From Fragilaria crotonensis (Eukaryota > Bacillariophyta > Fragilariophyceae > Fragilariales > Fragilariaceae), in the NCBI GenBank assembly GCA_022925895.1, contig JAKSYS010000548.1:1-42412 (forward strand): DNA of 42,412 bases, written 5' to 3'. The notes under the pieces were generated by a model. It was not told the origin of the DNA and made no database searches. It saw only the letters and a program-made list of their open reading frames with translations. Positions within the stretch are counted from its first letter, which is position 1. Each line of letters begins with the position of its first letter. Made by a program: the position numbers and the translations under genes. Positions 1 through 42,412 of the stretch are shown here, piece after piece.

Positions 1-191
1 AACGACGTCATTATACTCGCTCAACCTGTCACCATCCAATTTGGGATTACACAACCTGACGAAACATTACTCGAAGTCCCAGGTACTAGTAGTACTCTCT
101 TTATAGCTTACGGCACGCCCTTTGATGCGCAAAATTACACGTGAGAAATGAAGCTATCCGATCTTGAGATTGACTAGAGATGCTTCGATAT
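1..191. other. Short flank without a recognisable gene
   Basis: No coding segment is recognised. This is the 3' flank of the sulfotransferase gene that ends at 192. It contains a small GTAC/AGTACT group (about 91-103) like those in other intergenic stretches of the window. Confidence 0.5.
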
Positions 192-1517
192 TCATGACTT
201 GGCATTTTCGTCGTATCTAGAGTATCCGAGTCGGTCAAAGGAAGCACCCCACCTATGTTCTACAACCTTTCGCAACCCCGGTGGCAGTGGTGGGTGCTGA
301 TTGCGAGCGTAGGCACCGACATTTGACAATTCGGATTGCAAATGCATTTCGGTACCCTCCCACTTCCACGAAAAATGCGAATAAATGGCTCGCACCGTTT
401 CGAGTGGCTTGCTGGATAAGTCATCAAACGAGACTTCCATCAATTGGTCAGGTCGCAATAATTGTCGACCTTCCTCGTATCGATTCCAAAGTATCTCGTA
501 CTGGCGCAGGATGAATTCTTGAATCATCGCGTCTGTTGGTGTATTCATGTAGGTGTACCAATAGGTGGTGTCTGCCATGTGCGCAGCCGATCGAAAGACG
601 TCGTAGGGATTACGGTGAATGTACACGAATTCGGCGTCAGGAAAGAGCGACAGAAGCAAAGGTATCCGTGCCGTATGGACGGGGCTCTTGAGCAACAGCC
701 GTGGTGGGTGGGCTGTAGGGTTCCGCTCGGAGGCGCGAACAGTCAATCGTCGCAGCAAAAGGAGAAATGCATCTGTCCAGCGTTTTCGTGCTTGGGCTAG
801 CAATGGAGCCGGCATGAATTCATCACCCTCGGCATCGTCTCGGAACGCAAAGAAAGGTCGAAACAAAGGTTCCTGCCGCATGAAAAAGAGCAGCATGTAA
901 GGACTCGTACCAGCAGATAAGGCGTTGGTGGCGATCTCATCTTCCTGCGGTAGGTCAAAATGTAGTTTGACATTGTCCATGGGTCGATGGTCGTCCATGA
1001 CACCCGCAAACATCACTTTGCCAAATCGTTCAAACCAGAGGAAGCAGGATGGAAATCCTGAACAAAATGTGTTGCAAATTGTGAATTGATCTGTGTCCAA
1101 CGCCAAGAGACTATGAAGTAACGTCGTTCCGGTGCGAGGATGGCCGATGATGAAGACGGGGCGTGGATGAATAACAGCGCGATCGACTTTTGTCTTGTAC
1201 AACAGCCATTCTGGGAAGGCGAGGATTGAATTAACACATGCAAGCATTGTAATAACAATCAGACGTGGCCAATATGTTGTCCACTCTATATCTCGGTGCC
1301 TCTTAATCAAGATCGAGATCCAATCCTGGAGGAGTATACCGCAGAGAGGATTGTTCTTGGAGGAGAGTTGGTGCTTTGGGGTAAACTTATAGCAGCTGAT
1401 ATCATCATTGGGTTGTTGCTGATGAGTAGGCAACGTCCTCCACCGTCCATCCTCGTCGTATCGATCAAATCCATCAATCACATCAGCCGTTAATGACGCC
1501 GATGTGGAGACTGGCAT
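192..1517 (-). CDS. Sulfotransferase family protein
   Basis: A single uninterrupted frame of 441 residues starting at the ATG at 1517. The predicted role is transfer of a sulfonate group from PAPS to an unknown acceptor. A 5'-phosphosulfate-binding loop is visible at residues 124-133 (GHPRTGTTLL). The segment LLLKSPVHTARIPLLL (274-289) and the 3'-phosphate motif HRNPYDVFRS (301-310) follow in the order and spacing of the Sulfotransfer_3 type family. A hydrophobic stretch near residues 85-105 could be a membrane anchor, which would suit a Golgi or ER location; this is inference. The gene is divergent from the LRRC57-like gene, with a GTAC-rich 0.7-kb spacer between them. The acceptor cannot be read from sequence. 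Confidence 0.85.
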   Translation of the reverse strand: MPVSTSASLTADVIDGFDRYDEDGRWRTLPTHQQQPNDDISCYKFTPKHQLSSKNNPLCGILLQDWISILIKRHRDIEWTTYWPRLIVITMLACVNSILAFPEWLLYKTKVDRAVIHPRPVFIIGHPRTGTTLLHSLLALDTDQFTICNTFCSGFPSCFLWFERFGKVMFAGVMDDHRPMDNVKLHFDLPQEDEIATNALSAGTSPYMLLFFMRQEPLFRPFFAFRDDAEGDEFMPAPLLAQARKRWTDAFLLLLRRLTVRASERNPTAHPPRLLLKSPVHTARIPLLLSLFPDAEFVYIHRNPYDVFRSAAHMADTTYWYTYMNTPTDAMIQEFILRQYEILWNRYEEGRQLLRPDQLMEVSFDDLSSKPLETVRAIYSHFSWKWEGTEMHLQSELSNVGAYARNQHPPLPPGLRKVVEHRWGASFDRLGYSRYDENAKS

Positions 1518-2232
1518 GGGTGGAAATGTGAGAGATGAAATGCGGCAAACCGCACTTTCTCCAGATCAGGAGTACTACCAGTTGTACCTGATACTTTTCT
1601 GCAAATAAACCAGGGTGGACTGAAGATTTGTCAACGGTGGGGGAGTTGTGATGAGGACAGGTGGGGAGTTGGCGAAGATGTTGAAGTGCATGAGTGGCTG
1701 TTGAAGGTCAACATCGCTCCTAAACTACCAGTACAAGCTTTCGTTACCGGTGTACTCGCGTACCGACTACCGACCACACATATACTGTCACATCCCTATT
1801 ACGTAGTACGCTGTACTGTACCTCCAGTATTCAGTACTCCGTACCTGTACTTCGAGTACTGTAGTACTTGCCAGAACTTGTACCAGTACAGTACTCCGGA
1901 GCTCCAGAGTACTGTCGTAGCGCATGGGCTGCGTGCTTCATTTTTCGCGTTCGTCAAATCAGTCCTTCATGTGGTCGAAGCAATGTATCGCATACAAACA
2001 TACTAACTCCTCGGAGCACTGGCAACTTGTGAATTGTATCATAGTGAGAACAACAGAACAACACATCGCTATCAGGAACTGTTGTCAGCAAGCACCATCG
2101 TTATCCTGGTACTAGTACCTGGCTTGTTCCGAGATCCGAGACTAAGGATTGGATAGGATCAATTGATAAAGTCGGATCCTTTCGTTGCTCCATCATTGAT
2201 ATAGCCTCGAATCACAAGGGAAAGGGTTTGCC
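1518..2232. promoter_or_regulatory. Divergent intergenic region with dense GTAC cluster
   Basis: This is the spacer between the divergent sulfotransferase and LRRC57-like genes. I count fifteen GTAC tetramers between 1731 and 1912; about 0.7 would be expected by chance in 182 bp. Many lie in AGTACT or GTACNNGTAC palindromes. No coding segment is recognised. A regulatory role is inferred only from position and density. Confidence 0.55.
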
Positions 2233-3246
2233 ATGGGAAACGCTCAGCCGACTAACAAGACTGGACGAAAGGTGGTAGTACAGGTGAGGCCATCGGTGTT
2301 GTTCCACACTCGACATACATTTCAGAAGCTGAGCGCATTCTATTCTTCTCCAATATAACTTACAGAAGCTGGAGAATGCGAAAAAGACGAACGTTTTATC
2401 GCTCAGAGAGCATAAAATTGATACAATGCCAGAGCAAGTCCTTCAGTAAGTCCTGGTGCGAGTAAAGGGCATCACGAAAAAGAGAAACGACCAGCAAGTG
2501 CTAATCAGATCATTATACCTTTCCTTGCTACGTTTCCATTTCACAGAATTACCACACTCAGAACACTGGACGTTTCAAAAAACAATCTCAAGTCCTTAGG
2601 TCAGATTGATCGGCTTCCAAACCTGAAGTCCTTGAATTGCAAAGAAAATCAAATTCCCACCCTGGGTCCAATTTCCAAGTTATCCAGCCTCCAAACACTA
2701 TCGGCTGGTAGCAATTTACTGGGGAAACTCTCTGCTGATGTTTCTGAAGCTGTCCCAACTCTGCCGGCATCTTTGAAGCAACTCGCGTTGGATCACAACT
2801 TTTTTTCTAGCGTCCCAATGTCTGTGGTGTCGTCGACATTGACCAAACTAGAAAAACTCGATCTTTCGTTCAACCAGCTGGCTGTCTTGCCAGCCGATAT
2901 CGCGAATCTTGTAAGCTTGGAAGAACTCAAGGCAGATCACAACATGATTGTTTCACTCCCAGAAACCATGGGTCGATTGACCAAACTCAAGACCTTGTCG
3001 TTGAAAGGCAATTCCATATCCGTGACATCAACAATTTTCTCACCGAGGAATCCTCAACCCTTGCCAGCGTCACTCTTCACGGATACACCCTTGATTGATT
3101 TGAATTTGCATGGCAATCGATTGACCTCGACCGAACTCAATCAATTCGATGGCTTTCCAGCATTCTTGTCGCGACGGGAAAAAGTGAAGACGAAGGATTT
3201 GTATGGCGGTGCGATGACGAACTTTGACGTTTGTGGATTGGAATAA
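2233..3246 (+). CDS. LRRC57: Leucine-rich repeat protein, LRRC57-like, N-myristoylation signal
   Basis: Three exons are readable: 2233-2283, 2366-2445 and 2547-3246. They give 276 residues with GT-AG introns of 82 and 101 nt. The start ATG opens with MGNAQPTN, a glycine-2 myristoylation context also seen in animal LRRC57. Exon 2 carries KKTNVLSLREHKI, matching the LRRC57 region before the first repeat. Exon 3 holds about eight leucine-rich repeats (for example LEKLDLSFNQLAVLPADI) and ends in a basic segment like that of LRRC57. A membrane-associated scaffold role is likely from the family; no catalytic motif is present. Exon 3 alone is open from its first base, so the N-terminus depends on the two small exons, whose splice sites and frames fit exactly. 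Its stop lies 69 bp from the convergent plastid membrane protein gene. Confidence 0.85.
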
Positions 3247-3315
3247 AAGTAACTGTTCTACAAATGGAGAGTAAAATGATTGCTTACAATCGCTCTGTTA
3301 AAAGTCCACCTCTCG

Positions 3316-3723
3316 TCAACATCTTCCAGCATTTTGAATGGGACTGCAAACTCCTTCGCCATAGTCGGTCAACGACGGTATCACCACGCCAACGATTAGA
3401 AGCCCCAGTATGACCACAATCAAGGATCCCGCCACAAGTTTTGAAATGAATGGATCGGTATTGTTTTCCAATGCTCTTTCAAGATCGTACTCATCTTCGT
3501 CATCGGCGATCCCCAACTGATTACGACGTTTGGAAGTTATCTTGTTGCTAGTAGGTTTAGGAGCAGCTTGACCTTTCCTGGCCAATAATGCTACCGTTGC
3601 ATCTGCTGGGTGCCGAGATGGGAGAGCAGTTGTAACGACAAAGGCAGAGCTCGTTGTTGCTGTCCATGAAATGAGCATCAACCAGGCCAGCATGGACGCT
3701 GCAATGCACTGATGGCGCATCAT
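3316..3723 (-). CDS. Small plastid-targeted single-span membrane protein, unknown function
   Basis: A 135-residue frame starting at the ATG at 3723. Residues 1-27 form a hydrophobic signal peptide ending TTSSA, followed by FVV. This resembles the diatom ASAFAP-type bipartite plastid presequence, in which an aromatic residue follows the cleavage site. A serine- and lysine-rich transit-like stretch leads to an acidic segment (DDEDEYDLERAL, 74-85). A transmembrane helix (about 97-117) and a short tail with two cysteines follow. Plastid or thylakoid membrane location is inferred from the presequence. I do not recognise the family. The gene is divergent from the centrin-like gene, with 528 bp between start codons. 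Confidence 0.7.
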   Translation of the reverse strand: MMRHQCIAASMLAWLMLISWTATTSSAFVVTTALPSRHPADATVALLARKGQAAPKPTSNKITSKRRNQLGIADDEDEYDLERALENNTDPFISKLVAGSLIVVILGLLIVGVVIPSLTDYGEGVCSPIQNAGRC

Positions 3724-4251
3724 TATCTCACTTCTCTCGTTTCACTCGGCTGGATGCTTGTGAGGTCAACAATTCTAACATCGCAAACATCATGGGTTTG
3801 AGTTTCTCACACGTCATTCAAGCAAGTGTTGATATGTACGCCCCATACAGTACTCCGAGTGCTTGTAGTGGAGTACGTGTACAGGTATGTCAAATACCAC
3901 GTACAAGCACTACGATACTGGTAGCAAATGATTTAAATCCTCTTGTCTGGTAAATGACGGTTAAATGTTTTCTACGGTAGGCACCACGTACCAGTACCCT
4001 GTATTCTATACACGTACTCCAGTACATCCGAGAAAGGAAACGCACGCCTGCCAGCAAGTGCCAAAGCGTCTGCATGATTTATGTCGAGTTGCGAAGAGCA
4101 AGATTTCGAATGCTAAATTTCGATGCTTTTACAATGCGCGCCATTATAAGGTTCATCATCTTTCCTCATAAGTCGCTCGCCTCTCGCCACCCCTTGATCC
4201 CTTTGGAAACCGAAAGGTGAATCATAATCACTGAACTAGCACGTTGTCAAT
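3724..4251. promoter_or_regulatory. Divergent spacer between plastid membrane protein and centrin-like gene
   Basis: No coding segment is recognised. Two GTAC-rich patches (about 3836-3905 and 3985-4030) are the only visible signals. Being between two divergent starts, the stretch probably holds both promoters. Confidence 0.5.
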
Positions 4252-4835
4252 ATGGTACGTGCCAATTTTCGAGACTCTTGGCGAACAGAACCATCGACGC
4301 ATATCCATTTTCTTTTGTCTAACCTATGTCACCCACCCACACCAACGCATCACACAAACACGAAATTCAATACATCAATCTGATTCGCTAGACACACCGT
4401 TCAACAACACAAGCTGAGCTAGAAGAAATTCGTCACGCCTTTTGTCTTTTGGATTCACAAGGCAGGGGGCGAGTTTCCGTGGAAAGCATTCGCGACGCCT
4501 TGGAGGATGGATCCGAACGGTCGGCCGTTCTGTTGCAGCAGCTTGCACCACTTCACGATGACGACACCTTGAACTTGAACGAATTCACCTCATTTGTGAC
4601 GAAACGATATGATGACGAGGACGCGGATGATATGACTCGCATGTTTCGGTTGTTTGATAAAGACAAGAAGGGGTACATTGAATTCAAGGATCTCAAGCGC
4701 ATTGCCGCCGAACTGGGTGAGAATATGACCGACACCGAGCTACGAGAAATGGTGGATCGAGGGTCCAATCAGGTTCATGGCAAGGTGACTTTGGAAGAAT
4801 TTACCACTATTATGAACAAGAAGTTGTGGGCGTAA
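4252..4835 (+). CDS. Centrin-like EF-hand protein
   Basis: The first exon is proposed to be only the start codon (4252-4254), split from the rest by a 137-nt intron (4255-4391) that begins GTACGT and ends CTAG. Exon 2 (4392-4835) then reads in phase as THRSTTQAELEEIRHAF, giving 148 residues. Four EF-hand units are arranged as in centrins, but only the third (residues 90-101, DKDKKGYIEFKD) has a canonical calcium loop. Hand 1 (DSQGRGRVSVES) lacks the acidic last ligand, and hands 2 and 4 are degenerate. Centrins act at basal bodies, spindle poles and nuclear pores and in mRNA export. Pennate diatoms largely lack centrioles, so a spindle-pole or nuclear role is more likely; this is inference. 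The stop codon is 35 bp from the convergent MMADHC stop. Confidence 0.75.
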
Positions 4836-4870
4836 AAAATGACAATGAAACCTTGATGAAAAAATTCAAC

Positions 4871-5467
4871 CTACGACGACGTAGGATATTCATTCAATAC
4901 CTCTAGAACAACACTGGCAGGCGCGTGAGCGAACATGGTCGCAGGATAAACGGCGCTCCCCCAAACCGGATGAGTCAAAATCTTGCAAAATCCGGCATTG
5001 TAGGACTTATAATTCAACAAACATTCCATGCCATCCACTTCCGAGTACACCTTGTTGCGATTCGTGCTTAACATAGGGAGTCCTGAACATGGATCAATGT
5101 AGTCTGCCCAATAACCCCTGTCCCGAAGTTTTGATGCCAAGTCTTCTCCAAATTCTATAAAGACATTGAGGAGTCGATCTTTCTCGGCCTCGACCTCATC
5201 ACCAATTGCCACCAAATCTTGACGTGCGCGTTGATTGGTAGGAATGGCAAGTAAATCTCGATTGTCGTCCACCTTCATGTCGCCACTATCATCTTGGTCT
5301 GGGTGCAAATACGAGTCGCCAAATACGTGACGAAACTCACGCATCAGGGCTTTTGGGAGGGTATGCACGGAGCATTCCAAGGCGTTCGTGGATCCGGGCT
5401 CTTTGGTGATGAGACGAGGAGGTAACAGCGTTGAGGAGGTCGGTGTGGTCGATGTTGTTGTCGACAT
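4871..5467 (-). CDS. MMADHC: MMADHC/cblD-like cobalamin trafficking protein
   Basis: A 198-residue frame from the ATG at 5467. The C-terminal half matches the MMADHC family: GYWADYIDPCSGLPML at residues 118-133, then a segment ending with GFCKILTHPVWG (159-170). In animals this protein takes processed cobalamin from MMACHC and passes it to methionine synthase and methylmalonyl-CoA mutase. The diatom protein is shorter than the human one (about 296 residues) and its N-terminus, rich in serine and threonine, has no clear mitochondrial presequence. A cytosolic form serving methionine synthase is therefore plausible. MTHFR, which makes the other methionine synthase substrate, lies about 32 kb away. 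It is convergent with the centrin-like gene. Confidence 0.8.
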   Translation of the reverse strand: MSTTTSTTPTSSTLLPPRLITKEPGSTNALECSVHTLPKALMREFRHVFGDSYLHPDQDDSGDMKVDDNRDLLAIPTNQRARQDLVAIGDEVEAEKDRLLNVFIEFGEDLASKLRDRGYWADYIDPCSGLPMLSTNRNKVYSEVDGMECLLNYKSYNAGFCKILTHPVWGSAVYPATMFAHAPASVVLEVLNEYPTSS

Positions 5468-5978
5468 GATGGCGCGAATGTTTGCGGTCGTGACGATCAG
5501 CTTTGATTATTTCTCGTTGGACCATCGAGGAGACACTGATGTGGCAGCACGTACCGATGTAGATTTTATATGATGGATGGACGTGTACTGGTACGAAGTA
5601 ACCATACGAGGACCCTCGTACGCAGTACAGGAGCACACCACTCGTATGAATACCAAATACCAGTAATAATAACAGGAGTTCGTACTCTCGGAAGCTCGCA
5701 GAGACAATAATCGTGAGAAGGGGGTATGTTAGCAGACCGAACCTGTGGACGCAGGACTTGCTGATCAATCATGGACAGAAGGGAACACATTATAGACTGT
5801 TTCTCGCGTTGTTGATCCAAGCGCCAGTGACCAATTTTTCAAAACTGTGCACATGACACATGGGTGGCCTGATTTTACATCCCTTAATGATATCAGTAGG
5901 TTTTCATTAATCGAAACGCTACGTTATGATTAAATCAGATTACTCCCATTCCTTTCGAGCAGAACCGACACTACATGC
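5468..5978. promoter_or_regulatory. Upstream region of MMADHC with GTAC cluster
   Basis: No gene is recognised. A GTAC-rich patch runs from about 5583 to 5690, roughly 120-220 bp upstream of the MMADHC start. The remainder is the 3' flank of the copper amine oxidase gene on the same strand. Confidence 0.45.
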
Positions 5979-8098
5979 CTACTTCGCACAGCATCCACTT
6001 GAGAGCTTGCTTTCGTCATTTCTTTCGGGTTGCATGTTAATTGCAGGGTTTCCAGAGAAGAAGCCATCCGGTTTCAAGGTAAATCCAGTTGTCTCGCAGG
6101 GCATAACAGGGAAGTCTTCAACGCGAGGAATGTGCGTTACACCAAAGGCGTGCCATAAGACAACGTCTTCAGCTTCAATCGATCTGTTCGCCTTGGTCCA
6201 AACTGGCAAACCAGCTGGGTCTTTGGCTTGCGGGGTATACTCCCCGGCGGGATACCGTTCGGTGGGATTGTATGAGTCACCCACAAATGCGCCGCGGCAA
6301 ACTCCCCTTTAGTAGAAACTGTTGAAGCCTCCGGATGGGTCAAGAGCGGCGGCATGGCAGGACCTCGAGTGAATGGAATCAACTTGTACGCGACAGGTTT
6401 CTTGGTAATGGGATTGACCTTTCCCTCCGCGTTTGATATCTTCCAAGCACGCGCCTTTGTGGCATCGTAGATGCGTACACCCTCCTGTTCAGTCGCCAGT
6501 ACAGTTTCGACAGGTGAAAAAGCATTTCCATACGGGTTGTAATCTCCAAGCGGCTCCCGAACAACGTCAACCTCGCTAACCGTATTCTTGGTCCCATCCA
6601 CAGCCATGTCGAGGCGGGCGCAAAACATGTGCTGATGAATCTGGGAATTCACGCCTGGAGCGACCAGAGTGCCATGGGTTGGATGTTCAGGGTCTTCGCC
6701 AGCCGAAGGTAGATTGGTAGAAAGCTCACCGGAAAGGCGAATCTCGTAGTCAATAGTGCCGTCTAGCTTGAGACGCCAGTAGAAGAGGTATTCATAGTTC
6801 ACCACCGTTGCAATAGAAGAGATGACAAGCTCTCGTGACCGACGTGCTTCGTTGTGTCCATTTCGATACTCGACGTGCTTCCAAAGAATGCCATCATCTT
6901 CCTCATGCATACACACTGCCTTCTTGATGAGCTTGGGATCGCCGTTGACGTCGTTCAAGTATGCATCAAAATAATGGATGTGCCCCAAACAGTCGCATCC
7001 CAATTCCAAGGAGTTGGCACAGTAGCCTAACCCATAGTCTCCCACGTCAAAGGCGCATTTGCGGGAGTAAGGTGCACGAGGATCGGCATACGGCACAGCC
7101 ATTTCTACCAGCGATCCTCGTTTAAGGACAGAACGGCCATCAAACTCGACATCGTGCAGAACGAGGCCCTCGCGGTAATTGAAGCCTACGCGCAATGTCC
7201 AATTCTGCCACTTGACAACGTTGCCATCCGTCACTGTGAAAGAGGGTCCGTCAGGTTGGGTAATGTTAAGCGCCTTGAGGGCGTCTGAGCGCCACTGTGT
7301 CGCCAAGTAGTCGTTTGTTGACAGCAAGTCACGGTGATAGTTCACACTGAGCGCCGGGATTTTGGGAGGAGGTCTGTCCAAGCCATCGATCCGGACTACT
7401 TTGCGAGTATTGAGGTCAATGACAGGCACAATATCAATGGGGTGAGCATAATGGTTGTCCTCAAGATCGTTACCAAACATCCGTTGGTAGAGGAAGGTCT
7501 GTACCAAGCGCCGTGGTGGTTCAGTCAATGGATCAACCGGATCCGTCAAGGCATAGTCTGCTGCTTCCGCCAAATGGACGCTCCAAGGGTCTGCCGCTAC
7601 CTGCGCCATGTTCGAAATTCCATAGCGGTCCAAGAGGACTTTTCTAACTTCCGCAGATTGCTGCACGATTTCCTCCGCCAGGGCACAGTCATCCGGCGTG
7701 AACATTGGTTGAGTACCGCGTGGCAAATCAACATGTCGGGAAATTGAATGCCCATTCACATCGTCCAGAGTCACCGACAATTCAGTAGCGATCCCAGTCT
7801 TAGGGTTGAGGACGACAATTTCAGCCATGCGAGAAACGAACGTATCCTGCTCAGATTTCGGAGGCTCTTTAAGGGACACCGCAACGAAACGGATTTCGTC
7901 AAGCTGGAGGTGCGTCTTAACAAGCGACGATGCTTGAGTGATCTCGTCAGGCGTCAACGCGTGAAGAGGATGCGTTGCAGGGGTCGGAACTTGACCGGTT
8001 GACCACATTGAACGATTAGTTCTTGCCGCAACAGCGAGCCGATGCAAGAAGCGGTTCGAAGAGAGCAGCATTTTTGGGCTTCCAGTGTCAACGTTCAA
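5979..8098 (-). CDS. Copper amine oxidase (single-base frame break near the C-terminus)
   Basis: Quinone-dependent oxidation of primary amines to aldehydes with release of ammonia and peroxide. The frame from 8098 carries the TPQ precursor Tyr at about residue 435 in the consensus NYEY. The likely catalytic Asp lies 84 residues before it (FDVGDYGLG), and two copper-ligand histidines are at about 488 and 490 (HQH). The frame then breaks near 6273. The rest (YNPTERYPAGEY and, further on, the third copper ligand in THIPRVEDFPVMP) continues in another frame to 5979. One base appears to be missing between the Thr codon at 6277-6275 and the Tyr codon at 6272-6270. With it the protein would be about 706 residues, normal for the family. 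Without it the product lacks a copper ligand. An alternative start nine codons in gives an Arg-rich, mitochondrion-like N-terminus (MLLSSNRFLHRLAVAARTNR). Confidence 0.88.
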
Positions 8099-8646
8099 TA
8101 GGATGAGAGTACTCGTACCTGCTCTGAGTAATGGCCTTGTTACTCAATTGTGTGCTACCTGGTGTCGTTGTTAACCACTCGCAAAGATTTGTATGGTAAC
8201 CATGATAACATGATAACTGATAACGATGCAAACTTCTCGCAACATCAAGGAAGATTTGGCATTCTGGACGATTGTAATCCAGTACTTGTACTCCGAGTAC
8301 TACCGGTAGTACTAGTACCTGGTACCTGGTATACATACGTGGTAATAAAACTGTACCGGTACTGTGCAGCACGCGTCAGGTACTTTCACTGTCCCTCATC
8401 AACCCCCAACACTTCAGCATTTCAACGTATCACTCTGTCAATGGCATCTTCTCCTGCGTTTTTGTGTATTCATAGAGTGCAAGAGAAATCTTTTGCGTAG
8501 ATTCAATCATGGTGAAATGCTTCGCGGGTGATCGTTCCATACCGCCCCCCGGTACTGGTGGAGCCTTGCCCTACAGTATTTGTAGTACCAGGTACTGGTA
8601 CCGGTTGGACTATGAGCCACTTTTCTGTAAACTCTGTACGGATCCG
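8099..8646. promoter_or_regulatory. Copper amine oxidase upstream region, GTAC-rich
   Basis: No gene is recognised. GTAC tetramers cluster at 8105-8120, 8280-8360 and 8580-8605, several as AGTACT or GGTACC palindromes. The stretch probably contains the amine oxidase promoter. Confidence 0.45.
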
Positions 8647-8914
8647 ATTAGAATGCAGTGAAATGACGTCATGACGTACCAATCAGCATGCTCTCCGTAT
8701 GGTAGTGTCGTACTGGAGTACTGTATCACCGTAGGAAGTACATGCAGGCCTCAGTATAGTGACGTCATAAATGCAGTGAAATGACGTCATGACGTACCAA
8801 TCAGCATGCTCTCCGTATGGTAGTGTCGTACTGGAGTACTGTATCACCGTAGGAAGTACATGCAGGCCTCAGTATAGTGACGTCATAGTTGACGTCATTT
8901 CACTGCATTCTAAT
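8647..8914. mobile_element. Miniature inverted-repeat element carrying duplicated CRE/CCAAT modules
   Basis: Perfect 25-bp terminal inverted repeats lie at 8647-8671 and 8890-8914. With three mismatches they extend outward to 8637 and 8924 (35 bp each). Inside are two exact tandem copies of a 118-bp unit (8652-8769 and 8770-8887). Each unit contains TGACGTCATGACGT followed by a CCAAT box (CCAATCAG) and ends with another TGACGTCA-type site. No coding capacity is visible. A MITE is the simplest reading. No convincing target-site duplication could be defined, so the class is open. Confidence 0.7.
8652..8887. repeat. Two perfect 118-bp tandem repeats
   Basis: Unit 1 (8652-8769) and unit 2 (8770-8887) are identical by eye over their full length. 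The identity implies a recent duplication or gene conversion. Each unit spans a bZIP-type CRE palindrome, a CCAAT box, one AGTACT-type palindrome and a closing CRE. Confidence 0.85.
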
Positions 8915-8979
8915 GGAATCCGTAGTACAAGTACGTTAACGGAGAACAGAGTTCTCTCTCTAGTTGTCTAGCCACCCGA

Positions 8980-9017
8980 CGGGGTTAATTAACCCCATTT
9001 GGGGTTAATTAACCCCG
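8980..9017. repeat. Double GGGGTTAATTAACCCC palindrome
   Basis: Two perfect 16-bp palindromes at 8981-8996 and 9001-9016 are separated by ATTT, flanked by C on the left and G on the right. The whole segment can form a cruciform or bind a symmetric dimer twice. A partly similar doublet lies at 10716-10750. Confidence 0.7.
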
Positions 9018-9099
9018 TATTTGCTCATGTCGGCAATCGTTCCTGTTATCTTGTACGTCGTCCGTTGGACTTGAAACTTGGGCATTGGCTTAAGAACCT

Positions 9100-9662
9100 T
9101 ACAGTGCAGGACACTTATAAACGACACAAATTTGTTAAGAAACATCTCCCCTACCCTGGATGAAGATAAAAATATTAATCCGACAATGTGCTTCTTGATC
9201 AGATTGTTGATTGTTTCCTCGGATTACTTTTTTTTAATTTTGAGTATTGAAAGTTTTATTAAGCTCCGAAGGTGCAACATTTTTTCGCAATGGTCACTTT
9301 TTATTACATTTCTGGACGATTCAGAGAAATCTAAAATTTGGATCAAGAATTTGAAACACATTTTTTTCGAAAATACTGAAGCCTACAAATCAACCAAACT
9401 CGATCATTGTGTAGGTTCTACAGAGGTCTCAGTATAATACTACTGGAAGACCTACTGTATCGTACAGTACTAGTACGCACTGTAACCACTTTCTAGATCA
9501 CTACCGTAGTATAATCGTACTGGAATGGTGAAGACGGGCTGACAGGTTATGAGCTCAAACGTGAGTGTAGTACAACAATTGCTGTACAGTACTACAGTGC
9601 ACACTAGTTGAGAATTTGAAACAAAAATAATAATTGTCGTTTATAAAGTGTCCTGCACTGTA
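9100..9662. mobile_element. Tc1/mariner-like non-autonomous element
   Basis: Terminal inverted repeats at 9102-9126 and 9635-9660 match except for one extra T in the right arm. Both begin CAGTGCAGGACAC read inward and both are flanked by TA (9100-9101 and 9661-9662), the target duplication of the Tc1/mariner superfamily. The CAGTG end also fits that superfamily. The 559-bp interior is AT-rich on its left, has a GTAC-rich patch around 9450-9600, and shows no recognisable transposase. It is therefore a MITE or a deletion derivative. Confidence 0.65.
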
Positions 9663-10715
9663 TGAATGTGCATGGTTTTAAAGCTATGTATCTGAATACT
9701 GTTTATGATCGAGAAACAAGAGTTTTTCTGCATCAATTTTTTTCATCATCCAATTTTTTCGTGTCACTTCTGATCTTGACCAGCAGTAGAAATAATACCA
9801 GATGCTACGTAAAACCCACGATTCTGATAACACCTTTTGGCCTACGGTTCGATTACGTTCTTGGCAAGTTCAACCAAAAGTAAGACGACCATTGTGTTTC
9901 AAATACTTTGAAGTGTAGTTTTCATACTTGAAACTTGTACTCATTTTCACTATTCAAGCGACAGTGTTCAATTAGAGGATAGAGATCAAACCGGAAGAAA
10001 ATATGTTGAAGTATCATGTAGAATGTATACCACAGTCTACGGAGGATTGTCTGATTTCTGATCCCATCGTTTCAGATCATTCCCTTCTCACTTTTGAAAA
10101 ACTGAGGTGATCATCTAATTCAGTATACTTTGATTGGTGATGAAGCACGCTGGATATTTGACCAGCTTGAAGTATCCACAAAGACATATTGATTGGAAAG
10201 AGGAACCCCAACGGACAATTTCCACACAGAAATCGTGTAGAATTTATACCAAGCGATTGAAAAAATTCACTACTCTATAACAGATTTGGAATGAACGGTC
10301 AGAGATGATTTTGCCACAGTTGACTTAACGAGTGAGGATGCCAGATACTTCAAAACGGAGTCGGTCATCGGTCACTCAGAATGTTTGCCTCCAAGTCTCA
10401 ATTTGTCATTGCAGAATTGAATGAAAATGGACGTACGGAAATAAAAACTGTTTTGATGTTACGTAGAACATCTACCACACGCTACACAAGATTGCATGCC
10501 TTTGGTCAGACTGATTGTGGGATGAAAAAATCAAGTATCGAGCTTTTTTTCTGATCAGTGACTTCCGCTGAAAATATAGAAAAGGAAAATGGATCAAATG
10601 GACGCAGACAAGTGTCGTTATCTTTTCACATTGATGACTGCAATCGGAGCATTTTTTTCAGTGGCCCGTAGTATAGAATGTACAGAAAAGCGTCTTGCAC
10701 ACGTACGAAAATGAT
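9663..10715. other. Gene-free AT-rich stretch with weak long-period repetition
   Basis: No gene is recognised; open frames here are short and of AT-rich composition. By hand count GC is about 33% over 9601-9840 and about 32% over 9121-9420 (97 of 300), against roughly half in the coding parts. A motif of the form GTAGAAYRTNTACCA recurs at about 10018, 10237 and 10463, with a weaker copy near 10671, so the spacing is about 208-226 bp. Confidence 0.5.
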
Positions 10716-10750
10716 GGGGTTAATTAAGGCAAAACGACTGGATTAATTAA
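10716..10750. repeat. Right-hand TTAATTAA doublet
   Basis: GGGGTTAATTAA (10716-10727) and GGATTAATTAA (10740-10750) echo the left doublet at 8980-9017 but lack the CCCC half, each continuing as GGC. Together the doublets bracket the low-GC island. Confidence 0.5.
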
Positions 10751-11221
10751 GGCATGGACCGGGTGGATAGACACTAGTGCCTGTACTACTAGTCTACTAG
10801 TAGAGTACACTTTACAGCGATGGTGGTACCGCATGTCAAACATACCAGAGTACTACAGTACTAAAGTACAGCATTGCATATACTGCATATACTACAGGTA
10901 CCGGCACTCGGAGTTTGCCGATGTCACCACTTTACTGGAGTACTGCTACTGTAATGGGATACAGCGATATAGCACGACGCTGACGGTGAAGTGACGTCGC
11001 CGTTGACGTGATGTTCAACTTCCAGGTCCCTCTCTGTCCCATCGGAACAAAATCCGAAACGAGCATTCGTCCAGGTTCGTTCACAAAACTTGTCAGGTTT
11101 TTTTCTGATGCAAGTTGACACTTTGACGTTGGCCTTGACGATCTCACCTTCAAATCACTAAGCAAGCCAAGCTTACTCTCTCTTCTTGACAAATCACCGA
11201 TATAGCCGCGCAAGATTGACG
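10751..11221. promoter_or_regulatory. Upstream region of plastid-targeted gene with TGACGT sites
   Basis: Three TGACGT hexamers in one orientation lie at 10992-10997, 11004-11009 and 11124-11129, that is 230, 218 and 98 bp before the ATG at 11222. TGACGT-type CO2/cAMP-responsive elements bound by a bZIP factor are known from the P. tricornutum carbonic anhydrase promoter. Assigning the same role here is inference. A GTAC-rich patch precedes them (10795-10950). Confidence 0.45.
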
Positions 11222-12853
11222 ATGACAAGAAACCAACCCTCGCTCCTCCTAGCGTGCCTCCTTGGTGCCACATGCCTAGCGTTTACACCGCCGTTGCTGC
11301 CATTCAACCAAAACATTCATCATCCTACTCCATCGACACATCCCACTTCCGCTCTTCATGTTTCATGGTGGGACCAAGACGACGAGTCGCGTCATGCAGC
11401 TATGAAGCACAACATTATGAGAACGGATTTCCGAAACTTCCTGACTCAGCGAGCGTTGCAATCATTCCTTCACCTCCTCATGGAATGCCGCGATCCCCAC
11501 ACAGTCAAGTGGCTGGAAGATTTTGGCGGCTGGAAGAATCTGGAGAGCTTCCATGGAACTGGCGCCCTGAATGTTACTAGGTTTCCTAGTTGGTCATCGG
11601 TGTTGATGGACGTTATGCAACAACCAAATGATGTTGTCATCGTGAGCGCGAAGCGAAGAGGAAGGGGCCACGGAGGCTGGAGTAAGAACAATCCTTACCT
11701 GGAGGTACGTGAACTGTTATTTCTTCATGCTTATCGGTTTGTCATCATCTTCACAAGACGCGAACCCATCATTGAGAACGGGTAATGTCGGATGTTGGTC
11801 ACAGATGAATGTCTTTTTGAATCAAACAGCTGTCCTCCAATGCCAAGACGGAATTCCGATCCAGTGCCGAACGGACTACGGTACGGTACACAGTACACTG
11901 GCTATGTGACGAGCGAATTCGAGCGCGCTGTTTTTGCTTGCGACTTGCGACGTCTGTGACAATTTCTTCTCACCGTCTGCGACACGTGTTCACCCTGGCG
12001 CACAGGATCGGTATGTCGAATTTCAAATCGACATTGACCCACCTTCGTTGGCAACTCGTATCTTGTCAGTGCGAGAGCAAATTGCAGATGAATGGGTAAC
12101 GGACTTGGAGACCTTGAGGGTCTCGAACGACATGATCCTTGAGTCCTACAATAAGAAGGTCAAGGAAGCCCGGGAGGCCGAAAACTGCGATGACGCGTCC
12201 TACGATAACAACGAATGCGCAGTTTCAGCTGAGAATCGTCCAAGAATCTTTGCCTTTGACCGCAACGCACAGTACTTCTTGAGAAACACTATGGCGGTTA
12301 ACGACAGAGCTCATCGATGCTTCGCCAGGGCAACTTCGACCTCTTGGCCTTGCTCGCAACGCAGGAAAGCGTTCACAGAGTCTTGAGAGATTACGTCGAT
12401 TCTGGTGAGGAACACGCGGCGTCTTTCGAGTGGTTCCGAGGGTTTTACGTCGAACGCGTCGCGAAATTTTTTGATGGAGACAAAGAGCACGGTAGTTCTG
12501 ATGATTTTTTGGAAGAGTTGCTGCTTGCGCCACCGGCAGTCATTGCAGGTGAAAACGGCAAGATGGGTCTTGTAGATCCTTTGCGCATCGCTGAAGATAT
12601 TCTCACCACTAGAAGCAATGTTGCAGTGGAATGGAAAAAAATTGCGATCGATACAAAGGATGAACACGTCACCGTTCGCAAGGAGTTGCTGGAGAAGCAA
12701 ATGGCGAAGTGGGGACAACGTCCAGCCACGAAACCTGTGGAATCGAAAAAACTGCAGAAGTTGCTGCAGCTGCTCTCAATGAACAAGAGATTTATGGAGA
12801 ATTTCAATAGATGCTACGGCGAAATAGCTATAGCAACGTTTTTGTGTGTGTGA
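11222..12853 (+). CDS. Plastid-targeted protein of unknown function (one frame break)
   Basis: The start ATG at 11222 opens a signal peptide (about residues 1-19, ending ATCLA) followed by FTPP, a diatom plastid-type cleavage context. Exon 1 is 11222-11704. A 301-nt GT-AG intron is proposed to 12005, and exon 2 resumes in phase as DRYVEFQIDIDPPSL at 12006. The frame then breaks near 12307, after the codons for NTMAVND. It continues one base out of register as SSSMLRQGNFDLLALLATQE to the stop at 12853. One base seems to be missing. The whole would be about 443 residues, largely helical and soluble. I do not recognise the domain. A cassette exon inside the intron (11811 onward) cannot be excluded. 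Confidence 0.6.
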
Positions 12854-13807
12854 TGAAATAGGCTTCCCAGTACCCGGGATTTCGTATTTTGTCAAGAGAA
12901 GCAGCTGTCATCCTGCAATCTGAGCAACCCCGTTGATATGTGTAAAGTGGGAGACAGGCGGAGACTCGAGTCTGATACGGAGTACCAAGTACATACATTC
13001 TAACTCTCGGTTACTTTTAGTGCCTTCGAGAGAAGCACCTCGGCAACGCTGGAAATAAACTATTTGTAGATCAGACGCCTGTGTGGAATGTCTGTTGTAG
13101 GTGACTACTGTACTGGTCCCTTACTACCATGTAGTGCCTTACTACAGTAGCAATCTAGTAGGACCTGGTACTGAAGTACTAGATAACGGGTATGTTGTAC
13201 TCGACGGAGGCTACGTATTGTACCGTACCAAGGACTGTACGTAACTCCGAGTACCGTGTATTCCCATTAGTCGTATGCATATGTCGTATGCGCTTTATGA
13301 TGTACATAGTGTAGCGTATCATAAGTGTGATACCTGGTACTACGTAGATTTTGGTATAATACTGTACGAAGTACATAGAACGATCACACGATACACGATA
13401 CATTGTTCCGCTACATCGCCCACTACACTACAGTACAGAGTAGAGTATGTCTCGCATCACTCTCCATTCTCGACACCCATCATAATCACCCGTCATCTGA
13501 ATACCTCAAGGCAAGACGGCGAAAGAGTTTGAAGCGGTCCGCAACCAACTTCGTTTCAAACGACAAAGAGAGAATCAATTGTGGGATAATTGGTTAGTCA
13601 GGTGATTCGGAATTTAGTGGAATACAACACATTCGCTTTAGAATATCGTTTCGAAACTACAAGCTATAGCATCCAGTTGTTGTTGGAGTCCATGAGTGTG
13701 CACGATTGACACTGCTTTGGTCGATAGAATCCTTGCGAGTGCAAATCCAGCCCTTTTTCCTCGCGGATTCCAAGTCGCACTTCGCCTAGTGCTTTTATTT
13801 TGGTACC
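12854..13807. promoter_or_regulatory. Long spacer upstream of the potassium channel, GTAC-rich
   Basis: No gene is recognised in about 950 bp. GTAC tetramers are frequent from about 12980 to 13445. The last 360 bp before the channel start lacks them and is probably 5' UTR and core promoter. Confidence 0.45.
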
Positions 13808-16800
13808 ATGAGTGAACGGCAAAGTCAACAACCAACGGACGAAGGCGAAGCGAGACGAATAGACAATCGACGTCCTCTTCGAAATGAGGAACCACTGACC
13901 AGGTTTGCAGGCCTTCGACAGTACCTTGATGAAGACGAGCGCAGTCGGATGTTCATGAGTGAGCCATCGGTTACGACAGATGGTGACAGAACTCGTGATT
14001 CGAACAATTTGTCGTTCCTTTTGTCGCAACTAGACAGTTCGGAGGATGAAAGTGTTGATGGAGCTGCGATTTCTTCACCTCCACCTCCATCGGCACAACA
14101 TCTGGCATCGATATCTTCTCCTGGGAATACTTCTCTGAGTTCACGAGAGAGTCCTCATTTTCAAAACAAGGTACATATGCAGTTCATGAACGACCAGGCA
14201 TCGCGAGGGAAAATAGACTCGACTCCATATGCGCCAGCCTTACATATGATTCGCCAAACCCCTGCCCGCCCTGAAGTCTCCACGAAACGGGATGAATTGG
14301 GCAATAGGAACGAACAAGCATCGGTTCCTTCGTCACGATCGACATCAAGTATATCCTTGGGCCAGCAACAGCGAGCGGCTGAATTTTTGCAAGACTTGAA
14401 AATGGAATCAGTGGGTGCATTGCAGGACGCTGGTTTGAGTGATCATGACTCCATTCCTATTGCTGCTGCTGATCGTAGCGAAATCGATAATGTCATCCGA
14501 AGGCATGAAACCCGACCGGAAGCGACAGGAGATGACACGATTGTTATGACATTATCAGATTCAGATGGCGAAAAGGAAGATGATTTAGATTCCCTTGACT
14601 GGGAGCAACAGGTTTCTGCAGATGACGAGCAAACGTTCGAACGACCCAAGAGAGTTCGTCGCCCAATAGCAAACACTGGAAAGAACAGCCCTGTCGATAG
14701 AAGAAGTAGGAGTGGAGACAGTGCGGCGGCTACTCTTATGAACGGTGGAATCGACTGGAAAGGGATGCAAGAAGGTGGTTTGCACATACCGCAGTCGCTT
14801 GACGACAACGGCAACGACGATGATGATGACGACGATGACGAACAGGATGACGACGAAGCAATATCTTCTTTACGAAAATCTAGTTCTGGAGGAGTGCTAA
14901 CAGCAATGAGAAACAAGGTGTCCCTTTCGAAGGAAGCAAGAAGTGAGTCAACTCCTCTATTCACAATTGGAAGCCCCGGAACTGGATTGGCAGGGAACTC
15001 GACCAGAAAGGCAAGGAAACCACCAAGACTGCGCACCTGGAGATCGGAACGATTAGAACCTCAATATGGTTCCGCTGCAAGGATGCGCCGACCAGGCACT
15101 CCTACAGGACCGTTGTTACGGCGTGCTCAATCTTTGGCTGGTACTGGCATGACACACCCGTCGACTTTCTACCGGAGGCCAAACGATTCTCAGGGTCAGG
15201 TTCTGAGGACTACAATGTTCGCTGGTCCAAACCACGAGGCAGTCTCGTCGGCAGGTGGCTTTGCGTCGATTGGATTTATGAGGCACAATTCCTTGCCCGC
15301 CAACATGCAGCCGGATTCAATCGGTGATTTTTCGTGTTCTCTGCCTCAAGTTGTAGAGGGTCAAGACTCTGGTTGGCGCTTTTATCGACAGTTCTCAGAC
15401 AGTTCGTGTAGCAACGACGCCATTCATAGCACTGGGTCCATGCATTCGTGGATATCGGAAGGAGGTTCAAGACGGAAACCAATGCACTTGCCGTCCGAAT
15501 TTGGGTCGATGGAAGAAATGTGGGGTCAATCAAACGGCGGGGGACGCATAGTCGAGGGCCAAGATGACGGAAGCTATTCTCAGGACACAGTCGATGGTAA
15601 CAGTTCATCGTCAGCGAGCGCCGTCAAGGACGATGACACTTCCAACAAGCGACAAGTACATGTTGAACAGGTGCGTTCCTCCTTTCGCGATGTGGATCGC
15701 GTTTTTCCGACTGGAGTGCTAGGCGAAGACAATCCATATCCATACATAGAACAAGATGCAGGTGGTCGTCATCGACCAAGTCTTCCACGAAAACGACCGG
15801 AAATGAAAAAGGTCGAGTTCAAGTCAACTACTGGATCAGACCGAGATCCCAAACAGTTTCCAACATTCACCTGCCCGAAGTGTGGGACGGTGCAACGATC
15901 GTTCTTTACCGCATCTACTGCACCAACACATTTTGAAGGCCCTGCAAGTTACCTTGCTCTATACTTCGCCTTATATGTCGTGGCATCACTTTACATTTTC
16001 GGCCTGGAGGAAGGGTGGAAAGGATTGGACTGCGTCTATTTTGCTGTCATCACACTGACTACGGCTGGACTTGGGGATTTGGTCCCGACATCAGACTCCG
16101 CGAAAATCGTATGTTCCATATTCATATATTTTGGGGTTGCGTGCATTGGTTTATTGCTCGGCACGTATCTGGCTGGTATGCTCGATGAAAGTTCGTATAA
16201 GGAAGCCATGAAATCGAGAGCCGACAACTGTGTTGAATGCTCTCGAGTAAAAGGATCTCTGAAGCGTGAACTGAAAAGGTCAGTCGTTACACCTACAAAT
16301 CGCCGCGCTGCACTTGCTGATAAGTCGAACCCCACCTTTTCGTCGGAAAGGTACACACGCGCCACAGATGCACAGCAACAAGTGGCACAATCATTCATGG
16401 AACAATCTCAAAAGCGAACCAAACGCTGGCATGATGGCACCGGTCCGATGGAATCCGAATTTGCAAGCGGTGCACATTCTTTCTCGCCACATCTTGGACC
16501 GGCTCAGCAAAGACCGAGCTTCACGCCGCCGAGTCCAATACCCGAGATGAACGTCTTCGATGCTTTCGCTGGTGAACTTCCAAGTCCGATAAGTCCAGCT
16601 ACAGAGTTTGATTCGTTCACTATTGGGTCTCCAATGACCAAACAGATTCTTGGTCGACAGAGACATACGCGCCATCAATCGTTCGACATCCCAAACTCCG
16701 GCTACTTTTCAACTCCTGCAACTGCTGGGAAAGGACGCGATAGAAACATTGCTATCAACACCTTCGTGATGGAAGAACCCGTGTCTTTTCACGATAGCTT

Positions 16801-17434
16801 CGTCAAACCGAACACCCCTTTGTGGAACGACGATCCGGAAGATATTCAGCACATGTTTCGCGATGAAGAGTCGACAACATCGGTCGATTCTGTGATAGGA
16901 GCTCTCGATAGCTCAGAGAGTAGGATCAAGACCGCCAAGTACGTCTTCCTCACACTGAAACAGGCTCTTATGAACTCAATCGCCATCATTTTCATCGGAG
17001 GTATTGGTTTCTACTACATCGAGAAAATGACTATGGTAGACTCGTTCTACTTCACAACTGTGCTGTTGACGACGGTTGGTTATGGCGACATTGCACCTGT
17101 CACAGACGGTGGCAAGCTCTTCGCTACTGTTTATGTATTGGTTGCTGGAACGGTGTTGCTTAACAACATGTCGTTGATAAGCATGATTCCTCTGGAGCTC
17201 AGAAGACGAAGAATAGAGAAGGCCGTCCTTACGCAATTCGGGGACCAACTGGACGATGCCGCTCTCGAAGAGCTGGCAACGGGACCCCTCATCCATCGGC
17301 TCAATCTATCAGCGCACCATTCCAATGGATTGAACGAGTGTACGAGGGAAATGTTTGCACTTGCTATGCTTGTGCGGCTTGGAAAAGTGACCGAACGGGA
17401 TGTGCGCACACTTTTGCAGCATTCCGCCGTTTAG
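13808..17434 (+). CDS. Two-pore-domain potassium channel with giant N-terminal region
   Basis: A 1208-residue frame from the ATG at 13808. About 690 N-terminal residues are disordered, rich in Ser, Arg and Asp, with an Asp run near residues 337-350. A CPKC motif precedes the channel. Helix 1 (about 715-735) leads to pore loop 1 with filter TAGLGD at 752-757, then helix 2. A second disordered linker follows, then helix 3, pore loop 2 with TVGYGD at 1089-1094, and helix 4. This layout (TM-P-TM-TM-P-TM) is that of TPK/K2P potassium-selective leak channels; vacuolar or plasma membrane placement is open. The frame stops at a TAG (17432-17434) after the helix 'EMFALAMLVRLGKVTERDVRTLL', which in plant TPKs precedes an EF-hand. 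The missing hand seems to lie just downstream in other frames. Confidence 0.85.
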   Translation: MSERQSQQPTDEGEARRIDNRRPLRNEEPLTRFAGLRQYLDEDERSRMFMSEPSVTTDGDRTRDSNNLSFLLSQLDSSEDESVDGAAISSPPPPSAQHLASISSPGNTSLSSRESPHFQNKVHMQFMNDQASRGKIDSTPYAPALHMIRQTPARPEVSTKRDELGNRNEQASVPSSRSTSSISLGQQQRAAEFLQDLKMESVGALQDAGLSDHDSIPIAAADRSEIDNVIRRHETRPEATGDDTIVMTLSDSDGEKEDDLDSLDWEQQVSADDEQTFERPKRVRRPIANTGKNSPVDRRSRSGDSAAATLMNGGIDWKGMQEGGLHIPQSLDDNGNDDDDDDDDEQDDDEAISSLRKSSSGGVLTAMRNKVSLSKEARSESTPLFTIGSPGTGLAGNSTRKARKPPRLRTWRSERLEPQYGSAARMRRPGTPTGPLLRRAQSLAGTGMTHPSTFYRRPNDSQGQVLRTTMFAGPNHEAVSSAGGFASIGFMRHNSLPANMQPDSIGDFSCSLPQVVEGQDSGWRFYRQFSDSSCSNDAIHSTGSMHSWISEGGSRRKPMHLPSEFGSMEEMWGQSNGGGRIVEGQDDGSYSQDTVDGNSSSSASAVKDDDTSNKRQVHVEQVRSSFRDVDRVFPTGVLGEDNPYPYIEQDAGGRHRPSLPRKRPEMKKVEFKSTTGSDRDPKQFPTFTCPKCGTVQRSFFTASTAPTHFEGPASYLALYFALYVVASLYIFGLEEGWKGLDCVYFAVITLTTAGLGDLVPTSDSAKIVCSIFIYFGVACIGLLLGTYLAGMLDESSYKEAMKSRADNCVECSRVKGSLKRELKRSVVTPTNRRAALADKSNPTFSSERYTRATDAQQQVAQSFMEQSQKRTKRWHDGTGPMESEFASGAHSFSPHLGPAQQRPSFTPPSPIPEMNVFDAFAGELPSPISPATEFDSFTIGSPMTKQILGRQRHTRHQSFDIPNSGYFSTPATAGKGRDRNIAINTFVMEEPVSFHDSFVKPNTPLWNDDPEDIQHMFRDEESTTSVDSVIGALDSSESRIKTAKYVFLTLKQALMNSIAIIFIGGIGFYYIEKMTMVDSFYFTTVLLTTVGYGDIAPVTDGGKLFATVYVLVAGTVLLNNMSLISMIPLELRRRRIEKAVLTQFGDQLDDAALEELATGPLIHRLNLSAHHSNGLNECTREMFALAMLVRLGKVTERDVRTLLQHSAV

Positions 17435-17799
17435 ATGTAGATAGGGAAGGTTTTGAACAGTAAGACCATCATCTCGGGAAAAATCAAGAAAGTGAGATCT
17501 ATGAGAGATGTACGAGAAGGCTTGGCAGAGTCGCGATCGGGCTGTAACTCACCTCAGCCTCCGCCGTCACCTGATCACGCCAATTCATCGATCCACGGAA
17601 ATTCTGGTTCGGACCCCAAGGATCGCTCCATGTTGAGGAAACTTCAGGCACTTTTAGATTTCCTGTCGTTCAACACGCCTCGTCAATGGAAGAGACTGAG
17701 GGGGAACAAACAGCGCTTCTAGGCCAAAATGTGAATGCCCAGCCCTTCGCTGGTGGAACATTCTCGTCTCACGAAGAAGAAAACGGTGTCCTAGTCTAA
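17421..17799 (+). pseudogene. Out-of-frame C-terminal extension of the potassium channel (EF-hand and tail)
   Basis: Directly at the channel stop, another frame reads FRRLDVDREGF (17422-17454), an EF-hand start like that following the GKVTERDV helix in plant TPK channels. The original frame resumes at about 17453 as NSKTIISGKIKKVRS and runs to 17722. A third segment from 17686 reads EETEGEQTALLGQN and ends at TAA 17797-17799. About three small indels (near 17421, in the T run at 17451-17454, and near 17685) would join all this to the channel. The EF-hand match is fairly good; the last segment is weaker. It could be true 3' UTR if the resemblance is chance. Confidence 0.45.
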
Positions 17800-18361
17800 T
17801 GCTGCAGTTCTGAGTAAAGAAGGCATCAAACAATGATTTAAAGTCTTCTCACTAGTTCCGGAGACGCGAATATGCGCACCGCTTGACGTCTTGTAGAGGA
17901 GAATATGTTGTGAATACAGCTCATCTATGATCGAGGCGGCAACTAAGTAAATGCAAAACCGGATGCAAATTGTTCTGAATGGAGTATTGTGAGTTGTGAG
18001 TGACCGTCATGCACCGCGTAATCATTGGTACAGGATACAGGAGTACATGCCACATCCCACCGCTCAGTCAAACGTTTGAAATTGGTGGTGAACTACTCCG
18101 TTTACTTCGTTCACCGATTCTATTTGGTCTACCTCTCAAACTCACTCTGCACAGTCCGCATTGCATACAAGTGAATGCTTCGCTAAATCTCATCTGCATT
18201 CTGGATGGCAGGCGCCCTAGTACCTGAGATCCAGGAAACTAAATTTGTTGTCTCACAAAGATGAAAGACCTTTTGCAACTATATGCAGAACCTGTGATGT
18301 CCGCAGGACAGAGTAGACGTGATGCGTGGATGGCACTACCGGTACTTCTAGTATATCGTCT
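17800..18361. other. Spacer between convergent potassium channel and SDHC genes
   Basis: No gene, RNA or repeat is recognised. It should contain the 3' UTRs of two converging transcripts. Confidence 0.5.
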
Positions 18362-18972
18362 CTACACAAACATCATGATTCCACCCAAGACAACAGAACT
18401 ACCCATCAAGGCATAAGCCGACTTCTCGACGTCTTCGTTTGTCAACATTTCCGGATTTCGGTCCCACACCCAGTGTCGGACACCTCCCAAGTAATGATAG
18501 GCAAACGGGAAAGCGACGCAAAACTTGGCGGGACCAGCGATAAGAAATGAGGATGAACCTATCGTCTCCATCAAACTCAAGGCTGAACCACTTCCGTAGG
18601 CCATTTCTACCACTCCAAGTCCCAAACACCCGAAACTAAGGCACATGCCGGTAGCGCGGTTGGCGATGGAACTGATTGCGGTGATGGGAAAGGCATAAAT
18701 CGTCACATGAGGGCTCACTGGTCGACCAGTTTTCTTCATACGAGTACTATAATTCTACGCATTGCGTGGCAGGTGGCAGCACAAGGTGTTAGATCGTGTT
18801 GGGGTATACATTGTCGTCGGAATGGAGAACAAAGAGCAAAACCATATCTTCGTACCTCCTTCCTATATTCTTCACCACTTTCCTTCGAGATGATGGTCAT
18901 GGAGCGATTGAGTGAGGCATTGCGAAGGACGGGCCGAAGCGCAAGGCTGTTTCGAGCGAGAGAAGACATCAT
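18362..18972 (-). CDS. SDHC: Succinate dehydrogenase cytochrome b subunit (complex II)
   Basis: Membrane anchor of mitochondrial complex II; it binds haem b and ubiquinone together with SDHD. Exon 1 (18972-18856, 39 codons) encodes a mitochondrial presequence rich in Arg and Ser, then EEYRKE. A 101-nt GT-AG intron (18855-18755) follows. Exon 2 (18754-18362) resumes in phase as NYSTRMKKTGRPVSPHVTIY, the family signature. Three transmembrane helices are visible. The segment FAYHYLGGVRHWVWD carries the conserved histidines, including the haem ligand region. The product is 169 residues, a normal length, with no lesion. Two adjacent Met codons (18972, 18969) could each start it. The gene is divergent from the COX6C-like gene 462 bp away. 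Confidence 0.92.
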
Positions 18973-19434
18973 CGTTGTCGACGAATCCTTTTGCAACCAA
19001 AAAGAATGGGCAGCTGTCATTCGTCGATGTCTGAGGTCTGAGGACGATGGGTTCTCATTTCTCATCATGGATAACCTCATCTCTTGCAAGAAAGTGTTAA
19101 AAAGGGAACGCCCATACGTCAGCACGTCTAGTTTGTACGAGAAAATGCACTTCGGTTTTGTGTCAAAACTTCACACGTTTGGTTATTCAAAGGTACGCAC
19201 CATGAGGGCTGAACTGTCTCGCCATTGAGGTCTCTTCTGCAATCGGCATCACTGCGAGGCTTGAATCCCTTCGCCGATAAGGTGATGGGAGCAAACGACT
19301 GCGGTTCATGGAGCGGAGAGGTCTTTTCGTTGGACCCTGTCGACTGCTTCGACTGGTTTGTTCGACTCATTCGACTCAGGAACGATCGCTCACTGTTTTT
19401 TCTGTTTTCCCACGATGCTCAGGTCTACCATACG
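18973..19434. promoter_or_regulatory. Divergent promoter region between SDHC and COX6C-like gene
   Basis: The 462 bp separate two start codons of respiratory-chain membrane subunits. A possible GT-AG intron (GTACGC at 19193 to CTCAG at 19422) would lie upstream of the COX6C-like ATG. If used, it could add an in-phase N-terminal exon starting at the ATG at 19145 (MHFGFVSKLHTFGYSK). This is speculative. No GTAC cluster is present, unlike most spacers here. Confidence 0.4.
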
Positions 19435-19656
19435 ATGGCGCCCACTATCAACCGAAACTACCAGCTCTACGGACCCGGCCCTCTCGCCAGAAGAATGGGA
19501 GGCTTGGCTACCCGTCCTCCAGTTTATTCCCTCGTTGTTACGGCGCTACAAGGAATTGTGCTTGGTTTGGGTTCAGCCATTGCGTGGAAGGTTGCGGTTT
19601 TAGACCCTGAAACCAAGGTCTTCGAGGATTATTACAAGGAGAACCCACCACGTTAA
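19435..19656 (+). CDS. Small mitochondrial membrane protein, COX6C-like
   Basis: A 73-residue frame from the ATG at 19435. A positively charged N-terminal segment (PLARRMGGLATRP) precedes one transmembrane helix (about 31-50). The tail contains KVAVLDPETKVFEDYY (52-67). This architecture, and the tail pattern with a basic residue after the helix and DYYKE near the end, resemble cytochrome c oxidase subunit VIc and similar one-span complex IV subunits. Similarity is limited by size, so another small respiratory subunit is possible. Its divergent pairing with SDHC supports a respiratory role. The window also allows an alternative N-terminal exon (see the upstream spacer). Confidence 0.5.
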   Translation: MAPTINRNYQLYGPGPLARRMGGLATRPPVYSLVVTALQGIVLGLGSAIAWKVAVLDPETKVFEDYYKENPPR

Positions 19657-19812
19657 TTCCAAAGAAAGAATAGTACAAACACATATCATGCACGCACGTG
19701 CACGGATGTGAATTGGAATTTAACGATAACAATCAAGCAATTTGCCTATTTTAAATGTTGCTTGACCTCATCAGGTGTATCTACAAGTTATAGCACGTTT
19801 ACGCAACATTGT

Positions 19813-22800
19813 CTAACCTGTCAGGGCACCACCTCGTCGCATGCCAATTACAGGTGCTTGTCGCACCAAATCGTCTTCCGCCACGGGCAGGCTGCCCGCC
19901 GGTGGAATGGTCTTTCCAATCGCCGTGTACAAATCCGCCTCGTCCAACCCCAGCGTTTCCAATGTGAGCTGCAAATCTCGAGCGGTGATGGATTCAACAA
20001 CAGCATGGAAATCTGTCACAGATAGCGGTCCCTTGAGAGGAATAGACTCTTCCTGGAGACCTGACATAAGCTGCGTCCAATAGGAGGAAGTTCGCAATTC
20101 ACCTTCGTGTCGGTTCAGAACAACGCGCTTCGACGACTCAACGTTGTCAGCTGTGATGACTTGGGACTTGCGGAGGGCTGCAAGCGTCTCCTTGCAGCCT
20201 CTAGAGCCAATTGCGCCTTCTCCTTTGAGGCCGTGACGGTCACCAAAAACCAACCGCCAGCGAGACGTTCGAAGTTTGTGAACGAAAAGTTAGCGTCGTA
20301 AGTTAGCTGCCGGCGTTCTCGGACGGTGGAGAAAAGTCTCCGATTAATGATTTCGGAGAGCAGACTCAGAGCAACGTGTGCGAAAAGAGGATGACTGCGG
20401 CGCTTTTTATCGTATTCACTTGCTTTCTTGTCCGCGTCCAGCACCCGCTGAGCAACGGTCGTACCGTCGGACAAATATCCCCAGCTGTTAGGCGCTGATC
20501 CAGCAACATAGGCCACGGCCCGAGGATCAGGATCTTCGAGCTCTAGTTCGATATATTTGCCCGGTACTGGAATCAGTGGGACCATACTGGGTGTTGCCTC
20601 AACGGCTTGCTTGTATTGCTGGTTGGTATCCTCAGGAATACTTCCAAGATACCTTTTCACCATATCCAACACGTCGACCACATCAAAGTCGCCAGCCATT
20701 GAAATCTCCAAGTTCGAAGGAAGCATTTGTGACATGACTGCGAGCTTGGCCTCGTCCAGGGTAATGTCATTGACATCGTCAACATTGATGGAAAGGAATC
20801 GCTCGTCATGCTGCGTCATTGTCTCCATGATACGCTCAGTCGACAGATTCTCCAAGTTCTTCTGTAAACTCTCATGATTGCTGCGGAAACTCTGCTTGCT
20901 TCTACCCAAGGCATCCTGTTCCCACTTGAACCCAACAATGATCTCGCGGACGACCTGCAGCACAGCTTCGGTTCCGGTAATTCCAAGCTGGATATCATCC
21001 CCGAACCCGACATTACCCACATTAGTGGTGGGGAAAACGAAGTCAACGGTGATGGACTCCTCATTGCACGCGATTTCCACCATTAGCAGGTGGTCTACAC
21101 AGAATAATTCCACTTGCTCACGAGTCCATGGACCAAAGGCGCCACCTTCCTGCATGGTACGAGCTCCCACGGCCATCGCGCCATTCTTAAATCCAAGCTT
21201 TTTTCCGCATCGCGGCCGCCAGGAGCGACGAGACGCAAGTGCCCGCGCTGAGATTCGGCGGGGTTTTGAGCAATACCGATTCGAATGCCGTTACCCAAAC
21301 GGCGAAGGGTGAATGGACGGGTGAGTTGGTCTGCCGACGTATTCGGTGTTCCATCGGTGAAACTCCCGCCTTGCCAAACCGGCGGATTGGCTTCCACAAC
21401 TGCTGCAAGCTCTTCTTCTGGGATCAAAGTGTGAGGGACATGGATGTCCTCTTCTGGTTCAACCTCAATCTGGCAGGCATCGTAGATAGTCTTGACAAGG
21501 CTATCCGCATCGCAGTATGCGGGGTTACCTTCAGGAATTCCTTTAGGCATGCACGCAACAGCGATGGTCACCCCATCAGCAGCTTCGCAGTGGGCATTGA
21601 ATCCCGTTATGTGCGAACACAGCTCTGCTGCAGCCTCGTTAACCTCCTCCAATGTCAGCGCTTGGAGAGCATGTGCAGTCTGGTAGTATGATTGTTCAGG
21701 TGACATGAAGATGTGCCCGTTTGCTACCGTCTCCATCAAGTGAGAAAGCTGGTCGCCATGACTGATTCGGTCGCCTTGAGCCGCCAGTTGCTCGGCATCA
21801 GTCATCAAGGACGAGGCATAACGCTCCATTTCTCCAGAGGTCACACCATAGAGGCCCAACTTGCGAATCTCGGAGAGTGACTTGCATATGGCATCCTTCC
21901 AGCGCGATGGCTCGGCAGTCATGTCCAAACTGCAGACGGCACATCCCTCACGAGCAGAGTCAAGCTGATTGAATTCCACAAATGTGAAGGCTGGATCATC
22001 ACTACGACCCCCAACATTCAAACGAATTTGCAGCGCGGCAAGCGCGATGCGCCTTGCTAAGGAGCGACGGAAGGAACTCCATGTCAACAACTGGCTCCAC
22101 GGGACGCTTTGCAAAGATGTGAAGCGAGAACGCTTGAAGGAGCTCATGTTTGTACATGTGCGGGCGGATTTTCTTTCCAGGCGCGAGTTCGTGGATATCA
22201 ATGGTGTCGACGTTGTCGTCTAATGAGTACGAATTCTGCAGGTGGATATCAAAACCGGTGACTTCAGCTGGTTTAATCAGACGTTCGTCGATTTTTCGGC
22301 CTCGCGGGACACACCAGTCGTGACGGACAGGAGGATAATGCCAACTTTGAGCGGCCTTGACAGTATTGTCGATAATAGCATCGGCCAACACACTTGCTTC
22401 TTTCTTGATTTCTGCAAGCTTTATCTCCGAAGCCTGTTTCTCTGCAGTAATATGTCCAAATTTATCTTCGATTTCACGCACGGCTTCATCCGGATCTACA
22501 TCTCCGACTAGATAGAGCAAGACATTGTCGGGGCGGTAATGGGTACGATGCCAAGTGCGGACATCATCATTCTGCCAGGTGCGGATCAAGGACTCCTTAC
22601 CAATCGGGAAGCGTTTGGCCAAACGATTCTCGCGGTGGAGAGTGGATAGAATTTGACATTCGACGCGATACTCAATGGTGTTGACCATGGTCATTTCGGA
22701 TAAGACAGCCGCACGCTCCTTCTCCAAACGCGATGTTTCCACACGTGCCTCCATGACATCCACCAGCGCATCAAGCGCCATGGGGAGCATGGGCGGACCT

Positions 22801-23497
22801 CCACCGGGTGCTCGAATGGGACATGCGGCATAAAACACAGTGTGGTGAAAATCCGTGTAGGCGTTGGTTTGAGATCCGGTCCCAAAAAGACGTTCACGCT
22901 TCCGCGATCCCATGTAGGCAACGTGCTCGGTCAAGTGTGCAATACCCTGCTGCGGTTCCTGTTCGTCCGCTATCCCAATAAAAAATTGCTTAGCAGTTGA
23001 CACATTACACAACTCACTATTTCAGGACATTCCAGCAATGATCACTTACCAGAACCAGAAAATACTTGAAGATGAACCTCGAAGCGGCCAGGGGGGCTCT
23101 TGTTGGGAAGAATAATGTAGGGTAACCCATTGTCAAGCACACCACTCCGGACAAGAGGATGGACAGGCAGCGCTTCCTTGGAAGGTGGAACGTTGGCCTC
23201 GATCTTTCCCAGTCGGTTGAGTGGCGAGATATGAGGGCGAACACTCGGGTGGGGTTCTCCTCTCAGTTTCCTAATAGGGTTAGAATCCGTGGGCGACTTG
23301 TTCTTGCTACCGAACATACTACTCAATGTGAAGATTTCCTTCGCCCCATCTTTCATAACCAGAGTGGAAGGTTTGACCGAAACTGGAGGCGGCTTGATCA
23401 GTTTTGAGGATCCCCATCTTGATGGAACAAACGAATACCCGTCAACCAACAAAGGAACAGCCAACAGCAACAGGGCATTGTGAACATACAACTTCAT
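19813..23497 (-). CDS. SPP: Stromal processing peptidase-like M16 metalloprotease (three frame breaks)
   Basis: Exon 1 (23497-23050) begins with a signal peptide (MKLYVHNALLLLAVPLLVDG, then YSFVP), consistent with plastid import. After an 80-nt intron (23049-22970), exon 2 resumes as ADEQEPQQGIAHLTEHVAYM with the inverted zinc motif HLTEH (about residues 161-165). Plant SPP, which removes transit peptides in the stroma, has the same segment and a total length near 1,250; here about 1,200. Downstream the reading frame shifts three times with homology intact on each side. One base seems extra near 22079 (between VEPVVDM and SSFRRSLARR). One A seems missing from the A run read from 21204-21199 (before KLGFKNGAMAVG). 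One base seems missing near 20206 (between ALEA and CKETLAALRK). The stop is at 19813. It is called SPP-like by order and similarity of all segments. Confidence 0.8.
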
Positions 23498-24582
23498 CCT
23501 TGAATAGATCTCAACACTCTACGGAAGATATTTCCAAGGCTTCGGGCGAGAACTTCACGACCTTTTCGTCAGCGAAACCTCGTTGTGTGTAAGAAGCAAG
23601 GACCTTGGATGAAATGAGACACCACCCAACAAAACCAACACTCGGATTGACCTAGTAGTATAGAGTAAACCCTTGTTGAAGGTTAGAGTAGCGATGTATT
23701 TATTTGATGGTGAGAGGCCTCGTTCGGCACGGCCCGATTGTCGTCGGTCGTCGGGCTGAGTCGGCCTCATCTCAAAGTCTGTTCCCTCTTCGCATTTACT
23801 ATACCAGAGCCGACGTAAGCTGACGTAGTTATTCCACGTTCCTATAGTGCAAGAACCACCCGTATACGAACTCGTACTACTATACTGGTACTTATCAAAT
23901 CGCGTTCGTACGCACATGTGCCTATGGTTTTTTCGAGAGCTGAGTTGCATGCGGTGTGCACTGTACTGTATGCGTGATGCGTATTTGGTTGAAGTTGCGC
24001 AACCTGCGGAACGTGTATGCATAGGAAAATAGCTTTTTTGAGTTCAATAAAAATTCAAACCGTTATTTACCGGACCTTCGACAACACACAACACGCGCCT
24101 CCCCATTCCCCATCCACACCACGTATCATTTTAGTTCTGTATGTTGTCCTGCAACGTCAACGCTGCCTCAGCCGCAGGCCTTCAAGCTAACGACAAGGTC
24201 AATGAACCGTCGTATAATACCTTTTAGAACAAAGAATACAAATACTCGGAGTCTCGGATGGGGCAATACCGGGCAGTTTCGTAAATCTAACGATCTAACA
24301 AGTGTAGTAGAGACTTGCGCCAACATCTCCGAGGACGAAAGGTCACTCCCGTTGCATTGTAGTATCGAACATTAATCGCCTCCTCGAGTAGACTAGTGCA
24401 CCAGTAAATGTGGCATGCTGCCAGCTAAGAGTACGACTCCTTCACAACGCTTGACAACATTTGCTTTCGTAGCCAACCAGTCAATCACGCAACGCCGAAC
24501 CAATTTGTGAGACTACGTCGAGACCTAGAGGTCCAAAGAACCAGATAGACCTACCGGTAGACATCGACAATGACACGGGTAT
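23498..24582. promoter_or_regulatory. Long spacer upstream of the SPP-like gene
   Basis: About 1.1 kb without a recognisable gene. It holds the SPP-like promoter and the 3' flank of the IAH1-like gene. Visible items are one TGACGT (23821-23826), a C/G-rich patch with repeated CGTCGG near 23735-23750, and a few GTAC tetramers near 23870-23890. No tRNA or repeat is seen. Confidence 0.4.
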
Positions 24583-25307
24583 TCAACAAAGGTCTTTCCA
24601 TAATGGTTCTTCCATAGGAATCCCAACTTGTTCGTTTTTTCCATCGCCACCCATGGGTGTCAGGTTGGGATACCTGTCATGTAACAGTTGGATGAGCGCT
24701 TCGTAGAGGAGTGTATTACCACTCCCCGACAGATGCAATCCATCGCTGAGATGTTGGCTGTATTCAGAACCATTGCCTCCCAGCAGCTCAAATACATCCA
24801 AAACCTCACAATCGTGCGCTGCGGCTACATCTCGGCAGGCTGAACCATAGTTTCTAGAAACCTCGTTCCGTCGATCCGGCACACGCTTATTTCCCGTTCA
24901 GCCATCCAACGATCTTCGTCGACGGGCGGCGGTGTCAGTAGAATGACTGGGAAACCTTGGTTTTTAATGCATCGGACGATCTTCCCCAGATTGTGTCGAT
25001 ATTCTTCCAGAGGCACATGTTGAGGCTCACCCGGCAATGCTGCATCGTTCGCACCAAGGAAAACAGTACAAAAGAGCACGGGCGCCTTGTCCGTAGTGCC
25101 GTCCTCCACAAAAACGCGAGGCAGCATCTCAAGGGCATGGCGAGTGTTATATCCAGAGAAACCTCGATTCAAGACATCGGCACGACGTGAGTAGGCCGAC
25201 GCAAGCAACGATACCCAACCGACTTGACCATTGACACCGAAACCGAGCTGTGTTAAGGAATCTCCAAAGGTAGCAATGATAGGGCGGATGCTGAGGGGAC
25301 GCACCAT
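24583..25307 (-). CDS. IAH1: IAH1-like GDSL/SGNH esterase (one frame break)
   Basis: Isoamyl acetate-hydrolysing esterase family. From the ATG at 25307 the nucleophile block FGDSLTQ (Ser about 17), the conserved GAND (85-88), and the segment LLTPPPVDEDRW follow in order. The frame breaks near 24882, one base appearing to be missing between the codons for ISV and PDRRNEVSRNYG. It continues to 24583 with the catalytic block DGLHLSG. The restored length, about 241 residues, is normal for the family. The upstream frame stays open into the retrotransposon LTR, but residues encoded there come from the element and are not part of the gene. The element begins only 54 bp upstream of the start codon, so native promoter contact has been lost or displaced by 5.75 kb. 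Confidence 0.82.
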
Positions 25308-25355
25308 CGTCGGATTCAGGGAAAGTGACGACCTCAATTTGGTTGGCCGTTTGGA

Positions 25356-25360
25356 GTTCG
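25356..25360. repeat. Target-site duplication, left copy (GTTCG)
   Basis: GTTCG directly precedes the 5' LTR and is repeated at 31115-31119 after the 3' LTR. Five bases is the usual duplication for Ty1/copia integrases. Confidence 0.9.
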
Positions 25361-25761
25361 TGTTGAACGTCGCGGATGGCGAGCTGTGGACAGACGACGA
25401 GTGGACTGAGATCGCGTACACGACTAAGCGTAATCGGCATGTCGGAATGGCGAACGAGGAGCGATCAATCGGGATCAACAAGCATGAAGGGACCGCCATG
25501 CATGGAACGGTCAAAGACGGCAATGTAATGGATACAGAACATTGCAAATGTGACGGTAACAGCGAGTGCGAATCCATGTGTGATCGCGAATATCGAAAGT
25601 CGAATCAGCGATTGAAATGGGAGATTGAACACATCGATTGATGTGCTCATATTTAATTTAAAATCTGGTTAACGTGACTTCAAACCACTTTAGCAAGTTA
25701 AGACTACAATACTGTTACTTCATAGTACAGTCGTGGCCTATACGAACTAATAGTTTCAACA
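25361..25761 (+). repeat. 5' LTR (401 bp)
   Basis: Its limits are set by identity with 30714-31114 and by the TGTTGAA...TTCAACA ends. It contains TATTTAATTTAAAA at 25650-25663, which may be a TATA-type box or the start of the R region. A frame in the plus sense is open from the LTR start to a TGA at 25639-25641. Confidence 0.95.
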
Positions 25762-25775
25762 TTTTAAATTAAATA
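25762..25775 (+). other. Putative primer-binding site, complementary to the element's own LTR
   Basis: TTTTAAATTAAATA follows the LTR directly, where a primer-binding site is expected. It is the exact reverse complement of TATTTAATTTAAAA at 25650-25663 (and 31003-31016). The match becomes 15 bp if A25761 and T25664 are included. I see no match to a tRNA 3' end. Self-priming is an inference. Confidence 0.5.
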
Positions 25776-25802
25776 CGTAAGAAGCCGATACCAACGTATA
25801 TC

Positions 25803-27227
25803 ATGCCAGAGGAATCGTCGTCGAAGATTGCCGAAGGCGGAGCCGGGACTTCGCAGAAGGAGACCGGAACCGCTACAGGAAAGAAGACAGGAAACGCCAC
25901 CGGGCAACAAGCCAAGGGATTTGCTCCAAGGGCTCCTAAGTTCGAAGGAAAGTCTACCGACCTCAAGGGTCACATCTACGATTGTTCGGACGTCCGCCAG
26001 TCCGACCAATACACCAAGACAACCAAGGAAATTGCCGAGTATGTTGGGAGGACGTACACCTACGGTGGCGATGCCAGGTTGGCCGTCGAAACGCTCACTT
26101 TGCCAACGCTTATCTCACCAACGGACCCTCCCGAGAACGCGAACAGGACCGAAACTCGCATCTGGGAGAAGACCGTTGATGAATACGTGAAGCAGCGCTC
26201 TTACCTTGCAGAAAACATGAAGACACTCTACTCTCTCGTCTGGGGACAATGCACCGACATTATGCGCCAGAAACTTGAGGCACACGAAACGTTTGCAGGA
26301 GTGTCGACCACGGGTGATGGTCTCGGATTGCTCAAGCTGGTGAAGGGGATTGCATTCCAATTCCAGAGCCAGAAATATCTACCCCATGCACTTCATGAAG
26401 CATTGAAGAGATACTACAACTGCTCTCAGGGGAAGTTCGCATCCGCCCAAGCGTACCTCGAACATTTCCAAAACGTGATCGCCGTCGTGACCGAAAGCGG
26501 CGGGTCTATCGCAGGACACGAAGGAATCGAAAACATCATCATCGGCGAAGAAGGCTACGATCGTGAGAGCATGACCGAAGCACAGGCGAACGAAGTCAAG
26601 GATAAAACCACGGCGCGTTCCACGGCCATGGCTTTCCTTCTTGGAAGCGACCGAAGCAGGTACGGGAGGCTCATTGAAGACCTCGAGAACGATTTCCTTC
26701 AAGGCCGCAATCACTATCCAGGTACCGTGTTGGAAGCTTTCAACCTGATCGCAAACTGGAAGCAGGAACGTACTGGATGGCGTGCACCAACCGCCGACGG
26801 CGTGGCATTCGCCAATGTCGACGACAAGCCCAAGACCCCACGCGCCAGTAAGGCCCACATCACCTGTCACAGGTGCAACAAGAAGGGACACTACGCGTCG
26901 GAATGCCCTGAAAAACTCGAGGGAGCAACCGGAGGAGTAACCGGTCCCAAAACCGGAACCGGTGCCAGCACCGGAGCAATGTTGCTCAACGCGGGAATCG
27001 CCAGCGGAGAATTCGATGAACCTGTCGCCCACTTTCAGTTCGTGAACGCATCGAAGGGCGTCTCCTGCCAGATCGGCGAAGATGGTAAACTTCCCAGGAC
27101 CTGGATACTCTCGACAACCAGTCGACAGTGGACGTTTTTTGCAACAGTGACCTTCTCACTGATGTCAGAGAAGACGTCGAATACATGGAAATCCACTGCA
27201 ATGCCGGAGTTGCGAGCACCAACCTGA
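25803..27227 (+). CDS. Retrotransposon Gag with CCHC zinc knuckle, running into protease
   Basis: Starts at the ATG at 25803. The N-terminus is low-complexity (Gly, Thr, Lys), followed by a helical Gag region. A zinc knuckle, CHRCNKKGHYASEC, fits CX2CX4HX4C and would bind the element's RNA. The frame reads to the protease start (TWIL) and then goes off register near 27109; residues after that point do not resemble any protein. One base seems to be missing, as copia elements usually have a single gag-pol frame. A true frameshift between gag and pol is the alternative, though no slippery heptamer is obvious there. Confidence 0.85.
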   Translation: MPEESSSKIAEGGAGTSQKETGTATGKKTGNATGQQAKGFAPRAPKFEGKSTDLKGHIYDCSDVRQSDQYTKTTKEIAEYVGRTYTYGGDARLAVETLTLPTLISPTDPPENANRTETRIWEKTVDEYVKQRSYLAENMKTLYSLVWGQCTDIMRQKLEAHETFAGVSTTGDGLGLLKLVKGIAFQFQSQKYLPHALHEALKRYYNCSQGKFASAQAYLEHFQNVIAVVTESGGSIAGHEGIENIIIGEEGYDRESMTEAQANEVKDKTTARSTAMAFLLGSDRSRYGRLIEDLENDFLQGRNHYPGTVLEAFNLIANWKQERTGWRAPTADGVAFANVDDKPKTPRASKAHITCHRCNKKGHYASECPEKLEGATGGVTGPKTGTGASTGAMLLNAGIASGEFDEPVAHFQFVNASKGVSCQIGEDGKLPRTWILSTTSRQWTFFATVTFSLMSEKTSNTWKSTAMPELRAPT

Positions 27228-29713
27228 TCGGAGACCTCGCAGGATACGGGACCGTCTGGTACCACCCAAACGGTATCGCTAACATACTGTCTCTGTCCAG
27301 GGTCAGAGAACACGGGTACCACGTGACTTATGACAGCAACGGCGGTAACAAATTCCTCGTAAGCAAACCCGATGGGAGCAGCCGAGCATTCCACGAATCC
27401 GAACGCGGACTGTACTTCCTGGATACGAGAGCCAACGGCACCGGGACCATTATGATTAACACCGTCGCCGACAATAAAAACGCATATACGAACCGTGCAT
27501 ATACCCGCGCTGTCCTCGCTCGCAACATCCAGAAAATGATCGGGCGCCCAACGACAAAGGAGTTTGTCAAAATTGTTGAAATGAACCTTCTGCCCAACTG
27601 CCCCGTGACCCGTGAAGACATCCTCATCGCAGAGAAAATCTTCGGACCCGACATCGGTTCTCTGAAAGGAAAGACGGTTCGCCGCGGCACCGACCATGTG
27701 GAAGTATCCGCTACACCCGTGCCGTCGGAACTTATGTCCCAATATCGCAACGTCACTATCGGAGCCGACATCATGTTTGTCAACAAGCTTCCGTTCTTCG
27801 TGACCATATCGCGCAACATCAAATTTGGCACCGCCGTACTCATCACCGACCAAAAACATGAGACTCTGGTCAAGGCCATCCGAGACGTGCTCAACATATA
27901 CAAGAAACGCGGTTTCACCATTGCGACCATGCTAATGGATGGCCAGTTCGAAGGAATCACTGGCGACCTTTCCGAGATGGAAATCACACTCAACACCGTC
28001 GCAAGAGGAGAACACGTACCTGAGGCCGAGCGGTACATTCGCACCATAAAAGAGCGAGCTCGATGCGTATACAACACTATGCCATTCACCAAGATTCCTG
28101 GCAGGATGATTGCCGAGTTGATCTACTATTGTGTATTTTGGCTGAACTCGTTCCCCGGACGCGACGGAGTGTCGACAACTCTCAGCCCACGCGCCATTGT
28201 GACCGGGTCACACATTGATTTTAACAAACACTGCAAGCTCGAGTTCGGTGCCTATGTCCAGGCACACGAAGAGCACGATAACACGATGGCAACCCGGACC
28301 ACCGGAGCCATCGCCCTTCGTCCCACAGGCAACGCCCAAGGCGGCTATTTTCTATATAGCTTGAGCACCGGACGAGTCCTCAACCGCAACAATTGGACTG
28401 CTCTTCCGATGCCACAAGACGTCATTGCCCGTGTGCACACTCTTGCTCGCCGCGCCGCTGCCAACGTGGCCCTTACATTTGCCGACCGCCTCGGAGACAT
28501 CATTCCCGACGAAGATGACGACGACGATGACGACGACGATTACGTTCCCCCTGATGCCGAAGATTACGATAACAATGACGACGAATATCCGTTTGATGAC
28601 GACGATGATGCTCCAGATGACCCTGTACACATCGCAGGAGTGGAGGGTTATTACCCACCAAACGTTCAATTACCAATCGGAGCCCTCGCTATCGAAGTCG
28701 ACGAAGCCGAACCTGAAACCGACAAAGCCGAACCTGAAACCGAAAGCGAGAACGAAGCTGTTATCGAGGCCGAACCTGAACCCGAGCACCTAAACGAACC
28801 CCCAATGAACAACAACCGCGACTATGAGGCGGCAGAACCTGGAAACTTCGACCCTGCTGATGATGACGTAGAAGAAAACAACGAGATCGCTACAGCTCCC
28901 GACATCGCCGAACCACTTGTCGAGGATGCGTTTGGCGGGGATGCACCGCCAGATGAGAACATTGAAACGGCGATGGATCAACAGTACGGTGAGCGTACCG
29001 CAGCATACAATCTACGCCCCCGGAAACCCAGGGACTACGGACACATGCACGCCACGCTAGAGCACACCATGATGACCCAATTCAGTATGAAAAGGGGCAT
29101 CAAGGAGTTTGGAGACGCTGGGGTCGACGCAGTCCTGAGCGAACTACAACAGTTGCACGATCGGAAGGTGCTGCAACCAACGTCGGCAAACGAGCTCACT
29201 AGAGAGGAGAAACGGGCAGCATTGCACTATCTAATGTTCCTAAAGAAAAAACGGTGTGGTCGAATCAAAGGTAGAGGATGCGCCGATGGGAGGAAACAAA
29301 GACTTCATACCAACAAAGAAGACGCTAGCTCCCCCACCGTCGCAATCGAAGCGGTCATGCTATCATGTGTCATCGATGCCCACGAGCGCCGCGATGCAGC
29401 CACCGTGGACATACCAGGAGCGTTCATGCAAGCCGACATGGATGAGCTTGTGCATATGCGACTTGACGGGAAAATGGCAGAACTACTGATGCAAGTCGAC
29501 CCTGAACTGTACCAGCCATACGTCGTATACGAAAATGGTAAGCCGGTGCTGTACGTCATCCTGAAAAAGGCTCTATACGGTACGCTCCGAGCTGCTCTTC
29601 TCTTCTGGCGGAGGCTGTCGAATCAGCTCATCAAATGGGGATTCAAACTGAACCCATATGATCCTTGTGTGGCCAACAAGATCATTAATGGGAAACAATG
29701 CACCATCCTATGA
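27110..29713 (+). CDS. Retrotransposon Pol, first part: protease, integrase and N-terminal reverse transcriptase
   Basis: The frame takes over from Gag at the protease (LDNQSTVDVF, with the likely catalytic Asp). Next comes the integrase core: GADIMFVNKLPF, then LMDGQFEG, then the acidic residue in EHVPEAERYIRTIKERAR. A linker full of Asp and Glu follows (about 28508-28930), with the repeat AEPET. The RT begins after RPRKPRDYG-like sequence, with VDIPGAFMQADM and KKALYGTLRAALLF as fingers and palm landmarks. The frame ends at TGA 29711-29713, just before the catalytic HVDD motif. The codon probably was TGG (Trp). As it stands, the enzyme cannot be made intact from this copy. Confidence 0.9.
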   Translation, partial: LDNQSTVDVFCNSDLLTDVREDVEYMEIHCNAGVASTNLIGDLAGYGTVWYHPNGIANILSLSRVREHGYHVTYDSNGGNKFLVSKPDGSSRAFHESERGLYFLDTRANGTGTIMINTVADNKNAYTNRAYTRAVLARNIQKMIGRPTTKEFVKIVEMNLLPNCPVTREDILIAEKIFGPDIGSLKGKTVRRGTDHVEVSATPVPSELMSQYRNVTIGADIMFVNKLPFFVTISRNIKFGTAVLITDQKHETLVKAIRDVLNIYKKRGFTIATMLMDGQFEGITGDLSEMEITLNTVARGEHVPEAERYIRTIKERARCVYNTMPFTKIPGRMIAELIYYCVFWLNSFPGRDGVSTTLSPRAIVTGSHIDFNKHCKLEFGAYVQAHEEHDNTMATRTTGAIALRPTGNAQGGYFLYSLSTGRVLNRNNWTALPMPQDVIARVHTLARRAAANVALTFADRLGDIIPDEDDDDDDDDDYVPPDAEDYDNNDDEYPFDDDDDAPDDPVHIAGVEGYYPPNVQLPIGALAIEVDEAEPETDKAEPETESENEAVIEAEPEPEHLNEPPMNNNRDYEAAEPGNFDPADDDVEENNEIATAPDIAEPLVEDAFGGDAPPDENIETAMDQQYGERTAAYNLRPRKPRDYGHMHATLEHTMMTQFSMKRGIKEFGDAGVDAVLSELQQLHDRKVLQPTSANELTREEKRAALHYLMFLKKKRCGRIKGRGCADGRKQRLHTNKEDASSPTVAIEAVMLSCVIDAHERRDAATVDIPGAFMQADMDELVHMRLDGKMAELLMQVDPELYQPYVVYENGKPVLYVILKKALYGTLRAALLFWRRLSNQLIKWGFKLNPYDPCVANKIINGKQCTIL

Positions 29714-29716
29714 CAC

Positions 29717-30994
29717 GTGGATGATCTGAAGATCTCCCATGTGGATCCTGAGGTGGTAACGAGTGTCATCGACATGATTGAATCGGAGTTTGGGAAGGAG
29801 GCACCTCTGACGAAGACCCGCGGGAAGGTGCACGAGTACCTTGGAATAACTATTGATTTCTCCACTGACGGAAAGGTCCGGTTCTCGATGGTCGACTACG
29901 TGCAAGGTATGCTCGATGACCTCCCGGACGATATGCGTGGAGAATGCGCTACGCCCGCATCAAACTTCCTGTTCGATGTCGATGCAGATTGTGAAAAGTT
30001 GGATCCCGAAACTTCCGAACTCTTCCATCACAACACGGCCAAGTTACTGTTTCTCTGTAAACGGGCAAGGCCGGACATTCAAACAGCCGTTGCCTTCCTC
30101 TGCACCAGAGTGAAGGGGCCCGATACTGATGACTACAAAAAGCTCACTCGGGTGATGAAATATTTGCGATCAACCCTTGCGATGCCGTTAACCTTGGAGG
30201 CCGATGGAAGCAACGTGATCAAGTGGTGGGCAGACGCATCGTATGCGGTCCACCCGGACATGCGGAGCCACACCGGCGGCGTCCTATCTCTTGGGAAGGG
30301 GGCAGTGTACGGTACATCATGTCGCCAAAAGCTTGGAACCAAGAGTTCAACTGAGGCTGAGCTCGTTGGCGTGAGCGATATACTCCCGCAAGTCATTTGG
30401 ACTCGTTATTTCTTGGAGGCACAAGGATACAAGGTGAACGAATCCGTGGTTTATCAGGACAACCAAAGTGCCATCCTGTTGGAGAAAAACGGTCGGGCAT
30501 CGAGCAGTAAGAGGACTCGCCACATTAATATCCGCTACTTCTTCATCGCGGACCGCGTCGCCAACGGCGAGGTTCACATTGAGTACTGTCCAACCAAGGT
30601 CATGTTGGCTGACTACTTCACCAAACCACTTCAAGGCCTGCAGTTCAAAACCTTCCGCGACCAAATAATGAATATTAATCCTGAAGCGGATCCCATTCAG
30701 GATTACAGGAGTGTGTTGAACGTCGCGGATGGCGAGCTGTGGACAGACGACGAGTGGACTGAGATCGCGTACACGACTAAGCGTAATCGGCATGTCGGAA
30801 TGGCGAACGAGGAGCGATCAATCGGGATCAACAAGCATGAAGGGACCGCCATGCATGGAACGGTCAAAGACGGCAATGTAATGGATACAGAACATTGCAA
30901 ATGTGACGGTAACAGCGAGTGCGAATCCATGTGTGATCGCGAATATCGAAAGTCGAATCAGCGATTGAAATGGGAGATTGAACACATCGATTGA
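29717..30994 (+). CDS. Retrotransposon Pol, second part: reverse transcriptase catalytic motif and RNase H, extending into the 3' LTR
   Basis: In the same frame as the preceding segment after the TGA. It begins at the RT catalytic motif (HVDDLKISH) and continues to RNase H, with landmarks WWADASYAVH, STEAELVGVSD and QDNQSAILL. The copia RNase H end HINIRYFFIADRVANGE is followed by LADYFTKPLQG. The frame then enters the 3' LTR at 30714 and adds 93 codons before TGA at 30992-30994, 8 nt short of the TATTTAATTTAAAA site. The C-terminal extension therefore occupies nearly all of the presumed U3. Neither its expression nor its role is known. Confidence 0.88.
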   Translation: MDDLKISHVDPEVVTSVIDMIESEFGKEAPLTKTRGKVHEYLGITIDFSTDGKVRFSMVDYVQGMLDDLPDDMRGECATPASNFLFDVDADCEKLDPETSELFHHNTAKLLFLCKRARPDIQTAVAFLCTRVKGPDTDDYKKLTRVMKYLRSTLAMPLTLEADGSNVIKWWADASYAVHPDMRSHTGGVLSLGKGAVYGTSCRQKLGTKSSTEAELVGVSDILPQVIWTRYFLEAQGYKVNESVVYQDNQSAILLEKNGRASSSKRTRHINIRYFFIADRVANGEVHIEYCPTKVMLADYFTKPLQGLQFKTFRDQIMNINPEADPIQDYRSVLNVADGELWTDDEWTEIAYTTKRNRHVGMANEERSIGINKHEGTAMHGTVKDGNVMDTEHCKCDGNSECESMCDREYRKSNQRLKWEIEHID

Positions 30995-31114
30995 TGTGCT
31001 CATATTTAATTTAAAATCTGGTTAACGTGACTTCAAACCACTTTAGCAAGTTAAGACTACAATACTGTTACTTCATAGTACAGTCGTGGCCTATACGAAC
31101 TAATAGTTTCAACA
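30714..31114 (+). repeat. 3' LTR (401 bp)
   Basis: Identical by eye to 25361-25761. The purine tract before it is poor (AGGATTACAGGAG around 30699-30711), so plus-strand priming is not obvious. GTTCG follows at 31115-31119. Confidence 0.95.
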
Positions 31115-31119
31115 GTTCG
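31115..31119. repeat. Target-site duplication, right copy (GTTCG)
   Basis: Matches 25356-25360. Removing the element and one copy restores a continuous spacer of about 430 bp between the IAH1 and NDUFAF3 start codons. Confidence 0.9.
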
Positions 31120-31493
31120 CGTTTGAATTCTGAGGGGCAGGTCGGCTGTCCATCGGCCCATTTGCTTCGATTGAGCACATTTCATGTAGTCCAGTACTGA
31201 ACTCCAACTACCAGTAGATACTGACGACCTGGTACGTATGTATATGTCTTGTGCTACTCCACAAGTATTTAACATGCTACAAAGGAGCGACAGCCAGACA
31301 CCGTTGCACAAGGAATCTGATGTGTCTGATGAGAAGGTGTGTGCTGACGATGCTGCCGATCAGATCAGCTACGATCACACTTGGGCTGTCTATTGTCTTG
31401 CCTGAATTCTCCGCCAACGCTGAACTTCGGCTCGCTTCTGTAACCAAAGCCACCTTCTGACCCTGTTCGAATGCGCACGAAACCGAGAATAGG
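31120..31493. promoter_or_regulatory. Remaining upstream region of NDUFAF3
   Basis: No gene is recognised. This is the half of the original divergent spacer left on the NDUFAF3 side of the retrotransposon. Transcripts reading out of the 3' LTR would pass through it. Confidence 0.45.
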
Positions 31494-32084
31494 ATGAGCC
31501 GATCATTGATGCTACGATCACTAATTCACAGAACACGCCCTGTGGGTTCAAGAACTACCGGTAGCAGGTGTTTCTCTGAGTGGACCCACGGACAAGTTTT
31601 GTTGGGGGATTCGCCGGAATTTGATGGCGAGCCGAAGGTGATTCTCGAAGGATATTCATGCTCCGGCTTTGACGTGATGAATGTTATTGAAAAGATCGAG
31701 AAGGACAAGAAACCTCAGGACTCTGAGCAGTCTGGGGATTCTAAGGATTCCACGGAGTCAGGAAAGATCCATATGATGGGGTCGATGATGACCTTTCCGA
31801 ATTCTTGCTTCATATGGAATGTCAATTCCATCGAAGAAGTTACGATAGAATCTCTAGCACCTGTCATGCTTTATCGACCGAAGCTTGAATATTTGTTTAT
31901 CGGGTCGGAGCGACCGATGGACCGGGAGGCTTTCGAGCGAATTAAATCAGAGCTGAAGGAGAAGGCAAACATCGTTGTGGAACAGTTAAGCATCGGCAAC
32001 GCCATGGGGACCTTCAATATTCTGAATGGCGAAGGAAGACTAGTCGCGGCGGCTTTCGTGCTCCACGAGGATGATGCGGAATAG
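31494..32084 (+). CDS. NDUFAF3: Mitochondrial complex I assembly factor, NDUFAF3-like
   Basis: A 196-residue frame from the ATG at 31494 without lesions. Residues 1-20 (MSRSLMLRSLIHRTRPVGSR) are a typical basic mitochondrial presequence. An Mth938/DUF498 domain spans about 47-190. Its core includes IEEVTIESLAPVMLYRPKLE (113-132), EYLFIGSE (132-139), and the end motif NAMGTFNILNGEGRLVAAAF (169-188), as in NDUFAF3. A Ser/Asp/Lys-rich insert (about 68-92) is absent from animal forms. In animals NDUFAF3 pairs with NDUFAF4 early in complex I assembly. Convergent with the following gene. Confidence 0.9.
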   Translation: MSRSLMLRSLIHRTRPVGSRTTGSRCFSEWTHGQVLLGDSPEFDGEPKVILEGYSCSGFDVMNVIEKIEKDKKPQDSEQSGDSKDSTESGKIHMMGSMMTFPNSCFIWNVNSIEEVTIESLAPVMLYRPKLEYLFIGSERPMDREAFERIKSELKEKANIVVEQLSIGNAMGTFNILNGEGRLVAAAFVLHEDDAE

Positions 32085-32443
32085 TTAGCAATGTAATGCC
32101 GTAAATGTGTCATGTCCAAATTCAGTCCAGAAATATATTCCTACTCATTCAAATTCTGATTACTTCAGCAGTTCATGCCTACTTATTATGCTTCTGACCA
32201 GTTCAACAAGGAGACCCACTGACACATAAGCACTCGTCACATATAATCGGGTGTCATAATGACGCCAAATTTGGAGGGAGATGCACACCTTGTGATATGA
32301 ACATGACCCATCCCGTCCATTCGCATTTCAATGTGGCACTGAATTGACTTAAGAATAACATCAACATCCCGCTCATTCCCACTTTAATCCGGTGCTTGCC
32401 TCGACCAAATGCCTACCTTATGACATCAACATGACTCATCCAC
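32085..32443. other. Spacer between convergent genes, holding a degenerate 64-bp repeat
   Basis: No gene is recognised. The right half consists of the tandem repeat described separately; the left half is probably NDUFAF3 3' UTR. Confidence 0.5.
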
Positions 32444-32479
32444 TCATTCACATTTCAATGAGGAGCTGAAATGGCTTGA
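32288..32479. repeat. Degenerate 64-bp tandem repeat, three units
   Basis: Units at 32288-32351, 32352-32415 and 32416-32479. Units 1 and 3 agree at about four of five positions (shared core CATTCRCATTTCAATG). Unit 2 fits with a small gap and shares CGACCAAATG with the end of unit 3. Unit 3 overlaps the last codons and stop of the gene on the minus strand. Confidence 0.65.
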
Positions 32480-35185
32480 CCAAATGCCCATCTTCCCAAC
32501 GCACTGAGTCACCAAAGGATCATCCTGACACTTGGAACGAGGAAGGGCACGCGATGCCTTCAAGTCCGCACGAAGGAGATCGCGTTCTTTCTTCAGGCTC
32601 GCTATCTCGCGCCTTTGAGTTTTCAAAACTACACGCTGACGTTCCAGGGCCGCATCAAGCTGGATTACAGCCTCTCGAAGCATTTGGAACTCCTCCTGAC
32701 TCGGAACGAGATCACGTTCCGAATTGGGAGGCGCCACGCGAGTTTCCACCTCAGTCACCTCGTGACGCAGAGTGAGCTCCTCCTGACTCGGAACGAGCTC
32801 ACGTGAAGAATTGGGAGGCACTTTGGTCGTTTCCACCTCTGTTATCTGACGTGCACTTTGCGAGATGCCCTCATCATTGGGGGGCGGACATGCAAGATCC
32901 TCCACTCTCATCCACACAACAAGGGTGGTGTTGGCGTTGGTGTCGCTCTCAAGCTCGTCAGAATCATTTTTGTCTTCTTTTGAGCATTTCGAAGTATCAG
33001 CTCCCATTCTCTGCATCTGAGCTTCCACCTGCCTCTCAAACAACCGAATCGAGTCAAACTCTAAAACCGCATCACAGGAGCTTGAATCGGACACATCAAT
33101 ATCTTCGTCTGGCAGCGTCGCATTGCGTTCAATGGGGGAAGGTGACTCAGTCTCGATTTCATTCGCATGCTCCGTGGGAGGGTGTCCGTTGTTTCTTCCC
33201 ACTGTTTGGTCTGTTACTGTAGGTGGAATATCCGGGACATGCATGTCATCGTTGGTAGCAATCGCAGTCGATGGCTCTGTTTCGGCTTTTGAATACGAGT
33301 TAGACCTCAAAACCGAAACCATTTGGTCGCTGTCGTCAGAAACAGGTAATTCGGATTTGAGAATAGGAGATGGCATTTTCTCGTTCGAGCCAGAGCTAGA
33401 ATCCATCGCAGTTTGAACTGTTGGAAACCCTTCTTCGTTCAAACCAATAGGAGATGGCATTTTCTCGTTCGAGTCGGAATCCATTGCAGTTTGAACGGTT
33501 GGAAACCCTTCTTCAAACAAACCGGGTGGTCGGTTTTCAACAAAATCTAGTGGTGCAACAGGAGTGTAGTACGAGTAGACTTTCTGAACAGGTTTGTGAC
33601 TGATGCTGGTTGGCGACACAGTGATCTGTGCAATGTCCTTGGTTTCCTGCATAGGAGACGGAACAGTAGTTGCTTTGCCTGTGTTCGAACCAAGGTCAGT
33701 CAAAGTTACTCCCGCTTGCGGGTTGGTGATGGACGGAAGGGGAGGTAGGTCACGCTTTGACAAGTTGCTGGCTGGATCAGAAACGTCAGAGCGGTTTTCT
33801 TCCGCCGACTTGGCGGATGGTGATGAATTGCGGGTCACAGCATCATTCCTAACATAAGATCGTAGTCGGAACCTCCTTGCTCGAACCGCCGGCATCACGT
33901 TGATTTTTCTTGATTCAGCTGGTTTCTTCTTAAGAGGATTTGTAGGTCTGGGAGGACTTGGGACATTTGGGGTCTCCTGAAATGTTTTAAACGGTTTATT
34001 GCCATTGCTGACGTCAAAGCTGTCGACGGAACTCTCATTTCTTGATTTCTCACTGGCGGCCATGTCTCCTCTACTACTAAAACTCAGGCTCGAATTATTC
34101 AGATGTATCTGGTGAAGATTCAGGTCAAAGTCTCCGTCCGAGTTTAAACTTCGCTCAAAGGTAGGTAGTATCTTGGCGTCCTTGATGGAGGAACTCATGA
34201 GGATAGAATCACGCGATGAACCGTATGAGTCAAAATCTTCCATATTGACGTCTGGGTCATCATTGATGTTCTTGCCACCGATGAACTCCTCCACTAGGGC
34301 GTCGGCGTCAACCGAACTTCCTGTCATCGACGTATTTGTCCCAGTGAGACTTGACGGTAGGTACAGCCCATGATGCATATCGATCGTATCGGCTACTCCT
34401 CCATTTTCAGACATTGAGGAAGTGGTTGGGTGCGAGGCCTCCTCGGCTAGCACGCAGGGCGTTTCGTGCTCTGATATATCTGAAACCTGCGCAGAGATAC
34501 TCGTGCTCGGCACATTGTCCGAAAGAAAACTTGGTTGTTCTTTTGTAAAGAAATTGGACTCTAGATGCGTGTTCGACAGAACGGTTGGTTGCAAGGTCAG
34601 CGACGCAGACGACAATAATGGAGAGAGATGGTGGACTCTTCGAGGTGGATCAGACACAATTGGCTTGGAATTCTCTTTGCCAAACGAATTTGCTTGTTCA
34701 TCATCCGAGTCTTCTCGAGCCCGATGCACTACGATGGCGTCTGTCGGCAACACACCATTAGCTGACATCAATGGATCTGCCAAGGATTGTTCCGTCCGTG
34801 GATCGTTCGATGCATTGGGAGGCGTAGCAGCGAAATTTGTAAATGAAGAGGCGTCATAGTTGACAGGCAACGAAGGCGATTGTCTTGCTAATTCTGGACC
34901 GTCGTTCAAGATATTGCTCGGCTTCCCAACACCACCTTGTTGCCAGAGTGGGGGGCGGTTATTCTGATTCTTGAAGTCGCCCCGTACGCCGAGCGCTGTC
35001 TCCTTGTTTGGAGTCCCTGCAGGTGAGGAACGATAAAGCATTCGACGAATCTTGGCGGCATCGCTGCGACGTCTGGCTCTTCGTGGAGTATCGATCAGGT
35101 CAACCAACGCATCGTCATGAGCGGTGTCTATAACAAGACCCCTCATTTTGCTATTGCCTCCGTGACCATCTAACTGAAACTCCAT
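32444..35185 (-). CDS. Long disordered protein with C-terminal coiled coil, unknown function
   Basis: A 913-residue frame from the ATG at 35185. The N-terminus has a basic patch (PRRARRRSDAAKIRRMLYR) that could act as a nuclear signal. Most of the protein is disordered and rich in Ser, Asp and Pro. Two internal duplications are visible: EEGFPTVQTAMDS...NEKMPSP (coded around 33363-33512) and a 29-residue unit of the form TEVET..PPNS.R.LVPSQEE (32690-32850). Near the C-terminus about 60 residues (LDAALERQRVVLKTQRREI and the following heptads) predict a coiled coil. No known domain is recognised. The last residues are encoded by a unit of the 64-bp repeat, so the C-terminus may be recent. Divergent from the TPR gene. 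Confidence 0.65.
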   Translation of the reverse strand: MEFQLDGHGGNSKMRGLVIDTAHDDALVDLIDTPRRARRRSDAAKIRRMLYRSSPAGTPNKETALGVRGDFKNQNNRPPLWQQGGVGKPSNILNDGPELARQSPSLPVNYDASSFTNFAATPPNASNDPRTEQSLADPLMSANGVLPTDAIVVHRAREDSDDEQANSFGKENSKPIVSDPPRRVHHLSPLLSSASLTLQPTVLSNTHLESNFFTKEQPSFLSDNVPSTSISAQVSDISEHETPCVLAEEASHPTTSSMSENGGVADTIDMHHGLYLPSSLTGTNTSMTGSSVDADALVEEFIGGKNINDDPDVNMEDFDSYGSSRDSILMSSSIKDAKILPTFERSLNSDGDFDLNLHQIHLNNSSLSFSSRGDMAASEKSRNESSVDSFDVSNGNKPFKTFQETPNVPSPPRPTNPLKKKPAESRKINVMPAVRARRFRLRSYVRNDAVTRNSSPSAKSAEENRSDVSDPASNLSKRDLPPLPSITNPQAGVTLTDLGSNTGKATTVPSPMQETKDIAQITVSPTSISHKPVQKVYSYYTPVAPLDFVENRPPGLFEEGFPTVQTAMDSDSNEKMPSPIGLNEEGFPTVQTAMDSSSGSNEKMPSPILKSELPVSDDSDQMVSVLRSNSYSKAETEPSTAIATNDDMHVPDIPPTVTDQTVGRNNGHPPTEHANEIETESPSPIERNATLPDEDIDVSDSSSCDAVLEFDSIRLFERQVEAQMQRMGADTSKCSKEDKNDSDELESDTNANTTLVVWMRVEDLACPPPNDEGISQSARQITEVETTKVPPNSSRELVPSQEELTLRHEVTEVETRVAPPNSERDLVPSQEEFQMLREAVIQLDAALERQRVVLKTQRREIASLKKERDLLRADLKASRALPRSKCQDDPLVTQCVGKMGIWSSHFSSSLKCE

Positions 35186-35730
35186 CCAAACTATATGGAG
35201 GTATTATTTCTTTGTCAAATGGCATCTCATGTTCGGCACATGAATCGCTGCCCTCGCAGATCTCGCCCAATCGCTGCGATAAAAGTGACGAAACGGTAGC
35301 GAGCGTTTCAAGATTCCGGATACAGGCGCCTCCCTGTTCGATTCTTGAGATATTGTTCACATGGTTCGCTCAAGGAAGCGCGATATAATTAGCTGTTCGG
35401 TCGAGATACTAGTGGCATTACTTAGACAATCGCCAAACGATGTGTGACGAACACCAATAATTAAAGCCAACAAAACTCGACACCCCAGTGACCAGTAGCA
35501 CACTGTGAAAGGATTCGATGTTGGATGGGCAGCAAGACCACGTTTCAGATCTGGAATCGGGATCCATCCGATATTCTAAGGCAGTACGAAGATCACAGAC
35601 ATGACCCCTTTCAACACACAATCATGGTTTCACAACACACTCGACACAACTAAAGCGCCGACTCAGACGTGCCTCATTGGTGCTAAGGTTTTGAACACTT
35701 ACTCATCTCAGATCCTTGTTTTCCGGAATC
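35186..35730. promoter_or_regulatory. Divergent spacer between the coiled-coil protein and TPR protein genes
   Basis: No gene is confidently recognised in 545 bp. A minus-strand frame of about 70 codons (35151-35360) is open but has no ATG. GTAC clusters are absent. Confidence 0.45.
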
Positions 35731-37035
35731 ATGGCTTCAGCGAGTAAGTATACTCCTGAGGACAAGAACCAGGCCTTGGTGGTGACTCCGTATGGCAGAG
35801 GCTTGGTACTTCGCAGCGGCCGCGATGACGGGATTCGGGAGATCCAGCTCACAGAATGGGAAATGGCTTCATCTCGTCGGGGGGTTCCTCCGAACGCCGT
35901 GCTGTACACACCTCAAAGTTTTCCTTCTGTCAAGCCACTCAACGGAGATCATGTTACCTGTCAATGGGGACGAGGAGTTATCCAGGCGATCCGCAAGGAC
36001 GGAACGATTGTGGTAGAACTATCCTCTTGGCGTCTTGCCAATCGATCCCGGGTCAAATGCTACCTTCAACCCTCCGCTGTGCAAGTTGTTCGAAAGAAGA
36101 CAAAATCTGAAATGGATGTCTTTGAGCGTGTCGAGCTCGCCAACGAATATAAGGCTCTGGCGAACAAGCAGTTCGCACAGAAGCTTTACGAACCTGCAGT
36201 CTTGACGTACTCCAAAGCCGTCGATGCGGTTCGTTATGTCCAGCACGACTCGAATAGTTCCAATGAAGTCCGGGCAGATTTGATAGTGGCCATGATTACA
36301 TGTAGCAACAATGCTGGAACGTGTTCAGTGCATTTGCACAAATGGGATCAGGCTATCAAATTTGCCAAGAATGCGCTGGTCTTGATCGATGCGCTCTATC
36401 CCAAGCGTGGAGGAAAAATTCACACAATTCTTAATCGAGATGGGTATCTGGATTCCAAGATATTTGGAGAGTGGCGTGTCAAATCCTACCTTCTCTTGGC
36501 TCGGGCTCAGTTTGAGCGGAAGGATTACGACGAAGCTCTAGAAACGCTTCAGGGAGCCACGATTATTCTCAATGAGTTCAATGGAAAGACATCTGCCCTT
36601 TTATCGCAGGAAAAGGAGGTAAAGAAACTCAAGGCGCATTGCGAACGCGAAGACAAGGCAGTCAAAAAGTTGGAGAAGAAGCGAGCGCGTGCCATGTTTG
36701 GAGGTGGGTCGTCTCCGAACAAGGATCCAAATATTGGACAGGTCAAAAATGGCGAAAGTGCCAGATCGGTGGAAGTCACGACTCCAGCCACTATGTCAGA
36801 TACGCAAGTTCAGCCGGAACCATTGAATAGTCCCAGTGGCCCTATGACGAGTTCATCCGAGAACCTTACATCGAAGCCAGTCAAGAAGGTTGCATTCAGC
36901 GTTCCAGAATATGAGGAATTCGAAGAAGAGGAAGTCCCATGGTATGCGGAGCACTGGGAAGCTTTGACACTCACAACTGCGATTGTCGTTGCGGTGGGAG
37001 TCGGCGTTCTACTTGGTGGAAGAAGGAAGCAATAG
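35731..37035 (+). CDS. Tail-anchored TPR protein with duplicated N-terminal beta modules
   Basis: A 434-residue frame. The ATG at 35731 is the first in frame. Residues 16-60 and 74-120 hold two related modules (TPYGRGLVLR...DGIREIQLTEWEMA and CQWGRGVIQAIRKDGTIVVELSSWRLA), probably small beta barrels. TPR-like helices follow (about 130-290: ANEYKALANKQFAQKLYEPA and two further pairs), similar to the TPR part of FKBP-type co-chaperones, but no prolyl isomerase domain is seen. A charged helix and linker lead to a C-terminal transmembrane helix (about 411-429) ending GGRRKQ, the form of a tail anchor. A co-chaperone on the outer face of an organelle is a fair inference. The stop is 14 bp from the convergent MTHFR stop. 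Confidence 0.75.
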   Translation: MASASKYTPEDKNQALVVTPYGRGLVLRSGRDDGIREIQLTEWEMASSRRGVPPNAVLYTPQSFPSVKPLNGDHVTCQWGRGVIQAIRKDGTIVVELSSWRLANRSRVKCYLQPSAVQVVRKKTKSEMDVFERVELANEYKALANKQFAQKLYEPAVLTYSKAVDAVRYVQHDSNSSNEVRADLIVAMITCSNNAGTCSVHLHKWDQAIKFAKNALVLIDALYPKRGGKIHTILNRDGYLDSKIFGEWRVKSYLLLARAQFERKDYDEALETLQGATIILNEFNGKTSALLSQEKEVKKLKAHCEREDKAVKKLEKKRARAMFGGGSSPNKDPNIGQVKNGESARSVEVTTPATMSDTQVQPEPLNSPSGPMTSSSENLTSKPVKKVAFSVPEYEEFEEEEVPWYAEHWEALTLTTAIVVAVGVGVLLGGRRKQ

Positions 37036-37049
37036 CATTTCAATTTGCT

Positions 37050-39006
37050 TTATAGCTGTGCAACGTGAAACATAGCACTAAAGATCTGAGAATGGTCTTC
37101 GGCAACAAAGTCGTTGTCAATGATGGCGACAAGAAAGTAGCTATCCCGGATTGTCTGGATCAAGTCGTAACTGTCACTGTCAGGCTCATAAAGGTCCAAC
37201 CACATAGATGTCCACAGCGAAAACGCCTCCTCGGCCCAAACTGAAAACGCGACAGGATCAAAGATGGTGGGTTGTACGATCTCGCGATTCGGAAATACAC
37301 CCCAGGTCAAAGCAGTCGTCCCTCCCACCACCGAACCGGCTCTCAACTCCTGACCCGTAACATTTATTCCATAAAGGTTCATACTCGGCCTTTCATTTAC
37401 CATCTTGAGAAGCTTAACAGCATTTTCAGGGCTCACAAAACACTCAACGTAGGCTTTCTGATAAACGTAACCACCTGGACCGCCCCATCCAAAGGTGGAA
37501 TCCATACTAGGAACACCGTTGACGGAAGGTTGACTATTAATGGTCAAGAAACCTGCACGGTTCAGTCGCGCTAATTGCGGTTGAATAAGAAAAGACTCTG
37601 GTTGCAATGGAGTCTCACACCAAGGAATGCAAGCTATGGTTCCTTCGACGTATTTGGCGAAGACTTCGCATATGTCCCGAGGAGTTCTTGGGTCCACGCC
37701 AAGCATGGCGAGGCGATCTTCGTGTGGAATGGAGAAACTGTAGAAGTGCGAAAGTTCTGAAAGCTCACCAAAGGCGGGAGAGGTCGAGTCACCCCAGCGA
37801 CCCTAAAGAAAACCACGTCAGAAAATGGCAAGAATCAGTTGGTTGAGTAGGACGCACGCGCACTTACGTTAGGGAATTCATCCCACGTTTCAGTCCTCAT
37901 GACATAACTCTTTGGTCGGTTCGCCCAGTTGATAGGCCTAACTTCTTCCTTGGAGCGCTCATCAAGAGCAGAAGGTCTCCAGGGCAAGGAACGAGCCGTT
38001 GAGGCTGGAACGACGTCGCTAAGGGAATAACCGCGGCTGCTCTTACCAGTTCCAGATGCAGCCCTTTCTAGCACATCAACGACTCCCACGCCAAGTAAGA
38101 TGCGGGTCACACTACGCTCCAAATTCAGAGTGTAAAAGTGAATGCCATCGACACCTCCTTCTTCTGGTGGCGTGCTGAGCAGCTTGTGGCACATGTCCAC
38201 AGCAATTTCGACTCCAATATCCTTGATTGCCTCATCATCATCCTTCACGGGCTCCAGGCGATCCATGACGTGCTTAGGAACGGAAATATTGCAGTAGTTG
38301 GTCATGCGAACAAAACTTGAGTAGGATTGAATTGGCATGATGCCCGGAAGAATAGGGCTTGATATACCTGTCGCTCTACAGAGCTTGACGAAGTCCAGGA
38401 AGGCATCGCAATCATAAAAGAATTGTGTCATAATTAAATCAGCACCTGCATCCATCTTTTCCTTCAAGTGAATCATCTCTTCCTCTCTTGATGTAGAAGA
38501 AGGATGCCCTTCAGGATGCCCCGCAACAACAATGCAGAAGTAATCACCGTATTCTTCCCTGATGAGTCGCACTAGGTCGATCGCCCGATTGCAGTAGCCT
38601 CCAGTGACATCTCCTGGTTTCCAAGCACGCGTGCCCCGGGGAGGATCACCTCGAAGAGCCAGAATATTGCGAATACCGCTCCTTTGGCTTGTTGCAGTGT
38701 GTTAAGCAATTGGTCTCGCGTCATGCCCGCACAAGTTAAGTGGAGAAGCACATTAACGCCGCCAAAACGCTGCGCATGTGAGGCCACAGCGAGAGATCGC
38801 ACTGCCGTTGATCCTGATGAACCCCATGTAACGTCAATAAACAATGGATCCAATCGTCGTGCCATACGATCAATACGAGTCAAGAGATTATCCAGACCGG
38901 CCTCCGTTTTGGGCGGAAAGAATTCGAACGAGTAGTACAGGGGTTTGCCGGGGACTGTGTTCACCTTCTGTCGGCGTTCCACTATCGTGTCAAGAATACG
39001 ACCCAT
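37050..39006 (-). CDS. MTHFR: Methylenetetrahydrofolate reductase (one frame break)
   Basis: Reduces 5,10-methylene-THF to 5-methyl-THF for methionine synthesis. The first exon runs from the ATG at 39006 to 37868. A 65-nt GT-AG intron (37867-37803) follows, then the last exon 37802-37050. Landmarks are YYSFEFFPPKTEAG in the FAD barrel, HLTCAGMT, LRGDPPRG, DLIMTQFFYD and WDEFPN joined to GRWGDSTSPAFGEL across the intron. The regulatory half carries GFLTINSQP and GWGGPGGYVYQKAYVE. The frame breaks near 38678, one base appearing to be missing between the codons for QQAKG and GIRNILALRGD. The total would be about 630 residues, normal for eukaryotic two-domain MTHFR. Divergent from the MSS51-like gene. 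Confidence 0.92.
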
Positions 39007-39391
39007 TGCTGCGTTGTGAAAGAGAAGATGTCGATATGCAAGTTGATTGTTGTGCCAAGCGCATCACCGTTCTACACTGCCATGTTGTTGATTGTGTCTT
39101 GCGCTCGACCGATTTTCCCTGTTCTCATAAGCAGCATGGAGTGCTTTCTTGTTTGGAAGTTTGGGGAAGTTGCAAGTAGGCTACTATACTGGATTTCTAC
39201 TTCCTACACTGTCGCACAGATATGCCAAATGCCAACTTCCAACTGCCAAGACGGAACACGGACCTTTCGTGAATTCGGTGAAAGGGCTGGGTCACGTTTT
39301 CAGTCACGAATACATGCGCGGCCATTCATTTCTTTAGACGCTCCCCCAGAACCTTTTTATCATTTACCCACTGAGAGACGCAACAACAACC
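39007..39391. promoter_or_regulatory. Divergent promoter region between MTHFR and MSS51-like gene
   Basis: The 385 bp separate two start codons. No gene, repeat or GTAC cluster is recognised. Confidence 0.45.
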
Positions 39392-40530
39392 ATGGACTTT
39401 CTCGCATCTCTCAACCTTGATGAGCTCCCCGAGCAACAGACAAGAGCAGCTCACCTATCTCGGAAGCTAGCCAACGACCCCGACTTACGTCTCGGTTTCA
39501 ACTGTTGCTGCAGCTGTGGCAAACAGGAGGTTGCGCTATCGTTGTGTCCCAATTGCAAGCGCGTCTCGTACTGTTCCGATGCCTGTCGCGAGGAAGACAT
39601 CAGACCAGCTGTTGACGAGGACGAGGGAGCCCTTGGCCATTCCTCGATCATTTGCTCTGTCCTCAAAATCTGCAACGACGATGAAGACGCCGAAGACTTG
39701 GTAGGCGGTACGGACGCTGCCAGGAATCGAGTGCGAAGCGAGCTAGAGTCCTACCCGGCTACCATGGCAAACATTTTACGAGAAGGTCCCTGCTACCAAG
39801 ACTACTTGAGTTCCGTTGGGAAAGATTTAGTGATCCACGTGATTGGAGCCTCAGAGGAAGCAGAATTGTGGAATGGGGAATCCGCCGTTCTAGAGGCGTA
39901 CGCCGAGGCCTTGTTGCAACTCGCCGAAGATTTTGGCTTGTCAACCATCCATTTGCACATGATTGGGCCTGATTGTCCTGAACGACCAATGGATGACGAA
40001 CGATCGCTACCCTATGAACGAAACGGCAGCAAGACATTTACGCTTCACTTCCAAACACACCGGTGTCTCTACTCAAGGACCTGCTCCGAGACATTTCCAA
40101 GCCTCAAGTTGTTGTCCTCTTCAATCCTGGATTTACCTGTCCTGACTATGATTGGGAGGAAACAATGGATTTGCTTGACCATGGAATCGCCTTTCTTTCG
40201 ACAACTAACACAGAGATGGAGGGAGTGTCGGATTGTAATCACCTCATGGACAAGAAACTATTTCCTCACTTGCCACCGCTGGCGGCCGAGATTATGGGTG
40301 TGGAGGACTATGGGGACCTAACCTTTTTCTCCGAAAATCCATACGCAGGAACTCGAATTCGTCAGAGTGGCACCATGGCCAACGATGTTTATGTCAAGAA
40401 CCGGTGGATGATTGGCGGAATATTAGCTAAACCGATGAAGAAGAGAAGTCGTGATGATGACAACGAGGGAGACATATACAACAAGGGTCCACCGGGAAAT
40501 TCCAAGAAGTCCAATCCAGCATTGATTTGA
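39392..40530 (+). CDS. MYND zinc-finger protein, MSS51/ZMYND17-like (one frame break)
   Basis: From the ATG at 39392. A MYND finger occupies residues 39-88 (C39/C42, C52/C55, C61/C65, H83, C88). The C-terminal part resembles the MSS51 C-terminal domain: VIHVIGASEEAELW, HLHMIGPDCPE, then VVVLFNPGFTCPDYDWEET. The frame breaks near 40062, with one base apparently missing between the codons for LHFQTH and VSLLKDLLRD. It continues to a stop at 40530, giving about 379 residues. In yeast MSS51 acts in translation and assembly of mitochondrial Cox1; most other family members are uncharacterised, so the function is open. The stop lies 8 bp from the convergent protease stop. Confidence 0.75.
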
Positions 40531-40538
40531 GGAAAATT

Positions 40539-42412
40539 CTACGCAATCGATGCTATTAGAATGGCCAAAATGGTTACCACCAGTGCACTGCCTGTGTTCA
40601 CGACACAAGATGATGGGGACGAGTTCGGAGTCGTACTTCCAAGGACATCGAATGTGTACCTCTCGCCATAAAAATCACTCGCAATTATCGTTGAGTCGCC
40701 GGTGTGCAATGCAAGTGATGCATTGCAGCACAGACCATCACGACCAGTGTCATACACTGTTAAAGTGAGTCGACGATCCACTGTCACGGCTGGCAGCATG
40801 ATTCTTTCCATAACTTGCCTGTAAGCCAGACCCTCCCAATAGGGCTGCCGAGGACCAAACGCTACTAGGCCTGTGTCGTCACTGTCGCACCTACTGACTT
40901 CCAGGGTATCTTCTTTGTCTGCGAACAAGTACCAACCAACTTCACTGGGGTGTTCGTCGAAATTGAGTTCCAACGTTACGTAGTTTGAAGATGGCACTTC
41001 TGCAACCAAGGATTCTTCAGGTAAAATTGCTTGAAAGGTAACGGTTGCAGTTCCTTCAAGTTGATCGGGCGAGAGAAGCGAAAAATGGGAAAGATGTTTT
41101 CATGGATGCATCTTGGGAGGTAATCGCAACTTACCTACACCGCTAGCGACCACTGTGGCTTTCTGCGTAACTGTGCCTCCCACAGAGATCACGAAATGAT
41201 GTTTGTTGTCAGGGTCAGTAAGGGAGAACGAATACAGTCCTCCTCGAACACCTATAACAACCTCTTCCTCAACAGTATGATGTTCGACGTACGTACCGTC
41301 GTCAAGGCTGGCCGTTTTTGGTTGATCGACAACGTCGACTCGACTCAGTGCCCAAGCTAATTGAGTTGGATTTGTTTTTGTTACAATGAAAATGATGATC
41401 CGGATCTCTCCATTCATAGTTTCGGGATACAAGAAATCGAGTGACGTGTTGAATACATCCCGTTTGAATTTCTCAAATTCACCGAAACCACTTAAAAGAA
41501 TGTCGTGGGTGTCTGTGACGTAGACTTCGTAGGATCCTGTTCCATTAAGACAGCAGAAGCCGTTGTCGGCAGAATCCAACAACACGATCGCATACGACCT
41601 GTTGACATTCAGTGCTAAAATCGTTTCAAGGCTGTCCGTCCCGCGTCCAGAAACACCAGGATTGACTCGGTAAATTTCCTCCCCCTGGTCGTCTTCTAAT
41701 ACAAAACCTGTTTCATAATAGTAGTCGTCAAAATATAGAACAATGGTAACTCGAATTTGTCCGGGGCCAGTAATGTCACTGCCCACCACCGACTGCCGCT
41801 CGGGCACAGAAAAATTCACATCCGAACAATTCACGTCAATAGGTTCTTCCGAGGAATGGAGGCAACGGACGGAATCGATCCAGTCGATTTGATCACTAAT
41901 TCGCGAATAGACGGCAGGAGCCATGGGCAAATCGCAATCTGCGGCCCCCCACGACACGAGACCAACTTGCACATCCGCATCGGATCCATCCTCCGCCAGC
42001 AGCAGCAAAGGTGATCCGCTGTCACCACGGCAATTAATACCAGTCTTGGCCCTTGCGCACATCATGTCATCCGTAATGTCGTATCCGTACCTCCGCCAAT
42101 ACGAGTCGCAGCTGGATTGGGAGACGGACAGAAGTTCCGCTTCTTTCAAGAGTTCCGAAGGCTTGTAATCACCTTCTGTGTCATTACGGCCCCATCCAAT
42201 CACAGTCAGTGTAATATTGTCAATTGGAATCTGGGGAGCTCGATTAAGTTTGATCGGCGTTATTGATGACGTTCCGTTGATTCGTATTATCATGTAATCG
42301 TATGGATAGTCGATGTAGTTACTGAGGATGCACGAACTCTTCGAGTATAGCAAACCTTTCTTGATCCTGAGGCTGCTGTCGCTCAATGTTGTATCGATTA
42401 ATGTAAATTTCA
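40539..42412 (-). CDS. Chymotrypsin-fold serine protease with C-terminal beta domains (5' end outside the window)
   Basis: Partial: the frame is still open at the right edge, so the signal peptide and catalytic His are not seen. The exon from 42412 to 41135 joins 40999-40539 across a 135-nt GT-AG intron. The catalytic Asp is probably in PYDYMIIRI and the Ser in CRGDSGSPLLL (codon 42020-42018), followed by GLVSWG. Trypsin position 189 appears to be Ile (INCRGDS), so Arg/Lys specificity is unlikely. After the protease come beta-rich domains with the recurring pattern D..DNGFCC and D.GRDGLCC, found in extracellular proteins of stramenopiles. The C-terminus (GSALVVTILAILIASIA) is a hydrophobic tail, either a membrane or GPI anchor. 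Probably a cell-surface protease. Confidence 0.8.

Follow-up and report, generated by a model that had tools for sequence, protein, structure and literature searches.

A copia-type retrotransposon in a 42,412-nt stretch of Fragilaria crotonensis DNA (the window) very probably primes its own reverse transcription in a Tf1-like manner, judging from a comparison with its relatives in the same genome. Self-priming of this kind had been suggested from the letters of the window alone (the sequence-only reading), and is now supported by 19 covarying site pairs and by the lack of a tRNA match among the 20 genes compared. The proposal builds on the observed complementarity, its geometry, its covariation and its TCA context, together with the absence of a fit in the tRNA genes compared.

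The 14 nt directly following the 5′ LTR (25762–25775, plus strand; TTTTAAATTAAATA) form the putative self-primer-binding site (PBS) and are the exact reverse complement of TATTTAATTTAAAA at 25650–25663 (plus strand) inside the LTR, the proposed self-primer, first 14 nt of the RNA and start of R. Re-reading the sequence confirmed this match as well as the adjoining A/T pair that had been said to extend it to 15, with T25664 (plus strand) pairing with the LTR-terminal A25761. The position of T25664, proposed as the first past the primer cut, is a T in 19/19 distinct sites. From the start of the site to the LTR end, the proposed R-U5 (25650–25761, plus strand) measures 112 nt, the length that had been estimated for a start at 25650, and the corresponding distance in relatives is 109–147 nt. 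A TCA at 25647–25649 (plus strand), fitting the Inr-like motif TCAH(+1)W, lies immediately 5′ of the site, and an identical copy of the self-primer occupies the start of the 3′ R at 31003–31016 (plus strand). The 14-mer was absent from all 20,000 first-order Markov shuffles of each of five elements (LTR, or up to 420 nt before the LTR end).

The element spans 5,754 bp (25361–31114, plus strand) and is a Ty1/copia-type LTR retrotransposon with identical LTRs, a 5-bp target site duplication, GTTCG (25356–25360 and 31115–31119, plus strand), and a zinc knuckle in gag. The raw repeat covers 402 nt (25360–25761 and 30713–31114); as 25360 belongs to the target duplication, the LTRs are 401 nt each, the 5′ LTR at 25361–25761 (TGTTGAA...TTCAACA, with TG...CA ends) and its copy, without differences, at 30714–31114 (both plus strand). 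The gag reading frame (25803–27227, plus strand; zinc knuckle at residues 353–370) differs in frame from the pol open frame (27089–30994, plus strand), which holds one in-frame TGA at 29711–29713 and whose terminal part, 30714–30994, lies within the 3′ LTR. The frame difference and the TGA make this copy look disabled, and the identical LTRs indicate that it is young. RVT_2, which we take to be the copia-type reverse transcriptase (RT) model, matches the window element at 30.3 bits, slightly below the 31.6 cut-off, and the close relative C685, 88% identical over the C-terminal RT/RNase H segment, at 60.7 bits against the same cut-off; in the relative C196 the match is 28.2 bits, below the cut-off and over a partial stretch only. 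By RVT_2 homology, the window element is assigned to the Ty1/copia superfamily.

Several further features of the coding region were observed. C685 carries a single open frame of 1,707 codons, and the window copy has gag and pol in separate frames (27089–27227) plus the in-frame TGA (29711–29713). The pol frame extends into the 3′ LTR by ~92 codons (30714–30994) and ends 8 nt short of the primer copy. An LTR-encoded pol tail of 63–94 codons is present in 34 of 38 elements inspected (exceptions C870a, C44a, C120 and C13), so U3 looks partly coding. In the region 24825–25361, a minus-strand frame with a GDSL-type motif (GDSLTQLGFG) has its ATG at 25307, and the element lies ~53 bp upstream of this ATG, in the likely promoter of that frame. 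Two tandem 87-nt repeats, 76% alike, lie at 32671–32844 inside a long minus-strand frame.

The attribution of the element to a diatom, made earlier from the sequence, is backed by silicon transporters and PsaL, which were used as host markers since the best matches of light-harvesting proteins are mixed and not decisive. Silicon transporters give 19 matches in the genome, 18 of them above the cut-off, and one open frame of 1,456 codons (G000:C97:29749-33762) contains three silicon transporter domain matches. The four best PsaL matches, 8xls, 8zeh, 6l4u and 6ly5, which we take to be diatom structures, score 255–275 bits, followed by the next at 204 bits; the molecule names of their sister chains (fucoxanthin chlorophyll proteins, Tp-Lhcr20) partly support this.

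A search of the genome with the LTR returned nine places, two of them within the window element. The survey of 60 copia junctions comprises the window, C685, C218a and 57 elements hand-picked from the pol and gag search lists; the remaining hits of these lists, mostly fragmentary, lie outside the 60, as do L003, L004 and L005 (C318, C35 and C214), for which no second LTR or only a short LTR piece was found. For 36 elements, alignment of the 5′ end with the 3′ end fixed the LTR limits, and in a second set of 21 junctions, where no 3′ LTR was compared, the junction was located through the match itself beside CA. In 51 of the 60 junctions the 13–14 nt after the LTR exactly complement a site in the element's own 5′ LTR, 109–147 nt upstream (34/39 in the first set and 17/21 in the second). 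An exact match was the criterion for these 51. C220 and C603 have a damaged 5′ LTR and match their 3′ LTR only, exactly, and 7/60 junctions have no exact match to either LTR. Near-misses are C23 (13/14), C560 (12/14) and C218b (12/14, against the 5′ LTR only); C537 is decayed, and no junction was found in C398, C828 and C568. In 10 of 36 elements the two LTRs agree at every position of the aligned stretch, indicating that the lineage moved recently. No relative was confirmed in viral_contigs, which was scanned once using the window protein and once using a 16-row alignment.

The 51 exact junctions contain 19 distinct site/PBS pairs, several with G and C, whose site sequences span TATTTAATTTAAAA through TTCTCTCGAAACAA, CTTTCTCGCAACAA, TTCTCGCGAAACAA, TACTTTACTAAAAC and CAATCTCAATTAAC. 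In C685 and C218a the LTR site is one base shorter and the post-LTR partner is likewise one base shorter at the corresponding place, a difference in length that is compensated on the other side. The first set contributes 14 distinct 14-nt pairs, taken on the criterion that the partner follows, and 13 of 14 positions in them are variable. When each PBS of these 14 pairs is compared with the LTRs of the other families, none of 182 comparisons is exact, with a mean of 9.3/14 and a top value of 13. Independent families, with 51 of 60 junctions each having its own exact match, are a stronger test than the shuffles.

The pairs were placed on an RT tree of the C-terminal RT/RNase H segment. This tree has 21 elements, holds 21 of the 22 self-priming rows (C685 was omitted owing to its 13-nt site) and includes the near-misses C23 and C560. 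Parsimony on this tree counts 38 changes of the LTR site, 41 of the PBS and 41 of the pair, so that the LTR site never changes without the PBS; the three PBS changes left without a counterpart are located in C23 and C560. Covariation in related elements had been named beforehand as a check, and complementarity is indeed kept there through 19 distinct pairs, with 38/38 site changes matched. In the RT trees, groups B and C each form a supported clade on a long branch, and group A, which includes the window element, comprises the rest without resolution; exact pairs are present in all three. Group membership follows the RT tree where a row was included and otherwise a judgment by eye from the LTR and post-LTR sequence.

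In the group B alignment, sliding the helix by 1–3 columns lowers pairing from 100% to 46–55%, and the covariation score, 0.314 in register, then reaches no more than 0.132. Nine of 15 pairs show changes in both partners, and the remaining six are invariant. Four of five measures lie above all 500 shuffles; the number of further pair types, 10 against a shuffle mean of 10.7, does not. The rows of this alignment (A3) were picked for an exact match, so its 100% pairing is by selection and only two-sided changes are informative.

In every exact case the complement starts at the first post-LTR base, which would place the primer 3′ end at the LTR end. TCA stands directly 5′ of the site in 41 of 51 exact junctions (20/21 in group A, 15/23 in B and 6/7 in C), and the other ten sites are preceded by GCA (7), TTA (2) or CAT (1). 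TCAH(+1)W has been proposed as an Inr-like diatom motif and occurs in 67.9% of Phaeodactylum tricornutum upstream regions (PMC4686930); the motif is short, so its mere presence says little, but its position here is fixed. With the site directly after TCA, the motif would set +1 at the first base of the site, 25650. According to an oomycete study, the INR+FPR block of oomycetes is lacking in the diatom T. pseudonana (PMC3599244). Taking the first listed row of each distinct site, the complement extends no further upstream in 16 of 19 and by one base in 3; in C827 this one-base extension reaches the TCA. R-U5 measures 109–115 nt in group A, 131–147 nt in group B and 125–129 nt in group C.

Folding predictions recover the helix. 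Of 24 R-U5-PBS stretches picked from among the exact junctions, 23 contain it when the minimum-energy structure is computed without constraints; C59 forms 13/14 pairs and C20 folds without the helix. The primer helix is predicted in both the group A and group B alignments, and the group A alignment adds a further stem that links R-U5 to the LTR end and shows changes on both sides. Neither alignment yields a second flanking duplex or the full three-duplex pretzel structure of Tf1, which is described in PMC10085805.

These features suggest the following priming cycle. Pol II would start at or next to 25650, just past TCA, and the first 14 nt of the RNA would fold back over R-U5 to pair with the 14 nt after the LTR, the terminal LTR base adding one more pair. 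Next, the element's RNase H would cut the RNA after nucleotide 14, and the freed 3′-OH, positioned exactly at the LTR end, would prime the minus strand into U5. Plus-strand synthesis would copy the attached RNA primer back into a new PBS, which may thereby be rewritten in each cycle. A mutation at the start of R would thus reach the PBS in a single cycle, and this would account for the lock-step change of the pairs. The rewriting would likewise account for exact matches at 51 of 60 junctions although the families differ at most positions; since exactness was the criterion for the 51, the weight of this argument lies in the small number of the 60 that do not have it.

Other readings of the match were weighed against this cycle. 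A tRNA or half-tRNA primer bound after the LTR, with the LTR match arising by chance in A/T-rich DNA and TATTTAA serving as a TATA box, has a negligible probability. It gains something from the window motif, which alone is A/T only, and from the scope of the comparison, which covered 20 of 63 listed tRNA genes rather than the whole set. Among these 20, none fits the PBS, the best reaching 7–9 of 12 nt, in keeping with the earlier statement that no match to a tRNA end was seen; no initiator tRNA-Met was recognised among them, and none of the 18 distinct post-LTR sequences in the comparison starts with TGG. A tRNA or half-tRNA primer was rejected for lack of a match in these 20 genes, and a tRNA cannot account for 19 distinct sites that each fit the LTR of their own element. 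Chance A/T matching was rejected by the shuffles (0/20,000 per element) and by the independent families, with several of the 19 pairs containing G and C; covariation already contradicts this reading. The caveat of the sequence-only reading that TATTTAA could be a TATA box falls too, as relatives carry the G/C-containing TTCTCTCGAAACAA or CTTTCTCGCAACAA at the same place within the same flanks, and a TATA box at 25650 was rejected.

A primer released not from the RNA 5′ end but from an internal copy, for example that of the 3′ LTR (31003–31016), in the same RNA or a different one, would still be self-priming and overlaps the main explanation; we give it a small chance. Since the 3′ LTR has the site in identical form, any full RNA includes it there wherever transcription starts, and C220 and C603 match the 3′ LTR only. 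Nothing about an internal source would make the complement end where it does, with the upstream limit kept in 16 of 19 distinct sites and passed by one base in 3, and the complement mostly starts right after TCA, where the diatom motif puts +1 (PMC4686930). A real RNA helix with another job, such as packaging, dimerisation or translation control, while a different primer is used, has a chance that is slightly smaller again. Priming is deduced here from sequence, and in the folds the helix closes the entire R-U5 region; yet it starts at the first post-LTR base, exactly where a primer 3′ end must lie, 0 of 20 compared tRNA genes fit, and no other candidate primer was seen. Very improbable is a feature acting at the DNA level (an integrase site, a recombination scar or a foldback) rather than through RNA. 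Inverted copies could in principle come from gene conversion, but no process acting on DNA is known to us by which such a pair would be maintained, and the exact placement at the LTR end, mostly after TCA, in three groups with a spacing of 109–147 nt, fits an RNA priming cycle, as do the 10 of 36 copies with identical LTR pairs.

Seven distant elements of the same genome, whose LTR pairs were found by self-comparison, served as a control and contain no LTR complement of at least 9 nt. In six of the seven, which represent a distant copia lineage, a perfect 12-nt palindrome, CGTTTATAAACG or CGTTTTAAAACG, directly follows the LTR and is itself followed by ATCAGTT; the two forms differ by a swap of the central two bases that keeps the palindrome. 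The palindromes lie at L084 2152–2163, L085 2010–2021, L086 1316–1327, L087 2212–2223 and L088 2038–2049 on the plus strand and at L089 6871–6882 on the minus strand.

Group-B LTRs (e.g., L133, L134, L053, L136 and L081) hold a third, sense copy of the PBS a few nucleotides upstream of the proposed start; this copy and the primer sequence would fold into a hairpin. A third copy of at least 8 nt is present in 16 of 23 group-B rows and in 0/21 rows of group A and 0/7 of group C; the controls gave 35/11,500 with shuffled upstream sequence and 67/456 with the primer of another family. The third copy changes along with the primer in several group-B families. One tentative joint reading, which we think rather unlikely as a whole, is that diatom copia elements abandoned or never used tRNA priming: the branch comprising groups A, B and C would prime by the RNA 5′ end, the distant lineage by its palindrome (CGTTTATAAACG/CGTTTTAAAACG) as an RNA dimer or hairpin, and the covarying third copy of group B would fold away the primer sequence in the 3′ LTR, leaving the RNA 5′ end as the sole primer. 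If this joint reading is true, tRNA-free priming becomes a candidate ancestral state in one copia branch.

Priming by the element's own RNA 5′ end in a diatom copia lineage would bear on whether tRNA priming arose early or late in LTR elements; an argument that hairpin self-priming may have come first is made in PMC3601003. The case drawn from natural covariation over dozens of elements is strong even in the absence of genetic manipulation, and in practice one would be able to predict from the post-LTR sequence of a family where its transcripts start. One diatom genome paper kept only LTR elements with a recognised primer-binding site (PMC7466962), and pipelines with this requirement may miss such elements. 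Searches of an open-access library yielded no described primer for diatom copia elements and no report of self-priming in them, in keeping with the earlier statement that none was known for copia elements of diatoms. Self-priming in copia elements as such had already been predicted, for TAR elements (PMC6317226), and this plant lineage is the only copia case that we found, as a prediction. CoDi elements are diatom copia elements like those described here, and the main text of the CoDi paper contains 0 matches for primer binding and 0 for tRNA (PMC2806351).

The element in which self-priming was elucidated, Tf1, is of the Ty3/gypsy type and has a primer pairing of 11 nt, unlike the 13–15 nt of the diatom elements. 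Tf1/Tf2 and the Tf1/sushi group, Ty3/gypsy chromoviruses, have a PBS right after the LTR CA that is complementary to the RNA 5′ end and without a tRNA match (PMC10085805), and the diatom elements are alike in the position of the PBS, with pairing to the RNA 5′ end being proposed here and no match among the 20 tRNA genes compared. The RT of Tf1/sushi is of the Ty3/gypsy chromovirus type, whereas that of the diatom elements is copia-type (RVT_2 at 60.7 bits in C685), which places them outside the chromoviruses. Self-priming is described for Tf1/sushi and predicted for the Tcn1 clade and plant TAR copia elements (PMC6317226). Tcn1 elements share the predicted self-priming but are Ty3/gypsy and live in other hosts, and the TAR elements (Houba, Osr-1) belong to the same superfamily as the diatom elements but form a plant lineage, the prediction being given in a passage that mentions no covariation test (PMC6317226). 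Fungal GalEa copia elements are without a tRNA PBS and are placed with CoDi-like elements in one copia branch; they carry a post-LTR palindrome and hairpin, the Conserved Hairpin Site, for which the authors report no U5 complement (PMC5445492). The window element, with its LTR complement, differs from GalEa in this respect, and the palindrome lineage of the F. crotonensis genome resembles GalEa more than the window element does.
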